Below are positions 1 to 64,000 of a DNA stretch of 64,000 nt, one piece after another. The stretch covers positions 124,001 to 188,000 of the forward strand of contig JACCXN010000057.1 in NCBI GenBank assembly GCA_013696965.1. Reading direction: 5' to 3'. The stretch is from Bacteroidota bacterium (lineage in GTDB: Bacteria > Bacteroidota > Bacteroidia > JACCXN01). Position numbers and translations under genes: made by a program. The notes beneath the pieces were generated by a model, which did not search any database, had not been told where the DNA came from, and saw only the letters and a program-made list of their open reading frames with translations. How positions within the stretch are numbered: position 1 is the first letter of the stretch; each line of letters begins with the position of its first letter.

Positions 1-3000
1 ATGTTTGTCCCGAACTCCATAAATAAGAATTACCTCCTGTTGCTGTAAGAATAGCTGTTTCCCCTTCACAAATAGTTTGATCAACGCCTGCACTTGCAGT
101 TATTGCAGCACCAAATGTAATGTTAACTGTATCAGAAACTGTACAGGTATATACATTTGTTGCGGTAACCCAATAAGTTCCTGATGTTGTAATTGTTTTA
201 GTGCTGTTTGTTGTCCCGTCATTCCATTGTAGATTAGTTCCTGGTTCTTGAGGACCTGGATTCAGTACATAAGATGTTGGCCCGCAAATAGAGGTATCTG
301 CGCCTAAGTTAACCGTTGGTACTGGAAGAATGGTTATTTCAACAGTACTGGTAGTGTCATATGCAGCACATACACCTAAAGCCTGAGCTGATACCACTGC
401 TCTAAAATGAGTGGAGGTATATAGGGGTCCGGTTCCATAAAAAGTAGAGGTGGAGCCTAAGCCAGTAAGATTTGAGAAATTCACTCCTCCATCTGTTGAT
501 GCTTGCCATTGAATTGCCCCTGTAGATCCTAATAATTGTAAAATTGTACTGTTTCCACCGCACATCATTGTGTTTCCTGCGCTAATGTTGCCTGCATTAC
601 TTTGTGGTTGTTCCCCAATTCTAATGTCATCAATGGCTATATTATCTCCAAATTTACTTACTGCAATAAATGCTACCCTTACCGATGTTGAATTAGAAAG
701 ATTAGAGAGACAAACTCCGAATTTTTTCCAACCAGGAGTAGTGTAGTTAGCATTATACCTTGATAATTTCGCAATAGTGTCTGACCAGGTATTCCCCCCA
801 TCATAGGATAAGCAAACATAAAGGCTATCACGGTTAAAAGCGTATGCATTGTTTTGGCTCATATAAAATTCAATTCCAGGATTGCTTAGTACTGTCAAGT
901 TTAAACAAGGTGAAAAAAAGGCAGAACTTACTCCAGGGTCAAAATAATTGGAATTGAACAATAAGGTACCATTGGGCGAAAAAGGTGCAAGGGTAGGATT
1001 GCTGATTGTTCCTGTTTTAAATTCCCAAGTACCATTCCCTGACATCTGGCTAATTATCCAGTTTGTTGTTGTTGTATTAAAATTAACAGTGGATGGAAAA
1101 AGTGAAATGTTGTTACTGCTAATTGTAGAAGGATTCATGCTATTATTAGTAGTGTCATAATCAGCCAAAACAACTGTATTTGCATTAAATGTAAAGTTCC
1201 CTTGATTATTAAGCATATCTAAGGAGGTTGTAACCTGAACAACCATTGTATCAAGGGAGTTAATAATTCCAGAGGTCAAAGCAACAGAATATGTTGTATT
1301 AACCGGTCCGCTAACAATTACATTTAGGGTTGCATTATTAACAGAAAAATCAATTGGATTAAAACTCATGTTTTTAATTGCAACGCTAACAATTTCATTT
1401 GCAGAATAACAATTAAGGGAAATTGGTGTTACAAGCCTAACTGCGCCAATATCTGTTCCTACCGCCTCCAGTAGTTTGATATCATCCAAATGGAGTTCAT
1501 AGTTTTTTGTATCAAGTGTAGTGCCGTTTGTAGCATAAAAACCTATAATAATATCCTGATTTACATAACCAGATAAATCAATATATTGTTCCTCTAAAAG
1601 TGGAGTAAGATTGGATGAGGCATTATAAGTTGCAATTGTAATCCATGATAATCCACAATCTGCCGAAAGTTTAACTTCGAGTTTGTCATCCGTTCCCATT
1701 GTTGAGGGTTCAGTTAAAGAATTTGCCTGGGTTACAGCTATCTTAAATTTAAGAAGTGTATTTGGGGTGGCTTTTATTTTCGGCCCTATTAACCATTCAT
1801 ATTTATTGGTAGAAGATAAATTCACCGCAGCGGTAATGTTGGTTGATGATCCAAGTCCTGTTACCTCAACCCATTTTGCATTTATTGCAACAGGAGTTAC
1901 TGCTCCCTGGGCTTCCTTCCAATTGGGAAATATGGTTGTTAAATTTGAACCGTTATAACCCGTAAAATCTACAAAAAGTGGTAAAGAAGTAGGTGCCGTA
2001 AATGTTCTTTGGGCAGAAAACAGCAGGGAATCGTTATTCATGTTTCCATCACCTGTTATATCTGTTTTAGCCTGAATGGCATAAGTGCCGTATATAGATA
2101 AATCTGCATTAGTGGTTACTGTTACAAGCAGGAAAGAATCGGGTAAAAGAATGCCTGAAACAATATTTGATGTAAAGGATTGATTTATTGGTCCGTTAAT
2201 TACTACTTCAACATTCAAAGGATTTAGCGAAAAATCAACAGTATCAATACCATGATTTTTAACTCTTACAACAATTGTTTCATTTGCTGTAAAACATTCT
2301 TTGGAACTTGAAGGTGTAGGAATTGAAATGGCTCCCATATCAATTGGAAAATAATCCTTGATGAGAATATTATCAATATGAAAATCGTAATTTTCAACAT
2401 TAGCAATAGATCCGTCAGTAGCATAAAACCCCAACATTATCAATTTACCATTAAAACTACCTAAATTAAAGTTAAATGCTTGCAAAGAAGTTGTAAGATT
2501 CGAAGCTGCGTTAAATGTATGTATTGTAAACCATGTTACTCCGCAATCATCAGAAACTCTCAGTTCAACTTTGTCATCGGATCCCATTGCAGAAGGTGTG
2601 CTGAGTGTTGTGTAGGCTGTTATGCCAGCATTAAAGCTTATAGTTGTTACTGTAGTGGCAGGGAACAATTTACTTACAATCCATTCATTCTTATTTGTAG
2701 AATGCAGCCGAACCTTTGCAGTTTGATTCGATACTCCACCAACTCCTGTTTGAGAAGACCATAATGAATTTGTAATAACCGGTGTTGTTGCGCCTACACC
2801 TTCTTCCCATGCTGGCCAAAGTGCGTTTATGTTATTTCCGGTAAAACCGGTAAAATTTACTTCAAGTGGCAGAAAGTTAGTGTTTTCAACATTTACACTG
2901 ATTTTTAAAGTGTCATTGAGTGAAACCATATCTCCAGATAATACAGTGTAACCCGTAAATTCATAAATTCCTCCAAAAGAAATTATGTAGTTAGCTGCAA

Positions 3001-6000
3001 CAGTGGTGTCAATTGTACTTCCTGAACTAAATATCCCGGTATTTAGATTTATTGCAGGAAATGTTGCAGGGTTAGGTCCTGTAACAGATGAGTTAAGAAT
3101 CAGATTATTTGTACTTAAGTCAATATCGAACCCATAATTGCTGATCCTGAAAGTAACATTGCTGGTCATTCCCGGGCATGTTCCTGGTGCTATTAATGCG
3201 GATACGCCAACATCTTTTGAAATTGGCGTTCCATCAAATTCATCAGCTCCGATATCTGTATTTATTCCTCCTCCATTTACCGATCCCATTGGACCTGGCC
3301 TGTCATCTCCGTCTTTATCAGTATTTATTGCCGCAATTACAGCTCCTCTTGATTCAAGATTGGAAGCTGTAGTATAAAAAGATGAATTTATGCTTAAATC
3401 ACCTAATGATGGATTTACAAACAGTGAGGAAGCCGGCACATTGACAGGGGGTTCAAAATAAGAAGAATTATCACCAGAAGATATTGATTTCCATTGGGAA
3501 AGTGATGTGTTTCCGGTTCCCCATTCACCCATTGCATTCACATTGTTAGAAAAATAAAAGTTGTTGTTAGAGGTGCTCGAGTTCCAGGAAGCTGAAGGAG
3601 TACTCGCATTATTTCCTATGGCATAATTGGTTGAGGTACCCCCTGTTCGAACATTATAAAACAGATTGTTCCTTAAAGTAATAGCAGAGGTATTGGATCT
3701 TAAAAAACAATATGTTTTAACAGATCCTGAACTAATGCCACCTCCAATAAAAACAGAATTATAATAGTATTTTGAGCTTGAAAAAGCTGAATTATCCCAT
3801 ATTCCACGAATAACCACCAAATTTGTTCCTGTAGTATTGGATAGCGATATCATATTATTAGCAACTGTCCAATTACCTCCGTTTACATGAATTCCTGTAA
3901 GCGCACAAGAAGCTGAAGAAGATGTATTTCTTAATCCATATATATTATTCAGAGAAATATTTCCCCCTGAAGTGTTTGTTGAAACACATATTGCATTGGA
4001 GTATGTCCCCGCGCTGGCATGTGTAGGCCTCAAATTAAAAATTGTATTGCCAGAAATCAGTTGATTAACTGTTGAGGAGGATGAATAAATCCCCAAAACG
4101 GCTGATGTTATAGAGTTTGTGGTTGATGAGTTTGAATACAAATCATGAATGCTATTGTTTGTTATTGAAATGGATCCTGATCCTGAATTTATTATACCTC
4201 TTGTGGAATTGCCAACACCAGATGCAGAATTAACAAGATTAGCAATGCTGTTGTTGTTAATGTTAATGGTTGATGAAGAGGATGATAAAATACCTGTAAT
4301 TAGTCCTGTTCCTGAGCTGGTAATTGAATTTGCAGCAATTTGATCTCCAATAATATTGGTTAATAAATTTACTCCTCCACCTGTAATATTAATACCTGCA
4401 AAAGAAACAGCTCCTGTTGATGTTAAAGAAATATTTTGAATTACATTACCTGAAACGGTAGAACCAGTGTTTGCTGTGGATACAACAATTCCTGTAAATT
4501 GAAAATTACCTGAATTTACCCATGGTAAACCAGATGCCCCTAGATTACTTCCACCTATAAAATTCCCGCTTATTACATTGCCTGATGAATTTGCACCAGG
4601 AATAAAGTTAATTGCTGTTTGAGCCGCACTAGGGGCAGTTGAAAGGGTGTTGTAAAAACTGTTTCCGCTAATTTCCCAGTTATTTCCATTTCCTGTGGAA
4701 GTAATATTTATTCCAATGGAATTAAAGTTGAAAATAGAATTGTTTTTCAGAATGTTCCCACTATTTGCTGAAGCTACTGTTCCTAGGGAATATATTGCAG
4801 TACTTATTAAAGCATTTACATCACTTCTGTCCCTAATGTTGCAACTTTCAATTGTATTGTTGCTGTTTCCTGTTGTTGTATTGCTTGTACCAAAAAGTAT
4901 GTTTCCTGATCCGGAAGTGGATGTATTGGTGTTTTGGCTTTCTATGTTTAAATAAGATAAAGTGTTGTTTGTGGCACCATTGATAAAGCGAAAAACAGGA
5001 CCAAACGTGGTAACAGATCTGGTATTCCTAATTGTCCATTCTTTAACTCCGCTACCACCTGGTCTGCCATCAAAAAACAAATTACTAACACCGTTAAATG
5101 TAATTAAGGAGGCGTTTGTTCCTGGATCACCAGAAGTAACACGGTTTGTAACTCCTGTTGCTGGTCGAATGGTTGCAGTATAATTTCCCCCGTCAGTTGT
5201 CAACGAATTAAAAACAATTGGAAAATTTTCACCACTTGTTCCATCATAATCTGATTGTAATTCAAAAATCACATTTCCAGTTAAGGTGGAACTGTTAAGA
5301 ACATTCGCTATCTGGGTTAATTTTTGATAATCTAATGAGCTGCTACCAACATAATATAATCCGCCTGCGAGTAGGGGTGGGGGAGCGCAAACCAGCGAAA
5401 TGTTATCAATAGCAGCTGCAGGATTATTTCCAGTGGTATTATCGTTTTGCCAGGTGAAAATTAACCTGCCCGTAGAAGATGTGGTACTATTACCGGCTAC
5501 ATTACCAGGAATATTAATAGTAACGTTTTGATAGGATCCTTGTATATTGTAAATACCCAATAGAACTGCTCCGGGAATGGAGGTATTAGGTGAAATTGGT
5601 GATCCTGCACTTGGAGTAACAGATGTAGGTGCAAGCGATACAAGCATTGCATGGCCTGTTTTTCCCAATCCTCTCCAATCAAAACTAAGTGTTATGTTTG
5701 ATTCTCCCGCAGGGAAAATTACATCGTAATATATGTGAGTTGTAGAATAAGTATAGCTATAGTTGTTACTCGCACCTCCATCACTGGATATATAAGCTGT
5801 GCGTGCTCCTCCGGAGGAGGGTTGAGTGGCCGTTCCTAAAACCCATTGATTTGCTTGAGTTCCATTTACTATTGTCCAACTATTTGATGAAAATGTTGTT
5901 CCTGTTTCAAAACCTCCGTTTGCCACAGGATCTATTAAAATACTCTGACTGCTTACAAATTTCGAAATACAGATTAGAAATAACAGAACTACCGTATTTT

Positions 6001-6040
6001 TGTTGGACTTTTGTAAAGAAGAAAAAGTAAAAATTAGCAT
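1..6040 (-). CDS. Giant secreted beta-helix / jelly-roll / Ig-like surface protein (5' part, runs off left edge)
   Basis: The reverse strand stays open from an ATG at 6040 to base 1, more than 2,000 codons. Residues 1-33 form a signal peptide ending near VSSQS. From about residue 310 to 880 the protein is Asn/Ser/Gly-rich, with repeating N-x-I-x-x-N/S turns typical of right-handed parallel beta-helices. A DIGADEFDG motif follows near 930. Two similar modules come next (about 1050-1220 and 1350-1520), each a jelly-roll opening with VxFTGxxG and containing SDDCGVTW or SADCGLSW, separated by CARDB-like linkers. A further jelly-roll (about 1620-1800) leads into Ig-like repeats with CEGETAILTATGG near the edge. 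This order is common in Bacteroidota surface proteins exported by the T9SS; the sorting domain would lie beyond base 1. An in-frame ATG at 6067 is an alternative start, but it lengthens the signal peptide unusually. Role inferred: adhesion or surface layer. Confidence 0.88.
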   Translation of the reverse strand, partial: MLIFTFSSLQKSNKNTVVLLFLICISKFVSSQSILIDPVANGGFETGTTFSSNSWTIVNGTQANQWVLGTATQPSSGGARTAYISSDGGASNNYSYTYSTTHIYYDVIFPAGESNITLSFDWRGLGKTGHAMLVSLAPTSVTPSAGSPISPNTSIPGAVLLGIYNIQGSYQNVTINIPGNVAGNSTTSSTGRLIFTWQNDNTTGNNPAAAIDNISLVCAPPPLLAGGLYYVGSSSLDYQKLTQIANVLNSSTLTGNVIFELQSDYDGTSGENFPIVFNSLTTDGGNYTATIRPATGVTNRVTSGDPGTNASLITFNGVSNLFFDGRPGGSGVKEWTIRNTRSVTTFGPVFRFINGATNNTLSYLNIESQNTNTSTSGSGNILFGTSNTTTGNSNNTIESCNIRDRSDVNALISTAIYSLGTVASANSGNILKNNSIFNFNSIGINITSTGNGNNWEISGNSFYNTLSTAPSAAQTAINFIPGANSSGNVISGNFIGGSNLGASGLPWVNSGNFQFTGIVVSTANTGSTVSGNVIQNISLTSTGAVSFAGINITGGGVNLLTNIIGDQIAANSITSSGTGLITGILSSSSSTININNNSIANLVNSASGVGNSTRGIINSGSGSISITNNSIHDLYSNSSTTNSITSAVLGIYSSSSTVNQLISGNTIFNLRPTHASAGTYSNAICVSTNTSGGNISLNNIYGLRNTSSSASCALTGIHVNGGNWTVANNMISLSNTTGTNLVVIRGIWDNSAFSSSKYYYNSVFIGGGISSGSVKTYCFLRSNTSAITLRNNLFYNVRTGGTSTNYAIGNNASTPSASWNSSTSNNNFYFSNNVNAMGEWGTGNTSLSQWKSISSGDNSSYFEPPVNVPASSLFVNPSLGDLSINSSFYTTASNLESRGAVIAAINTDKDGDDRPGPMGSVNGGGINTDIGADEFDGTPISKDVGVSALIAPGTCPGMTSNVTFRISNYGFDIDLSTNNLILNSSVTGPNPATFPAINLNTGIFSSGSTIDTTVAANYIISFGGIYEFTGYTVLSGDMVSLNDTLKISVNVENTNFLPLEVNFTGFTGNNINALWPAWEEGVGATTPVITNSLWSSQTGVGGVSNQTAKVRLHSTNKNEWIVSKLFPATTVTTISFNAGITAYTTLSTPSAMGSDDKVELRVSDDCGVTWFTIHTFNAASNLTTSLQAFNFNLGSFNGKLIMLGFYATDGSIANVENYDFHIDNILIKDYFPIDMGAISIPTPSSSKECFTANETIVVRVKNHGIDTVDFSLNPLNVEVVINGPINQSFTSNIVSGILLPDSFLLVTVTTNADLSIYGTYAIQAKTDITGDGNMNNDSLLFSAQRTFTAPTSLPLFVDFTGYNGSNLTTIFPNWKEAQGAVTPVAINAKWVEVTGLGSSTNITAAVNLSSTNKYEWLIGPKIKATPNTLLKFKIAVTQANSLTEPSTMGTDDKLEVKLSADCGLSWITIATYNASSNLTPLLEEQYIDLSGYVNQDIIIGFYATNGTTLDTKNYELHLDDIKLLEAVGTDIGAVRLVTPISLNCYSANEIVSVAIKNMSFNPIDFSVNNATLNVIVSGPVNTTYSVALTSGIINSLDTMVVQVTTSLDMLNNQGNFTFNANTVVLADYDTTNNSMNPSTISSNNISLFPSTVNFNTTTTNWIISQMSGNGTWEFKTGTISNPTLAPFSPNGTLLFNSNYFDPGVSSAFFSPCLNLTVLSNPGIEFYMSQNNAYAFNRDSLYVCLSYDGGNTWSDTIAKLSRYNANYTTPGWKKFGVCLSNLSNSTSVRVAFIAVSKFGDNIAIDDIRIGEQPQSNAGNISAGNTMMCGGNSTILQLLGSTGAIQWQASTDGGVNFSNLTGLGSTSTFYGTGPLYTSTHFRAVVSAQALGVCAAYDTTSTVEITILPVPTVNLGADTSICGPTSYVLNPGPQEPGTNLQWNDGTTNSTKTITTSGTYWVTATNVYTCTVSDTVNITFGAAITASAGVDQTICEGETAILTATGGNSYLWSSGQT

Positions 6041-6067
6041 GATTTCGTTTAGTTTGAAATTAATCAT

Positions 6068-6570
6068 CTGGCAAAGTTCCGCCTTAAAAAATTAATATAT
6101 GTTACACTGTTTTTTAATTAGTTACATCTTTCACACATTACTTTTTTTTAATTAAAATGGTACAAGGTCCTCCTTAATAAAAGAGATGAAAGAAAGGGAA
6201 ATAGTTAGAGAATAATATTTTATTCCTCGGTTAAACATTGATTTTCTATTTAAATTAAATAAATATTCCGTTAAATAAAGAAAATTATTGTAAATATATC
6301 TAAAAATTACCTAAAATAATTAAAATAACCCAATTAAAAGGGTAGTTTTTAGGCAGAGATAAAGAATTGGTCGATATTCGTAATTTTATTATTCATGAAT
6401 TAAGGAAAAAAACGGATAAAAATTTAAAAATAACAGGTTGATATTTTGTTATGTGAAAAGCCATTTTAAGGCTTGTTAATACTGTGTTTTTTGAAAAAAT
6501 CAGCAGTCAATTTTTTTCGCTTATTCTATTAAAGAGTAACTATAATATATGCAATTCAATTTCTCAATAA
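6068..6570. other. AT-rich intergenic region, no gene seen
   Basis: About 500 bases of very AT-rich sequence lie between the divergent adhesin and ogt genes. I see no coding frame with sensible composition and no clear terminator or RNA. It presumably holds both promoters, but no clean TAnnTTTG box was found close to either start. Confidence 0.5.
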
Positions 6571-7116
6571 ATGAAACCACAAAATAGAATAACAATAACC
6601 CGATTTGCAACTCCAATAGGTGAAATGATAGCAGGTGCCACAGATGAAGGGCTACTATTGTTCGACTTTAGCAAAAGAAGGATGATAGATTCAGTTCTAA
6701 ATCGGATCAGAATTTTTCAAAAGGCTGAATTAATTGATGGATACCATCCTCATTTCAATGCATTAAAGGAGCAATTCAAAGCATATTTAGCAGGAGAAAG
6801 AATGGAATTTCAACTCCCACTGTTATTTTCCGGAACTCCTTTTCAAATAAGGGTTTGGAATGAGCTAACGAATATACCATATGGCAGAACAAGGTCTTAC
6901 AAACAACAGGCCATGGCACTGGGAGATGTAAAAGCAATTCGTGCTGTGGCAAGGGCTAATGGAGAAAATTGTTTTGCCGTTCTTGTTCCCTGCCACAGAG
7001 TAATTGCAGAAAATGGGGATTTAACCGGATATGCAGGAGGACTGGCAAAAAAGAAATGGCTTTTGAATTTTGAACGAAAAAATTCTGCGAAAGAATTGCA
7101 GGGTTCATTATTTTGA
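6571..7116 (+). CDS. ogt: Methylated-DNA--[protein]-cysteine S-methyltransferase
   Basis: Suicide repair enzyme that moves the methyl group of O6-methylguanine (or O4-methylthymine) onto its own cysteine, in the cytoplasm. The C-terminal catalytic domain is complete: the helix-turn-helix segment around IPYGRTRSYKQQA, then the active-site motif PCHRVI with Cys141, then the GYAGGLAKKKWLL tail. At 181 residues it matches ordinary Ogt size and has no Ada-type N-terminal regulatory domain. The ATG at 6571 gives a normal N-terminus. It stands alone and is followed by a strong terminator at 7231. The assignment is firm; Ogt versus MGMT naming is arbitrary. Confidence 0.95.
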   Translation: MKPQNRITITRFATPIGEMIAGATDEGLLLFDFSKRRMIDSVLNRIRIFQKAELIDGYHPHFNALKEQFKAYLAGERMEFQLPLLFSGTPFQIRVWNELTNIPYGRTRSYKQQAMALGDVKAIRAVARANGENCFAVLVPCHRVIAENGDLTGYAGGLAKKKWLLNFERKNSAKELQGSLF

Positions 7117-7230
7117 GAATAATGAAAGGGCAGGGTTGAATTTTTTCAAAAAATGAGAATAGTAAATAGAAATTTATAAAAACTTTTTTTCTTTTTAAAT
7201 TTATTGAAATTGGGAGAAGTGCATAAAAAT

Positions 7231-7264
7231 AAAAAAGCCGACATTAAGAATAGTCGGCTTTTTT
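7231..7264. terminator. Rho-independent terminator after ogt
   Basis: Perfect 12-bp stem: A6-GCCGAC at 7231-7242 and GTCGGC-T6 at 7253-7264, with a 10-nt loop. It has a run of A on one side and T on the other, so it could work in both directions. It lies 115 nt after the ogt stop. Confidence 0.9.
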
Positions 7265-7391
7265 AAAGTCGTAATTGGAAGCACTAAGGATCAAAAGCAT
7301 TAAGCTTTGTTTTGTTATTTTTTTTAGCCGATTTTTCTTATCTTTAAGTTAGTTATGAATTAACCTTTATTACATTTAAGAATAAAAGACG

Positions 7392-7862
7392 ATGAGCTAT
7401 TGGATTAAAATAATCATTTTTCTTGCCCTTAATTTCGGGGCACTAGTAATCGGAAGCTTTTTTACTGGCCCTGGAGCTTCTTCTGAATGGTACCAAAGCT
7501 TAAATAAGGCTCCCTGGACTCCTCCAGGTTTTGTATTTGGTCTGGCATGGTTTACCATAATGCTCTGTTTTAGCTTTTTCATGGCAAATATTACGGAAGA
7601 AAAGCAAGCATTAGCCCTGAATACTATACTTATTGCATATGCGCTCCAATGGCTCTTTAATGTAATTTGGAACCCGCTTTTTTTTAAATTGCAATTACCT
7701 GCTTTGGCTCTAATTGATATAAGCTTACTTTTTCTAGCAGTAACCTATTTTGTTTTTATAGGTTTTAAGCATTCCATAGTTAATGCATTGTTGATTCTTC
7801 CTTATTTCCTATGGCTTGTTATTGCTGTTTCTTTAAATGCATTTATTGTATTAATGAATTGA
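7392..7862 (+). CDS. tspO: TspO/MBR family membrane protein
   Basis: Tryptophan-rich sensory protein homologous to the mitochondrial translocator protein; family members bind porphyrins and sterol-like ligands and act in the membrane. The 156 residues fit the family (about 150-160). Five hydrophobic helices are visible. The signature PWTPPGFVFGLAW lies near residues 40-53, and the conserved WNxLFF element appears as NVIWNPLFFKLQ. The 3' end converges with a possible gene remnant on the other strand at 7843. The substrate in this organism cannot be read from the sequence. Confidence 0.93.
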   Translation: MSYWIKIIIFLALNFGALVIGSFFTGPGASSEWYQSLNKAPWTPPGFVFGLAWFTIMLCFSFFMANITEEKQALALNTILIAYALQWLFNVIWNPLFFKLQLPALALIDISLLFLAVTYFVFIGFKHSIVNALLILPYFLWLVIAVSLNAFIVLMN

Positions 7863-8029
7863 TTTGCTCCTGGTCTAATTTTGTAACTGATCCGTTATCC
7901 TCTCCATTAATTCCTCATGAAGTAATAATGGTATCAGGTTTATTATCATAAATATCTGTTTCAAGGCTTGGACCCGTAAAAAGGACTATTTCTTCTTTTA
8001 GTTTTTCTGCTTCTCTTTTTTAGGTTGTG
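7843..8029 (-). pseudogene. Possible remnant of an unidentified coding sequence
   Basis: Reading the reverse strand from 8029 to 7843 gives a coding-like string (EKLKEEIVLFTGPSLETD, then YDNKPDTII). A TGA interrupts it, and it continues in the same frame as GINGEDNGSVTKLDQEQ before a TAA at 7843. There is no usable start, and a stop lies just upstream of 8029. The residues look like real protein rather than translated AT-rich spacer, so I read it as the decayed 3' end of a gene. The family is not recognised. It overlaps the last codons of tspO on the opposite strand. The rest of the tspO-to-aldehyde-dehydrogenase gap (8030-8189) shows nothing. Confidence 0.35.
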
Positions 8030-8189
8030 CTAATTTTAATGATTTTTTAACCACACAAAAGTGGGGACATTCCAGAAGCAGGAAAAGTGTTTTTATTTCA
8101 GGTTTTTTACAACTCATGTAAAAAATGTACAACTTGCACTTTTTTACTTTTAGTCCTAACTTCAAAAAAAGTCTTTAAAACAATTTTAC

Positions 8190-9545
8190 ATGAAATTTCA
8201 AAGTATTAATCCATTTTCAGGTCAAGTAATTTCAACTTTCGATGAGCATTCCGAAGAAGAAATAAAGGAAATTTTGATAAATGCAGAGGTTGCTTTTCAA
8301 AATTGGCGTGCTTGGCCAATTCATGATCGTTCCAAATTAATGCTAAAAGTTGCAACTATTTTGCTTGAAAATATAGATACCTATGCTCGTACAATTACAT
8401 TGGAAATGGGTAAGCCAATAAATGAGGCCCGAGCAGAAATAAAAAAATGTGCATGGGTTTGCGCCTATTATGCTGAAAAAGCGGAACATTTTTTAGCCGA
8501 TGAAATAATTGAAACCGATGCCCAGGAAAGTTTCGTATGTTATGACCCTCTTGGATGTATATTAGCAATTATGCCCTGGAATTATCCTTTCTGGCAAGTA
8601 TTTCGTTTTGCTGCTCCTACACTTATGGCGGGGAATGTGGGCTTACTAAAGCATGCTACTTCTGTTTTAGGCTGTGCAAAACATATTCAGGAAGTTTTTG
8701 AAAAAGCGGGTTTTCCTAAGGGCGTTTTTCAAAATCTATTTATTAATCATCAAAAAGTAGAAAGGCTAATTGAAAGTCCTGTAGTAAAGGCCATTTCCCT
8801 TACAGGTAGTGAAAAGGCAGGCTCTGAAGTGGGCGCTATTGCCGGTAAAAACATTAAAAAAAGTGTACTAGAATTAGGGGGAAGCAATGCTTTTATTGTT
8901 TGGGATGATGCAAATATTGAACAAACTGTTAAAATAGCACTGACAGCAAGAATGCAAAATGCAGGACAAAGTTGTATTGCAGCCAAAAGGTTTATTATTC
9001 TGGAAAATGTTTTTGATGCCTTTGTTTCTAAATTCATTGATGAACTCAAAGGGTTTAATACAGGTAATCCTTTGGATGAAAACACGCATATTGGCCCCAT
9101 GGCAAGAAGGGATCAGGCTGAAAAACTTCAGGAACAGATTTTGAAATCAAAAGAAATGGGTGCGAAAATTATATATGGGGGAGAACAAATTGGAGCATTT
9201 CACTATCCCACTGTAATGATAAATATTAAGCCCGGGATGCCAGTTTTTGATGAAGAAACCTTTGGGCCAGTTGCAGCCATGATTAAAGCAAAAAATGAAG
9301 ATGAAGCTTTTGATCTCGCAAATAAAAGCCCTTTTGGTTTAGGAACATCCTTATTTACTAAAGACATTGAGAGAGCCAAAAAGTGCATAGGCAGAATAAG
9401 CGATGGAGCTTTTTTTATAAATGAACTTGTAAAATCAGATCCTCGCTTGCCTTTTGGAGGAACTAAAAGCTCCGGCTATGGAAGAGAACTTTCAAAAGAA
9501 GGTGTTTTAGAATTTGTAAATATTAAAACAGTTTATGTAAAATAG
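8190..9545 (+). CDS. Aldehyde dehydrogenase, succinate-semialdehyde dehydrogenase type
   Basis: NAD(P)+-dependent oxidation of an aldehyde to the acid. Sequence style is closest to bacterial succinate-semialdehyde dehydrogenases of about 450-460 residues (Sad/GabD-like). Visible landmarks in order: MPWNYPFWQ (cofactor and substrate cleft), LTGSEKAG (Rossmann loop), LELGGSN with general base Glu228, GQSCIAAKR with catalytic Cys262, and EETFGPV. The protein is full length and intact. It is monocistronic and converges with the membrane gene at 9658; no GABA or 4-hydroxybutyrate genes are adjacent, so the natural substrate is inferred only. Confidence 0.9.
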   Translation: MKFQSINPFSGQVISTFDEHSEEEIKEILINAEVAFQNWRAWPIHDRSKLMLKVATILLENIDTYARTITLEMGKPINEARAEIKKCAWVCAYYAEKAEHFLADEIIETDAQESFVCYDPLGCILAIMPWNYPFWQVFRFAAPTLMAGNVGLLKHATSVLGCAKHIQEVFEKAGFPKGVFQNLFINHQKVERLIESPVVKAISLTGSEKAGSEVGAIAGKNIKKSVLELGGSNAFIVWDDANIEQTVKIALTARMQNAGQSCIAAKRFIILENVFDAFVSKFIDELKGFNTGNPLDENTHIGPMARRDQAEKLQEQILKSKEMGAKIIYGGEQIGAFHYPTVMINIKPGMPVFDEETFGPVAAMIKAKNEDEAFDLANKSPFGLGTSLFTKDIERAKKCIGRISDGAFFINELVKSDPRLPFGGTKSSGYGRELSKEGVLEFVNIKTVYVK

Positions 9546-9657
9546 CCATGCACAACCCTTCACAAATAGAAAGGATGCATTTCTATTCCAATGGTTTTAC
9601 TTGTTTTAATGTGAAAATTAATAAAGGAAGCTTTAATAACTGTCTTTATATGAGGAA

Positions 9658-10659
9658 TTAATTTTCATTTTCTTTTATTTCCTTTCGCTCATAATATAAT
9701 TTCGCCATTTGGCTGGCAATTATTCCAAAAATTAAAAAAATTAAATATGCAAGTAAAAGCTTGGAATAGGCCAAGTTAAATACATCCTTTAACATAGCCA
9801 GAATAAATGCAAGAAACCAGGATATAATTGAAATAGCTCCTAGTGCAAATGATATTTTTTTTAGATTTTCATGCCTTCCTCTTCCTTCCTTTAACAAAGA
9901 TATTTTTTTGATTTTTGGGGTTACATAAAAATTTAATAGCCCTCCATTTATAATAATTACAAAAACAACAGTCATTTTCATTAAAAATCGGGAATTTTCA
10001 AGATAAAATGTATAGGATGGCAATAGCAATGCAGTTCCACTTAAAATTAATAATATCAACCCTAAAATTATCATTTGGGAAATAAGGTGCATTATTACCG
10101 ATTCTTGAGGTGAAATCTTGTATTTTCTAAGAAAATGTGTAAACATAATATCAATTACCATTGTTCCTCCCAAGCCCAATACAAGTCCCAGCAAATGAAT
10201 GGTTAAATGATAGCTCCCTGTATCGGCTAAAAATGGGATTAAATCAACCCCAAATCCTCCATATACAACTAAAAATATTAGAAGTGAGAAAAGGAGAGAA
10301 AATAACAGCCAGGGAGTAAATTTATTTACCACACCAGCAATCAAGGTCATTTTATAAAGAACCAAAAAGAATATTATTCCCGATAGGTAAAGAACTGCAA
10401 GATCTACTCCTGGCAGCCTTTCTCCTGCAATTATTTTTGTTAAATATACAAGTGAAACAAGAATAAAATATCCAAATAAAATTTTTTCTACAGGAATTTC
10501 AAGAAACAGTTTGTTTTTTATATGTATAACCGGATCATCTTTTTGAGGATCATAAACGGGTGCTTTTGCTTCTTTTCTTAATCTTTTTAAAAGCGCATAA
10601 AAAATGATTGCTGCACCTGAAAGGCCAAGTATTAGTAATGAAAATTTGTTAAATGTCAT
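9658..10659 (-). CDS. Polytopic membrane protein of unknown function
   Basis: 333 residues with about nine hydrophobic segments. The first (about 9-25) is followed by a basic loop (LKRLRKEAK), and the others are spread from about residue 58 to 320, with short charged loops such as RKYKISPQES and LKEGRGRHENLKK. It ends in a charged tail. I do not recognise the family. The LSGTALLLPS and INGGLLNFYVTPKI segments recall small uncharacterised inner-membrane proteins, but that is not enough to name it. Single gene, convergent with the aldehyde dehydrogenase; no transport or enzymatic motif is visible. Confidence 0.75.
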   Translation of the reverse strand: MTFNKFSLLILGLSGAAIIFYALLKRLRKEAKAPVYDPQKDDPVIHIKNKLFLEIPVEKILFGYFILVSLVYLTKIIAGERLPGVDLAVLYLSGIIFFLVLYKMTLIAGVVNKFTPWLLFSLLFSLLIFLVVYGGFGVDLIPFLADTGSYHLTIHLLGLVLGLGGTMVIDIMFTHFLRKYKISPQESVIMHLISQMIILGLILLILSGTALLLPSYTFYLENSRFLMKMTVVFVIIINGGLLNFYVTPKIKKISLLKEGRGRHENLKKISFALGAISIISWFLAFILAMLKDVFNLAYSKLLLAYLIFLIFGIIASQMAKLYYERKEIKENEN

Positions 10660-10788
10660 TCTTAAAAAGTATGTGTTTGTTCTATTAATTTACTAAATAT
10701 TTTTAGTCCATACAATCTTAATTTATTGTATCAGAAAAAGGATACTTTTTCTGTGATTGTTCAGTTTATATATAATAGCCATATTTAC

Positions 10789-10812
10789 ACACCAAATGAA
10801 GGACTTTGGTGT
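10789..10812. promoter_or_regulatory. Inverted-repeat dyad upstream of ytxJ
   Basis: ACACCAAA and TTTGGTGT form a perfect 8-bp dyad with an 8-nt spacer, 38 nt before the ytxJ start. A second hairpin (CAGAAAAAG/CTTTTTCTG, 10732-10753) lies further upstream. The first is operator-like in shape and position; no matching regulator is identified. Confidence 0.3.
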
Positions 10813-10849
10813 ATGCTTTAATTTTTTAGTTTGAATAATTTAAAATAGA

Positions 10850-11245
10850 ATGGGATTTTTTGATAGAATAACAAATGAAAATACTAACAATTCAAATGAA
10901 ACGAATAAAATCACATGGATTGAAATTAAAAGTATTGAAAATTTGGATGAGCTAGTTGAAAGAGCTAAAAGCCAGCCAGTAGCCATTTTCAAACATTCTA
11001 CCAGGTGCATAATCAGTAAAATGGTATTGAAACAATTTGAAAAGGATTTCAATTTAAAGTTTGGCCAAATGGATATGTATATTCTTGATCTGATAGCTTA
11101 TAGAAGCGTTTCAAATAAAATAGCAACAATTTTTAACCTTCGTCATGAGAGTCCTCAAATTATTGTGATAATAGGCGGGAAGGTAGTTTTTCATGCTTCT
11201 CACAATGATATAAATGCCCAAATACTGAATGAACTTGTTGGGTAA
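10850..11245 (+). CDS. ytxJ: Bacillithiol-system redox protein YtxJ (DUF2847)
   Basis: Small thioredoxin-fold protein of 131 residues. The family acts in de-bacillithiolation of proteins in bacteria that use bacillithiol, including Bacteroidota. The single active-site cysteine is Cys53 in the motif HSTRCIISKM, the monothiol equivalent of the glutaredoxin CxxC, followed by the cis-Pro region ESPQIIVI and GGKVVFHASH. The protein is full length with the start at 10850. It is monocistronic; the next element downstream is a dead Crp/Fnr gene. The family call is strong; the role follows from the family. Confidence 0.9.
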   Translation: MGFFDRITNENTNNSNETNKITWIEIKSIENLDELVERAKSQPVAIFKHSTRCIISKMVLKQFEKDFNLKFGQMDMYILDLIAYRSVSNKIATIFNLRHESPQIIVIIGGKVVFHASHNDINAQILNELVG

Positions 11246-11399
11246 TTAGTGCTTTTTGCCAAAAAAAGCCTTGTTACTTTTTTTTTAATAAAAATGGATA
11301 AGCTTTAATTGCAATGTTTTGCTTAAAATAAGCTCCCACTATTTTTTTAATAAAAAACCATTATATAAAAATCGCCTCTCCGCTGGTAAAAGTCATTGC

Positions 11400-11707
11400 A
11401 AAGAAATTTCATGAAAATGCTGTCAAATAGTTTGAAAGAAAATGAAGAAAAAGCTTATCAAACTTGCCTACAACTCTGTAAAAAAAAGTGTTTCTGAAGC
11501 CTTGGTAATGCTTAATGATAGATACCAGAAAAACAACGAATCTAATCTTGTTTCCATTTCCAGGGAAGATTTAGCTAATATTGTTGGACAGCCACAAAAT
11601 CAGTTATCAGAACCCTTTCTGACTTTAAAGATGACAAATTAAATAGCATATATAAGGGGGAAATAACTATTCTTAATCAGGAGAAATTGGCAAAAATGAG
11701 AAATTAA
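11400..11707 (+). pseudogene. Crp/Fnr-family regulator, C-terminal remnant with frameshifts
   Basis: Across three frames the DNA spells the C-terminal half of a Crp/Fnr regulator: NFMKMLSNSLKENEEK, then LIKLAYNSVKKSVSEALVML up to SISREDLANIVG, then ATKSVIRTLSDFKDDK and KGEITILNQEKLAKMRN with a stop at 11707. This is the winged helix-turn-helix of the family (the consensus is REDLANIVGTATESVIRTL). One frameshift lies near 11445-11452 in an A-rich run, a second near 11585-11590 just before the recognition helix. No cyclic-nucleotide-binding domain precedes it; an in-frame stop lies upstream near 11390. A 66-codon frame from 11442 to 11642 is only the middle piece and should not be annotated as a gene. 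Confidence 0.85.
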
Positions 11708-11755
11708 GGATTAATTCTCTCTTTATACAATCGTATTATTAACTGTAATTTTCTT

Positions 11756-12190
11756 TTATTTTTTAATTTTAGTGATAATAGTTTTATTCCCTAATATCTT
11801 GTAATTCCAACTTTGGTCGAATATTATTTTAAGATAACGTTCATAAAGTCTTATCCTGGTACTTGGTTCACCATCTGCTATTTCTTTATTAGGCTCTCCG
11901 GTATATTCAAAGGAATTTACGTTTGGGTGTTGTGACATATACATCTTAACCACCCGTACAATTGTTGCCATTACTTTGTAAATTTCCCCTTTGTTTGTTA
12001 CTACATATTCCTCCCCTTCATATTCCTCATTTAAAACACCAAAAACTATAGTTGCATTTAAAAAATTGTCTTGTTTGCGACCAAATCTTACCTCATATTG
12101 TATTTTATTATCAGTAGTAAAATAGTAAGCACTGCCGGTAGGGATGGCAGGAGGAATAATCTCATAAGTTGGATGATGGTTTTCTTCCAT
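11756..12190 (-). CDS. Hypothetical protein, 144 residues
   Basis: Soluble protein with no signal peptide or membrane segment. It is rich in beta-type residues in the N-terminal two thirds (YYFTTDNKIQYEVRF, then EYVVTNKGEIYKVMATIV) and has a helical stretch (VRVVKMYMSQHP). The end reads like a short alpha/beta fold with an aromatic patch (YLKIIFDQSWNYKI). The composition is that of a real gene, and the ATG at 12190 has no better competitor. I do not recognise the family. It stands alone between the Crp/Fnr remnant and prfC, divergent from prfC. Confidence 0.7.
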   Translation of the reverse strand: MEENHHPTYEIIPPAIPTGSAYYFTTDNKIQYEVRFGRKQDNFLNATIVFGVLNEEYEGEEYVVTNKGEIYKVMATIVRVVKMYMSQHPNVNSFEYTGEPNKEIADGEPSTRIRLYERYLKIIFDQSWNYKILGNKTIITKIKK

Positions 12191-12488
12191 TTTAAATTTA
12201 AATCTTATTTAAAATTAGAAAAAAGTTTTGGAGTTCCCCATTTTAATGCAATAATTATATCAATAATTTTTGTTTATTTAATGTCAAAGGTAATTTTTTC
12301 TGATATAAATGCTTAATAAAATATGATGTTCAATCTTTTTTATCTTTTTTTTAGTTCTAAAAACAATTTATTCACTTTTGCTTACACCGCTAATATTTTG
12401 GTTAGAATTACTCTAAAACCCTTTAGTATTGCCTTTACCTTAACCAATGTTTTTGAATATCCACACCGATTCTTATTATTAGAATGAA
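12191..12488. other. AT-rich intergenic region, no gene seen
   Basis: About 300 bases between the divergent 144-residue gene and the prfC promoter. Short frames exist on both strands, but their composition is that of AT-rich spacer. I see nothing functional except the prfC promoter at its right end. Confidence 0.5.
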
Positions 12489-12523
12489 TTTGCATTTTTA
12501 TGGGATAATGTTTTTTACTTTTG
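12489..12523 (+). promoter_or_regulatory. Predicted promoter of prfC (TTTG-N23-TACTTTTG)
   Basis: TTTG at 12489-12492 and TACTTTTG at 12516-12523 match the Bacteroidota sigma-A consensus (TTTG then TAnnTTTG). Transcription would begin about 37 nt before the prfC ATG. Confidence 0.6.
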
Positions 12524-12566
12524 CCGTTATTATAATAAAGAACAATCAGATAGTATAAAATCAAAT

Positions 12567-14147
12567 ATGAGTATAGCAGATCAAATAAAAAAAAGAAGAA
12601 CCTTTGCCATTATAAGTCATCCAGATGCTGGTAAAACTACCCTTACTGAAAAATTCCTTTTGTTCGGAGGGGCAATACAGACGGCTGGGGCAGTGAAGTC
12701 AAATAAAATTAATAAAACAGCTACTTCTGATTTTATGGAAATTGAGAAACAAAGAGGAATCTCAGTTGCCACATCTGTAATGGGCTTTGAATATAGGGGA
12801 GTTAAAATAAATTTATTGGATACACCAGGTCACAAGGATTTTGCTGAAGATACCTACAGAACACTTACGGCTGTTGATAGTGTTATCCTTGTTATTGATT
12901 GTGTAAAAGGAGTGGAGCCACAAACCGAAAGGCTTATGGAAGTTTGCAGAATGAGGAAAACCCCGGTAATTGTATTCGTAAATAAAGTAGATAGGGAAGG
13001 ACAACCCCCTTTTGATCTTTTGGATGAAATTGAAGAAAAACTAGCTATACGTGTTAGGCCTCTTAGCTGGCCAATTGGAATGGGACAAAGCTTCAAAGGA
13101 GTTTACAATTTGTTCGATAAAAGTCTCTACTTATTCAACCCCAATAAACAAAAAATAGAAAAAGACATTGTTGCAATAAAAGACCTTTCAGATAAGGTAC
13201 TTGATCAGGAAGTGGGGAAATATGCCGATTTGCTTCGGGAAGAAGTTGAGTTAATTGAAGGTGTTTATGAACCCTTTTCAAAAGCTCAATACGCCTTAGG
13301 AAACATTGCACCCGTATTCTTTGGAAGTGCAATAAATAACTTCGGAGTAAAGGAACTGCTTGACACATTTATTGAAATTGCCCCTTTTCCCAGAGAAAGA
13401 GAAACAGACCTCAGAATGATTAATCCGGAGGAAGAAAATTTTACTGGTTTTGTGTTTAAAATACATGCCAATCTTGACCCCAGGCATAGAGACAGAATTG
13501 CTTTTTTGAGAATATGTTCCGGGAAATTTGAGCGCAATAAAAATTACCAACACGTAAGATTAAACAAGCAATTGAAATTTTATAATCCTACCAGCTTCAT
13601 GGCACAGGATAAGTCTGTTATTGATGAAGCCTTTCCTGGTGATATTGTTGGTTTGTACGATACCGGGAATTTTAAAATTGGTGACACCCTTACCGAAGGA
13701 GAATCATTTACTTTTAAAGGAATACCTAGTTTCTCCCCTGAAATTTTCCGGGAATTGATAAATACAGACCCAATGAAAAGCAAACAATTGGAAAAAGGTA
13801 TTAACCAGCTCACTGATGAAGGCGTGGCACAGTTATTTACACAACAGCCAGGAAACCGCAAAATTATAGGTACTGTAGGCGAACTTCAATTTGATGTTAT
13901 ACAATTCAGGTTATTGCATGAATATGGCGCCTCCTGTCGTTTTGATCAAATGCCCTTTTACAAGGCATGCTGGATAACCTCTGATAACAAAACAAAACTT
14001 AATGATTTGTGTGAGTTTAAGCATAGGAATATTGTTACGGATAAGGATAACAACCTTGTTTTTCTGGCAGATTCAGAATGGGCACTTAATATGACAATTG
14101 AAAACAACCCTGAAATCAAATTCCATTTTACTTCTGAACATAAATAA
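12567..14147 (+). CDS. prfC: Peptide chain release factor 3
   Basis: Translational GTPase RF3, which recycles RF1/RF2 from the ribosome after termination. 526 residues, the usual length. G-domain motifs: P-loop [13 protein letters not shown] near residues 17-29, switch [16 protein letters not shown], and NKVDREG for guanine recognition. The DAGKTTL/GHKDF pattern plus the [11 protein letters not shown] switch I separate RF3 from EF-G. The C-terminal domains are intact. The SAM methyltransferase gene starts 10 nt after its stop, suggesting co-transcription. Confidence 0.97.
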
Positions 14148-14156
14148 AAGTAAATA

Positions 14157-14843
14157 ATGCTAGTATGTCAGTTGTGCAGTTCAGAGGAAGAAAATTCCAT
14201 TAGAGGGGCAGATACAAGGGTTTACCACAAGTGCAATAACTGCTCTCTTATTTCTGCTGATTACAGCCACCATCTTAGCATGGAACAGGAGAAAGAAAGG
14301 TATCTGAAACATATTAATTCTTTAGAGGATCCAAATTATATTAATTTTCTTTTAAATGCTGTAAATCCAGCTTTGCCTTTTTTAAATAAGCAAATGAAGG
14401 GGCTGGATTTTGGATGTGGACCAGTTACTGCAATTAACCATATTTTGAAGCAGCACAGTATTTCATGCGATTCTTATGACCCCGTTTTCCCCCACGGAAC
14501 TCCTCTTCCTCCTTATGATTTTATTTTTTCAACAGAAGTTTTCGAGCATTTTTTTTATCCCCGAAAAGAATTGAAAAAATTAAGCATGATGTTAAAAGAG
14601 GAGGGATTTTTAATAATCATGACGGAATTTCATCCAGGAGAAAACCATTTTAAAGATTGGTATTATCCCAGAGATCCAACTCATGTTGTTTTTTATAATT
14701 TGGATACTTTTAATTACATCTGTAAGGAATTTCAGTTTCAAATTGTTTTTACAGACAATAAAAGGGTTGTGATTTTGAAAAAAAAAGCCCTAATCAAACA
14801 GCCACATTATGCTCTCTTAAAGCATCATTTAGCGAAGTTTTAA
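14157..14843 (+). CDS. Class I SAM-dependent methyltransferase with N-terminal zinc ribbon
   Basis: 228 residues. The start carries a CxxC-type metal knuckle (VCQLCSSEE, then HKCNNCSLI), a feature of methyltransferases acting on small or sugar-linked substrates. The SAM motif I is LDFGCGPVTA. The middle keeps the DFIFSTEVFEHF element of this family, which resembles ubiquinone/tRNA-type methyltransferases. It is tightly spaced behind prfC, and its last 50 nt overlap the 3' end of dapD on the other strand. The substrate is unknown. Confidence 0.85.
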   Translation: MLVCQLCSSEEENSIRGADTRVYHKCNNCSLISADYSHHLSMEQEKERYLKHINSLEDPNYINFLLNAVNPALPFLNKQMKGLDFGCGPVTAINHILKQHSISCDSYDPVFPHGTPLPPYDFIFSTEVFEHFFYPRKELKKLSMMLKEEGFLIIMTEFHPGENHFKDWYYPRDPTHVVFYNLDTFNYICKEFQFQIVFTDNKRVVILKKKALIKQPHYALLKHHLAKF

Positions 14844-15609
14844 GGTCAGTGCTTGCTTTCCTTTTACCAATTATTAAAGCACAAGGAACCTGGAAATCTC
14901 CTGCCGGGAAGCTTTTTGTATAACTTCCAGGAATAACTACTGATCTTTCTGGCACCTCTCCCTTATATTCTATTGGTTTTTCACCACTTACATCTATAAT
15001 TTTAGTTGATTTTGTTAAAACCACATTGGCTCCCAATACTGCTTCTTTTCTAATTTGTACGCCTTCAACCACAATACACCTTGAGCCTATAAAGCAATTA
15101 TCCTCTATTATTACTGGTGAAGCCTGAAGAGGTTCTAGAACTCCTCCAATACCCACACCACCGCTTAAATGCACGTTTTTCCCGATTTGTGCGCAGGAAC
15201 CCACAGTAGCCCATGTATCAACCATAGTTCCCGAATCTACAAATGCACCAATATTAACATAAGAGGGCATTAGAATTACTCCCTGGGCCAGAAATGAACC
15301 ATACCTTGCAACAGCCGGGGGTACAACCCGAACTCCAAGTGACTCATAATTGGTTTTCAGTTTCATTTTATCATGAAATTCAAATGGGCCAACTTCAATC
15401 ACCTCCATTTTGCGTATAGGGAAATACATCACAACTGCCTTTTTAATCCATTCATTTACCTGCCATCCATCTCCCACTGGTTCAGATACCCTTAAAATTC
15501 CTTTATCAAGTTTTTCAATTACCTCTAAAATTGCTTGCCGGCTTGCTTGTTCTTTTAATAAATCTCTATTATTCCAGGTCAATTCTATTATTTCTTTTAA
15601 TGCTTTCAT
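14794..15609 (-). CDS. dapD: 2,3,4,5-tetrahydropyridine-2,6-dicarboxylate N-succinyltransferase
   Basis: Lysine and meso-diaminopimelate biosynthesis: succinylates tetrahydrodipicolinate using succinyl-CoA. 271 residues, standard length. The left-handed beta-helix hexapeptide repeats run from about residue 100 to 210 (MPSYVNIGAFVDSGTMVDTW, then VGIGGVLEPLQASPVIIEDN), followed by the IPGSYTKSFPAGDF C-terminal region typical of DapD. The N-terminal helical domain is present. Its 3' end overlaps the methyltransferase by 50 nt tail to tail; a TATCTTTG box lies 15 nt before the start. Confidence 0.96.
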   Translation of the reverse strand: MKALKEIIELTWNNRDLLKEQASRQAILEVIEKLDKGILRVSEPVGDGWQVNEWIKKAVVMYFPIRKMEVIEVGPFEFHDKMKLKTNYESLGVRVVPPAVARYGSFLAQGVILMPSYVNIGAFVDSGTMVDTWATVGSCAQIGKNVHLSGGVGIGGVLEPLQASPVIIEDNCFIGSRCIVVEGVQIRKEAVLGANVVLTKSTKIIDVSGEKPIEYKGEVPERSVVIPGSYTKSFPAGDFQVPCALIIGKRKASTDLKTSLNDALREHNVAV

Positions 15610-15623
15610 TTTATTAATTTTTG

Positions 15624-15631
15624 CAAAGATA
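15624..15631 (-). promoter_or_regulatory. Predicted promoter box of dapD (TATCTTTG)
   Basis: Reverse-strand TATCTTTG, a match to TAnnTTTG, 15 nt upstream of the dapD ATG. No clear -33 element was found. Confidence 0.45.
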
Positions 15632-15686
15632 TATTTATCAAATTAAAAACTCTTAAATAACCCTGTAAAGGTTAGTGCAATATCAT

Positions 15687-15694
15687 TATCTTTG
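15687..15694 (+). promoter_or_regulatory. Predicted promoter box of ruvX (TATCTTTG)
   Basis: TATCTTTG 18 nt before the ruvX ATG, divergent from the identical box serving dapD. It implies a very short leader. Confidence 0.45.
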
Positions 15695-15712
15695 CCATCT
15701 TAATTTTTTTAA

Positions 15713-16126
15713 ATGGGTAGAGTCCTTGCAATTGATTTCGGAAGTAAAAGAGTTGGGCTTGCAGTTACCGATAGTTTACAGATCATTGCAACTGGCCTTA
15801 CTACAGTGCATTCTAAGGATGTGATTAATTATTTAAAGGAGTATTTTAAAAAAGAAAAAGTGGATTGTGTAGTAATTGGAGAGCCAAAAAAACTAGATAA
15901 TACGCCCTCTGATATTGCTGTTCAAGTGGAAGCATTTGTGAAGAATTTTAAAAAAAATTTCCCGGATGTTAAGGTTGAACGTGTTGACGAAAGATTTACC
16001 AGCAAAATGGCCTTTCAAACAATGATTGATTCAGGACTTAGAAAAAAAGCAAGACAAAATAAGGCCTTGGTTGATGAAATAAGTGCCACAATTATCCTTC
16101 AATCATACCTTGAAAGCAGGAGGTAG
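15713..16126 (+). CDS. ruvX: Holliday junction resolvase-like RuvX/YqgF
   Basis: RNase H-fold protein of 137 residues. The family is implicated in pre-16S rRNA 5' processing and was first described as a putative Holliday junction resolvase. The catalytic N-terminus ILxIDFGSKRVGLAVTD carries the first Asp (residue 7). The DERFTSKMA motif and the C-terminal VDEISATIILQSYLE carry the remaining acidic residues. Intact and full length. It is followed by def on the same strand after 151 nt. Confidence 0.94.
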   Translation: MGRVLAIDFGSKRVGLAVTDSLQIIATGLTTVHSKDVINYLKEYFKKEKVDCVVIGEPKKLDNTPSDIAVQVEAFVKNFKKNFPDVKVERVDERFTSKMAFQTMIDSGLRKKARQNKALVDEISATIILQSYLESRR

Positions 16127-16277
16127 ACTGATTGTGTAAGTAGTGAACAATGAAGTTTTCATACAATAAATTTAATTATATAGCATTAAGTACATAAATG
16201 AAACTAAACATAAGGATAAGTTGCAAATTATGTTGGAAATCTTTCATTATATGTGTTTTTTGACACAACACTAATTT

Positions 16278-16847
16278 ATGATATTACCTATTGTAGCTTA
16301 TGGCGATGCTGTTTTAAAAACTCCAGCCAAGGAAACAGACAAGAATTATCCTAAACTCAATGAGCTTATAAAGGATATGTTTGACACAATGTATAATGCT
16401 AAAGGCGTTGGTCTTGCTGCCCCCCAAATCGGAAAATCATTAAGACTGTTTATTGTTGATGGAACTCCTTTTGCTGAAGATGATGAACCTGGAATGGATA
16501 AATGGAAAGTGGTTTTCATAAATCCTGAAATTATTGAGGAGCAAGGCAAAGAATGGGCTTTCAATGAAGGTTGTTTAAGTATTCCCACAGTTCGTGAGGA
16601 TATTTACCGAAATCCAAAAATTCGTATTACCTATTATGATGAAGACTTCAAGCACCACGATGAATATTTCGATGGACTAAAAGCAAGAATAATTCAACAT
16701 GAATATGATCACATTGAAGGTGTCCTTTTTACGGATAAAATCAGTGGTTTAAAGAAAAGGCTATTGAAAAACAAATTAGCCAATATTTCAAAGGGCTTTG
16801 TTGAGGTTCATTATAAAATGAGCTTTCCATTAAAAAAAGGACGTTAA
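16278..16847 (+). CDS. def: Peptide deformylase
   Basis: Removes the N-formyl group from nascent proteins in the cytoplasm. All three family motifs are present: GVGLAAPQ (43-50), EGCLS (97-101, metal-binding Cys99) and HEYDH (141-145, metal-binding histidines and catalytic Glu142). 189 residues is normal for the Bacteroidota form, which has an insertion between motifs 1 and 2. A TPR lipoprotein gene follows after 18 nt, so the two are probably co-transcribed. Confidence 0.97.
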   Translation: MILPIVAYGDAVLKTPAKETDKNYPKLNELIKDMFDTMYNAKGVGLAAPQIGKSLRLFIVDGTPFAEDDEPGMDKWKVVFINPEIIEEQGKEWAFNEGCLSIPTVREDIYRNPKIRITYYDEDFKHHDEYFDGLKARIIQHEYDHIEGVLFTDKISGLKKRLLKNKLANISKGFVEVHYKMSFPLKKGR

Positions 16848-16865
16848 TTAATAATAAATAAACCT

Positions 16866-17405
16866 ATGAGAAAAAAACTTTTTTACATGCTTTTTACCTC
16901 CGCCATTTTAATGGGCTGTGGGGAGGCAAATAAACCAGAACTTACAAAAGAAGAAAAACAAAGAAATATTGAAGAACTTCAAACAAAGTTATATTCTGAT
17001 AAACAATTATTCAATGATTCAGTAGCCTTGGTTGTTATTGAAGCCTATGATCAATATGCTACAGATTTTGTTGATGATGATCTTTCTGCTGATTATTTAT
17101 TCAAAGCAGGGGAGGTTTCCCTTGCCTTGAACCAGGCAATGCGATCAGTTGAATATTTTAAAAGAGTTTGCAAGCAATATCCAAGGCATGAAAAAGCTTC
17201 AATTAGTTTATTTCTGCAAGCCTATATTTATGATAATCATATTAATGATGATAAAATGGCTGAAGGTTTTTACAGGGAATTCATTGAAAAATTTCCTAAA
17301 CACGATATGATTAAAGATGCTGAATTTTCAATTGGTAACCTGGGTAAATCAGATGAGCAATTAATAAAAGAATTTGAAGCAAAGCAGATAAAAGAAGAAG
17401 CATAA
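16866..17405 (+). CDS. TPR-like lipoprotein
   Basis: 179 residues. Lipoprotein signal with lipobox LMGCGEA (Cys18), so probably attached to a membrane on the outer side of the cytoplasmic membrane. The mature part is helical with tetratricopeptide-like spacing (SADYLFKAGEVSLALNQ, then EYFKRVCKQYPRHEKAS and EGFYREFIEKFPKHDM). Each ends in a YP or FP turn, typical of outer-membrane assembly-type TPRs. It sits 18 nt behind def, and the pair ends at the terminator at 17450. No specific partner can be named. Confidence 0.82.
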   Translation: MRKKLFYMLFTSAILMGCGEANKPELTKEEKQRNIEELQTKLYSDKQLFNDSVALVVIEAYDQYATDFVDDDLSADYLFKAGEVSLALNQAMRSVEYFKRVCKQYPRHEKASISLFLQAYIYDNHINDDKMAEGFYREFIEKFPKHDMIKDAEFSIGNLGKSDEQLIKEFEAKQIKEEA

Positions 17406-17449
17406 TTTAAAAAAGTCCTATACCACCAATTATTTAGAGTTATTCCTAA

Positions 17450-17487
17450 AAAAAAACCGCTTTAGTTAATCTAAAGCGGTTTTTTTA
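17450..17487. terminator. Bidirectional Rho-independent terminator
   Basis: Stem CCGCTTTAG/CTAAAGCGG with flanking A and T runs and a TTAAT loop. It serves both the def operon (+) and dnaK (-), which converge here. Confidence 0.92.
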
Positions 17488-17514
17488 TATTTCAATGATA
17501 AATTTTACCAAGGA

Positions 17515-19437
17515 TTATTTTTTATTTTTATCCTTATCCTCATTTACCTCTTCAAAGTCAACATCAGTTACCTCTGTTTCGCCATTTGAAGTAGGCTCCT
17601 GAGCTTGTCCTGCACCCTCAGCACCTGGTTGGCCTTGTGTTGCTTTGTACATTTCCTCAGAAGCGGCTTGCCATGCTGTATTTAATTTTGCCATAGAACT
17701 ATCAATTGCCTCTATGTTTTTGTCAGCGTGTGCTTTTTTTAATTCTTCAAAAGCCTCTTCAATTGGTTGTTTTTTATCTGCTGGGAGTTTTTCACCGAAT
17801 TCTTTAAGTTGCTTTTCAGTTTGGAAAATCAGACCATCCGCTGCATTTAGTTTGTCAACCTCTTCTTTTATTTTTCTGTCTGATTCAGCATTTGCTTCTG
17901 CTTCGGCTTTCATTTTTTTGATATCCTCGTCACTTAATCCTGAAGAAGCTTCAATTCTAATCTGTTGGGATTTTCCTGTAGCTTTATCTTTTGCCGATAC
18001 ATTTAAAATACCATTGGCATCAATATCAAAGGTAACTTCAATTTGAGGAACACCTCTTGGAGCTGGTGGCAAACCATCTAAATGGAAACGTCCAATTGTG
18101 CGGTTATCTTTTGCCATTGGTCTTTCACCCTGAAGAATATGAATCTCCACAGATGGCTGACTATCTGAAGCAGTCGAAAAAGTTTCTGATTTTTTTGTTG
18201 GTATGGTTGTGTTTGCCTCTATAAGTTTTGTAAATACACCACCCATTGTTTCAATACCCAATGAAAGTGGGGTAACATCAAGTAACAATACATCTTTAAC
18301 CTCTCCTGTAAGAACTCCACCTTGAATAGCAGCACCAATTGCAACTACTTCGTCTGGGTTTACTCCTTTTGAAGGAGCTTTACCAAAGAATTTTTCAACT
18401 GCCTCTTGAATCGCAGGGATACGTGTTGATCCACCTACTAGGATAATTTCATCAATGTCAGCATTTGTGTATCCTGCATTTTTCATGGCTGTCTTGCAAG
18501 GCTCAATTGTTCTTTTAATTAAAGAATCAGCAAGCTGTTCAAATTTAGCTCTGGTTAATGTTTTTACAAGATGCTTTGGTACACCGTCAACAGGCATAAT
18601 ATAGGGAAGGTTAATTTCAGTTGTTGAGGCACTGGACAATTCAATCTTTGCCTTTTCAGCTGCTTCCTTAAGTCTTTGTAAAGCCATTGGATCTTTTCTT
18701 AAATCCAATCCTTCATCATTCTTAAATTCATCTGCTAACCAATCAATTAGAACCTGGTCAAAATCATCTCCTCCTAAATGCGTGTCTCCATCAGTTGCTT
18801 TTACTTCGAATACACCTTCTCCTAAATCAAGAATTGATACATCATGGGTTCCTCCACCACAATCAAAAACTACAATTTTCATGTCCTTGTGCTTTTTATC
18901 TAAGCCATAAGCCAAGGCAGCAGCAGTAGGTTCATTTATTATTCTCCTTACTTTTAAGCCTGCAATTTCCCCTGCTTCTTTTGTAGCATGTCTTTGAGAA
19001 TCGTTAAAATAAGCTGGTACAGTAATAACTGCTTCTGTTACTTCATGTCCTAAATAATCTTCAGCTGTTTTTTTCATTTTCTGAAGAATCATTGCTGAAA
19101 TTTCTTGAGGGGTATATTGACGGTCATCAATTTTAACTCGTGGAGAATTATTTTCCCCTCTTACCACTTCATAAGGAACCCTTTTGATTTCGTTTTGAAC
19201 TTCATCAAAATTGTTTCCCATAAATCGTTTGATAGAGGACAAGGTTTTTTGAGGATTCGTTATTGCCTGGCGTTTTGCTGGATCGCCCACCTTACGTTCA
19301 CCGTCTTTTAAAAATGCTACGATCGAAGGTGTTGTTCTTTTTCCTTCGCTATTAGGGATTACAACAGGCTCGTTGCCTTCCATTACCGATACGCAGGAGT
19401 TTGTTGTACCTAAATCTATTCCAATAATTTTTGCCAT
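17515..19437 (-). CDS. dnaK: Chaperone protein DnaK (Hsp70)
   Basis: ATP-dependent folding chaperone of 640 residues. The N-terminal ATPase begins [15 protein letters not shown], and the signatures [11 protein letters not shown] and [11 protein letters not shown] are present. The linker [15 protein letters not shown] leads to the substrate-binding domain. The C-terminal tail is acidic and ends close to an EEVN form of the usual EEVD-like tail. Neither dnaJ nor grpE is adjacent. A 156-nt spacer precedes it; no CIRCE element was recognised there. Confidence 0.98.
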
Positions 19438-19593
19438 TTCAATGTTAATTAAAGTTTTATATTTCTTTTGTTAAAACCCTATAGTCAATGACTATGCCAA
19501 GGGTATTTTGAAACCAAATAAGGAAATTATGGCATTAATTAGGAATACATGCCTAAAAAAGAAGTGTCTTGAATGACAAAAAGACAGAATACA

Positions 19594-20685
19594 TTACTCA
19601 CAACTGGCAGTAACAGAATTGAAAGTGATGCATAAATACTGGTTTTTTTCAACATCCCAATATTTACTAAATCCTTTTCCAAATGTTTTTTCTCTTTCTT
19701 TTATAGCTTTTACAGTGGTGGAATTTAGGCCTTTATTTTTAATGGATTGATTAAGCCTGGAGGAAAAAATGCCAATGCCGTTTACAACATTTGTGTATTC
19801 AGGTTTTTCTTGAACAATTCCAGAAACAGGTTCATTAACTTCCATGTATGTATTGAGTTCATCACCAGCTACCGAAAAATTAAAATCAATTGTATGTACT
19901 AGTCTTTCGATATTTCCATTTGTTTCTGGAATATTATTTGCAATTTTATTAAAAAATTCAGCTCCTGTCATTTTAAAAGGCATTAGTTCCCCTCCTTTTG
20001 CTGTTTTAGATTTTAAAGTATAACTCCAATCAAGTTGCCGTGCAATTGTGTCTAAACTTGTTTTATCCACTTCAAAATAATTAAAAACAACTTGAACTGT
20101 ATATCTTCTTCCATTAACAGCCGAAAACCATTCAATACTTAGATCGGAATCAACACCTGTTGCAGTAGCGAAACTTATTGTTGCCTGATTTGCCGAAAAT
20201 GGTTTTGTAATTTTAAAGGATTGAACAAGTTCAGTTTCTGCCGAGGTTGTAATGCCCGTACTATTATTTAATACCTTAAGTTCATATTTTGCTTGTGGAT
20301 TCAGTGGTTGGTTATAAGTATTAAAAGAGTATGCAATATGGTCAGGACTATAAAATAATCCTGTCTGCTTGTTTTTTAAAAAAGATCTTTCAAGGCTAAA
20401 GGTTTTTAAAACCTTTCCATTTAGAATTTCATTTACCTTAACATCAAGTATATCGCCATATTCTGAAGAATCTCTTACCTGAGCCATTTGATAAGCATCG
20501 GCCTCTCCCAAAAATGCTTTATTTATTTTTATGTAATGAATGCTGTCGTTCTGATTTAACAGCCCATATACTATTGGAGTTTCTTTATACGGTGCATTAA
20601 CATTTAATTCAGTTTTACACGAAGAAAAAATTGCAATAAAAACCAAGGTTAATATTACGTTTTGTAATGGAATTGTATTTTTCAT
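19594..20685 (-). CDS. Hypothetical lipoprotein, possibly DUF4249-like
   Basis: 363 residues with a lipoprotein signal (hydrophobic core then FSSCKTE, lipobox Cys near residue 23). The mature start NVNAPYKETPIVYGLLNQND and the following IHYIKINKAFLGEA block resemble a family of Bacteroidota cell-envelope lipoproteins built from beta-sandwich domains. The rest is beta-rich with few charged clusters. The family name is only a suggestion. It is monocistronic, with a TAAATTTG box 23 nt upstream, and divergent from panB. Confidence 0.72.
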   Translation of the reverse strand: MKNTIPLQNVILTLVFIAIFSSCKTELNVNAPYKETPIVYGLLNQNDSIHYIKINKAFLGEADAYQMAQVRDSSEYGDILDVKVNEILNGKVLKTFSLERSFLKNKQTGLFYSPDHIAYSFNTYNQPLNPQAKYELKVLNNSTGITTSAETELVQSFKITKPFSANQATISFATATGVDSDLSIEWFSAVNGRRYTVQVVFNYFEVDKTSLDTIARQLDWSYTLKSKTAKGGELMPFKMTGAEFFNKIANNIPETNGNIERLVHTIDFNFSVAGDELNTYMEVNEPVSGIVQEKPEYTNVVNGIGIFSSRLNQSIKNKGLNSTTVKAIKEREKTFGKGFSKYWDVEKNQYLCITFNSVTASCE

Positions 20686-20708
20686 TTTATGTTTTAAAGC
20701 TTCAGGTA

Positions 20709-20716
20709 CAAATTTA
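20709..20716 (-). promoter_or_regulatory. Predicted promoter box of the 363-residue lipoprotein (TAAATTTG)
   Basis: Reverse-strand TAAATTTG 23 nt before the lipoprotein ATG; fits TAnnTTTG. Confidence 0.4.
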
Positions 20717-20749
20717 TCTTAAATTTCAATAGGAACAAACACTATTTTG

Positions 20750-20757
20750 TAGCTTTG
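20750..20757 (+). promoter_or_regulatory. Predicted promoter box of panB (TAGCTTTG)
   Basis: TAGCTTTG about 60 nt before the panB ATG; fits TAnnTTTG. Confidence 0.4.
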
Positions 20758-20817
20758 TAGACAATTAAATGCAAAAACAACATATTTTACCTAATTACTA
20801 CTTAAAAATTTAATTTT

Positions 20818-21639
20818 ATGTCAACCGCTAAGGCAAGTACAGCAAAAAAAGTGACTACTAATGTACTGCAGGAAATGAAAAAAAGGGGAGAAAAAATTTC
20901 TATGCTCACAGCATATGATTATACCCTGGCAAAAATTATTGACGCAGCGGGCATTGATGTAATACTTGTTGGTGACTCTGCATCAAATGTAATGGCAGGA
21001 AATGAAACAACTCTGCCTATTACCTTAGATCAAATGATTTATCATGCCACTTCTGTAATCAGGGCAATTAATCGTTCTCTTGTTGTTGTTGACCTTCCAT
21101 TTGGCTCCTATCAGGGAAATTCAAAGGAAGCATTAACCTCTGCAATTCGTATTATGAAAGAATCAGGGGCTCATGCAGTAAAATTGGAGGGAGGAAGGGA
21201 AATACAAGAATCTGTAATAAGAATTCTTTCAGCCGGAATTCCTGTAATGGGTCATCTGGGACTTACCCCACAATCCATATACAAATTCGGGACTTATACT
21301 GTAAGGGCAACCGAAGAGGATGAAGCATTAAGGTTAATAGAGGATGCACGTTTACTTGAGGGCATAGGTTGTTTTGCAATTGTGCTTGAAAAAATACCTG
21401 CTAATCTTGCTGAAAAAGTGGCTAAAGAAGTTAGCATCCCAATTATTGGAATCGGTGCTGGCAGTGGTGTTGATGGCCAGGTTCTAGTTTTGCATGACAT
21501 GTTAGGGCTTACCCAGGAATTCTCACCTAGGTTTTTAAGAAGATATTTAAGTCTTTCTGAAGAAATAAATGGCGCTGTTCAAAAATACATTAAGGATGTT
21601 AAATCAGTTGATTTCCCTAATGAAGATGAACAGTATTAG
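20818..21639 (+). CDS. panB: 3-methyl-2-oxobutanoate hydroxymethyltransferase
   Basis: First committed step of pantothenate/CoA synthesis: adds a hydroxymethyl group from 5,10-methylene-THF to 2-oxoisovalerate. 273 residues, normal length. Family signatures: [20 protein letters not shown], the metal and substrate loop [17 protein letters not shown], the GHLGLTPQS stretch, and [18 protein letters not shown] near the end. An extra N-terminal basic tail of about 20 residues is common in Bacteroidota. It ends 1 nt from the stop of the converging methyltransferase gene. Confidence 0.97.
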
Positions 21640-21640
21640 A

Positions 21641-22342
21641 TTAATTATGTGTTAACCTTCCAAGGTATTGTTCATTTTCATCTACATAAATTAACTGGAA
21701 ATTTAAATTAAGCTTTTTTGCTGTTTCCTCCATTAATTCCTGGTGGATATACAGCCATTTGAACCATTTTCCTGTTTCCCCCTCATAAGTATAGCGGTAT
21801 TTAATTTCGCCAAAGTAATAATCTTGTGGAAATGAATGGTCTTCATACAAATAATCAATGTTAGAGGAATCAAAAAGTATTTGTCCTTTTGATGAAAGCA
21901 AATTTTTTAATTTCTGGAGCAGAAGTGGCAATTTGTCAATAGTGCCTGCTATTCCTATTCCATTCATTAACAATAAAAGGGTATCAAACTGTTTTCCTTT
22001 ATAAGTAAAAATATCCGAATTAATTATATTTTGAATTCCCCTCTCTTTCATAAGTTGAACAGAATATTTTGAAACTTCAAGACCAGTAATGTTCTTTCCT
22101 TTTTGTTGCAAAAAAAGAGAATGGCTACCGGATCCAGCACCAACATCAAGAATTTTTCCTTTGCATAATTCAATAGCAAACAATTCGAGTTGTGTAAATT
22201 GATGGGGTGACTTTAAAAACAGCTCAAGCGGCACTACTTCTGTATCTCCATAGGAAGTATCCAAAAACAAGGGAGAATTACATTGTTTTTTAAAAAAATC
22301 ATATAAGGCCTTGCCAGATAAATCTTGATTATTTTTCAACAC
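21641..22342 (-). CDS. Class I SAM-dependent methyltransferase
   Basis: 233 residues. SAM-binding motif I is LDVGAGSGSHSLFLQQKG, with acidic motif II near ITGLEVS and a later DTLLLLMNGIGI that corresponds to the motif IV region. It lacks the N-terminal zinc ribbon of the methyltransferase at 14157. The start overlaps the upstream lipoprotein gene by 14 nt, so it is likely the last gene of a four-gene operon (23865 to 21641). The substrate is unknown. Confidence 0.87.
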   Translation of the reverse strand: MLKNNQDLSGKALYDFFKKQCNSPLFLDTSYGDTEVVPLELFLKSPHQFTQLELFAIELCKGKILDVGAGSGSHSLFLQQKGKNITGLEVSKYSVQLMKERGIQNIINSDIFTYKGKQFDTLLLLMNGIGIAGTIDKLPLLLQKLKNLLSSKGQILFDSSNIDYLYEDHSFPQDYYFGEIKYRYTYEGETGKWFKWLYIHQELMEETAKKLNLNFQLIYVDENEQYLGRLTHN

Positions 22343-22808
22343 TTACCTTATTCCAGGAAAAATCAAAGCTTTTAACCGATTCATTTACCAAGCCTTCAAT
22401 TCGTGCATTAAGTGTATTTTCATTTTCCTGCCAATAAATTATCCTTTGGGGGAAATCATGTTCCAGATTTTCAAATTCAAGCCTTTTTTCCTCTTGTAAA
22501 ACCAATTTAAAACGGGTAGCCATTTTGCCAGAAGGAATTGCTGTAAAGGTAATTTCAGAATCTATTATTTCAATAAACATCTGCTCTGAAAATACAGTAT
22601 CACCCTCAATCAGTATATTTCCATTGCCTTCAAGTTTGGCAGGATTATTAAAACGCCAGGTTTCTATAGACAATTCTCCATCCTTCTCATTGATCCATTC
22701 TCCTTCAATCCATGACATTTTATTCATAGCCTCTTTATTTTGAATGTTACATGCACATAGGCAAATCAAAATAAGAGCAATTTGTGAATACATTAATGAT
22801 TTTTTCAT
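22329..22808 (-). CDS. DUF6265-type lipoprotein
   Basis: 159 residues from the chosen ATG (MKKSLMYSQ). An ATG nine codons upstream would overlap the preceding gene and spoil the signal peptide. The lipobox is LCACNIQ. The mature domain, WIEGEWINEKDGELSIETW with FENLEHDFPQRIIYW near the end, matches my memory of DUF6265, a small lipocalin-like beta-barrel family. Function unknown. It sits in an operon between an ABM monooxygenase and a methyltransferase. Confidence 0.8.
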   Translation of the reverse strand: MKKSLMYSQIALILICLCACNIQNKEAMNKMSWIEGEWINEKDGELSIETWRFNNPAKLEGNGNILIEGDTVFSEQMFIEIIDSEITFTAIPSGKMATRFKLVLQEEKRLEFENLEHDFPQRIIYWQENENTLNARIEGLVNESVKSFDFSWNKVSVEK

Positions 22809-22813
22809 GATTT

Positions 22814-23098
22814 TTATTTTTTTATTAAACTCCAAGCCTGCGGTTTATCCGAGAACAAAACTTTAGTAGATGCCCATGTTTCTTTAAAAAGAAAAGAATT
22901 ACGGTATTTTTCAAGGTGTTTTTCGCTTTTCCAAATACTATGGGTGAAAAAAATGTTTGTTTGATTTACATCCCTAAGTAATTCCAAAAACTCACATCCA
23001 TTAAAACTCCTTATTTTTTCACTGGAATTATTAAAGACATTTAAAAAATCTCCTTCCTTACCAGTTTCAAATGTCATTTTTACAAAGCGTATAATCAT
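22814..23098 (-). CDS. Antibiotic biosynthesis monooxygenase (ABM) domain protein
   Basis: 94 residues with a ferredoxin-like alpha/beta fold: the opening MIIRFVKMTFETGKEGDF, the middle GCEFLELLRDVNQTNIFFTH and SIWKSEKHLEKYRNS. These match the ABM/YgiN-type small dimeric quinol or aromatic oxidases. The start overlaps the stop of the preceding SAM hydrolase gene by 4 nt, indicating translational coupling. The real substrate is unknown; some members are heme- or stress-related. Confidence 0.83.
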   Translation of the reverse strand: MIIRFVKMTFETGKEGDFLNVFNNSSEKIRSFNGCEFLELLRDVNQTNIFFTHSIWKSEKHLEKYRNSFLFKETWASTKVLFSDKPQAWSLIKK

Positions 23099-23865
23099 TG
23101 AAATTCTATTCTAATTGTTGAACGTAGTTTTAATCCCAGAAGTGTATCTGCCGGGCCTTTGTTAATTGCAATTTCAAGATTTCCTGAAGAATTAAATACG
23201 GCCACAATTTCACCTTCAGAAATTTCGCTGTAGGTTCTGCTAATCGTGTTTATAGTATGGTTAATTCCAAAATCAATTAAAAAAGGCCTTGTTTCACCCA
23301 TTTTCATGAAGTGATCTCTTGTAATGTTTGTGATCAGGTTACCATAACTATCGATATAGATTATAGCACCTCTTATTGTGTCCTTCTCTATAAAAGCAAC
23401 CAATTCCATTTTTTGTGCAAATGAGCCAATCTCCCCACCCAAATCTTCTAGTTTGCCTCCTTTTGCTAAATGACATGCTGCCTTTACAAAAATTTCTTTT
23501 ACCGGGAATTTAGCATATTTATTTTCCGTTTCTATCAATGCAATCTTAGCAGGTAAATCTTCAAGTATGAGTGAAAATACTCCATTGTCTTTTCCAACAA
23601 AAAAATGGTTTTCCGATTGTACTGCCAAATATGGTTCGTTTGGGGAGTGTTCATCATTTAATCCAATAATATGCACTGAACCGTTTGGAAATGATCTAAA
23701 AGAGTTTTTTATTAAAAAGGCTGCACTTCCTGTATCAAATTTAATTAGTTGGTGAGAAATATCAACAATTACAGCATCAGGAATCAATGTGTAAACAGCA
23801 CCTTTTATTGCTGCAACATAATGATCTTTTAATCCTAAATCTGTTGTTAATGTAATGACGGACAT
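23095..23865 (-). CDS. SAM hydroxide adenosyltransferase (DUF62 / chlorinase-fluorinase-like family)
   Basis: 256 residues. Family members hydrolyse S-adenosylmethionine to adenosine and methionine with activated water. Seen: ITLTTDLGLKDHYVAAIKG at the start, then DISHQLIKFD, the FVGKDNGVFSLI signature, and GAIIYIDSYGNLITNI in the C-terminal domain. The Asp-Arg-His water-activating triad was not verified position by position. First gene of a four-gene operon, with a TACTTTTG box 46 nt upstream. Confidence 0.9.
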   Translation of the reverse strand: MSVITLTTDLGLKDHYVAAIKGAVYTLIPDAVIVDISHQLIKFDTGSAAFLIKNSFRSFPNGSVHIIGLNDEHSPNEPYLAVQSENHFFVGKDNGVFSLILEDLPAKIALIETENKYAKFPVKEIFVKAACHLAKGGKLEDLGGEIGSFAQKMELVAFIEKDTIRGAIIYIDSYGNLITNITRDHFMKMGETRPFLIDFGINHTINTISRTYSEISEGEIVAVFNSSGNLEIAINKGPADTLLGLKLRSTIRIEFQ

Positions 23866-23911
23866 ATTGCCGGAAACTATTTTTAAAAAAATGATTGAAT
23901 ATTTTAGAAAC

Positions 23912-23919
23912 CAAAAGTA
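23912..23919 (-). promoter_or_regulatory. Predicted promoter box of the 23865-21641 operon (TACTTTTG)
   Basis: Reverse-strand TACTTTTG 46 nt before the operon's first ATG; fits TAnnTTTG. Confidence 0.45.
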
Positions 23920-24029
23920 GTGAATTAAACCTTTTCAGGATTTTTTTTTAAAATAATCCCAAAACAAAATTTTCCTGAGGGGCGTATAAGAAAAAATGTA
24001 ACGAAAATAGGAACATTCAAAAGCCATAA

Positions 24030-24037
24030 TACTTTTG
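24030..24037 (+). promoter_or_regulatory. Predicted promoter box of phoH (TACTTTTG)
   Basis: TACTTTTG about 80 nt before the phoH GTG, divergent from the operon box at 23912. Confidence 0.4.
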
Positions 24038-24116
24038 TTTGATTATGATTTACTTAAAATTTGTAGGATGTTTGATAATTATATAGAATTCTGTAACTTC
24101 ATAAAAAACTAATCAC

Positions 24117-25073
24117 GTGAGCGAAAAAATCATCCAACTCGAAGCTGTAAATCCAATTGATTTATATGGAATTAACGATAATAAACTTGAATTGCTGAAA
24201 AATGCTTTTCCTAAATTGAAAGTTATTGCAAGAGGAGATACAATTAAAGTAATTGGAGACGAAACAGAGATAGAACTGTTTGAAGTAAAATTAAACCGAA
24301 TGGTTGAACACTTTCATAAATATGGAAATATCAATGAGAATAATATTGAAAGAATACTAGAAACAATTAAAGAGGAGTCTGGCAAGACTTCTGAAGAAGC
24401 TGGTGATGTTCTGGTTTTCGGAAATTCAGGCTTACTCATAAAAGCCCGTTCCGTAAATCAACGCAGAATGGTAGACTCATATGCCAAAAATGACATGGTC
24501 TTTGCCATTGGTCCTGCTGGTACAGGGAAAACTTATACTGCCGTTGCTTTGGCAGTAAGAGCATTGAAGAATAAGGAAATTAGAAAAATTATCCTTACCA
24601 GACCAGCTGTTGAAGCTGGAGAGAACCTGGGCTTTCTGCCTGGTGACTTAAAGGAAAAACTTGATCCTTACCTTCAGCCCTTATATGATGCCCTTCGAGA
24701 CATGCTTCCCCCTGAGAAGTTAGCAAGTTATATTGAAACAGGTATTATCCAAATTGCACCTCTTGCATTTATGCGTGGCCGCACCCTTGATAATGCATTT
24801 GTTATTCTTGATGAAGCCCAAAATGCTACTGAAAGTCAACTTAAAATGTTTTTGACTAGAATGGGGAAAACCGCTAAATTTTATATTACCGGTGACCTTA
24901 CCCAAGTGGATTTACCCAGAAACCAGAAATCAGGGCTTGTTCATGCCCATAAATTGCTTCAGAATTTAGAAGGAATTGATTTTGTTTTTCTTGATAATAG
25001 AGATGTTTTAAGACATAAATTAGTAAAGGCGATTATTAGTGCCTATGAATCAGAGCAAACTGAAATCAAATAA
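24117..25073 (+). CDS. PhoH-family ATPase (PhoH-like, RNA-associated)
   Basis: 318 residues starting at a GTG, the only reasonable start: upstream is an AT-rich leader and the reading begins SEKIIQLEAV. An N-terminal region (1-110) precedes the P-loop ATPase: Walker A GPAGTGKT near residue 132 and Walker B FVILDEAQNAT near 224. The PhoH signature TRPAVEAGENLGFLPGDL is intact, as is GDLTQVDLPRNQKSG. The family is related to RNA helicases and is often next to ybeY/ybeZ. Here it stands alone, upstream of a perfect palindrome and purC. Confidence 0.93.
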   Translation: MSEKIIQLEAVNPIDLYGINDNKLELLKNAFPKLKVIARGDTIKVIGDETEIELFEVKLNRMVEHFHKYGNINENNIERILETIKEESGKTSEEAGDVLVFGNSGLLIKARSVNQRRMVDSYAKNDMVFAIGPAGTGKTYTAVALAVRALKNKEIRKIILTRPAVEAGENLGFLPGDLKEKLDPYLQPLYDALRDMLPPEKLASYIETGIIQIAPLAFMRGRTLDNAFVILDEAQNATESQLKMFLTRMGKTAKFYITGDLTQVDLPRNQKSGLVHAHKLLQNLEGIDFVFLDNRDVLRHKLVKAIISAYESEQTEIK

Positions 25074-25162
25074 ATTTGAATGTTTTTTTAGCCACTTTTA
25101 TTTTTTTAAACAGTAAGATTTAGACTTTTAATTCAAGTGAATTAAAAACCAAACTTTCTCTT

Positions 25163-25219
25163 TTAAACGCCATTAAAATTATGAACATTTTAAGTGTTCA
25201 TAATTTTAATGGCGTTTAA
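25163..25219. repeat. 25-bp perfect inverted repeat between phoH and purC
   Basis: The left arm 25163-25187 (TTAAACGCCATTAAAATT then ATGAACA) is exactly complementary to 25195-25219, separated by a 7-nt loop TTTTAAG. There is no T run after the right arm, so it does not look like a standard terminator. It lies 90 nt after the phoH stop and just upstream of the purC promoter. It could be an unusual terminator, an RNA stability hairpin or a relic palindromic element. Confidence 0.9.
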
Positions 25220-25242
25220 TGTACATAACCAGCTTTAACCCC

Positions 25243-25271
25243 TTGCATAATAACTTATATGACTATATTTG
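25243..25271 (+). promoter_or_regulatory. Predicted promoter of purC (TTG-N18-TATATTTG)
   Basis: TTG at 25243-25245 and TATATTTG at 25264-25271 fit the Bacteroidota consensus. Its position rules out the in-frame ATG at 25219 and supports the start at 25294. Confidence 0.6.
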
Positions 25272-25293
25272 TTTAATAAAAAAATCATATAAA

Positions 25294-26244
25294 ATGCTGC
25301 CAACCATTACCCATACAAATTTCCATTTTAAAGGACAAATAGGGGAAATTTATCACGGAAAAGTAAGAGATGTTTACAACATAAACAATGAAATGCTTGT
25401 AATGATTGCAACTGACAGAATTTCTGCTTTTGATGTTGTTTTACCAAAGGCAATACCATATAAAGGACAAGTTTTAAATCAGATTGCTGCAAAATTCCTT
25501 CATGCCACCAAAGATATTGTGCCGAATTGGATGATAGCAGTGCCAGATCCTGTGGTTACAGTAGGCCGTTTTTGCGAGCCTTTTAAAGTGGAAATGGTTA
25601 TTAGGGGTTATCTTTCCGGCCATGCATGGAGAGAATACAAATCAGGTAAAAGAATTGTTTGTGGAGTTCAAATGCCAGAAGGAATGAAAGAAAATGATAA
25701 ATTCCCTGAACCAATAATTACTCCAACCACAAAGGCTACTGTAGGACATGATGAAGATATTTCAAGAGAAGAAATTTTAAAACAAAAAATTGTAACACAA
25801 GATGATTATATTCAACTTGAATCCTATACCAGGGCTTTGTATAAAAAAGGCACTGAAATGGCCTATGAAAGAGGATTAATACTCGTAGATACAAAATATG
25901 AATTTGGTAAGTCAGAGGGTATTATTTACCTGATTGATGAGATTCATACTCCTGATTCTTCCAGATATTTTTATCAGGAAGGCTACCAGGAAAGACAGAA
26001 TAGGGGAGAAGAGCAGAAACAACTTTCCAAGGAGTTTGTAAGACAATGGCTTATTGCGAATGGATTTCAGGGCAAAGAAGGACAACAAATGCCTTTTATG
26101 CCTGATGAATTCGTGGAGCAAGTATCAGAAAGGTATATTGAACTTTATGAAAAAATTACTGGTGAAAAATTTGACAGAGCTGAATTGGATAATGTACTTA
26201 AAAGGGTAGAATCAAATATTACTAATTTTTTAGTAATAGCTTAA
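25294..26244 (+). CDS. purC: Phosphoribosylaminoimidazole-succinocarboxamide synthase
   Basis: SAICAR synthetase of de novo purine synthesis: joins CAIR and aspartate using ATP. 316 residues from the chosen ATG. Seen: [20 protein letters not shown] (ATP grasp), [35 protein letters not shown], and [14 protein letters not shown] (C-terminal signature). The upstream ATG at 25219 would start inside a palindrome and before the promoter, so it is rejected. The longer eukaryote-like form without PurE fusion is normal in Bacteroidota. A terminator follows at 26301. Confidence 0.97.
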
Positions 26245-26300
26245 AAAATTATTTCGATAATTTTCAATATTTAAAATCATTGTTGAAGACCTGGAATTTA

Positions 26301-26327
26301 AGCGCCTAAAAAAGGCGCTTTTTTTGT
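26301..26327 (+). terminator. Rho-independent terminator after purC
   Basis: Stem AGCGCC/GGCGCT with a 7-nt A-rich loop and a run of seven T, 57 nt after the purC stop. The remainder of the 324-nt gap to the next gene shows nothing else. Confidence 0.9.
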
Positions 26328-26568
26328 TTCAACAAGTATGTATCAGTTTCTCTTATCTGCATTTTTTCTAATTAATGCAGGAAATATTTACTCGAATTGT
26401 GGATGGTTCTCCCATCTCTTATGATTGTTGTTCTTTCTAAAAAAGATTTAAATCATTAGTTTTTAAATTATTACCCTTTTAGATTTTTCACATTTTATTT
26501 CAAAACTATTCTGGCAGAATTTTTTGAACATATTAGGTTAGTCATTAATTAATTTAATAATAAAATGT

Positions 26569-27156
26569 ATGAAAAACATCTTTTTGCTTGTTTCGGGAAT
26601 GCTGGTAACATTCGGATTTTCTTTTGGCCAGCAAAAATACTTGAGTATGGATGCAACCGGTTTGGTTGAATATGGCTACCGTGATGGAAAATTGGATTCA
26701 TCCCATGTAAATCCAAAAGTCAATTCTGTTTATAACAGCACAAAATGTATACAATACAAGCGTTCTGCTATGAAGTTCGATAATGTTAAAATTCATCCAA
26801 AAGGGAAATTTGAAAATTTAACACTTTTTGCAACATTTGACAGTACAGAACATAAAATTAAAATGAAAGTATATTCGACTTCCCCTGTTGGTACAATTGT
26901 GGAAATCCAATTCGCTAAAAAGGGGATAGATAACTATCCAAAAGGAGTGCATAGTCAGTTTCAGGCAAAAACAAAAAAACAGAACGAGTGGGAGGAACTT
27001 ACTTTTGATTTTGTAAACACCCCTGAAGGAAGCCAGGTAGAATCAACTGAAATTGATGAGATTGTAATTTTGTTCTCCCCCAACGCAACAACAACCAACA
27101 TTTACTATTTCAGTGATATGACAGGGCCTAAATTAATTGCAGCACTTAAAGAGTAA
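26569..27156 (+). CDS. Secreted jelly-roll protein, tandem family copy 1
   Basis: 195 residues with a clear signal peptide (FLLVSGMLVTFGFSFGQQ). The mature part is one domain: NPKVNSVYNSTKCIQYKRS, then KIKMKVYSTSPVGTIVEIQ, a YPKGVHSQFQA loop, KKQNEWEELTFDF, and a final IYYFSDMTGP strand. This pattern (MKVYS, NEWEELxF, YYFDDLTGP) belongs to galactose-binding/CBM-like jelly rolls common in secreted Bacteroidota proteins. First of four tandem paralogues on one strand, spaced 25-53 nt apart, so probably one operon. No catalytic residues are visible; carbohydrate binding is inferred. It has no C-terminal T9SS sorting domain. Confidence 0.82.
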   Translation: MKNIFLLVSGMLVTFGFSFGQQKYLSMDATGLVEYGYRDGKLDSSHVNPKVNSVYNSTKCIQYKRSAMKFDNVKIHPKGKFENLTLFATFDSTEHKIKMKVYSTSPVGTIVEIQFAKKGIDNYPKGVHSQFQAKTKKQNEWEELTFDFVNTPEGSQVESTEIDEIVILFSPNATTTNIYYFSDMTGPKLIAALKE

Positions 27157-27209
27157 CAATTTTGACAAAGAGATAAATATTAAGAATCGTAAGATAAAGG
27201 GAAAGTTCT

Positions 27210-27809
27210 ATGTTGAAATGTATTGCATTTTTATTATTGATTTTTTCAAGCCTCTTTGCATTGGCTCAGAAAAATTACAATACACATCAAGGAAAGGCTC
27301 ACTATAATTTTGGATTTAGAAATGGAATTTTAGATTCTGTGGCATTAAATCCTTCTCCAAACAAGATTAACAGCAGTACCTATTGTATTAAATACAGGAG
27401 AAATAAGGATGAAATTTATGATAATTTAAAATTACAGCTCCATTCTAAACTTGACAAAGTATCATCCTATGCCTCTTATGAGGAGAATGCACCAGCAATA
27501 AAATTAAAGATTTTCTCAACTGCTCCAATTGGTACCCAAGTGGAACTTCAATTGGGAAAAAAGGACGAAGTTCCATATCCTGATGGCGTCCATAGCCAAT
27601 ATCAAGCCTTTACTAATAAACAAAACGAATGGGAGGAAATAGTTTTTTTGTTCGCCCAAATTCCATCTGGTAGTCACGTTAATGATAAGCAAGTGGATCA
27701 GATCACCATTTTGTTTGCCCCAAATACTCATATTAATAATGTTTTTTATTTTGATGATTTAACCGGTCCGGAATTTGCAAGCCCAGGAATAGTTGTTGCG
27801 CTTGAATAG
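27210..27809 (+). CDS. Secreted jelly-roll protein, tandem family copy 2
   Basis: 199 residues, signal peptide ending LFALAQKN. Shares the family core with copy 1: NPSPNKINSSTYCIKYRR, IKLKIFSTAPIGTQVELQ, YPDGVHSQYQAF, QNEWEEIVFLF, and VFYFDDLTGPEF. The mature body keeps the same length and the conserved C-Y-x-R and HSQY positions, so it is intact. No C-terminal sorting signal. Part of the four-gene array. Confidence 0.82.
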   Translation: MLKCIAFLLLIFSSLFALAQKNYNTHQGKAHYNFGFRNGILDSVALNPSPNKINSSTYCIKYRRNKDEIYDNLKLQLHSKLDKVSSYASYEENAPAIKLKIFSTAPIGTQVELQLGKKDEVPYPDGVHSQYQAFTNKQNEWEEIVFLFAQIPSGSHVNDKQVDQITILFAPNTHINNVFYFDDLTGPEFASPGIVVALE

Positions 27810-27835
27810 CGAGAAACTTGTAAATTTTGTTTTAA

Positions 27836-28441
27836 ATGAAAACCGCATTAATATTTATGTTTACTGGAATTGTAACAGTCATAAATGCGCAACAAAATTT
27901 TAACGATTTTGAAGGTAATGGTTTTCATATAATTGATTACAAAAGTGGGAAAATAAATACCCGAGCCAAAAATCCAAGGATAGATGAAATTAACAGCAGT
28001 AAGCATTGCGCAAGCTATACAAGAACTTCTTCTGAGCCTTTTGATCATATAAAACTTTTATTAATTGGGAACCTTAAAGATGTTTCTGATTATGCAAATT
28101 ACAAGGAAGATTCTCCAAAAATTAAGATGAAGGTTTATACTTCAGCCCCACTTGGAACAATGGTTGAAATTCATTTGGGTAAACAAACGTTAATGGAATA
28201 CCCATTTTGTATACATAGCCAATATCAGGTAAGAACAACAAAACAAAATCAGTGGGAGCAATTAGAATTTAGCTTTTCACAAATTCCTAAAGGAAGTAAG
28301 GTTAAATCTTCTGAGGTAAATCAAATTACGATATTATTTGCACCTGAAACAAAGGGAAAAAAAATATTTTATTTTGATGATTTAACAGGCCCTTTATTCT
28401 TAGAGAAAAAAACAATTAGAAAAAACAAAAAGTTTGATTAA
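27836..28441 (+). CDS. Secreted jelly-roll protein, tandem family copy 3
   Basis: 201 residues, signal peptide ending VTVINAQQN. Family core: NPRIDEINSSKHCASYTR, PKIKMKVYTSAPLGTMVEI, HSQYQVRTTKQNQWEQLEF, and IFYFDDLTGPLF. It ends in a short basic tail (EKKTIRKNKKFD), unlike the others. No sorting domain. Starts 26 nt after copy 2, consistent with co-transcription. Confidence 0.82.
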   Translation: MKTALIFMFTGIVTVINAQQNFNDFEGNGFHIIDYKSGKINTRAKNPRIDEINSSKHCASYTRTSSEPFDHIKLLLIGNLKDVSDYANYKEDSPKIKMKVYTSAPLGTMVEIHLGKQTLMEYPFCIHSQYQVRTTKQNQWEQLEFSFSQIPKGSKVKSSEVNQITILFAPETKGKKIFYFDDLTGPLFLEKKTIRKNKKFD

Positions 28442-28466
28442 ATAAAATTTTAGAAAAAAAATTATA

Positions 28467-29105
28467 ATGAAAAAACGATTACTTATTGCCTTACTTATTC
28501 TAATAAATTCATTTGGTTATAGCCAGCAAAATTATAATGACTTTGAATTAAATGGAGTTAAGCATTATGATTTTGGATTTACAACAGGTAATCTTGAATC
28601 TCCATACACTAATTTTGATACATTAGGATTAAACATTAGTAAAAAATGCGCCATGTATGTAAGGAATGATAGTGCTATTTACGATGTAATTCACCAAAAA
28701 TTACTTACTAAATTATCAGATGTATCATCCTATGCAACTAATATTACAACTAAAAAAATAAAAATGAAAGTATATTCAAAAGCTCCAATAGGAACAGCTA
28801 TTGAACTTCAATTGGGCTTGTTTAGTAATGAAGGTTATCCCTCTGGAATACATTGTATTTATACAAGCCAAACTACAGTGAAAAACCAATGGGAGGAACT
28901 AGTCTTTGATTTTTCTGAAATTCCTTTTGGAAGTTTGGCTTCCGCAACTGAAATTGACAGATTAACACTTTTGTTTAATCCTAATCCACAAATCATCAAA
29001 GGCGATACCTTTTATTTTGATGATTTATCTGGTCCTGAATTATTTGATGTTGGGATTTCTGAAAGTGTTTCTGATATTCAGAATACATTCTTAGAACAAA
29101 ATTAG
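28467..29105 (+). CDS. Secreted jelly-roll protein, tandem family copy 4 (sorting domain cut off)
   Basis: 212 residues, signal peptide ending SFGYSQQN. Core: FDTLGLNISKKCAMYVRN, KIKMKVYSKAPIGTAIELQ, YPSGIHCIYTSQT, KNQWEELVFDFSEIPFGS, and TFYFDDLSGPELF. It then runs on as SDIQNTFLEQN and stops at TAG 29103. FLEQN is the usual beginning of a type A T9SS C-terminal domain, and that domain is readable beyond the stop (see the next feature). The present product would have a normal jelly roll but no T9SS signal. Most diverged of the four. Confidence 0.85.
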   Translation: MKKRLLIALLILINSFGYSQQNYNDFELNGVKHYDFGFTTGNLESPYTNFDTLGLNISKKCAMYVRNDSAIYDVIHQKLLTKLSDVSSYATNITTKKIKMKVYSKAPIGTAIELQLGLFSNEGYPSGIHCIYTSQTTVKNQWEELVFDFSEIPFGSLASATEIDRLTLLFNPNPQIIKGDTFYFDDLSGPELFDVGISESVSDIQNTFLEQN

Positions 29106-29356
29106 CCTAACCCGGCTAGTTATTATACCTCCATTTCCTTCTCATTAAAGGAGTATTCGAATATTCAACTTTATTTATTGGATTTGAATGGAAGAAAAAT
29201 ATTCACCCTTGCTAATGGAAACTATGCAAAGGGAAAACATGAAGTGAGAGCAAATTTAATTGAACTTCCAACTGATTATATATTTATCAGTTACAAACAG
29301 ATGAGCTTGTTTTTAACAAAAGAATAGTGGTATTTAAAAACGATTTTAAGGAATAA
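29106..29356 (+). pseudogene. Detached T9SS C-terminal sorting domain, nonsense plus frameshift
   Basis: In frame with copy 4 but after its TAG, the DNA reads PNPASYYTSISFSLKEYSN, then LYLLDLNGRKIFTL, then GKHEVRANLIELPT. A one-base loss near 29272-29276 then shifts the frame, and it continues LYIYQLQTDELVFNKRI with VVFKNDFKE and a TAA at 29354. This is a type A T9SS sorting domain (consensus FxxxQNYPNPF, LxDxxGRxV, GxYxYxLxxxGxxxxxKxxxxK). The TAG sits where Tyr of QNYPNP would be. So copy 4 once ended at 29356. The 224 nt from here to 29580 show no gene that I would support. Confidence 0.88.
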
Positions 29357-29580
29357 AAGGGATAAAAAAATAGTTTTAAATTAGTTTAACTTAAAGAAAT
29401 GGCCCTTGCTATTAATACAATCGTTATTTCTATTAAAAAAAAACAAAATATGGAGGTTAATATTCATCCACTAAGGCAAATTATATTGGAGGGTAAAAGT
29501 TCAATCAAAATATGCCATTTGGTTAATATTAATGATTATTATTCATCCAATAAGCTTATATTAAATAAGAGGATAAATCT

Positions 29581-30849
29581 TTAATCACAAAATGACATTT
29601 GGTTATTATTAACTACAGCAAAGGGTTTTCCTGTAAATTGAGAACCAACAAACGGAGTGTTTTTCGATTTTGATTTTATATGCTTTTTTTCAAACACCCA
29701 TTTCTGATTGGGATTAAAAAGGGTTATATTGGCTATTTCACCAACTTTAATGGATGGTACTTTCAAATTTAAAATAGTACGTGGATTAACAGCTATTTTT
29801 TCGATTATTTTTTCAATGGAAAGTTTACCATCAAGAGCAGTGTTTGCTGCACCAAAAGCACTTTCCAAAGCAATAATGCCAAAGGCTGCATGGTCAAATT
29901 CCCGTTTCTTCATTTCTTCATCCTCAGGACTATGATCAGAACAAATAACATCTATAGTACCATCAATTAGGCCTTCAATTAAGGCTTTTATATCATTTGC
30001 AGTTCTTAAAGGAGGTTTTATTTTATAATTGGTGTCAAAGCTTGTTAGGTTATTCTCATCAAGAATAAGGTGACTTGCAGATACTTCAGCAGTTACATTT
30101 AAACCACTTTTTTTTGACTTTCTTATTAATTCTACTGAATTGGCAGTGGAAACAGTAGCAAAATGAATTCTTGATTCTGCGTACTGGGTAAGGAATATAT
30201 CCCTTTGTATCATAAGTTCTTCTGCCAGCCCTGGTATTCCTTTTAATCCTGTTGAAGTACTTACTATACCTTCATTTATTTTACCATCAAGTGAAATGTT
30301 TTTATCATCTGGAAAACTTATTATGAGGCCATTAAATGATTTTACATAAAGCAGCGCTCTTTGTAATAATCCTGGATCCGAAAGTGGTTTTTTATCATCA
30401 GAAAATGCAATTGCACCGGATAAATGCATATCATACATCTCAGATAGATCTTTACCCTCATGCCTGTGTGATACTGTCCCTACTGGATAAACATCAACAA
30501 GAAAACCCTTTGTTTTGTTAAGAATGTATTCAACTTCAGATTTTGAATGGATAGGGGGTAAGGTGGAAGGCATACAGGCTACAGCTGTAAATCCTCCTGC
30601 TATTGCAGCATCCATTCCTGTAAAAAGATCTTCCTTGTATTCAAACCCAGGGTCCCTGAAATTTACTCTCATATCAAACCAGCCTGGAGATATATGTAAA
30701 TTTTCTGATTCTAATAAGGTGGCATTTTCAGCTTTAATTGCTGTTCCAATTTCTTTGATTATACCATTTACAATCCAAATATCTTTTGTTTTGCCATTGT
30801 CTGCTGAACCCGTGTCGATTATTCTGGCTGAACGAATGAGGATGTTCAT
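29581..30849 (-). CDS. pyrC: Dihydroorotase-like protein with degenerate metal site
   Basis: 422 residues from the chosen ATG (MNILIRSARIID); a longer in-frame start overlaps the upstream gene and adds no homology. The fold and landmarks are those of class I dihydroorotase: FRDPGFEYKED, AGGFTAVACMPSTLPPI, and ICSDHSPEDEE near the end. However, the metal-binding HxH is replaced by Arg61-x-Asn63 (FDMRVNFRDPG). The HCED motif reads SFPDD, and the HIQHVS histidine is a Thr in HFATVST; the two aspartate ligands remain. Such inactive forms (PyrC-prime) are known to pair with aspartate transcarbamoylase, so the enzyme role is doubtful. It lies 14 nt behind the BatA-like gene. Confidence 0.85.
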   Translation of the reverse strand: MNILIRSARIIDTGSADNGKTKDIWIVNGIIKEIGTAIKAENATLLESENLHISPGWFDMRVNFRDPGFEYKEDLFTGMDAAIAGGFTAVACMPSTLPPIHSKSEVEYILNKTKGFLVDVYPVGTVSHRHEGKDLSEMYDMHLSGAIAFSDDKKPLSDPGLLQRALLYVKSFNGLIISFPDDKNISLDGKINEGIVSTSTGLKGIPGLAEELMIQRDIFLTQYAESRIHFATVSTANSVELIRKSKKSGLNVTAEVSASHLILDENNLTSFDTNYKIKPPLRTANDIKALIEGLIDGTIDVICSDHSPEDEEMKKREFDHAAFGIIALESAFGAANTALDGKLSIEKIIEKIAVNPRTILNLKVPSIKVGEIANITLFNPNQKWVFEKKHIKSKSKNTPFVGSQFTGKPFAVVNNNQMSFCD

Positions 30850-30863
30850 TGGCTTTTTTTGAT

Positions 30864-32906
30864 TTATTTTTTTAGGAACCTCAGTAAAATGATCTCTGTA
30901 AATAAAAATAACAGGGCGAATATAATACAAAGTTTCCACAGTCTTTTACCTAAATTCAAATCTTCTAGAGCTGTTGTTAAATTTTTATTTTCTGAATCTA
31001 AAATCAAGAAATTTAAAAAACCCATATTTTCAACCAACATTGTGAGCTCTGGTAAAGAATAATAACTTAAATCTGATTCTTTCCTGCTGTAATTAAAGGA
31101 AATACTTCCTGCATTCTGGTTTCCTGATTTCAAACTGTAATTGCCTGCCATTTTTAGTTGATCATGTAAAATCAACTGATGTTTCCCATCAATAATTTTG
31201 TTTTCTGGAATTATGTCAAAACCATTTTCTTCTGAAATCAACCGGAAAATTTCATCAGCCTGAAGGTTTTGCTTGGATTCAATAATCTCATCCCTGGCAA
31301 TGGTAAAGAATAAAGGATGAAAAGGTTCGCTATGCATTGCTATGTTGTACATGGCAGGAACAAAAAGAGCATGTTTATGAAAGTTTCCATTTTCATTTCT
31401 TAAAGCAACTGCACTTAAATACACAAATCCCTTTCCTGATGCATATTTTGATAGCAACATGTTTCCGTTTTGAAGCCTAATTAATTCTTCTTCATTACTA
31501 TGTGTTGATTTTGATATTGCGAAATGAGAGGAAACAAAGGGTAAATCCATGTTTTCAGGAATTTTCTCAAATACATTTTTAAATAGTACATGTTCAAGGT
31601 TTATTCTACTTGCTTTAGTATAATTAGTATCTAAAGCTGTGTAGTAATTGCTTTTTAATGAAGATAAAAAAATCTTAAATGATTCAATATCCATGTCAGG
31701 AGCGGGGATTAAAAAAATGTTTCCTCCGTTATGAACATATTTTTTTAGTTCCTGAGCAAGTCCTGAGCTTACTGTTTTTAATTGGTTTAAAATGATTAAC
31801 TTATTCTTCACCAACAAGGAATAATCCATATTCTTATCTGAAACATTAGTGAATACAAAAAAATCATCTTTGCCAAATAAAGAATTAAGATAGGGACTTT
31901 CTTTATCGCTGTTTATGGCCAAAACAGGCAAATGTTTGGCAACGTTAAAAGAAAAATAAAAATCATCATCATAAGAAATCGGGTAATCCGTAATTTTTAC
32001 CATCCCTTTGTTTTCCCCGATCTCATTTATTGTAAACACCATTACATGTTCCTGAGTAGAATTAGCTTCAATATTTATACTTGCAGGGGCTTTCTGTTGT
32101 CCGTTGATAAATAATTTAAGGGGAACATCCTCAAAAGGTATGTTTGATGCATTTTTTACTCGTATTACTAACTCTTCACTTTGCCCTAGAAGTCGGGTAG
32201 GGGATTTAAACCAAAGCGAGTCAATATATAAATTGTTGTTTTGTTCAGATTTTACCGGAACAAGTTTAAATTCAATTAAAGTGTCATTCTTGAAGCTTTC
32301 AAAATCAACTATAGAACGTTGAAAATCAGATATAAGAAAAGCATATTTATTGATCTGATCCTGGTTCAAAAGTAAATCCTTTTGGCGTGAAATTATTTCT
32401 GAAATATTTTTTACAGCTGGACTAATATTAACCTCATCAAGTTGTTCCAGGAATTCTTCTTTATTTACAATGCGTTGATGCCTGGCTTCAAAATCATTTG
32501 TTAAAAGCTGAAATCGGTCGGTGGGTTTGTAAGCTCCTGCAATTTCCTTTGCCTTTTTTCTGGCCTCTTCAAACAAATTCCCAGATTCACCCATTGATTG
32601 CATACTAAATGAATTATCCAAAAATATGCTAATTACTTTATCACCTGTAACCGCTTTTTTATTCTCTGAAGGAATATAGGGCTGGGCAAAAGCAAAGACA
32701 AGAAAAGAAATTGCTAGGATCCTGCAAAATAATACAAGTAAGTGTTTTAATTGTGATTTGGATTGTGTTTCTTGTTTAACTTCCTTTAGGAACCTAACAT
32801 TGGTGAAATAGATTTTTTTGAATTTCCTGAAATTAAATAAATGTATAATTACAGGAAGTGCAATTGTTATTAAAGCGAATAAAAATAGTGGAAAAAGGAA
32901 TTTCAT
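30864..32906 (-). CDS. BatA-type membrane protein with vWA-like domain
   Basis: 680 residues. The N-terminus matches the BatA/aerotolerance N-terminal domain (MKFLFPLFLFALITIALPV, HLFNFRKFKKIYFTNVRFL), with two membrane helices (about 3-24 and 58-78). A vWA-like domain follows with a recognisable MIDAS start DNSFSMQS. The long extracytoplasmic middle has a type-1-glutamine-amidotransferase-like fold typical of the family (GGNIFLIPAPD). A final helix (LCIIFALLFLFTEIILL) returns to the membrane. Role inferred: envelope protein of unknown partner; no batB-E or moxR gene is adjacent. A TATCTTTG box lies 30 nt upstream, and pyrC follows in the same direction. Confidence 0.87.
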   Translation of the reverse strand: MKFLFPLFLFALITIALPVIIHLFNFRKFKKIYFTNVRFLKEVKQETQSKSQLKHLLVLFCRILAISFLVFAFAQPYIPSENKKAVTGDKVISIFLDNSFSMQSMGESGNLFEEARKKAKEIAGAYKPTDRFQLLTNDFEARHQRIVNKEEFLEQLDEVNISPAVKNISEIISRQKDLLLNQDQINKYAFLISDFQRSIVDFESFKNDTLIEFKLVPVKSEQNNNLYIDSLWFKSPTRLLGQSEELVIRVKNASNIPFEDVPLKLFINGQQKAPASINIEANSTQEHVMVFTINEIGENKGMVKITDYPISYDDDFYFSFNVAKHLPVLAINSDKESPYLNSLFGKDDFFVFTNVSDKNMDYSLLVKNKLIILNQLKTVSSGLAQELKKYVHNGGNIFLIPAPDMDIESFKIFLSSLKSNYYTALDTNYTKASRINLEHVLFKNVFEKIPENMDLPFVSSHFAISKSTHSNEEELIRLQNGNMLLSKYASGKGFVYLSAVALRNENGNFHKHALFVPAMYNIAMHSEPFHPLFFTIARDEIIESKQNLQADEIFRLISEENGFDIIPENKIIDGKHQLILHDQLKMAGNYSLKSGNQNAGSISFNYSRKESDLSYYSLPELTMLVENMGFLNFLILDSENKNLTTALEDLNLGKRLWKLCIIFALLFLFTEIILLRFLKK

Positions 32907-32936
32907 TTATTTTCTAGAAATCTGTTTTTATTCTTG

Positions 32937-32944
32937 CAAAGATA
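32937..32944 (-). promoter_or_regulatory. Predicted promoter box of the BatA-like gene (TATCTTTG)
   Basis: Reverse-strand TATCTTTG 30 nt before the ATG; fits TAnnTTTG. No clear -33 element. Confidence 0.45.
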
Positions 32945-33069
32945 ATTGTTTAATCAGAATGTAAATCTATAACAGCAGCATGTTTTAAAACATAGACTAT
33001 AATTGATTTTTCAGAAGTAATCCTTTAATTATTTTATTCTTTATAACTCACAACTAAAAAAAATAGTAT

Positions 33070-33843
33070 CTAAAAATTTTCAAAAACACCCAGTCCGAAA
33101 AGTGCAAAATCGTATTTTACAGGATCAATAGGATCGAAAAGCAGGAGTGATTCAGTTAATTGTTCTGCTGCTTTCCAATCATTTTGAGACCGTGTGAGTA
33201 ATCCTAGTTTTCGAGAAACATTGCCTGTATGAACATCAAGAGGGCAAATAAGCTGGGAGGGTTGTATGGATTTCCAAATTCCAAAATCAACCCTATCTTT
33301 TCTTACCATCCAACGCAAAAACATATTGATTCTTTTTGCAGCGGATCCTGCCAGGGGATTAGAAAAATGTTTTAAAGAACGGTGAGGGAAATCTATTTCA
33401 AAAAAACATTTCCGAGCATTTACAATGCTTGTGGCTACATTTTTATCGGTTTCTTTTATCGAAAAAATTGTTTCCAATCCTCCTTTATGTTTATAAATAT
33501 GTTGGAGTGAGCGAACAAAAAAGATACAATCAGTCCCGTTAAAGGTACGATGCACGAAATTTTTGAGCTGTCGGCAAGATTTGTTCTCTTCATTGAAATC
33601 CATAATGAACTCATAGGGTGAATTGCCCATGTATTCCATTAATTTACGTGCATTATTAATTATTGTTTTTCTTTGTCCCCATGCTATAATGGAGGATAGA
33701 AATGAGGCTATTTCAATATCTTCTTTTAAAGAAAATGCGTAAGGGATGCTAATTGGATCCGATTCTATAAAAAAAGAGCGGTTGTATTGTAAATACTTTT
33801 CCTCCAAAAAACCTTTTAGGTCGATAACCTGCGTATATTTCAC
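33070..33843 (-). CDS. TIGR02757 / DUF2400 family protein
   Basis: 257 residues. Signatures from this family: DIEIASFLSSIIAWGQRK near the start, HRTFNGTDCIFFVRSLQ, HFSNPLAGSAAKRINMFLRW with MVRKDRVDFGIW, and PLDVHTGNVSRKLGLL. The helical fold with LDVH recalls helix-hairpin-helix DNA glycosylases, so a DNA-related role is plausible but not established. Its ATG overlaps the stop of the DUF5011 lipoprotein by 4 nt (translational coupling). Confidence 0.9.
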   Translation of the reverse strand: MKYTQVIDLKGFLEEKYLQYNRSFFIESDPISIPYAFSLKEDIEIASFLSSIIAWGQRKTIINNARKLMEYMGNSPYEFIMDFNEENKSCRQLKNFVHRTFNGTDCIFFVRSLQHIYKHKGGLETIFSIKETDKNVATSIVNARKCFFEIDFPHRSLKHFSNPLAGSAAKRINMFLRWMVRKDRVDFGIWKSIQPSQLICPLDVHTGNVSRKLGLLTRSQNDWKAAEQLTESLLLFDPIDPVKYDFALFGLGVFENF

Positions 33844-34490
33844 TGTAATTCTCTGGTAAGAATTGTTGTGCAGCTATCTTTGAAAATATTGTACTGTTTA
33901 ATAATATCCAATGTAACTAGGGTTCCCGAAATGTTTATTTTCCCTGTTCCGGAATAAATAGTATCAAAAATGGCTTGTTGGGGAATTGTTAACAACTGGC
34001 CAGTATTGCTTATTATTATTGCTTTTATTTTTTTTTCCTGGGGCAAATTGTTGTATCCCTTTAGGTAAATGGAGTTGGTATTAAAGTCCTCTTTCTCGAT
34101 AGAAATAAAATAATTTTCATTGTTCATTGATGTTTCACTACAAGTTTCAGAAGCCTCATAAATAGAGCTAAGAGATATGTTGTTATGTGAAACAAAACAA
34201 ATTCTTGTCATTTCTTTTGCATGGTTTCCTGAGGCATCAGTTACATTATATCTAACATAATATATACCCGAAACATTAGGATCAGGCAAACCTGTACTTT
34301 TAACAAGATAGGTAATATCACCGTCTTTTTTATCGGTTGCCCTAAAACCAGGTTCCATATATTTATTTCCTATAACCATAGTAAAATTAGAATCACCATA
34401 CAAGGTGATAACTGGTGGGGTTTGATCCTCCTTAAAGCAGGAGGTTAATAAAATTCCGGTAAAGAAAAATAAAAGGAGGTTCTTAAGCAA
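33840..34490 (-). CDS. Lipoprotein with DUF5011 (Ig-like) domain
   Basis: 216 residues. Lipoprotein signal with lipobox LLTSCFKE. One DUF5011/HYR-like domain follows: PPVITLYGDSNFTMVIGNKY, then EPGFRATDKKDGDITYLV and YYVRYNVTDASGNHAKEMTR. This beta-sandwich is common in Bacteroidota surface lipoproteins. The C-terminal 90 residues are beta-rich and unassigned. First gene of a two-gene operon with the TIGR02757 gene. Confidence 0.86.
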   Translation of the reverse strand: MLKNLLLFFFTGILLTSCFKEDQTPPVITLYGDSNFTMVIGNKYMEPGFRATDKKDGDITYLVKSTGLPDPNVSGIYYVRYNVTDASGNHAKEMTRICFVSHNNISLSSIYEASETCSETSMNNENYFISIEKEDFNTNSIYLKGYNNLPQEKKIKAIIISNTGQLLTIPQQAIFDTIYSGTGKINISGTLVTLDIIKQYNIFKDSCTTILTRELQ

Positions 34491-34704
34491 TGGATTAACA
34501 GATTAAATTGTATTTGAAGTATGTATAAACGCTAAATTTAGCTTTTCTAAATAGAATTTAACTGTAAAAATAAAAAATATTTTTTTTCTAAATTGAAATG
34601 CCTTTATATTTGGTTTATTTTCCAAAATTGACTCTAAAACTATACTATTTTTATTTTTAGAAAAAATATCTAATAAATTTACAATAAGTAAATTAAAATA
34701 TAGT

Positions 34705-34712
34705 TAGATTTG
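34705..34712 (+). promoter_or_regulatory. Predicted promoter box of the 34752 lipoprotein (TAGATTTG)
   Basis: TAGATTTG spans the in-frame ATG at 34710, which therefore cannot be the true start; the next ATG at 34752 lies 40 nt downstream. Confidence 0.5.
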
Positions 34713-34751
34713 CACAACAATCAATTAAAACCATTTAAAACTAAACTGATT

Positions 34752-35159
34752 ATGAAAAAATTATTAATAATGGCAGTAGTTGCAGGCGCTGTTTCATTAA
34801 CTTCATGCGGACCAAGCGCAGAAGAGAAAGCTGCAAGAGAAAAAGAAATTCAGGATTCAATTGCAAGTGTTGAACAGTTAAGAATGGATTCAATTGCATT
34901 GGAAGAAGAAATGGCAAGAGTTGCTGCAGAACTTGAATTAGCTAGACTAGATTCAATTGCTGCTGCTGAAGCTGCTGCTTCTACAAAAACAAGTTCTAAG
35001 ACTAAAACTACTACCAAAACAACCACAACAACTACGGTAGAACCTAAAAAAGATCCTGAAAAAGATAGAGCTGGATCAGGCAAAACTGCTACAGATGCTC
35101 AAAAAGACAGAGCAGGTAGTACAGGAAACCCTGTTGAAGATCAAAAAAAGAGAAATTAG
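34752..35159 (+). CDS. Small coiled-coil lipoprotein
   Basis: 135 residues from the chosen ATG (MKKLLIMAVV); the earlier ATG at 34710 lies inside the promoter box. Lipobox SLTSCGPS. The mature part is a highly charged helix (EEKAAREKEIQDSIASVEQL, then DSIALEEEMARVAAELELAR) with DSIA recurring three times, then Ala-rich and Thr/Lys-rich low-complexity segments (TKTTTKTTTTTTV), then two KDRAGS repeats. Such proteins are probably anchored rods or spacers; no enzymatic part. It is followed by a strong terminator. Confidence 0.82.
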   Translation: MKKLLIMAVVAGAVSLTSCGPSAEEKAAREKEIQDSIASVEQLRMDSIALEEEMARVAAELELARLDSIAAAEAAASTKTSSKTKTTTKTTTTTTVEPKKDPEKDRAGSGKTATDAQKDRAGSTGNPVEDQKKRN

Positions 35160-35181
35160 TTTCACGATCAGCTTACAAAAG

Positions 35182-35217
35182 AAAAGCCGTTTCATTTATT
35201 TGAAACGGCTTTTTTTT
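35182..35217. terminator. Rho-independent terminator after the coiled-coil lipoprotein
   Basis: Stem AAAAGCCGTTTCA paired with TGAAACGGCTTTT, then a T run, beginning 23 nt after the stop. Confidence 0.92.
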
Positions 35218-35742
35218 GACCGAATAATTTTAGGCTTAAAAGAATTCTTTCCTTTTGGATTTTCCATTTAGATTAAACTTATTTCTAAATTAAAGTTGAT
35301 ATGATTTTTGATTAGCTATTAAACAGCTTTCATACCAATACATCTGGGTTCTACATATATCTCTCCAGTTTATACCTTTGATAATTACCTAAATAGTTTA
35401 GGTGCGTATCTTCTGATTGATCTATGAATCTAATAATCGTCATTTCTGATACAGATTGTGTTTTTTAATTTGTTTATTCCTTAAACAGCTTTTACAATTG
35501 CATCCCACTTAGGTATTCAATACTGCAATCTCCATGAATAATTTTAGTAATTAATAAATGGAAGAGTTATAATGGTGGAACTTTTCAAAAGCCTATTAAA
35601 AACACCTTAGGCTTTTGTATAAATTGAGGCAATGATTAATGTTATAGATACAGCAAATAATTGGGTATACTTAAATGGGAAACAACAAATCACAAATTTA
35701 TCCTTTTTTGGAATTATTAATTCTTTGAATAGTACTAAATAA
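35218..35742 (+). other. Possible decayed coding or RNA region
   Basis: About 520 nt without an intact gene. On the plus strand from about 35545 the translation reads IILVINKWKSYNGGTFQKP, then KNTLGFCIN and a stop. An ATG at 35632 opens a 36-codon frame, MINVIDTANNWVYLNGKQQ, ending LSFFGIINSLNSTK at 35742, flush with a terminator. The two pieces are in different frames. A 10-bp hairpin (CAAAAGCCTA/TAGGCTTTTG, 35586-35617) lies between. It may be a relic gene, a tiny gene or an RNA; I cannot decide. Confidence 0.3.
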
Positions 35743-35774
35743 AAAAGCTTTACAATAACCTGTAAAGCTTTTTT
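35741..35774. terminator. Rho-independent terminator
   Basis: 14-bp stem, A6-GCTTTACA (35741-35754) with TGTAAAGC-T6 (35761-35774), loop ATAACC. It ends whatever is transcribed from the left, and may act on both strands. Confidence 0.85.
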
Positions 35775-35795
35775 ATTAATAATTTTTTAGGGAAT

Positions 35796-35833
35796 AAAAA
35801 AAGCTGCCTCATCAATGAGACAGCTTTTTTTTA
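35796..35833. terminator. Rho-independent terminator of the EGF-like lipoprotein
   Basis: AGCTG(C)CTCAT/ATGAG(A)CAGCT stem with A and T tracts on the sides. On the reverse strand it follows the stop at 35849 by 15 nt. Confidence 0.88.
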
Positions 35834-35848
35834 TTAAAAGATTAAATA

Positions 35849-36334
35849 TTACTTAACCATAGTAACATTTGCACAAGTTTCACTTGTGTTATCAGTATAT
35901 GTTACAGTGTAAGTTAAAGTAATTGCATTATTAGAATAAGAACCTGTTACTGTGAATTTTCTTCCAGAAGCATCAACATAATTAGTAGCTGAAACAGAAG
36001 CACCAGAAACAGTTGCTTTTACAACTGCAGGAGTTCCAAAATTACCTAGGTTAGAAAAAGTAATTTCTGTTGGAAGGCTACCAGCAGTAATAGTTTGTGA
36101 ATAACCAAGAGCTGTACAAGGATCAGTAACATTGTATGATCCAACAAACTTAGCGTTCATAGCTTTTTCACAAGCATCACCTTCGTAACCAGCAGTACAA
36201 TCACATACACCCTCAACACAAGTTCCGTTAGCACCACATTCAACATTTTTACACTCATCCTTACAAGAAGTTGCTGTAACCATTAAGCCGAAAGCAAGTA
36301 CCATTACGGTAAAAAGATTTTTAAATTGTTTCAT
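35849..36334 (-). CDS. Lipoprotein with EGF-like domain
   Basis: 161 residues. Signal peptide with lipobox TATSCKDE. An EGF-like module follows at once: CKNVECGANGTCVEGVCDC then GYEGDACE, six cysteines in the classic spacing. The remaining 100 residues form a beta-rich domain (SYNVTDPC, then a second Cys near the end, TSETCANVTMVK). The two late cysteines may form a disulphide. Exposed surface lipoprotein by inference; function unknown. Leader TACTTTTG box 45 nt upstream; terminator just downstream. Confidence 0.85.
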   Translation of the reverse strand: MKQFKNLFTVMVLAFGLMVTATSCKDECKNVECGANGTCVEGVCDCTAGYEGDACEKAMNAKFVGSYNVTDPCTALGYSQTITAGSLPTEITFSNLGNFGTPAVVKATVSGASVSATNYVDASGRKFTVTGSYSNNAITLTYTVTYTDNTSETCANVTMVK

Positions 36335-36378
36335 AAGTTTTTAGTTTTAGTTTTAGTTTTGTTTTAAAGTTTATGGGA

Positions 36379-36386
36379 CAAAAGTA
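36379..36386 (-). promoter_or_regulatory. Predicted promoter box of the EGF-like lipoprotein (TACTTTTG)
   Basis: Reverse-strand TACTTTTG 45 nt before the ATG; the leader between them contains AGTTTT repeats (about 36339-36357). Confidence 0.5.
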
Positions 36387-36462
36387 TAAAAAATATTGAA
36401 TAGAATACTATTTTTTAATATTTATATTATATTCTATAGGAGCAAACCTTTGTTTATGATTG

Positions 36463-36588
36463 TCAGTCTTTATTTATTTTACAATTCGAACATCCTTTTG
36501 ATTTCTTAAATTGATGTTGAAATTTTTTGAAAAGAAAAAACAAAGCAGTTGAAAAAATTAATATTACAAGAATATATTGATAGTTCAT
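36463..36588 (-). CDS. Small FeoB-associated-like Cys-rich membrane protein, 41 residues
   Basis: ATG at 36588, stop at 36463. Sequence: MNYQYILVILIFSTALFFLF, then a basic stretch KKFQHQFKKSKG, then CSNCKINKD. One N-terminal membrane helix, a Lys-rich juxtamembrane segment and a C-x-x-C at the end match the small FeoB-associated Cys-rich proteins. No feoA or feoB is within this window. A TACTTTTG promoter box lies 20 nt before the start. It is below the usual length cut-off for gene calling. The call rests on pattern, not a search. Confidence 0.65.
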   Translation of the reverse strand: MNYQYILVILIFSTALFFLFKKFQHQFKKSKGCSNCKINKD

Positions 36589-36607
36589 GAATTTAAATAA
36601 TTTTATA

Positions 36608-36615
36608 CAAAAGTA
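36608..36615 (-). promoter_or_regulatory. Predicted promoter box of the 41-residue gene (TACTTTTG)
   Basis: Reverse-strand TACTTTTG 19 nt before the ATG at 36588, back to back with the E1 box at 36629. Confidence 0.5.
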
Positions 36616-36628
36616 CCTGTTTTTTTAA

Positions 36629-36636
36629 TATTTTTG
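36629..36636 (+). promoter_or_regulatory. Predicted promoter box of the E1 fusion gene (TATTTTTG)
   Basis: TATTTTTG 18 nt before the ATG at 36655. Confidence 0.45.
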
Positions 36637-36654
36637 AAGCTTAAATTTAAATAA

Positions 36655-38658
36655 ATGATCACCCTTCAGACTCCTGTTGTTTTTCAAAGAAAAAAACGTC
36701 ATACCGATAATATTCTTATTGATTTATATAAAAACCTGCTTAAACCCAGAATGATTGAGGAGAAAATGCTTTTGTTATTAAGACAGGGGAAAATTTCCAA
36801 ATGGTTTTCAGGTATTGGACAAGAAGCAATTTCAGTTGGTTCAACCCTTGCTGTAGAAAAAGATGAATACATTTTACCAATGCATAGAAATCTTGGTGTT
36901 TTTACAGCACGTAATATTCCTTTAAATAGATTATTTGCTCAGTTCCAGGGAAAAATGAGTGGTTTTACCAAGGGAAGAGACCGTTCCTTTCATTTTGGGA
37001 CCAATGAATACCATATTGTAGGAATGATTTCTCATCTTGGTCCTCAGCTTGGTGTTGCTGATGGTATTAGTCTTGGTACCTTATTAAACAAAGAAAACAA
37101 GGTAACTATAGTATATTCTGGAGATGGTGGGGCGAGTGAAGGTGATTTTCATGAAGCTATTAATGTTGCCTCTGTTTGGAATCTTCCTGTTATTTTTATC
37201 ATTGAAAACAATGGATATGGATTATCTACACCATCTAATGAGCAATTCCGTTGCAAGCAATTTATTGATAAAGCAATTGGCTATGGAATGGAGGGCATAC
37301 AAATAGATGGAAATAATGTACTTGAAGTTTATGATACAGTAAAAACGATTGCTGAGGATTTGCGTCAAAATCCAAGGCCAATTTTGTTGGAATGTATGAC
37401 CTTTAGAATGAGAGGCCATGAGGAAGCATCAGGTACAAAATATGTTCCGGGAGAATTATTTGATACCTGGGGTAAAAAAGATCCTTTGGTTAACTACGAA
37501 CGTTTTTTACAGGAAGAGGGTGTTTTAACCGAGCAAATGATCTTTGAATTTAGGGCAGAATATAAAGAAGAGATTAATAAAGGACTTGATCTGGCTTTTA
37601 ATGAAGAAAAAATAAAACCTTCTCTTGAAAGGGAACTTGCTGATTTATATAAGGAATACAAACAGGTTGTTGTAAATCCTTCTTCAGATAAAAAATCGAA
37701 AAAAAGGCTCATTGATGCTATTTCTGATGGACTAAAACAGAGCATGGAAAAGCATCCCAACCTTGTTTTAATGGGGCAGGATATTGGTGATTATGGTGGA
37801 GTTTTTAAAATTACCGATGGTTTTGTAAATGAATTTGGTAAGGAAAGGGTAAGAAACACACCTTTATGTGAGGCCGCAATTGTTGGAACTGCTTTAGGTT
37901 TATCTATTAAAGGATTTAAAGCAATGGTGGAGATGCAATTTGCGGATTTTGTAACAGAAGGATTTACCCAAATTATAAATAATCTGGCAAAAATTCATTG
38001 GAGATGGGGGCAAAATGCTGATGTTGTGGTTAGAATGCCTACAGGAGCAGGAGTTGCTGCCGGACCTTTTCATTCTCAATCAAATGAAGCCTGGTTTTTT
38101 CATACCCCTGGCTTAAAAGTTGTTTATCCAGCCTTTCCCTATGATGCAAAAGGATTATTGACTGCTTCCTTTGAAGATCCTAATCCAGTAATGTATTTTG
38201 AACATAAAGCCCTGTATCGCAGTATTTCTGAAGAAATTCCTGATGATTATTATACCATAGAAATTGGTAAGGCTAAATTATTGAAAGAAGGAAGCCAGGT
38301 TTCAATTATTACTTACGGAATGGGAGTTCACTGGGCTCTTGAAACACTTGAAAAACATCCTGAAATTTCAGCTGATCTATTGGACCTAAGAACTCTACTT
38401 CCCCTTGATTTAGATGCTATTATTTCTTCAGTAAATAAAACAGGAAAGTGCATAGTATTGCACGAGGATACTTTAACTGGAGGAATAGGAGGTGAGATTG
38501 CCTCAATTATTAATGAACATTGTTTTAAAAACCTTGATGCGCCTGTAATGCGTTCAGCAAGTATTGACACTCCTGTTCCATTTGTAAGTGAACTCGAGCA
38601 GGAATTTTTGCCAAAGAAAAGATTTGAGGAGCAATTGCTGAAGTTGATTGCTTATTAA
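36655..38658 (+). CDS. 2-oxoacid dehydrogenase E1, fused alpha and beta subunits
   Basis: 667 residues. The alpha part (about 1-330) has the thiamine-pyrophosphate motif GDGGASEGDFHEAINVA with the distal NN of IIENNGYGLSTP. A linker leads to the beta part (about 345-667) with LMGQDIGDYGGVFKIT, TPLCEAAIVGTALG and FHEDTLTGG-like elements. This is the branched-chain or pyruvate dehydrogenase E1 that decarboxylates the 2-oxoacid and acylates the lipoyl E2. Alpha-beta fusions are common in Bacteroidota. No E2 or E3 gene is adjacent, so the exact substrate cannot be read. It converges with the patatin gene at 22 nt. Confidence 0.94.
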   Translation: MITLQTPVVFQRKKRHTDNILIDLYKNLLKPRMIEEKMLLLLRQGKISKWFSGIGQEAISVGSTLAVEKDEYILPMHRNLGVFTARNIPLNRLFAQFQGKMSGFTKGRDRSFHFGTNEYHIVGMISHLGPQLGVADGISLGTLLNKENKVTIVYSGDGGASEGDFHEAINVASVWNLPVIFIIENNGYGLSTPSNEQFRCKQFIDKAIGYGMEGIQIDGNNVLEVYDTVKTIAEDLRQNPRPILLECMTFRMRGHEEASGTKYVPGELFDTWGKKDPLVNYERFLQEEGVLTEQMIFEFRAEYKEEINKGLDLAFNEEKIKPSLERELADLYKEYKQVVVNPSSDKKSKKRLIDAISDGLKQSMEKHPNLVLMGQDIGDYGGVFKITDGFVNEFGKERVRNTPLCEAAIVGTALGLSIKGFKAMVEMQFADFVTEGFTQIINNLAKIHWRWGQNADVVVRMPTGAGVAAGPFHSQSNEAWFFHTPGLKVVYPAFPYDAKGLLTASFEDPNPVMYFEHKALYRSISEEIPDDYYTIEIGKAKLLKEGSQVSIITYGMGVHWALETLEKHPEISADLLDLRTLLPLDLDAIISSVNKTGKCIVLHEDTLTGGIGGEIASIINEHCFKNLDAPVMRSASIDTPVPFVSELEQEFLPKKRFEEQLLKLIAY

Positions 38659-38680
38659 AGGTAAGAGCCCAGGTTATTTT

Positions 38681-40966
38681 CTATTTCAAAAGTTCTTGCA
38701 ATTTGCTTATAGCTCTTTGGTTTTCAGGTTGCTTGATTGATTGTTGTACTGCCCATTTTTCCTTTGTTGTTAGATGCCAGGATAAAGAAATCTTTTCATC
38801 TTTATCATTTAAATGAAAATCTATTACATCTATTTTCCCATCAAACCAGGAGCTTGCATACTGAATTAATTCATCATGATTGAAATTTTGAATTTTATCG
38901 AAATTACCATAGAAGTTTCCCAGGGGCGCAGATAAACTTTGAATAGTTGTAGCAAGTGGCTTTTTTTCCATTTCCCATTCTTTAAATTTATCCCTGGTTT
39001 GAATTATAACAACTCCACTGGTATTGGTACTGATCCAGTTTCGGAAAGTATAAAGATAATTTAAAGTAGTTTTTAAACCATAATTATCTCTGATACCTCC
39101 ATCCATAATCTCAATGGATGGAGAACTTGGTAAAGAAGTAACAGGCAAAACATATGGGAAAGATGCATTCATTCTTAATGCGCTTGTAAACCTTGTGTTG
39201 TAGGCATCCTGATGTTTAAAAAAACGGGTGTATTCAACAGCCTCTGGTAATGGCTCATTATATACATTTGACTGTGAATTGTTATTGGTTAAATAGGAAA
39301 CAGGCTGGGAAGCAATAATTAACCTTCTTCCCTCATTGATAATAGTTGGGGTGAAAACAAGCATGGGTATTAAAGCATCTTTTTCAGGTTGCCTGTAATC
39401 CACTAGCCGTTTATCAAGAAAATTATCGGTATTAATGTTTAATTGTCGCTCAAAAGCATATCCTCTTTCCTTTGTATAAGTATATGGGCCATCCTTAAAT
39501 TTTTGTAAACGTAAAAACATATCATTTACCACAATGGTGAAAGCAATTGGATTTAATAAGTCAGTGGAAATTTTCTCTCTGTATTTTTTATCATAAATAT
39601 TAATGGTGGAATCAGAAAGACTGCGTAAATAAACTTCCCTGAAATAGGACGCTCCGATCAATCCTCCAGAAGAGCCAGTAATAAACTGAGTATGTTTAAT
39701 TAAATCTCCCTTCAGAATACTATCAGAGTGTTGCAAAACAAAAAGGGTCCACAATGAAGCTCTTAAACCACCTCCGCTACAAGAGATAATCACCAATTTT
39801 GGTTTTTTTGTTTTATCCTTGTAATTATCATTATTAACAACAGAGGTTTTCCATTTATTCAAAATTTCTATTGTATTGGAAAAATCTAGTTTGTTTTGGG
39901 TTAAATCATATGCGTGTTTTTTTAATTCCTCATTACTATATACTGCTTTGGTAGAATAATCCAGACCATACACTTGATTTTCGTAATTGAAAAAGGTTTG
40001 CCCTGAAAGGTAATTTACAAATACAATAAGCAATAAAAACACAGGCAAAAACCAAGCTTTTAACCATGAATACAATGCACTGGTTAACATGATAAACATA
40101 GTAAACAGCAGGAAAACAGTAGCTCCTGCTGGTATCATAAATACGTTGATCTCCCTGAATAAACCCAGGAATAACAGGGATGCAATTGCAATGATTTCAA
40201 AGAATGCAGCATTTAAATGATTTTGTTGAAAAACACTGTTTAGCATTTCCCGATCATAATGACTGCAATCCCTACACAATTGGACCTTAAAGGGATTGGA
40301 TAAATATGTTTCCACATACCATTCGCTATTTTTAAATAAACTTCTGGTCCATTTTTCGTTTTTATGAAAAACATCCACAACAGGCTTAAATTTTGGTTTT
40401 CCAGGAAAAAAATCTTCCTCGGTTCCAATTCCAAAGAGTTTAAAAAGATCTTTATTGGTGGATAGAAAATAAGTAAATGAGAAAAATAAAAATAAAATGA
40501 TACCTGAAAGAAATCCAGAAACAATAAAAATAATTTCCGGGATGGGCAAGAATTCCTTATTGTATTGAAAGGTAATAATAAACAATAAATAAAGAAGCAG
40601 GAAAGCAAAAGGGATAATGGAATTATTAAGGCAAAATTTCATGAAAGGCCTTGAAATAGTAGCAATAAAAGGAAATCTGAAACTGTGCAGAATGTAACTG
40701 GCAATATGAAAAGCCATAATAAACCCTCCACATGAAAAACCAAGAATCAGGAAAGACCAGAATCCTACTTCTCCCAGATATTCAGGGTTTAAAAACAGGT
40801 TTTGTAAGCCAAACTTATTGCCAATACTTCCTGAGATTATTCCCAATAGGATAACCCAAAAAAACAATAACAATAGATTGCTTTTAATATGCAGAAATAC
40901 CAATTGCAATGGAAAGGAAAAGAAAATTCTTCTGAACCTAGAATTGTATTTGAGACGCGAAATCAT
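38681..40966 (-). CDS. Membrane-anchored patatin-like phospholipase
   Basis: 761 residues. The N-terminal 340 residues carry about eight hydrophobic helices with loops. A patatin domain follows from about residue 395: oxyanion start SCSGGGLRASLW, nucleophile elbow GSSGG (Ser of GxSxG), and the catalytic DGG in MDGGIRDNYGLKT near residue 650. Family members hydrolyse acyl lipids. The multi-helix membrane domain is unusual relative to short bacterial patatins but recurs in Bacteroidota. No neighbouring gene suggests the substrate. Confidence 0.88.
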   Translation of the reverse strand: MISRLKYNSRFRRIFFSFPLQLVFLHIKSNLLLLFFWVILLGIISGSIGNKFGLQNLFLNPEYLGEVGFWSFLILGFSCGGFIMAFHIASYILHSFRFPFIATISRPFMKFCLNNSIIPFAFLLLYLLFIITFQYNKEFLPIPEIIFIVSGFLSGIILFLFFSFTYFLSTNKDLFKLFGIGTEEDFFPGKPKFKPVVDVFHKNEKWTRSLFKNSEWYVETYLSNPFKVQLCRDCSHYDREMLNSVFQQNHLNAAFFEIIAIASLLFLGLFREINVFMIPAGATVFLLFTMFIMLTSALYSWLKAWFLPVFLLLIVFVNYLSGQTFFNYENQVYGLDYSTKAVYSNEELKKHAYDLTQNKLDFSNTIEILNKWKTSVVNNDNYKDKTKKPKLVIISCSGGGLRASLWTLFVLQHSDSILKGDLIKHTQFITGSSGGLIGASYFREVYLRSLSDSTINIYDKKYREKISTDLLNPIAFTIVVNDMFLRLQKFKDGPYTYTKERGYAFERQLNINTDNFLDKRLVDYRQPEKDALIPMLVFTPTIINEGRRLIIASQPVSYLTNNNSQSNVYNEPLPEAVEYTRFFKHQDAYNTRFTSALRMNASFPYVLPVTSLPSSPSIEIMDGGIRDNYGLKTTLNYLYTFRNWISTNTSGVVIIQTRDKFKEWEMEKKPLATTIQSLSAPLGNFYGNFDKIQNFNHDELIQYASSWFDGKIDVIDFHLNDKDEKISLSWHLTTKEKWAVQQSIKQPENQRAISKLQELLK

Positions 40967-41064
40967 TGCAAAATGTTGGGATTAATAAAAATTAATTTAA
41001 ATCTGCAAGTACCGTTAAACTAATGTAAACACATGCTTATTGTCTTATTAACAGTTTTTATTGC

Positions 41065-42750
41065 TTAAGCTATATTTTTTTCGACAATTTCTAATATTTC
41101 TGCTTCAAGATCTTTTGCGTTTCGTTCAATTTCAGTTCCTTTTTCCATTACTTTTTTTACGAAATCCTTATCGTTTAATCCTGATGCATTAATTTTAACA
41201 TTTAAAAACGCCCCCATTACCGCGCTACGCGCACAAAGAGCACCAACACCAGCATCACTTGCAGAATTTGGATTTCCATTTTGTGCCATAGCTTTTATCA
41301 CGTGCATTGATTTCAGTGTAGTTTCCATTACCCTAAATGGAACTTCAATTGCATTTTTTGTGGCAGCCTGTATGCTATCAGCTCGGTTTTGTTTGTCATC
41401 TTGTGTTGTATTTGGCATTGAAAAGGCATCCATAATCAAATTAAAGGCTAATGTATCCTCATCAACTAATTTCACTAGTTCTTGTGTGTATTTTTGGCCC
41501 TCTGAGGCAATATCTGAGAATTCCTTCCATCTCTCATCCCAACCCCTTTTATGTGAAGATAGATTAGCAACCATAGTTCCCAATGCCACTCCCAAAGCTC
41601 CCATATAAGCCGAAATAGAACCACCACCAGGAGCAGGTGATTCAGATGCTGTTTCATCTGCAAAATCTGTAAGACTCATATTAACAAGTCTGCTTTTTGC
41701 TTTGTTCCTGAGCATATATTCAATGATTCTTTGCTCTGGTTCAAATGGTCCAAGTTCATCTAAGCCTAAGGATTTGACAGCAATTTTTATAAGTTCTTTT
41801 TCCGAAACTCCTGTTGAACGTTCTTGTTTTTCAAGGAAATATTTTCCCGCATCTAGCAATGCATTTAAAGGGACAAGTCCAACAAGCTCGGAACCTGTTA
41901 CACGAATACCTCTTTCCCCCGCTTTTTTGCACACCTCATCAAATGCAATGTGAACAGGTGTGATGTTTATGTTTGTTAAATTCATCGAAATTTGTGCTAT
42001 TCCATATTCTTCAATATACCAACCTACTGCTTTTACGGATTTCAAACTTCCTGGAATATTAACTGGTCTGCCATTCTGATCGGTTACAATCTTTCCAGTT
42101 AGTGGATCTCCTTCTCTTTTAACTCTTCCTCCCTCACGTACATCAAAGGCAATTGCATTTGCCCTGCGCGTGGATGTGGAATTTAAGTTTATGTTGTAAG
42201 CCACTAAAAAATCACGTGCTCCTATTACTGTTGCACCTGATTTTACACTGAATTCAGAAGGACCAAAATCTGGTTTCCATTGTGGCAATTTTATTTTTTC
42301 AAAAAATCCTTCATATTGACCTGCTCTGATTATGGAGAGATTTTTCCTTGCACTATCTACCTGCGCTTCTTCATAAAGATATACTGGAATATTAAGTTCT
42401 TTTCCAACCCTTTCACCCAACATTTTTGCATATAAAACGGTTTCTTCCATAGTTACCCCAGAAACAGGAATTAAAGGGCAAACATCAGTTGCTCCCATTC
42501 TTGAATGTTCACCTTTATGCCTGGTCATGTCAATTAATTCAGCAGCTTTTTTTATTGCATTAAAAGCCGCCTCAATAACTGCTTTTGGTGATCCTACAAA
42601 AGTAACCACTGTTCTGTTGGTTGCCTTGCCCGGATCTACGTTCAAAAGTTTTACGCCCTCAACCAGTTCTATCTGGTCAGTAATTTGTTTGATAATATTT
42701 AAATCTCTCCCTTCGCTAAAATTGGGTACGCATTCAATTATTTTCTCCAT
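41065..42750 (-). CDS. ftcD: Formimidoyltransferase-cyclodeaminase (FTCD)
   Basis: 561 residues. The N-terminal half (about 1-320) is glutamate formimidoyltransferase (CVPNFSEGRD, then TRHKGEHSRMGATDVCPLIP), which moves the formimino group from formiminoglutamate to tetrahydrofolate. The C-terminal part (about 355-555) is the cyclodeaminase (DETASESPAPGGGSISAYMG, then VGALCARSAVMGAFLNVKIN). The last step of histidine degradation by the formiminoglutamate route. No hut genes are nearby. Single gene. Intact. Confidence 0.95.
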   Translation of the reverse strand: MEKIIECVPNFSEGRDLNIIKQITDQIELVEGVKLLNVDPGKATNRTVVTFVGSPKAVIEAAFNAIKKAAELIDMTRHKGEHSRMGATDVCPLIPVSGVTMEETVLYAKMLGERVGKELNIPVYLYEEAQVDSARKNLSIIRAGQYEGFFEKIKLPQWKPDFGPSEFSVKSGATVIGARDFLVAYNINLNSTSTRRANAIAFDVREGGRVKREGDPLTGKIVTDQNGRPVNIPGSLKSVKAVGWYIEEYGIAQISMNLTNINITPVHIAFDEVCKKAGERGIRVTGSELVGLVPLNALLDAGKYFLEKQERSTGVSEKELIKIAVKSLGLDELGPFEPEQRIIEYMLRNKAKSRLVNMSLTDFADETASESPAPGGGSISAYMGALGVALGTMVANLSSHKRGWDERWKEFSDIASEGQKYTQELVKLVDEDTLAFNLIMDAFSMPNTTQDDKQNRADSIQAATKNAIEVPFRVMETTLKSMHVIKAMAQNGNPNSASDAGVGALCARSAVMGAFLNVKINASGLNDKDFVKKVMEKGTEIERNAKDLEAEILEIVEKNIA

Positions 42751-42810
42751 TTTTTAAATTAATTTTGTGTTTTATTTTTGAATTAATGATGAATTTTGTT
42801 TTTAATAATT

Positions 42811-43175
42811 CTAACTACTGAATACAATCTCCCTAATTTTATTTTGAATTTGAATTGTATAATCATATCCAATTGCAAATTTTTCATCTGCCTTATTAAT
42901 ATCAGTTAAAAATTTTTTTTTCATATTTGGTGATTCAATAAACAAGGTACATGCTTTTATACTTTCTTTTATCTTTGTGTTCTTAACTATTGCAGGGTTT
43001 GACGTGGTGAATATCCATTTGCATAAAAAGCTCCCACAATTGCTCCGCCACTAACACCTGAAATTGCTTCAGGTTCAATATCCATTTCTGTTAATTCCTC
43101 TAATATACCCAAATGAGCAATACAACGAGCAGCTCCGCTCGAAAGAGCTAGGCCTATTTTATTTTTATTCACCAA
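42811..43175 (-). pseudogene. Patatin-like phospholipase, internally deleted
   Basis: The first 58 codons from 43175 encode a normal short patatin start: KIGLALSSGAARCIAHLGIL and GVSGGAIVGAFYANGYSP (GxSxG elbow). The frame then stops at 42987. In another frame the DNA continues as the C-terminal end of the same family: TKIKESIKACTLFIESPNMK and AIGYDYTIQIQNKIREIV, stopping at 42811. A typical member has about 250 residues, so roughly 130 middle residues, including the DGG motif, are gone. It overlaps the upstream MBL gene by 11 nt, so it was once the second gene of that operon. Confidence 0.85.
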
Positions 43176-44013
43176 AAGCTTCTTTAAATGAAAAAGAATT
43201 ATTTAATCTTATGCCTTTTTCTGTATGTTTTAAAGTACAACATTCATGAATAGCATCATGTTCAAAAAATAAAATATAATTGTTATCTGCAGCATGTTTT
43301 AGAAATTCGCTTTTTTCCTGTAAAGTTATAAGGGGCCGTGTATCGTAAGCCATAACATATGGAAGAGGAATATGCCCTGTGGAAGGCAGCAGATCGGCCA
43401 TGTAAACTATCGTCTTTTCTTTGTATTGTATGTGGGGTATCATCATGGCATCTGTATGTCCATTTGCATACATTACAGAAAAACCAGGAAATAATTCACC
43501 CTGTTTTTCCACAAATTTTAGTTGCCCACTCTCCTGAATTGGTAAAATGTTTTCTTTTAAAAAACTAGCTTTCTCCCGAGGATTTGGTTCAGTTGCCCAT
43601 TTCCAATGATCTTTATTGCTCCAATATGTTGCATTCTTAAAAGCAGTTTCATAACCTGTTTTATCCTTATTGTATTTAATGCTTCCTCCACAATGATCAA
43701 AATGAAGGTGGGTAAGAAACATATCTGTAATATCATCAGGGTGAAAACCATGGCAAGCAAGTGATTTTTCAAGAGTATCATTACCTGAGAGATAATAGTG
43801 ACTAAAAAATTTCGCATCCTGTTTAGTCCCAATACCGTTATCAATTAAAATAAGTCGGTTTCCATCTTCAATAAGCATACTGCGCAAGGCCCAGTTGCAC
43901 AAATTATTACTATCTGGAGGATTTATGTTTTGCCAGATTGTTTTTGGTACTACTCCAAACATTGCTCCCCCGTCTAATTTAAATAATCCTGTTTCAATTG
44001 AATAAATTTTCAT
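43165..44013 (-). CDS. MBL-fold metallo-hydrolase (lactonase-like)
   Basis: 282 residues. The metallo-beta-lactamase metal site is FLTHLHFDHCGGS (HxHxDH), with further ligands at GHTDAMM and MADLLPSTGHIP. The overall length and the FKLDGGAMFGVVPKTIW opening match the N-acyl-homoserine-lactonase-like group of MBL hydrolases, but the true substrate is unknown. The gene is followed by the deleted patatin, with which it overlaps. Confidence 0.9.
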   Translation of the reverse strand: MKIYSIETGLFKLDGGAMFGVVPKTIWQNINPPDSNNLCNWALRSMLIEDGNRLILIDNGIGTKQDAKFFSHYYLSGNDTLEKSLACHGFHPDDITDMFLTHLHFDHCGGSIKYNKDKTGYETAFKNATYWSNKDHWKWATEPNPREKASFLKENILPIQESGQLKFVEKQGELFPGFSVMYANGHTDAMMIPHIQYKEKTIVYMADLLPSTGHIPLPYVMAYDTRPLITLQEKSEFLKHAADNNYILFFEHDAIHECCTLKHTEKGIRLNNSFSFKEAFGE

Positions 44014-44257
44014 TGCCTCTATTATTTTTGTTTAATTTCAAAATAATTTTATTCTACTATAATAATTTTTTCTCCATTTAGGTTAAAATAATTAATCAAT
44101 CACAAATTAACAAGAAATATATTTTTTAAGAGGAAACAAAGCGTAAATATAATAACAACAAACTGTTTAAAACTTAAATTTAATAACTTGTTTTTGATGC
44201 TTTGGAATTAATATGTTAGCTGTTTAATAAAGATATAGACTAAGAACTTACCAAAAT

Positions 44258-45625
44258 ATGCAAATTCATTTTATAGCAATAGGAGGAAGTGCAATGCATA
44301 ATCTTGCCTTGGCCTTGCACCACAAAGGATATACGATTAGTGGTTCAGATGATGAAATTTTCGAGCCCAGTAAAACAAGATTAAAAAATCATGGACTTTT
44401 ACCTGAAGTTGATGGTTGGTTTCCAGAAAAAATTACAAAAAATACAGATGCGGTGATTTTAGGCATGCATGCAAGGAAGGATAACCCTGAATTGGAGCGT
44501 GCTAAAGAACTGGGTATAAAAGTTTTTTCTTATCCTGAATATATCTATGAACAAACTAAAAATAAAATTCGGGTTGTAATTGGTGGAAGTCACGGTAAAA
44601 CAAGTATTACCGCAATGATTCTTCATGTACTGGATTACAATAAAATTAATTGTGATTATATGGTAGGGGCGCAGCTGGAAGGCTTTGATACCATGGTGAA
44701 ACTTTCGAAAGAGGCTCCAATTGCTATTCTTGAAGGAGATGAATATTTGTCCTCCCCTATTGATCGCAGACCAAAATTTCATTTATACAAACCTAACATT
44801 GCACTGTTAAGTGGAATTGCATGGGATCATATTAATGTTTTTCCAACTTTTGACAATTATGTAGAACAGTTCAAAATTTTTATTGATTTGATAGAAAAAG
44901 ATGGAACAATAATATATTGTGAATCAGATTCAGAAGTGAAAAAAGTATGTGAAGCATCAAAAGAGGATTTAAAGAAAATTCCGTATAACATACCTGAACA
45001 TACAATTGTAGATGGAACTACTTACCTCACCTATGGTAATCAAAAAGTACCCTTGCAGGTTTTTGGAGATCATAATTTAATGAATATTAACGGGGCTAAA
45101 TTGGTCTGTTTCGAGTTAGGAGTTAATGAGCGCAGTTTTTATGAAGCAATCAATTCTTTTAATGGTGCCTCAAGGAGGCTGGAATTAATTATTAAAGATG
45201 ATAGTACTGCTGTTTACAGGGATTTTGCACACTCACCATCTAAATTAAAAGCTACAACAGAGGCTGTGAAAAAGCAATTTCCGCAAAGAAAATTAATTGC
45301 ATGCATGGAGTTGCATACTTTTAGCAGCCTTAATGAAACTTTTTTAATGGAATATAATGGTGCAATGTTAAAGGCAGATGAGGCAATTGTATATTATAGT
45401 CCGCATACAATTGCCCATAAAAAATTAGCACCAATTTCTATAGCCCAGGTGAAAAAGGCTTTTGGTGGAAATAATATTTCTGTTTTTGTTGATTCAAGCG
45501 AACTTGTTGCATATTTGCTAAAAAAGCACTGGAAGGATACAAATCTTTTATTAATGACCTCTGGAAACTTTGATGGTATTGATTTTAAAAGCTTTTCTGA
45601 AAAGATTATGAAAAAAGAAGGTTAA
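44258..45625 (+). CDS. mpl: Mpl-type UDP-MurNAc peptide ligase
   Basis: 455 residues. The Mur ligase fold is clear: HFIAIGGSAMHNLALALHH start, P-loop GGSHGKTS near residue 110, LEGDEYLSSP, GIAWDHINVFPT, and FGDHNLMNINGAK near the middle. The SPIDRRPKFHLYKPN element is typical of Mpl, which attaches the tripeptide L-Ala-D-Glu-mDAP to UDP-MurNAc in peptidoglycan recycling. Distinguishing it from MurC rests on that pattern; it is not with a dcw cluster. Monocistronic. Confidence 0.9.
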   Translation: MQIHFIAIGGSAMHNLALALHHKGYTISGSDDEIFEPSKTRLKNHGLLPEVDGWFPEKITKNTDAVILGMHARKDNPELERAKELGIKVFSYPEYIYEQTKNKIRVVIGGSHGKTSITAMILHVLDYNKINCDYMVGAQLEGFDTMVKLSKEAPIAILEGDEYLSSPIDRRPKFHLYKPNIALLSGIAWDHINVFPTFDNYVEQFKIFIDLIEKDGTIIYCESDSEVKKVCEASKEDLKKIPYNIPEHTIVDGTTYLTYGNQKVPLQVFGDHNLMNINGAKLVCFELGVNERSFYEAINSFNGASRRLELIIKDDSTAVYRDFAHSPSKLKATTEAVKKQFPQRKLIACMELHTFSSLNETFLMEYNGAMLKADEAIVYYSPHTIAHKKLAPISIAQVKKAFGGNNISVFVDSSELVAYLLKKHWKDTNLLLMTSGNFDGIDFKSFSEKIMKKEG

Positions 45626-45902
45626 TAAAAAGGGAGAATATATACAAAAATATTTTTTTTCTTTTAATTTAAAGGAGATTGATTAAAGCAAATGAGGCTT
45701 TAAAATAATCTTTGATACTAATTTTTCAACAATTTATAAACAGGCAAAAATTCAAATAAATAATCCAATTGGGTACTAAAAAAATAATGATTTTTCTCAT
45801 TTCATGTTTAACAAAATAGTATTCATTAGCAATAAAACCATTACAGCCAAAGAAAAATACAAAAACAAGAGGCAAGAATTAAGAGGTTTTAAAATAAAAT
45901 CA
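45626..45902. other. AT-rich intergenic region, no gene seen
   Basis: No coding frame or RNA structure supported between mpl and the promoter box of the MORN-repeat gene. Simple AT-rich sequence. Confidence 0.5.
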
Positions 45903-45910
45903 TAGTTTTG
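45903..45910 (+). promoter_or_regulatory. Predicted promoter box of the MORN-repeat gene (TAGTTTTG)
   Basis: TAGTTTTG about 95 nt before the GTG start at 46005; fits TAnnTTTG. Confidence 0.4.
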
Positions 45911-46004
45911 TACAATTACTTTCTTAGTAACTGCAATGTTTTGAACTGGTATTAATTTTTTGTTTTTTATTTTTTTTCTATTTTTATCCCCAATTCAAAA
46001 CAAA

Positions 46005-46757
46005 GTGACAAAAATAAATTGTTTTTTCATTACTATATATTGTGCTTTTACACTTGCTAATTGTATTGCACAAGGTAAAACAGTATTTAAAAAACCAGAA
46101 GATACAGTAAGATACAGCGATACCGTAGTTAATATTAACTATGGAGTTAGGATGTTTGATAAATATAACAATATACTTGGTGGTGACTCAATTAGGAATT
46201 GCCGCAATTATGCTTGCCAGGGCTGGGTTGAAGATTTTTATGAGAACGGTAAAACCTTACATAAAGGCTTTTATATTGAGGGGATATTAAATAGTTATAA
46301 GAATTTTTATCCCGATGGTACACTTGAACGTGAATTTAAAAACAAAAGCCTTGTTAAAAGTGAACTAACAACCTATCATCCAAATGGAAACATAAGAACT
46401 AAAGGGGTTTTTGTAGAGGGAAGTTCATTGATATATGAGGAATATTATGAAACAGGCCAATTGGAGTATATGGAAGAAAACCATAAAAGCATGGAATACT
46501 ATGTTTCTACTAAATCCTTTTACAGTACAGGAACACAGGAATCAATACTCCTACTTACAAATCCTAAAAAACTTACTTTTAGTAAAGTTGAATACCATGA
46601 AAATGGTACTATTAGAGAACAAGGCGAACTTTTCTTTAATAAGAATAATATGGATTATTACAAAAGCGGTAAATGGTCCTATTTTGATGAAACAAGCAAG
46701 CTCACCCACGAGACTTTATATGAAAATGGGAAAAGCATTAAAACTATAAATTATTAA
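46005..46757 (+). CDS. Secreted MORN/YwqK-type repeat protein
   Basis: 250 residues from a GTG that gives a clean signal peptide (CFFITIYCAFTLANCIAQG); an earlier in-frame TTG at 45960 would give two hydrophobic stretches and is less likely. The body is MORN_2-like repeats: FYENGKTLHKGFYIEGIL, FYPDGTLEREFKNK, YHPNGNIRTKGVFVEG, YYETGQLEY, YHENGTIREQGE, YKSGKWSYFDE. These resemble the YwqK-type antitoxin-like repeat family. Probably periplasmic or surface; no toxin is adjacent. The next gene lies 91 nt downstream. Confidence 0.82.
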   Translation: MTKINCFFITIYCAFTLANCIAQGKTVFKKPEDTVRYSDTVVNINYGVRMFDKYNNILGGDSIRNCRNYACQGWVEDFYENGKTLHKGFYIEGILNSYKNFYPDGTLEREFKNKSLVKSELTTYHPNGNIRTKGVFVEGSSLIYEEYYETGQLEYMEENHKSMEYYVSTKSFYSTGTQESILLLTNPKKLTFSKVEYHENGTIREQGELFFNKNNMDYYKSGKWSYFDETSKLTHETLYENGKSIKTINY

Positions 46758-46848
46758 AATTCATTAATTTCTTTATTTATATGTTTTTAAGGAAACGGGT
46801 TAAAATATATAAAGTACTGTTAGAAGATAATTGTTTTTTATTAATAGC

Positions 46849-47355
46849 ATGAATAATTTCGGTAGAATGTATAAAAAGGCTTTATTGGCAATTTTTTTAG
46901 CATCCTTAGTTTATGCTTTGCTAATATCGCCCATATTTTTCCTTTACCCACATTTTAATGACTCTATAAAAAAAAACATTGAAAAGGAATTTTTCAATGA
47001 AATAAGTGATAACATTAAAGGAGATTGTTATAGAATATGCCAGAGCTTTGACAGGGAATGTCCTTTTCCAACAAGGGAGGTTCATTTGAATTCAGAACAT
47101 ACCATTGTTGAAATATTAATAAATGGTAAATGGTATGCTTATGATCCTTTGTATAAAAAATCGTTTAGAGATAAAAATGTTATTCAAATTTCTTTTGATG
47201 TAAAAAGAGGATATATGCCTACTTATCTTAAAGGGTATGCATATGCTAATTCATTTAAAGAAGTAAAGTATTACCATAGCCATTATTTTGTTTTTTTGAA
47301 ATACATCTGTCCTTTTTATGATGAATTAGTAAGGCAATATTACTCTGTGAACTAA
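46849..47355 (+). CDS. Membrane-anchored transglutaminase-like protein
   Basis: 168 residues from ATG 46849 (an earlier TTG at 46831 is less likely; ATG 46867 is also possible). One membrane helix (about 11-32) leads to an extracytoplasmic domain. Within it, Cys60 (GDCYRIC), His84 (EHTIVEI) and Asp99 (WYAYDPLY) have the spacing of the transglutaminase-like Cys-His-Asp triad. The NGKWYAYDP strand is the best match. Such domains act as proteases or acyl transferases; the substrate is not known. Its last 4 nt overlap the stop of the converging RND gene. Confidence 0.62.
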   Translation: MNNFGRMYKKALLAIFLASLVYALLISPIFFLYPHFNDSIKKNIEKEFFNEISDNIKGDCYRICQSFDRECPFPTREVHLNSEHTIVEILINGKWYAYDPLYKKSFRDKNVIQISFDVKRGYMPTYLKGYAYANSFKEVKYYHSHYFVFLKYICPFYDELVRQYYSVN

Positions 47356-49610
47356 TTTTCTTTTAATTTTTTTGGAATAATCATTAATAGTAATGCCGGC
47401 AAAAGGAGTAAGTCTGCAAGTATTGCGAAAAGCAAAGTAAGACTAATTAATAATCCAATATAAAAGGTACTGGAAAAATCAGAAAGTATCAAGGTTAAAA
47501 ATCCTCCACAAAGTATCATTGATGTAATTACAATTGCTTTTCCAGTAGATAACATAGTTCTTTTTATTGCATAAGGTAAGGTTTTGCCTTTTCTTAATTC
47601 CTGTCTTAATTTGCTTAGAAAATGGATTGAATCATCCACTGCTATACCAAATGCAATAGTAAAAATTATTGAGGTAGAAACTTTCAGATCAATACCTGTA
47701 AAACCCATAATTCCGCCAATCATAACCAAGGGTAAAAAATTTGGAAATAAGGCTATAATTATCATTTTAATTGACTTAAACATAATTCCAACTATAAAAG
47801 CAATAATTAAAAAAGCGATAAGCAAACCCTGGAGCATGCTTTTTGATAAATTCTCATTGTTTTTATCAATTAAATGTGCCCCTCCGGTTAATTTATAATT
47901 TATCAAAGTGGTGTCAATTTTCGAAATGAAAAAGTTTTCCAGTTGTGCATTCTTCTCGTTAATAAGATGACTTCCCCAATCGGGTATTTTTGCTGTTAAC
48001 CTTGCAGATTTCTGGTCCTCTGAAATTAAAGTCCTAAATTCCTTCCGTTTTTTAAAATTCGAAAGCTTTTCAACCAATTGATCAAAGCCTTCCTTTTCGG
48101 GTAAAACAAAGGCATTGTTTCCACCACCATTAAATGCACGATTAGCTGATTTTACTAAAAAGAGTGGAGAGATAATATGTCCTGTTCCATAAACACTATA
48201 TAGATATTCCTCAATTTTGTTTATTTCCTGAAGTATTTTATAATTTAATACTGATTCTGTTGAGCCTTCAATATTTACAACCATTTCAAATGCCCTGGCT
48301 CCTGAATATTCCTTCTCGAAAAAATTAAAACTTTGTTTTAGCTGCACTTTTTCACTTAAATCTTCAAGCAGATAATTGTTTATTTTAATTTTACTTATAC
48401 CTATAAATGAAGCAATAAGGACAAATCCAGTTATAATTAAAATTGTTTTATGCCTTTTAAAAACGAAAATAACAATTTTACCCAGGTACTTATTCCATAC
48501 CTTGTTGTGGTTAGCCTTTTCCGTTATTTTAGGGGTGTTTAGATTAATCAATATTGCTGGCAGTATTGTAAATGTTAGGATAAAAGCAATAAATATCCCA
48601 ACAGCCAAGTAAAGGCCAAATTCTCTAACTGGTTTTATTCCTGCTGTAAGAAGAGTTAAAAACCCTGCAGCAGTTGTGATTGTTGTTAGGAAAGTGGCTA
48701 ATCCAACTTCTTTCAGGCTTGTTTTTAAGGCTGCTATTTTTTCTTTCCCAAGCCTGAGTTCTTCCAGATATTTAGAAAGTAAATGAATAATATCAGACAT
48801 CCCAACAATATATAAAATTGTAGGGATGAGAGTTACCATTAAATCGATTGATTTTCCTGTTATTTTCATGAATGCAAAAAGCCAAATCAATGAAACAACA
48901 ACTATGATTAATGGAACAACAACTCCCCAAACTGAACGGTATGAGAGGAAAAGAAATAGTATTACCAGGATAATTGAGGATACTACAAAAATTTTCATTT
49001 CATCACTCATTGTTTGCAAATAAACCTTTTGACCAATCACTTTTCCAGCCACATGAGTAGTATGAAAATTGAAATTCTTTAAAATTTTGAAAATATTGTC
49101 AGCTATGGAATCAGATTTGGCCTTGGATGGATTATTTACAGTAGTAACATAAAGTGCAACTGACCTGGCATTGTTGGCGAAAATATTACCAGGTAATTCT
49201 TTGGTTTGGTAAATATTCAATGAATCCTGGTGATAGAGTTCAGGTTTATTCAAATGAATATAAGGCACTTCAATAATCCCCAGGGGGCCCACAATTGGAT
49301 TTTTAATTGTTGTGGGCGATACAACTGATAGTATATATGGTATATTTTTTAATGAATCTGTGAGGGCATCAATTTTATTTAGAAAATATTGATCAAAAAT
49401 GCTTGCTTTATTGCTAATTCCAATAAGAATATAATCATTATCATTTTCAAAATTTCTTCTGAATTCCTGGTAATAATCAAGGTCGGGGTCGTTTACAGGA
49501 AAAAAGCTTTCAAAATCGTAATCAAATTTCAAGCCTGTTGCTATTATAGCAGATACAACCGTAATGACAAAAGTTATCACAAGGAAAATCCTACTGTATA
49601 ATTTATACAT
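47352..49610 (-). CDS. RND-superfamily exporter (MMPL/SSD type)
   Basis: 752 residues, the layout of a single-chain RND protein: a first helix (about 10-30), a large outer loop, five helices (about 205-370), a second helix-loop-helix around 395, another large loop, then five helices (about 590-745). The sterol-sensing-like segments GKSIDLMVTLIPTILYIVGM and GIDLKVSTSIIFTIAFGIAV with VDDSIHF carry the conserved Asp residues used for proton relay. Hopanoid or lipid export is typical of relatives, but the substrate is not readable. It converges with the transglutaminase-like gene. Confidence 0.9.
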   Translation of the reverse strand: MYKLYSRIFLVITFVITVVSAIIATGLKFDYDFESFFPVNDPDLDYYQEFRRNFENDNDYILIGISNKASIFDQYFLNKIDALTDSLKNIPYILSVVSPTTIKNPIVGPLGIIEVPYIHLNKPELYHQDSLNIYQTKELPGNIFANNARSVALYVTTVNNPSKAKSDSIADNIFKILKNFNFHTTHVAGKVIGQKVYLQTMSDEMKIFVVSSIILVILFLFLSYRSVWGVVVPLIIVVVSLIWLFAFMKITGKSIDLMVTLIPTILYIVGMSDIIHLLSKYLEELRLGKEKIAALKTSLKEVGLATFLTTITTAAGFLTLLTAGIKPVREFGLYLAVGIFIAFILTFTILPAILINLNTPKITEKANHNKVWNKYLGKIVIFVFKRHKTILIITGFVLIASFIGISKIKINNYLLEDLSEKVQLKQSFNFFEKEYSGARAFEMVVNIEGSTESVLNYKILQEINKIEEYLYSVYGTGHIISPLFLVKSANRAFNGGGNNAFVLPEKEGFDQLVEKLSNFKKRKEFRTLISEDQKSARLTAKIPDWGSHLINEKNAQLENFFISKIDTTLINYKLTGGAHLIDKNNENLSKSMLQGLLIAFLIIAFIVGIMFKSIKMIIIALFPNFLPLVMIGGIMGFTGIDLKVSTSIIFTIAFGIAVDDSIHFLSKLRQELRKGKTLPYAIKRTMLSTGKAIVITSMILCGGFLTLILSDFSSTFYIGLLISLTLLFAILADLLLLPALLLMIIPKKLKEN

Positions 49611-49683
49611 TTTTGATTTTATGAATAAAAAAGATTTAAGTTTAAAAGGGATATTTCCAACAGAAAAAGTGGCAATTCTGTTT

Positions 49684-50148
49684 TTATCGAATTCTGTCAG
49701 ATGCCCTTACCAATGCCTCGTCCTTTCGAATAGCCCTGTTTGCTAAAAAAGTAAGTATAATGCCAATTACGGGTATAATTGATCCAAACTTATATGTTGT
49801 TACAAGGCTTTCAACATTTAATTCATTCTCCACCCTATCAGAATAAAAAAACACTCCTGCAATAAGAATTACATAAAGTAGAATATTAAGGTTGCACAGT
49901 CTTATTTGTAGTGTTCTTTTATTGAAAAGAAATATGGTTGCAAAAGCAATAAGGATACAAATGGATACTAATAGTAATAAGGGAAGAGTTGAAAAAATAG
50001 TTTCTGAAGTGGAATTGTTTTTCAATCCCATAATATCAAGTAAATAAAAGGTACCATCTTTTAAATATTCAGCAAAGGGGAATATATAAATTAAGCTTGT
50101 TAAAATTGCAGCAATAAATAAATAGATGCTTTGAATTCTTTGAATCAT
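49684..50148 (-). CDS. DUF4293 family membrane protein
   Basis: 154 residues starting MIQRIQSIYLFIAAILTSLI, the typical DUF4293 opening. Four hydrophobic segments are visible: residues 8-27, 53-75, 84-105 and 125-141. The ILTFLANRAIRKDEALVRA end, with ARG/LYS-rich tail, is also typical. Function unknown. It lies directly downstream of the aminotransferase (18 nt), so probably co-transcribed. Confidence 0.88.
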   Translation of the reverse strand: MIQRIQSIYLFIAAILTSLIYIFPFAEYLKDGTFYLLDIMGLKNNSTSETIFSTLPLLLLVSICILIAFATIFLFNKRTLQIRLCNLNILLYVILIAGVFFYSDRVENELNVESLVTTYKFGSIIPVIGIILTFLANRAIRKDEALVRASDRIR

Positions 50149-50166
50149 GGGTATTGTATTAATAAA

Positions 50167-51399
50167 TTAAACTTCCAGTTTTCCGGCTTCCTGCTTTACT
50201 GTCCGGCCTGGGTATATTTTCAATGCTTCATCCAAACATTTGATTGCATTTTCAAGAGCGAATTTATTCAAAACATAAGCAATCCTAACTTCATTGTTCC
50301 CAAGGCCAGGAGTAGAATAAAACCCCGTTGCAGGAGCAAGCATTACAGTTTGATTTTCATATTCGAATTCTTCAAGCAACCATTGGCAAAAGGTGTCTGA
50401 ATTATCAATTGGAAGGCTGGCAATGCAATAAAAGGCTCCACTAGGAACAGGGCAAAATGCTCCTTTTATTTGGTTTACGCCATTTACAATTACATTTCTT
50501 CGCTCAACATATTCAGCGGTAGTGGAGCTAAAATATGAATCAGGAGTTTGCAATGCTGCTTCTCCTGCAATTTGTCCAAAGGTTGATGGACTGAGCCTTG
50601 CCTGAGCAAATTTCATTGCTGTTGCCATAACTTCCTTGTTTCTTGAAATCAATGCTCCAACCCGTGCCCCACATAAACTATAGCGTTTAGAAATACTATC
50701 AATTAAAATTACATTATTCTCGATCCCTTTAAGATTCATGGCAGAATGATGTACATGGCCATCATAACAGAATTCCCTGTACACTTCATCTGCAAATAAA
50801 TACAGATCATGCTTTTTTACCAGGTCTCGTAAAGCTTCCAACTCTTGTTTAGTATACAAATAACCGGTAGGATTTCCTGGATTGCAAATCATTATTCCTT
50901 TTGTTCTGGGAGTAATAAGTTTTTCAAATTCACTAACAGCTGGAAGTGCAAATCCATCTTCAATATTTGCTGTAACCGGCACCACATTGATTCCTGCTGC
51001 ACATGCAAAACCATTGTAATTGGCATAAAAAGGTTCCGGTATTATTAATTCATCACCTGGATTAAAACAAGTCAAAAACGCTATTTGTATTGCTTCAGAT
51101 CCTCCATTTGTAATTATTATGTCATTTTTGGTTATTTCAATTCCCAGATTATAATAATAGCGGGCAAGACCTTCTCTGTAGCTTTCAAAACCTGCTGAAT
51201 GGCTGTATTCAATAACATTAAGATTTATGTTTTTTAAAGCTTTCAATACAATTTGTGGGGTCTCAATATCAGGTTGTCCAATATTAAGATGATATATAGT
51301 TCTGCCTTTTCTTTTTGCTTCTTCAGCAAAGGGAACTAGTTTTCTGATAGGGGAGGCAGGCATTTCATTGCCTTTTAATGATAGTTTTGGCATATCCAA
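50167..51399 (-). CDS. PLP-dependent class I/II aminotransferase (aspartate-aminotransferase type)
   Basis: 410 residues. Family marks: NIGQPDIETP near the start, TNGGSEAIQIAF, NPGNPTGYLY, FADEVYREFCYDG, and the PLP-binding lysine in SISKRYSLCGARVGALIS. These fit the AspC/aromatic branch that uses 2-oxoglutarate as amino acceptor, but the amino-acid substrate cannot be settled. Start at 51399. Followed by DUF4293. Confidence 0.93.
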   Translation of the reverse strand: MDMPKLSLKGNEMPASPIRKLVPFAEEAKRKGRTIYHLNIGQPDIETPQIVLKALKNINLNVIEYSHSAGFESYREGLARYYYNLGIEITKNDIIITNGGSEAIQIAFLTCFNPGDELIIPEPFYANYNGFACAAGINVVPVTANIEDGFALPAVSEFEKLITPRTKGIMICNPGNPTGYLYTKQELEALRDLVKKHDLYLFADEVYREFCYDGHVHHSAMNLKGIENNVILIDSISKRYSLCGARVGALISRNKEVMATAMKFAQARLSPSTFGQIAGEAALQTPDSYFSSTTAEYVERRNVIVNGVNQIKGAFCPVPSGAFYCIASLPIDNSDTFCQWLLEEFEYENQTVMLAPATGFYSTPGLGNNEVRIAYVLNKFALENAIKCLDEALKIYPGRTVKQEAGKLEV

Positions 51400-51493
51400 T
51401 CGGTTTGTAAGTCCTCAAAGGTAATTAATTTAATACACTGAAAAGAAACTTATAATGGAAAAATGCAATTAAGAAAAGTATAATTACTGTATT

Positions 51494-51898
51494 TTATTTG
51501 TTATCCACAATTCCTTTAAAATGGAGAACATGAGGTGATCTTATTGCATTGGAATGTATTTCCAGTTTTCTATTCTGGTAACCTATTTTGTTTTGGGTAT
51601 CAAACTTTACACTTATTTTTGCTGAGTTTGCAGGTTCAATAGGGTGTTCGGGGAAATCAACAAGGGTACAATTGCAGGCAACTTTAATATCGGTTATTGT
51701 AAGAGGGACTTTGCCGCTATTTGTAAAAGTGTATTCAAATTCAATAACCTCGCCTTCCTTTACCTTTTCGAATTTATGTACTTTTTTATCAAATTTAAAA
51801 TCGGCCTCCCCTGTTTGAGAAAAACTGGGGAAAGCCGATAATAAAATTGCAATCACACAAAAAAAAGCAAAAATTCTGAACATATTAATGTTTCTCAA
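51494..51898 (-). CDS. DUF1573 domain protein, copy 2
   Basis: 134 residues with a signal peptide (FAFFCVIAILLSAFPSFSQ). One DUF1573 domain: FKFDKKVHKFEKVKEGEVIE, ITDIKVACNCTLVDFPEHP and AKISVKFDTQNKIGYQNRKL. The conserved Cys pair in ACNCT is present. Its ATG overlaps the end of the upstream paralogue by 14 nt. Periplasmic or surface; function unknown. Confidence 0.9.
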   Translation of the reverse strand: MRNINMFRIFAFFCVIAILLSAFPSFSQTGEADFKFDKKVHKFEKVKEGEVIEFEYTFTNSGKVPLTITDIKVACNCTLVDFPEHPIEPANSAKISVKFDTQNKIGYQNRKLEIHSNAIRSPHVLHFKGIVDNK

Positions 51899-52355
51899 GC
51901 GGAGCTCCTACAGGAACTGCTTTGCCAGGAAAAGTTTCTTCTACTACGGCATCTACATTACCTTTAATAGTAAGCAATTTAGAAGGCTCATTTTTAGCGT
52001 TAGAAGTAATTGTAACTGTTTTGTTAATTGGACCAACTCGTTTAGTATCATAATTAACTTTAATAGAAGCTGATTCGCCTGGTTTAATTGGTTCTTTTGG
52101 CCAATCTGGAACTGTACATCCGCAACTACCTCTTGCCATTGAAATTATTAATGGCTCCTTACCTGTGTTTTTAAATTTAAATTCACTGGCTCCACTTGCA
52201 TTTTGTTTAATGTTGCCGTAATCATAAACATCTTTCTCAAAAGTAATTTCAGCTAGACTTGGTTTAGGATCAATTCCTGTTGTTATCTCCTGAGCTCTTA
52301 CAGTTGTGAAAAAGGTAGCTACAACAACTCCGATGGTCAATAATGATTTTTTCAT
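51885..52355 (-). CDS. DUF1573 domain protein, copy 1
   Basis: 156 residues, signal peptide ending VRAQE. DUF1573 domain with VYDYGNIKQNASGASEFKF, SMARGSCGCTVPDWPKEP and VTITSNAKNEPSKLLTIKG. Paralogue of the overlapping downstream gene; the two likely arose by tandem duplication. A TAAATTTG box lies 42 nt before the ATG. Function unknown. Confidence 0.9.
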   Translation of the reverse strand: MKKSLLTIGVVVATFFTTVRAQEITTGIDPKPSLAEITFEKDVYDYGNIKQNASGASEFKFKNTGKEPLIISMARGSCGCTVPDWPKEPIKPGESASIKVNYDTKRVGPINKTVTITSNAKNEPSKLLTIKGNVDAVVEETFPGKAVPVGAPLEKH

Positions 52356-52397
52356 AATTTTTTTATCTGAGTTTTAATATTTACTTTTTGTTATTTA

Positions 52398-52405
52398 CAA
52401 ATTTA
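52398..52405 (-). promoter_or_regulatory. Predicted promoter box of the DUF1573 pair (TAAATTTG)
   Basis: Reverse-strand TAAATTTG 42 nt before the ATG at 52355. Confidence 0.45.
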
Positions 52406-52536
52406 TTAAATATTTTTTTGAATTAATAACATTTAACATTTCATTAACAATTGGATTTGATAATGACTTAAAGTTAAATGAACGCTAATGTTTTCGATAT
52501 TATTTTCCGAATAAAGAATATTAATTTCAAAATTGC

Positions 52537-52544
52537 TAATTTTG
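52537..52544 (+). promoter_or_regulatory. Predicted promoter box of valS (TAATTTTG)
   Basis: TAATTTTG 25 nt before the valS ATG; fits TAnnTTTG. Confidence 0.45.
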
Positions 52545-52569
52545 ATTCCTTATAAAATTATAAAGAGAG

Positions 52570-55203
52570 ATGGAAATAGCATCAAAATACGATCCTTCAT
52601 TAACAGAAGATAAATGGTACAGGCATTGGATGGAGCAAGGGTTTTTCAATTCAGTTCCTGATGAAAGAGAGCCATATACTATTGTAATTCCACCACCAAA
52701 TGTTACCGGGGTCCTGCATATGGGCCATATGCTTAACAATACCATTCAGGATGTTTTGGTAAGACGGGCACGCATGCAAGGTAAAAACGCATGTTGGGTT
52801 CCAGGAACAGATCATGCCTCTATTGCCACAGAAGCTAAAGTTGTGGCTATGCTTAAGGAAAAGGGAATTAATAAGGCAGATATTTCAAGAGAAGAGTTTT
52901 TAAAATATGCATGGGAATGGAAGGACAAGTATGGAGGCCTTATTCTTGATCAGCTTAAAAAACTTGGCGCTTCCTGTGATTGGAACCGCACAAGATTTAC
53001 CATGGAAGAGGATCTTTCTGATGCAGTTATTTCAGTATTCATTGATTTGTACAATAAAGGATTTGTTTACCGGGGTGTACGAATGGTTAATTGGGATCCT
53101 GCTGGTAAAACTGCAGTTTCTGACGAAGAAGTAATTCACAAAGAGGTAAACTCTAAACTTTATTATGTAAAATATAAAATAGAGGGATCAGAGAATGAAT
53201 GGATTACTATTGCTACAACTCGACCTGAAACAATTTTAGGCGATACTGCTGTTTGTGTTCATCCCCTCGATCAAAGGTATAAGCATTTGAAAGGCAAAAA
53301 TGCCATAATTCCAATTGTTAACAGAGCTGTACCAATCATTTTTGATGAATATATTGATATGGAATTTGGTACAGGTGCTTTAAAGGTTACTCCTGCACAT
53401 GATATTAATGATTATAATTTGGGAGTAAAGCATAAATTGGAGGTGATTGATACTATTAATGATGATGGTACAATGAGTGAACAGGCAGGTTTTTACATTG
53501 GGGAGGATCGATTTGCAGTTCGGAAAAAAATAGCAAATGATTTGCAAGAAGAGGGATACCTCATTAAGACTGAAGATATTAAAAACAAAGTTGGTTTTTC
53601 TGAAAGGACAAATGCTGTAATAGAACCAAAGCTATCTAGGCAATGGTTTGTAAAAATGGATAAAATTTCGGGGCCTGCACTTGAAAATGTGATGAATGAC
53701 AATATAAAACTGGTTCCCGAAAAATTCAAAAACACTTACAGGAATTGGATGGAAAATGTTCATGACTGGTGCATTTCGCGACAGCTTTGGTGGGGGCAAC
53801 AGATTCCGGCATGGTATAATGAAGATGGAGAAATTGTAGTTGCAAAAACAAGGAAAGAAGCAGGAGTTTTATTCAGTGAAAAATTTCCAAACAAAAACAA
53901 TGAAAACATAAAACAGGACGAAGATGTTTTGGATACCTGGTTTTCTTCCTGGTTATGGCCAATTTCAGTTTTTGATGGTTTCAAAGATCCTGAGAATCCG
54001 GATATAAAATATTATTATCCTACCAATGATCTTGTAACAGGCCCGGACATACTCTTTTTCTGGGTGGCAAGAATGATCATGGCAGGATATGAATTTCGAG
54101 GCGAAAAACCCTTTTCCAATGTTTATTTAACAGGAATAGTAAGAGATAAACAAGGAAGGAAAATGTCAAAGCAGTTAGGTAATTCACCAGAACCATTAGA
54201 TTTAATTAAAAATTTTGGAGCAGATGGTGTTCGTGTGGGCATGTTATTAAGCGCTCCTGCAGGCAATGATCTTCTTTTTGATGAATCATTGTGTGAACAA
54301 GGTAGAAACTTCAGTAATAAAATATGGAATGCATTCAGGTTAATTAAGGGTTGGCCGATTTCCAAGAGTATCGAGCAACCTAATGTGAATAAAATTGCAA
54401 TTTCCTGGTTTAAAACAAAATTCAACGAAGAGTTAAAAACCATTAATGACCATTACACTAAGTACAGAATGTCGGATGCATTAATGGCCACCTATAAGCT
54501 TGTGTGGGATGACTTTTGTGCCTGGTATCTTGAAATAATTAAACCTGCATATGAACAACCAATTGACAGTAAAACAAGTGAAATAACTCTTGAGTTGCTT
54601 GAAAATTTACTAAAAGTGCTTCATCCATTTATTCCTTTTATTTCTGAAGAAATCTGGCATTGTATGTCCGAAAGAACTAAGGCAGATTGTATTATTGTTG
54701 CGAAATGGCCTGTGGTAAAGGAGCAGGGGGATATAGAAATTTTAGAAAAATTCAATACCGCATCGGATGTTGTTTCTGCAATTAGAAATTTAAGGAAGGA
54801 AAAAAATATTCCAATGAAAGAACAATTGGAACTGTATATAAAAGCGAATGAAACAGATGCATATACTTCAATGGATTCATTAATTTCAAAGCTATGTAAT
54901 TTGAGTGGAATAAATTATGTTGAGGACAAGGTGGAAAATGCGTTCTCCTTTCTAATAAAATCAAATGAATATTTTATTCCTTTAAGTACAAAAATAGATA
55001 TTGAGGCTGAAATTGAAAAACTGAACCATGAATTGGAATATACACATGGATTTTTACATTCAGTAACAAAGAAACTACAGAATGAAAAATTCGTTGCTAA
55101 TGCTAAATCGGAGGTAATTGAAACCGAAAGAAAAAAGGCACACGATGCTGAAGCAAAGATTAAAGCTATTGAAGAAATATTGGCAAGCTATATTGGGAAA
55201 TAA
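52570..55203 (+). CDS. valS: Valine--tRNA ligase
   Basis: 877 residues. Class I synthetase with HIGH-type motif [16 protein letters not shown] near residues 40-55 and KMSKS-type [18 protein letters not shown] in the middle. The editing domain carries [13 protein letters not shown]. The anticodon-binding region and the C-terminal coiled coil ([20 protein letters not shown]) are intact. Start at ATG 52570. The 3' end is followed directly by a terminator shared with the converging gene. Confidence 0.98.
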
Positions 55204-55242
55204 AAAAAATCAGGTATGCAATTAAGCATACCTGATTTTTTT
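55203..55242. terminator. Bidirectional terminator overlapping the 3' end of the M23 gene
   Basis: 17-bp stem (A7-TCAGGTATGC at 55203-55219, GCATACCTGA-T7 at 55226-55242) with loop AATTAA. The stop codon of the converging M23 gene (55222-55224) lies in the loop, and its final codons are inside the stem. valS ends exactly at the left edge. Confidence 0.92.
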
Positions 55243-56184
55243 ACCCACTCTTAATACTGTGGTAGATTTAAATTTATTAAGCTTGCATAATTTTGAAACT
55301 GTGGTTCTGTGCTTCTTGGCAATTCCAGAAAGGGTATCTCCCTTTCTGACAGAATAATATTTAACAGCCCTAGCATTTACTACATAATCAAATAGGTGTT
55401 TATTTATAGCTAGTGTATCCATTTTAAGCCTGTTGTTTTCAAAACATATAATATCATTGGGATTAATTGCCTCCCCTTGAAATCTTACTTCAAAATGAAG
55501 ATGACTTCCTGTGGAACGTCCTGTGTTTCCTCCAAACCCTATTAAATCCCCAGATCCAATAACATCGCCTAACTCAACACTTATTTTATCAAGGTGTGCA
55601 TATAAGGTTTCTAAGCCATTATTATGCCTTACAACCACTACATTTCCATAGGAAGCACTTTTTTTAGCAATACGTACTGTACCTTCAAAAGCATTATAAA
55701 CACTATCTCCAATTTGTAATTTTATATCAATGCCATAATGAAACCTACTGCCCCTAGTACCGAAGTTTGAAGTTACATAACCGGAAATTGGATGATGATA
55801 GTCGCATTTGTTTTCGTCTTGTAAAAAAACAAAAGTTGTGTCTGTTTTCTTGGTAAGGTCAAATTTATATGGGTGAATAACATAGTTATCCCAGCCTCCA
55901 TACAAATCATGAGCAGGTATATTCATTGAAGAAAAATCATTTTGGCAAAAGGTAGAATTAATTTTCAAGCTTATTGAATCGGAATCAAGAGCTTCTTCAT
56001 CTTCATCATTTTCATCTTCATCCTCGCCATGATCTTTGTTTTCATTGTTTTTTTTATCTTTTGTTTTTTCTGTAGAAGTATTTTTATTGTTGTTATTGTA
56101 TATACAAGTATATGATACGGATGGATTTCCAGCATTTACTGAAAAACAAAACAGTAAAAAAGATATTAAAATGCTTAACTTCAT
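55222..56184 (-). CDS. M23 peptidoglycan endopeptidase with LysM domain
   Basis: 320 residues. Signal peptide ending SVNAGNP; an acidic/Asn-rich linker (residues about 35-70, many Asp, Glu, Lys) follows. The M23 metallopeptidase (about 135-235) has HYGIDI (HxxxD) and the catalytic HLHFE. A LysM-type domain closes the protein (YSVRKGDTLSGIAKKHRTT). Cleaves peptide bonds in the cell wall, in the periplasm. The stop is in a terminator loop. Confidence 0.94.
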   Translation of the reverse strand: MKLSILISFLLFCFSVNAGNPSVSYTCIYNNNNKNTSTEKTKDKKNNENKDHGEDEDENDEDEEALDSDSISLKINSTFCQNDFSSMNIPAHDLYGGWDNYVIHPYKFDLTKKTDTTFVFLQDENKCDYHHPISGYVTSNFGTRGSRFHYGIDIKLQIGDSVYNAFEGTVRIAKKSASYGNVVVVRHNNGLETLYAHLDKISVELGDVIGSGDLIGFGGNTGRSTGSHLHFEVRFQGEAINPNDIICFENNRLKMDTLAINKHLFDYVVNARAVKYYSVRKGDTLSGIAKKHRTTVSKLCKLNKFKSTTVLRVGKKIRYA

Positions 56185-56637
56185 TTATTCTATTGCTTTT
56201 TAAGAAGGGCTAAAAATAGTAAAACACTTTGTTTTAAACTACATGAAAATGATTTTTTTTACATAAAAATCAGCAGAATGCCCTCTAATAAAGGGTTTGC
56301 CGCTTGTTTTTTTACTTTGAAATAAAAAAAAAGTTTCATAAAATTAAAATAAATCATCTTTTTTAATAAAATTTATATTTAAGTTAATTCTTTATTAAGC
56401 CAGATTTAATAATGCTTTTAAAAATTAGACACTTTATGTTTTTTTATCCTTATAAAATATTTAATAAAAAAATTACGAGGTAAAAGAGAGCAAGAAGTTA
56501 GAAACTACTATGGATTCAAACTACTGTTTTAGATAAATATTTTTTATGAAAACATGTATTAATTTGTATTTTGAACCAGAAAAGTTCAGTACAAATTCAT
56601 TTTAAATCATTTAATATTGATTAACTTCACCCATTGT
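56185..56637. other. AT-rich intergenic region, no gene seen
   Basis: About 450 bases between the divergent M23 gene and the SpoIIE promoter region. AT-rich, with short frames only, and no hairpin or RNA that I would support. Confidence 0.5.
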
Positions 56638-56670
56638 TTGGAATAATAAATAGCTTTGATTTTATTTTTG
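56638..56670 (+). promoter_or_regulatory. Predicted promoter of the SpoIIE phosphatase gene (TTG-N22-TATTTTTG)
   Basis: TTG at 56638-56640 and TATTTTTG at 56663-56670. A leader of about 150 nt would precede the ATG. Confidence 0.45.
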
Positions 56671-56827
56671 TAACACAACAAAAATAAATGCAAAATTAAA
56701 TGGCTTAGGAATAGAATATAAATTGGACAGGTAATTTGATTATGATTTTATAGCAACTATTTACCTTACATACCGTAAATGCTTATTGTAAATTGTTATT
56801 AAGGAATACCATTATTATTTTATTCAA

Positions 56828-58672
56828 ATGAAAATTAAACTTTTATTTATTATTCCTTTATTCATTTTCTTTCAAAATCAATTTTCCTTTGCTCAAATAA
56901 AAAGTGAATCTTCTGGGATATTTGTTTTTGAAGGACTAGTTTATGGTTATGAAAATGATTCCTCAAGGAAATTATTTAAAAAAAACAAACAAACCGTACT
57001 GGAGGGACTTCTTGAAGGAGTGCAAATAAATGTTTACCAGAATAGTGAATTATCTTTTAAAACAGTTTCCGGTGCTAAAGGGGATTTTAAAATCACATTA
57101 AAACCAAATGTATTATATAAAGTCGAAGTTTTAAAAGAAGGTTATGATAATAACCTTCTTTACATTGACACTAAAGGTATTCCGGTTACAAACAAAAGTG
57201 ATGTTTATCTATTTTCAGATGCCGAATTTCTTTTAAACAGTTATAATAATAAGGCAAATGTAAATGAGCCTGTTGGAAGACTATTGTATAATCCTGATAG
57301 TGGTTATATGGAGTTAGAACTTAATGGAAATTCAGTTAAAAAATCAGGTAAAAAAAACGACCAGGACAATTTAATTGAATTAATGAAAAGGGCAGTGCTG
57401 AAAAACAAAATGGCAAATCAATCTGAAAAATTATCAAAACAAAAAAACCTAATTGTTCAGTCAAAAGATCAAATAAAAAATTTACCCCTTAAAGAAATCA
57501 AACCAGAGAAAGTTTTTTCTGAATTTCACTTGAAACCAATAGGTATACGGAATAATGATAAAAAAAATTTCAAGGAACGTATTTTAGATATTCGTCAAGC
57601 TAGGATGCAACTTGAATTGGACAGGGCTCAGGCTACAACAAAAGAGGACAGTCTGTTAATTGAACAAAGAGAAATAGTGATAAATTGGGCAGAGGCAGAA
57701 TTGAAGAGTGCAATTGTATTAATCAAAATACAAAAATCGAAATTAGAAATTCAAAACAAGGCACTGTATTTATCCTTATTGAGTTTATTGATGCTTCTAG
57801 TACTCTTTTTGTTTGCTTTTTGGCACTATAAGCACAAGGCAAAAATGAACCGATTGCTAATTAGGCAGAATCGAAGAATTCTTGATAGTATTAATTATGC
57901 CTGGCGTATTCAACAATCAGTCCTATTGAATGAAGATGAAATACATAAATTATTACCTGATTCGTTTATTTATTATCGCCCAAAGGATATAGTAAGTGGC
58001 GATTTTTATTGGCTCTCGGAAATAAATAACAGACTAATAATTGCTGTGGTTGATTGTACTGGTCATGGGGTACCAGGAGCATTTATGTCTTTAATTGGAA
58101 ATACTCTTTTAAATCAAATCATTAATGAAAAACAAATTACAGATCCGGCCTCTGTTTTAAAAGAATTACACAAGGGTGTGCTTAAAGCCCTTCGTCAGGA
58201 TAATAAGGAGAGCCTTTCTGAAGATGGCATGGAAATGTCAATTTGTGTTGTGGATCCAGTAAATAGTACCATGGAGTTTGCAGGGGCTATGAATCCAATT
58301 TATATTGTTACAGATGATAAGTTGCAGGTAATTAATGCAGATGTCAGATCAATTGGTGGAAAGAATCTGCGACTTGAAATGGAAAATCAAATTGAATTCA
58401 CAACAAAGAAGGTTTCTTTGGGTGAAAATACTTCTGTTTATATGTTTACTGATGGATATATGGATCAATTTGGAGGCAGGAACAATAAAAAATTCAATAC
58501 CATGAACTTTAAAAAATTGCTAATTGATATTCAGCATTTGGGAATGCAAGAACAAAAAATGGTAATACATAATACCATGGAGGATTGGAAAAAAGATAGA
58601 AACCAAATTGATGATATTTTAGTGGCTGGTTATAGCTTGGGAAAGCGACAAAAAAGTACAATTGAAAATTAA
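56828..58672 (+). CDS. SpoIIE/PP2C-type phosphatase with periplasmic sensor part (SiaA-like)
   Basis: 614 residues. Signal peptide (residues 1-22), a carboxypeptidase-regulatory-like beta domain (about 30-125, ending KVEVLKEGYDNNLLY), a long helical stretch, a membrane helix (313-335), then a cytoplasmic SpoIIE phosphatase from about residue 345. The catalytic aspartates are in VSGDFYWL, VDCTGHGVPGAFMSLIG and the C-terminal IDDILVAGY. In the Sia system SiaA is a phosphatase that removes phosphate from SiaC. It faces the siaC-siaB pair on the opposite strand (58711-60206), which supports a shared system. The periplasmic stimulus is unknown. Confidence 0.88.
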   Translation: MKIKLLFIIPLFIFFQNQFSFAQIKSESSGIFVFEGLVYGYENDSSRKLFKKNKQTVLEGLLEGVQINVYQNSELSFKTVSGAKGDFKITLKPNVLYKVEVLKEGYDNNLLYIDTKGIPVTNKSDVYLFSDAEFLLNSYNNKANVNEPVGRLLYNPDSGYMELELNGNSVKKSGKKNDQDNLIELMKRAVLKNKMANQSEKLSKQKNLIVQSKDQIKNLPLKEIKPEKVFSEFHLKPIGIRNNDKKNFKERILDIRQARMQLELDRAQATTKEDSLLIEQREIVINWAEAELKSAIVLIKIQKSKLEIQNKALYLSLLSLLMLLVLFLFAFWHYKHKAKMNRLLIRQNRRILDSINYAWRIQQSVLLNEDEIHKLLPDSFIYYRPKDIVSGDFYWLSEINNRLIIAVVDCTGHGVPGAFMSLIGNTLLNQIINEKQITDPASVLKELHKGVLKALRQDNKESLSEDGMEMSICVVDPVNSTMEFAGAMNPIYIVTDDKLQVINADVRSIGGKNLRLEMENQIEFTTKKVSLGENTSVYMFTDGYMDQFGGRNNKKFNTMNFKKLLIDIQHLGMQEQKMVIHNTMEDWKKDRNQIDDILVAGYSLGKRQKSTIEN

Positions 58673-58710
58673 AATGGAATTATTTTTATTGAGAGGAATT
58701 TGAAATTTTT

Positions 58711-59091
58711 TTATTCAATTATTTTTAAATGGAATGGAATTTTCAAAATGCTTTTTATTTCCTGGCCCTTGATTTCCATTAGTTCATCATCCTGATTATA
58801 AAACCAGGTAATACTAACTTTACCACCGTTTTTTACTACTTTCTCCAATGTAATAAGTATTTTTAATACCTGTTTAACAGAACCGGAATTAAAATATTCT
58901 AAATTAATATTAAAATCAGTAAAGGACGAAGGCTCGTTTGCATAGTTTCTCATCCAGTTTAGAGCTGTCTCATAAAATTTTTCAGCATCCTCTGGCAGAG
59001 ATCGGCCACTTATCTCGAATTTCATTTTTTCCTTATCCAAAACTACTTTAGGAGTATCTTCCGTAGCGTCAAAATAAATTGCTTTTTCCAT
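58711..59091 (-). CDS. SiaC-type partner-switch protein (DUF1987)
   Basis: 126 residues. Matches DUF1987: KAIYFDATEDTPKVVLDKEK start and FNINLEYFNSGSVKQVLKIL. In Pseudomonas SiaC the phosphorylated threonine sits in the loop after LEYFN; here Ser69 or Ser71 (NSGS) is the likely site. It shares an operon with the siaB-like gene (11 nt spacing). In Pseudomonas, unphosphorylated SiaC activates the diguanylate cyclase SiaD; no such enzyme is near here. Confidence 0.85.
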   Translation of the reverse strand: MEKAIYFDATEDTPKVVLDKEKMKFEISGRSLPEDAEKFYETALNWMRNYANEPSSFTDFNINLEYFNSGSVKQVLKILITLEKVVKNGGKVSITWFYNQDDELMEIKGQEIKSILKIPFHLKIIE

Positions 59092-59102
59092 TAATAAAGT
59101 AG

Positions 59103-60206
59103 TTATAAAGTAATGTTTAATGAAAAAAAGGATGATTCATCATTTATAGAAAAAAAATCATAATCTATTTCTGAATTGCTATTTCTAAAAATATCGATTA
59201 GCCCTAAGCCTGCCCCCCCTTTTAATCCTGGTTTTTTATCCAATAGATTATGTTTATATAATTCTGATAAACTTTCCTTGCTACGATTTTTGAGATTATC
59301 TAATTTTTTCTGTAGTTCACTTACTTTCTTATTGTCAACAATGTTGCCTGCACTAATAAAATATCCATTGCCTTTAATTCCTATAATAATTATCCCTTCA
59401 CAGTTTTCTTTAATCTTTTTACCATGTTTACTGATGTTTTGAAGCAATTCAACTAGCACGTAATAAACTTTTTTCATTTTCCCAATATTACCGGTTTGAT
59501 TCAAATTATGTTCAATCATACCTAAAATAGGAAGAATAGTTTCTTGAGAAAAATTTCCTTTATATGCAAGCAGAATATTATCTGAATACATAATATCATG
59601 TATTTCTTTAGTATGACTTAGGGGAAATATGAGTGGGTTTTTTTCTTCAGGGCTTGTTTTAGATTTTAACTTTAATTGTAAATGGAAAAGGGAAAGAAAG
59701 TAATTTACAAATTCAAAATCAAAAGTAATTGGATGTCCACTTTTCCGGGCCATTTCTATAATTCCAAGTCCGGCACCACCTTTTTCAGAATAACTTTCAT
59801 TGGTAAGAACTTCTAAATACAATTCTTTGAGTTCAGCCTTTTCTAATTTATTTACAATATCTAATTGTCCCTTTATTCGCTCAATCTTGGTATTTTCAAT
59901 TAAATTAGTAGAGCTAATGTAAATGGTGTTTTCAATATTTCTTACCAAAAACATTTCGGGTAAATTGTTTGTTCTGTTTTTGATTTTTGGTTTATCACTA
60001 TGGTGAATAATATTTTGAAAACATTCAGCCATTAAAAAGGAAACTGTATTGTTTAATTTTGATATTTCAGGAATATTATTGATGTTAAATTCACTTAACC
60101 GAAGTAAATTTTCAGTAATATTTTCATTGAAATCTGCCTGATAAACAAATGTGGAACTATCCTTTTCCAATTGCTTAAAAAAAGCAAAAAACACTTTAGG
60201 TTTCAT
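59103..60206 (-). CDS. SiaB-type serine kinase, tandem duplicated (DUF6272)
   Basis: 367 residues, about twice the normal length of SiaB. Two copies of the same GHKL-like kinase domain. The first (about 1-180) has the N-box MAECFQNIIHH (Glu61, Asn65) and G-box SEKGGAGLGIIEMARKSG. The second (about 200-367) has LVELLQNISKHGKK and LKGGAGLGLIDIFRNS. Both boxes are intact in both copies. Likely phosphorylates SiaC. Upstream of the siaC-like gene in one operon; the SpoIIE phosphatase faces it. Confidence 0.85.
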   Translation of the reverse strand: MKPKVFFAFFKQLEKDSSTFVYQADFNENITENLLRLSEFNINNIPEISKLNNTVSFLMAECFQNIIHHSDKPKIKNRTNNLPEMFLVRNIENTIYISSTNLIENTKIERIKGQLDIVNKLEKAELKELYLEVLTNESYSEKGGAGLGIIEMARKSGHPITFDFEFVNYFLSLFHLQLKLKSKTSPEEKNPLIFPLSHTKEIHDIMYSDNILLAYKGNFSQETILPILGMIEHNLNQTGNIGKMKKVYYVLVELLQNISKHGKKIKENCEGIIIIGIKGNGYFISAGNIVDNKKVSELQKKLDNLKNRSKESLSELYKHNLLDKKPGLKGGAGLGLIDIFRNSNSEIDYDFFSINDESSFFSLNITL

Positions 60207-60358
60207 TCTGATTTTTTTATATAATGGAAAAATAAATAAATTAATTATTATTCTGATAAAGATAAGAATAATAGGATTTGCCTTTAAAGTAAAAGAAATA
60301 AAATAGTATCTAAACTTTTATATACACTATCCTTTTTATTCACTTTTAAAAAATCAAA

Positions 60359-61480
60359 TTAATTATTTAACATTATGGGCATAACAAGCATTAGAATGTC
60401 TTCTTCAGGAGAGTCACTATTTGCAGGTGTTAGTATCCCTGCTCTGTTTGGGGCAGACATTTCAATGTTAACTTGTTCCGAATCAAGGTTATTCAGCATT
60501 TCCATCAGGAATTTAGAATTAAAGCCAATTTCCATATCCTCGCCATCATACTGACATGTTAATCTTTCTGTGGCTTCATTTGCAAAATCAAGATCCTCAG
60601 CTGAAACCTGTAATTCACTTCCCGTCATTTTTAATCTTACCTGATGGGTGGTTTTATTGGAAAATATCCCTACCCTTCGAATTGAACTTAAAAAGGAAGC
60701 ACGATCAATTGTTAATTTGTTTGGATTCTCCTTAGGAATTACAGCCTCATAATTTGGATATTTTCCATCAATCAACCTGCAAATAAGGTTTATATTGGCA
60801 AATGAAAAGAATGCGTTTGAATTATTGTATTCTATGCTTACATTAGTATCTTCATTTTGAAGCAAGTTTTTAAGCAGGTTTAAAGGTTTTTTAGGTAAAA
60901 TGAAGGAAGTGTTTTTGTCTGACTTAGCATCGGTTCTGCTGTATCTAACTAGTTTGTGGGCATCGGTTGCAACAAAAATAAGATTTTCACTAGATAACAT
61001 GCAATAAACCCCAGACATAACAGGTCTTAATTCATCATTTCCACTTGCAAAAATTGTTTTATTTATTCCATTGGCTAAAACAGATGAATTTATAGTAAGT
61101 GAGTTTGGTGATTCAATAGTTGGAAGCCTGGGAAATTCTTCACCATCATGTCCTGTAAGTTTATATTTTCCAAAATCAGATCCTATTTCTATTCCGTTTG
61201 TTTTATCCTGTATTGTAAATGTTAGTGGTTGTTCCGGAAAAGCCTTTAATGTTTCCATTAATAGCCTGGCAGGAATCGCAATTTTTCCTTTATCCTTGGC
61301 CTCTACAGGAAGCGAGGTGCTCATTGTGGTTTCCAGATCAGAGGCTGATATTACCAGTTCATTCTCTTTAATTTCAAATAAGAAATTATCGAGAATCGGC
61401 AAGGTATTGCTAGAGTTTAAAACACCGCTAATATTTTGTAGCTGCTTTAATAATGTCATGCTGGAGACAATGAATTTCAT
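60359..61480 (-). CDS. dnaN: DNA polymerase III subunit beta (sliding clamp)
   Basis: 373 residues. Three repeated clamp domains, each about 120 residues. Seen: MKFIVSSMTLLKQLQNISGV (domain 1), ASGNDELRPVMSGVYCML (domain 2), DGKYPNYEAVIPKENPNKL (domain 3 start), and the conserved C-terminal LMVMPIML-N that forms the partner pocket. Start at 61480; a TATCTTTG box lies about 100 nt upstream. Not adjacent to dnaA, as is common in Bacteroidota. Confidence 0.97.
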   Translation of the reverse strand: MKFIVSSMTLLKQLQNISGVLNSSNTLPILDNFLFEIKENELVISASDLETTMSTSLPVEAKDKGKIAIPARLLMETLKAFPEQPLTFTIQDKTNGIEIGSDFGKYKLTGHDGEEFPRLPTIESPNSLTINSSVLANGINKTIFASGNDELRPVMSGVYCMLSSENLIFVATDAHKLVRYSRTDAKSDKNTSFILPKKPLNLLKNLLQNEDTNVSIEYNNSNAFFSFANINLICRLIDGKYPNYEAVIPKENPNKLTIDRASFLSSIRRVGIFSNKTTHQVRLKMTGSELQVSAEDLDFANEATERLTCQYDGEDMEIGFNSKFLMEMLNNLDSEQVNIEMSAPNRAGILTPANSDSPEEDILMLVMPIMLNN

Positions 61481-61579
61481 ATGTTTTTATATTGAAAGTT
61501 AGTTTTTCCTTTAATGATTTACTAGTTCATTACTTTTTAATATTCAAAGAATTGATTTAAGTAAATATTTATTGGGGAA

Positions 61580-61587
61580 CAAAGATA
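61580..61587 (-). promoter_or_regulatory. Predicted promoter box of dnaN (TATCTTTG)
   Basis: Reverse-strand TATCTTTG about 100 nt before the dnaN ATG. Confidence 0.4.
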
Positions 61588-61713
61588 TGGTATTTGAAAC
61601 AGGATATAATAGTAAAGAATTAACTTTTCCAACTACTTTTTAACAATTCTGAAAGTAAGTTTTATATAGGTGGGATATATATTAAATCAGGAATAATTGT
61701 TTAATAAATTATC

Positions 61714-62739
61714 CTATAACCTTTTAACAGTATCCTGATTTAAAAAATAATTGATCCTGGGAGTTAATTCATTAAAAACAAAGAACTGGATAATAACAAA
61801 ATCTTTTTCATTTGTAAGTCCATACATTCTGTCCATATCAAAAGTAATAGGATTTCCTTCAAGATCGGTTGATCCTTCTTTCATTGGTTTATTGTATCCT
61901 GTAAAAGAATTTACTTTTCCATGAATATCAGTTATCTCAATACTGAAATTTTTGCAAAAATCCATGATTGAATCTTTTGTTGTGAGTGGGGTATCGTTGG
62001 CATAAAATTCGAAGTTGATATGCCTGAAATTACTCACAAATTGAATAATGGAAAGGGTGTCAATTTTTTCAAGGTATTTATTATCCTGAATAGATTTTAA
62101 CCTAGGCTTACGGGTGCTAATATTTTCAATAGCAAAAGATTCTTCAGGTGATTTCACATAATTAATTTCAATTTTTTCTATTTCATTGGGATTGTACCTG
62201 TACAAAGCAGTTGATTTCCATTCGGTTTCATCAATAAAATACCTGGAACTGAGGTATCCTCGGTGACCAGGTATAAACATTACAAATGGTACTGATGAAT
62301 TTTCCAATAACATGAAAGTGCCCATATTATCAGGAGTAGCTCCACCAACATAATAAACTTTAGCTGGTTTGTCTTTACCCATGTAAATTTCAATTTTAGT
62401 TGAATTACCTGCCATATTTGAAACAACATGGTCAAGAGAAGCCCTTGAAACAGGAGATTTTACCTCTAGTTGGCTAATTGTATTAAGTAATAAATCAATA
62501 CCGTCTTTTCTTGCCTCTGCATTTCCATTAACCGTCCAGATGCTATTGGTTTTTCTTTCCAGTGTTACTGTTCTTCCAATACCATCAGCCATAAAAATTT
62601 TGGAAACATTAGCAGTATCTTTTACAGCAAAATCTTTCAGCTCTTTTTTAATTGTTCCTGTTTTATTATTAAACCATAAATAACCAGCAACAATGCTTAA
62701 TACAAGGACAATAATTAAGGTAATTCTGTTTTTTTTCAT
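61714..62739 (-). CDS. DUF4340 domain protein
   Basis: 341 residues. An N-terminal membrane helix (ITLIIVLVLSIVAGYLWF), then DUF4340-type repeats: DTANVSKIFMADGIGRTVTL with WTVNGNAEARKDGIDLLLNT and a later SSRYFIDETEWKSTALYRY. Common next to gldG in gliding-motility or ABC-export loci. It lies 64 nt downstream of gldG, suggesting co-transcription. Probably periplasmic, membrane-anchored; function unknown. Confidence 0.9.
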   Translation of the reverse strand: MKKNRITLIIVLVLSIVAGYLWFNNKTGTIKKELKDFAVKDTANVSKIFMADGIGRTVTLERKTNSIWTVNGNAEARKDGIDLLLNTISQLEVKSPVSRASLDHVVSNMAGNSTKIEIYMGKDKPAKVYYVGGATPDNMGTFMLLENSSVPFVMFIPGHRGYLSSRYFIDETEWKSTALYRYNPNEIEKIEINYVKSPEESFAIENISTRKPRLKSIQDNKYLEKIDTLSIIQFVSNFRHINFEFYANDTPLTTKDSIMDFCKNFSIEITDIHGKVNSFTGYNKPMKEGSTDLEGNPITFDMDRMYGLTNEKDFVIIQFFVFNELTPRINYFLNQDTVKRL

Positions 62740-62803
62740 GATATTTTTTAAGAGCTATAAAAGCATTATTTAGAAATCGGTTTTCAATAATCCAAAAATA
62801 AAA

Positions 62804-64000
62804 TCAGGAGTATTTTCTTTTTCTGATATAAAAGAGTATAATTCCAGCAAACAAAACAATAATAACAGGTAGAACAGTATTTAGTAATTGCCAGAATGTT
62901 CTTTCAACTTTAATTCTTTCAGAATCAAGCAGTCTCAATTTAAATTCTTTTGAACGAGCACCTATAATCCCTGAATCATCACAAAGGTAATTCATGGCAT
63001 TTAATATAAATGTTTTGTTTGAGTAAATTTCTCCTGTAAACCTGTCGTAACCCAAGGGATAAACATTTCCAGTTGATTTTTGTATTGAATTTTTGATAAT
63101 ATTTCCGCTTCCGACTACAATCATTTTAGTTGGTTGGCTTTTATCTTTAAACTTAATATCCTCACTTTCCATAACCTCAGGTGTAATTCTGTTGGTAAAT
63201 GCTGATTCAAATTCACCTTCAAGAAGATAGGACACAGGTTGGAATGATTTGTTGAATTGCTCGGCTTTGGGTTCTTCTCTTAAGGAATTGATACTTATTC
63301 TAACTGGTGCATTAAGCAGTTTTGTATATTTTGAAGTATGAAGCAAAGGGGTTTTCTTTATCCCTGGGGCACTAACAGTATCAATGCTACTGATGAATTC
63401 AACACGAAGTGCATTAAGGTTATTTACAATAGGGTGATTGCTCTGGGGCATAAGCAATGGAAAATAAAACCACGGAAAAAGTTTTTGCTGGGGTTGATTG
63501 CCTATATATCCAGTAACAACTGGAATAGGAGCAGCCTGCAAATCCTGAACTAAATTGTTATTTATTCGAATGCCATACCTGAAAAGCTGATCATCAAGAT
63601 TTAATTCTTTGGCAATTGCAAAAGTCATTTTATTCGTAGAAAGACTATCCATTATTGCATCAACAGGATTAATCAGCCAAAGGACTTTTCCTCCCCTCAT
63701 GATAAATTGGTCAATAATAAATTTGTCTTTTTCAGAAAAAGCAGAATCCGGATTAGCAATAATAATTGCACTTATTCCTTTAAGACTGTTAAGCTTCTCT
63801 GCAATTTTAATTCTTTTCACATCGTAATATTCCGACAATGCCCTAGTAGCATCCTTAACTTCAGTTTCATCAAGTTCCCCATGTCCCTCAATAAATGCAA
63901 TACTTGGTTTTGATTCATCACTCAGTTTTTTTATAGTATTTGCAATTTCATATTCGAGTTGTTGTTCAGAAATATTAAGCATTTGTTCCGGAGAAGCACC
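62804..64000 (-). CDS. gldG: Gliding-motility ABC protein GldG (C-terminal part, runs off right edge)
   Basis: 399 codons are visible, open to the window edge (upstream codons read GASPEQ before the ATG at 63982, so that ATG is internal). The GIFT/ABC-type extracytoplasmic part is visible: SIAFIEGHGELDE, AIIIANPDSAFSEKDKFIID and WLINPVDAIMDSL. It ends with a membrane helix (LPVIIVLFAGIILFYI) and a short basic tail. Matches GldG, which works with GldF (ABC permease) and GldA in gliding and is needed for T9SS-type motility. The missing first part is outside the window. gldF is expected just beyond the right edge. Confidence 0.9.
   Translation of the reverse strand, partial: GASPEQMLNISEQQLEYEIANTIKKLSDESKPSIAFIEGHGELDETEVKDATRALSEYYDVKRIKIAEKLNSLKGISAIIIANPDSAFSEKDKFIIDQFIMRGGKVLWLINPVDAIMDSLSTNKMTFAIAKELNLDDQLFRYGIRINNNLVQDLQAAPIPVVTGYIGNQPQQKLFPWFYFPLLMPQSNHPIVNNLNALRVEFISSIDTVSAPGIKKTPLLHTSKYTKLLNAPVRISINSLREEPKAEQFNKSFQPVSYLLEGEFESAFTNRITPEVMESEDIKFKDKSQPTKMIVVGSGNIIKNSIQKSTGNVYPLGYDRFTGEIYSNKTFILNAMNYLCDDSGIIGARSKEFKLRLLDSERIKVERTFWQLLNTVLPVIIVLFAGIILFYIRKRKYS

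Follow-up and report, generated by a model that had tools for sequence, protein, structure and literature searches.

A three-gene locus of a Bacteroidota genome, lying within the window (the whole 64,000-nucleotide stretch of DNA that was analysed), probably encodes a partner switch of the SiaA-SiaB-SiaC type with a covalently paired kinase and an exchanged output. To our knowledge, SiaABC has so far been known as a c-di-GMP device alone; because it is conserved without GGDEF domains and with a fused kinase pair, and because a shared stalk is found on four enzyme types in sister classes, SiaABC is likely a general signalling adaptor, more than one Pseudomonas biofilm operon. More tentatively, SiaABC may be an output-exchangeable switch built on a portable stalk and rewired in the class Bacteroidia (to TerB-ABC and to another target), its tandem kinase being an obligate unequal dimer. 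The role of SiaC in bacteria without c-di-GMP and the purpose of the DUF1987 and DUF6272 proteins, which are widespread in Bacteroidota, are thereby made testable.

The locus and its likeness to SiaABCD

An earlier note, made from the letters of this DNA, had placed three genes at 56828-60206, and gene calls and family profiles bear this out. The genes and their features are as follows.

56828..58672, + strand: SiaA-like membrane phosphatase, 614 aa (Pfam SpoIIE, 66.8 bits; cut-off 25)
56897..57418, + strand: predicted periplasmic sensor of the phosphatase, residues 24-197, beta-rich (model of moderate confidence here)
57755..57811, + strand: membrane helix, residues 310-328, within a long helix leading into the phosphatase (hydropathy, model)
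57962..58639, + strand: PP2C/SpoIIE catalytic domain; motifs GDFYW (391), DCTGHG (409), TDGY (541) and DDILV (595) present
58711..59091, - strand: SiaC-like carrier (DUF1987), 126 aa (Pfam SiaC PF09345, 119.5 bits; cut-off 24.5)
58885..58887, - strand: Ser69, which aligns with Thr68, the residue phosphorylated in P. aeruginosa SiaC
59103..60206, - strand: tandem SiaB-family kinase with two GHKL domains, 367 aa (DUF6272, 210.9 bits; cut-off 26.6)
59109..59609, - strand: C-terminal kinase half, residues 200-366
59202..59222, - strand: G2 box of the C-half, KGGAGLG 329-335, intact here and eroded in many relatives
59343..59354, - strand: G1-like motif of the C-half, SAGN 285-288, intact
59424..59450, - strand: N-box of the C-half, E253...N257...H261
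59667..60188, - strand: N-terminal kinase half, residues 7-180
59763..59780, - strand: G2 box of the N-half, GGAGLG 143-148; glycines in 91/91 tandems
59907..59909, - strand: Thr100 in place of Gly in the G1-like [ST]xGN motif of the N-half (alignment)
60000..60026, - strand: N-box of the N-half, E61...N65...H69; all 91 of 91 tandems keep E, Q and N

The SiaB stop and the SiaC start are 11 nt apart, an operon arrangement, and this operon converges tail to tail with the phosphatase gene, the stop codons being separated by 38 nt; a promoter and terminator scan of the locus gave no signal exceeding shuffles. As the arrangement of phosphatase, SiaC and tandem SiaB is seen again in many other loci, it goes beyond chance. 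The kinase also matches the NCBIfam 'SiaB family protein kinase' profile NF038262 (234.9 bits; cut-off 85), and the strict NCBIfam equivalog cut-offs were missed for SiaA (181 vs 700 bits, this being the sole family match of the phosphatase and confined to the phosphatase part), SiaB (109 vs 225) and SiaC (71 vs 150).

From N- to C-terminus, the phosphatase comprises a signal-like segment, the beta-rich sensor, a coiled-coil, one membrane helix and the SpoIIE/PP2C domain, whose closest solved structure by fold search is P. aeruginosa SiaA (6k4e, TM 0.91). The kinase model fits SiaB (6kko), so that the SiaA/SiaB/SiaC logic recognised in the earlier note is supported, and the carrier matches the SiaC chains of 6kko and 6k4f. 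The carboxypeptidase-regulatory-like domain that had been assigned to the sensor fared less well: a weak match is present at residues 62-108 (E 0.00096), but at 19.9 bits it does not reach the curated Pfam cut-off of 32.3. A homologous sensor is present in seven other tandem loci, and among the phosphatases examined this sensor type occurs only at tandem loci (seven).

Homology and conservation suggest that the tandem kinase phosphorylates SiaC on Ser69, the equivalent site holding Ser or Thr in each of the 68 SiaC proteins linked to a tandem kinase (68/68). The beta-rich sensor would perceive an envelope signal and relay it through the membrane-spanning helix to switch on the SpoIIE phosphatase, which would in turn dephosphorylate SiaC. 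This phosphatase pairing is not universal, since a SpoIIE gene adjoins SiaC in just 22 of 53 testable tandem loci; moreover, SiaC could be the substrate of any of the 28 SpoIIE domains that the genome encodes.

With SiaABCD of P. aeruginosa the locus shares a PP2C phosphatase with a periplasmic sensor, a GHKL Ser/Thr kinase and a DUF1987 carrier whose phosphoacceptor occupies position 68, and the folds match. It differs in that the kinase is a fused pair, the phosphoacceptor is Ser, the sensor part lacks a match to the SiaA model, gene order and orientation are changed, neither SiaD nor a stalk protein was found in the window genome, and the stalk-contact residues of SiaC are altered. The SpoIIAB-SpoIIAA-SpoIIE and RsbW-RsbV-RsbU systems follow the same logic of GHKL kinase, STAS-like carrier and PP2C phosphatase, but they belong to other sequence families, and no sigma factor partner was identified here.

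The tandem kinase across Bacteroidia

The doubling of the kinase in one chain, as the earlier note described it, is borne out by two DUF6272 domains, which the Pfam profile matches in two stretches. The AlphaFold2 model of the whole chain (pLDDT 80.8, pTM 0.81) matches SiaB 6kko in a Foldseek search (TM 0.88), with SpoIIAB and RsbW lower in the list. Doubled SiaB is not a local oddity. When genome contigs were searched with an alignment query, tandem SiaB was present in all of the best 80 homologous loci, drawn from Bacteroidales, Flavobacteriales and Cytophagales, which rules out chance or misassembly as the origin of the doubling. The N-halves form one clade (100/99) and the C-halves another (98/95), each monophyletic, and the window kinase, with its two DUF6272 domains and its halves in their own clades, fits this tandem (SiaBB) group. 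Of 74 testable loci, 60 have SiaC immediately downstream of the tandem SiaB; one locus encodes a natural SiaBB-SiaC fusion protein. Among cultured relatives, Nafulsella turpanensis and a Cesiribacter species carry the module in full (loci L187 and L206). The earlier note implied that the doubling and the absence of SiaD were isolated departures; both are in fact widespread across the class.

The two halves are unequally constrained: among 91 tandems, N-half identity exceeds C-half identity in 95% of pairs, the N-half being strongly constrained and the C-half more relaxed. Each half had been credited with intact N- and G-boxes, and this holds for both N-boxes, both G2 boxes and the C-half G1, but not for the N-half G1, where Gly is replaced by Thr100. 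A strict G-box reading, by which the N-half would be dead, was not adopted, as single SiaB proteins vary at that Gly too: it is present in 48/91 N-halves, 78/91 C-halves and 58/66 single SiaB proteins.

SiaB of P. aeruginosa dimerises (PMC7278518), and fusion of two SiaB domains would make the dimer obligatory and leave its halves free to specialise. One half could be catalytic and the other regulatory (nucleotide-sensing or a pseudokinase), such that the output reports the ATP/ADP state, a reading that we hold to be possible although somewhat short of even odds. Retention of the N-half N-box and G2 in 91/91 tandems, erosion of the C-half G2 loop in many, loss of the N-half G1 Gly in nearly half and the unequal conservation all speak for such a division; the window C-half, however, has every motif intact, and the variability of the G1 Gly in single SiaB proteins weakens the argument further. 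This reading refines the covalent-pair switch and does not exclude it.

c-di-GMP and the SiaC-docking stalk

No diguanylate cyclase had been seen next to the locus, and this absence now extends genome-wide, with 0 GGDEF domains in 3.86 Mb at an estimated 100% completeness. The genome-wide absences rest on profile searches, and in the GGDEF search 8/14 control genomes were positive. No GGDEF was found in the seven same-class genomes checked, and it exceeded the cut-off in just 5/299 genomes from a related order.

In Bacteroidota classes other than Bacteroidia, SiaC is followed, directly or after one intervening gene, by a gene for a shared predicted SiaC-docking stalk, which either stands alone or is fused to one of four kinds of domain: GGDEF, class III cyclase, histidine kinase or SpoIIE. 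The best PDB match of the stalk profile is SiaD, with both SiaC-binding motifs covered. These modules have the SiaB-SiaC pair in common with the window locus and differ from it in the stalk-bearing output gene. Such a shared docking stalk on varied outputs is new here; a literature search, thin on subscription journals, found no account of the tandem kinase or of the portable stalk, and none of a SiaC output besides SiaD. The stalk, recognisable by an ISDxxQ motif whose Ser and Gln correspond to S82 and Q86 of SiaD, was not found in the window genome (best E 0.54) or in 17 other Bacteroidia genomes, whereas five positive-control genomes gave E values of 1e-24 to 1e-32; it could have diverged past the reach of the profile.

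Three candidate stalk carriers or relatives were rejected. The short SpoIIE proteins encoded co-directionally after SiaC in loci L202, L207, L209 and L218 contain no stalk; the TerB-ABC N-terminus has a similar INxxLxQK helix, but out of register and inside the TerB domain; and the SpoIIE linker ITDSINYAxRIQ has its equivalent in stalk-SpoIIE proteins, separate from the stalk.

The contact residues reported for SiaC and the stalk (PMC8457831) were used for comparison, and SiaC positions 29 and 31 are found to change from acidic/aromatic to basic/aliphatic in Bacteroidia. On the tentative general reading, SiaC would be a carrier whose docking site is a portable stalk that can be attached to a cyclase, a kinase or a phosphatase; once c-di-GMP and this stalk had been lost in the class Bacteroidia, SiaC may have been rewired to new targets, the TerB-ABC transporter for the single-kinase module and some other target for the tandem-kinase module. 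As members of the class that carry the switch are mostly unable to make c-di-GMP and mostly lack the known docking partner, the switch would control something other than c-di-GMP.

That SiaC still switches on a SiaD-like diguanylate cyclase encoded elsewhere is close to refuted and highly improbable. SiaABCD is the sole characterised system, and diguanylate cyclases do adjoin SiaC in a related Bacteroidota family; yet the survey for a distant SiaD that the earlier note proposed, covering GGDEF proteins and the SiaD-type stalk, found none in the window genome, and the GGDEF counts in the class and the related order point the same way. The suggestion that SiaC acts on something else is therefore supported, and on the exchanged-output reading free SiaC would dock on a target that, with neither found in the genome, is neither a diguanylate cyclase nor a stalk protein. 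Alternatively, the output could have been lost, the module now just buffering phosphorylation or decaying; no target is identifiable, but with catalytic motifs intact, and gene order and phosphosite conserved class-wide, we give this little credence.

The single-SiaB module and the TerB-ABC transporter

The earlier note had described the one module seen from the window; the genome also holds a second, single-SiaB module (on contig C60) and three SiaC in all. Single SiaB-SiaC pairs of Bacteroidia adjoin, or co-occur with, a TerB-ABC transporter, whose gene neighbours SiaB-SiaC, in both gene orientations, in about 10 Bacteroidia families. TerB-ABC is present in 193/244 SiaB-positive genomes as against 2/55 SiaB-negative ones, a co-occurrence that partly reflects shared ancestry. 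From this genomic association, TerB-ABC is a candidate replacement output and the likeliest target of the single-SiaB module beside it.

The window SiaC might share this output, two kinase modules thus converging on one transporter, although we consider this unlikely. The neighbourhood in about 10 families and the tracking of SiaB favour it, as does a profile of the TerB-to-ABC region, whose one PDB match below E 1 (E 0.015) bears the annotation MEK1, a kinase, and is an entry that we take to be a phosphothreonine-binding FHA domain; this match is weak and partial, however, and the FHA function putative. Furthermore, the TerB-ABC gene was not found as a neighbour of any tandem locus examined, so the window SiaC does not have to act on TerB-ABC, and the SiaC groups split by module: a tree of SiaC places the tandem-linked proteins together, with 3 label changes vs 43 in shuffles. 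The single modules, that on C60 included, resemble the window locus in having SiaB and SiaC adjacent, SpoIIE nearby and no GGDEF, and differ in having one kinase domain, a TerB-ABC neighbour and a phosphoacceptor that is Thr in 39 of 41.

The phosphatase-SiaC-kinase module

The module at 56828-60206 of the window is a new, class-wide variant of the SiaABC partner switch, and its three genes lie where the earlier note, a reading of the sequence alone, had placed and called them:

56828-58672, forward strand: SpoIIE phosphatase, 614 aa, for which SiaA is the only NCBIfam family named
58711-59091, reverse strand: SiaC (DUF1987) protein, 126 aa
59103-60206, reverse strand: kinase, 367 aa, with two DUF6272 domains (NCBIfam 'SiaB family protein kinase', 234.9 bits; cut-off 85)

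Only 11 nt separate the kinase and SiaC genes, and the pair converges on the phosphatase gene, with stop codons 38 nt apart. In the proposed switch, Ser69 of SiaC would become phosphorylated, the convergent phosphatase would dephosphorylate SiaC, and the phosphatase sensor would read an envelope signal. The sensor matches only weakly the carboxypeptidase-regulatory-like domain initially proposed for it; its model is beta-rich (at moderate confidence). Upstream of the kinase, on the same strand, lie dnaN and genes resembling a GldG-type gliding ABC locus (60359-64000; named by sequence reading).

The AlphaFold2 model of the tandem kinase (pLDDT 80.8, pTM 0.81) comprises two GHKL domains, and its best solved match is Pseudomonas aeruginosa SiaB from its complex with SiaC (6kko; TM 0.88 by target). 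The expectation of intact N- and G-boxes in each half holds for all of the C-terminal half (E253/N257, SAGN, and KGGAGLG) and for the N-box (E61/Q64/N65) and G2 (GGAGLG) of the N-terminal half, but not for the G1-like motif [ST]xGN of the latter, where Thr100 occupies the Gly position. Across 91 tandem proteins, the N-box and G2 glycines of the N-half are invariant, and the G1 Gly is present in 48 N-halves and 78 C-halves; the G2 loop of the C-half is often eroded (first two glycines in 26/91 and 42/91), with its GxG core found in 82/91 and 89/91. N-half identity exceeds C-half identity in 95% of protein pairs (mean 0.41 vs 0.33); the two halves have diverged unequally and may divide roles between them. 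Because SiaB of P. aeruginosa dimerises (PMC7278518), the fused pair may most simply be read, by analogy, as an obligate dimer, and the kinase would act as a covalent one.

Spread of the tandem kinase and its neighbours

Scanning GTDB contigs with an alignment of eight tandem proteins returned more than 500 relatives, the best 80 of which were fetched; both halves are covered in all 80, which derive from Bacteroidales, Marinilabiliales, Salinivirgaceae, Flavobacteriales, Crocinitomicaceae, Sphingobacteriaceae, and Cytophagales (e.g., Nafulsella and Cesiribacter). The doubling of the kinase is thus real, but widespread rather than peculiar to the window genome. In a domain tree holding eight tandems, the halves are each monophyletic, with N-halves in one clade (100/99) and C-halves in another (98/95), in agreement with the prediction of one tandem origin.

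SiaC lies directly 3' of the tandem kinase in 60 of the 74 testable loci, mostly within ~15 nt; at one locus (L252, 2331-3884) the two are naturally fused into a single 518-aa chain, and at another (L259) partially so. A SpoIIE gene follows SiaC in 22/53 loci, mostly convergently, as in the window. Only seven homologues of the window sensor (residues 1-335) occur among the collected phosphatases, all in tandem loci: six beside SiaC (L184, L187, L201, L206, L224, and L242) and one where SiaC was not called (L203). SiaC sequences also group by module type, the tandem label changing 3 times versus 43 expected in shuffles. Together, SiaC adjacency, SpoIIE pairing, the shared sensor, and SiaC clustering argue that the three genes travel as a unit.

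Five loci (L185, L211, L221, L225, and L240) carry two tandem SiaB genes near each other, mostly without a recognised SiaC.

c-di-GMP machinery and the SiaC interface

Surprise at the missing SiaD was justified and is now strengthened: the window genome (3.86 Mb) contains no GGDEF domain, nor does any individually checked same-class genome with SiaB. In a related order (apparently Flavobacteriales, judging by contig titles), 244/299 genomes have SiaB-family domains and 5/299 have GGDEF above the cut-off. By these surveys, SiaABC without c-di-GMP is the rule in class Bacteroidia.

In SiaD, two stalk motifs are bound by unphosphorylated SiaC, T68 of which touches S82 and Q86 of the second motif (PMC8457831). 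In other Bacteroidota classes, a portable, SiaC-docking N-terminal stalk of ~80 aa (consensus EYxxLxxxYxxLLxQxxKITRISDxTQxKL) is common to genes after SiaC (L100 4997-5758; L086 6794-7861; L081 7091-8152; L083 6967-8013; L091 5709-5963). In 17/20 loci it is encoded immediately beside SiaC or one gene further on. The stalk either stands alone or is joined to a GGDEF, class III nucleotide cyclase, HisKA-HATPase, or SpoIIE domain. Against 177,635 PDB sequences, the top match of the stalk profile is P. aeruginosa SiaD, weak (E 0.0014) and closely followed by a designed coiled coil (0.0021); it falls exactly on the two SiaC-binding motifs, RISDGFQ and RISDRYQQMMR. Neither the window genome (best E 0.54) nor any of 17 further Bacteroidia genomes gave a match to the profile, whereas five controls scored E 1e-24 to 1e-32; the stalks of these controls had been part of the profile.

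SiaC residues in contact with the stalk have changed in parallel. Position 29, an acidic residue in P. aeruginosa and usually acidic or polar in lineages with the stalk, is Arg/Lys in most Bacteroidia; at position 31, Tyr/Phe has mostly given way to Ile/Leu. The docking core Y65-N67-S/T68 persists, and 68/68 tandem-linked SiaC proteins have Ser or Thr as phosphoacceptor. The partner is missing and its interface on SiaC is altered, two findings in agreement; the SiaC output therefore appears to have been replaced, and its target would be something other than c-di-GMP.

For its 28 SpoIIE phosphatase domains, the window genome has two SiaB kinase genes and three SiaC. The third SiaC, an orphan on another contig (L037, 9341-9733, contig C74), has Ile at the phosphosite position (FFNITSSK) and so probably cannot be switched through the canonical residue.

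The single-SiaB sister module

Within the class, single SiaB-SiaC pairs, one of them elsewhere in the window genome, adjoin a protein of ~1025 aa that combines TerB, ABC ATPase, and ABC-2 membrane domains:

L036 (contig C60), 10157-13234: TerB-ABC-ABC2 protein, 1025 aa, beside the single SiaB-SiaC pair

The N-terminal region of this protein occurs in 193/244 SiaB-positive versus 2/55 SiaB-negative genomes of the related order (counts read from tables by eye; Fisher p 5e-27, uncorrected for relatedness). By the same reading of the tables, adjacent TerB-ABC/SiaB pairs (<4 kb), both co-directional and convergent, number 29 in eight families; f1 and f9 are two further families with this neighbour (~10 families in all). 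For the stretch that separates the TerB and ABC domains, a single weak match emerged in the PDB (MEK1, E 0.015). The TerB-ABC gene, seen beside none of the tandem loci, encodes a candidate output of the sister module.

In a same-family genome, a single SiaB-SiaC pair lies beside the rpsT-like and radC-like genes (named by sequence reading) that in genome G047 adjoin the tandem module (loci L097 5725-6668 and L075 4720-8301).
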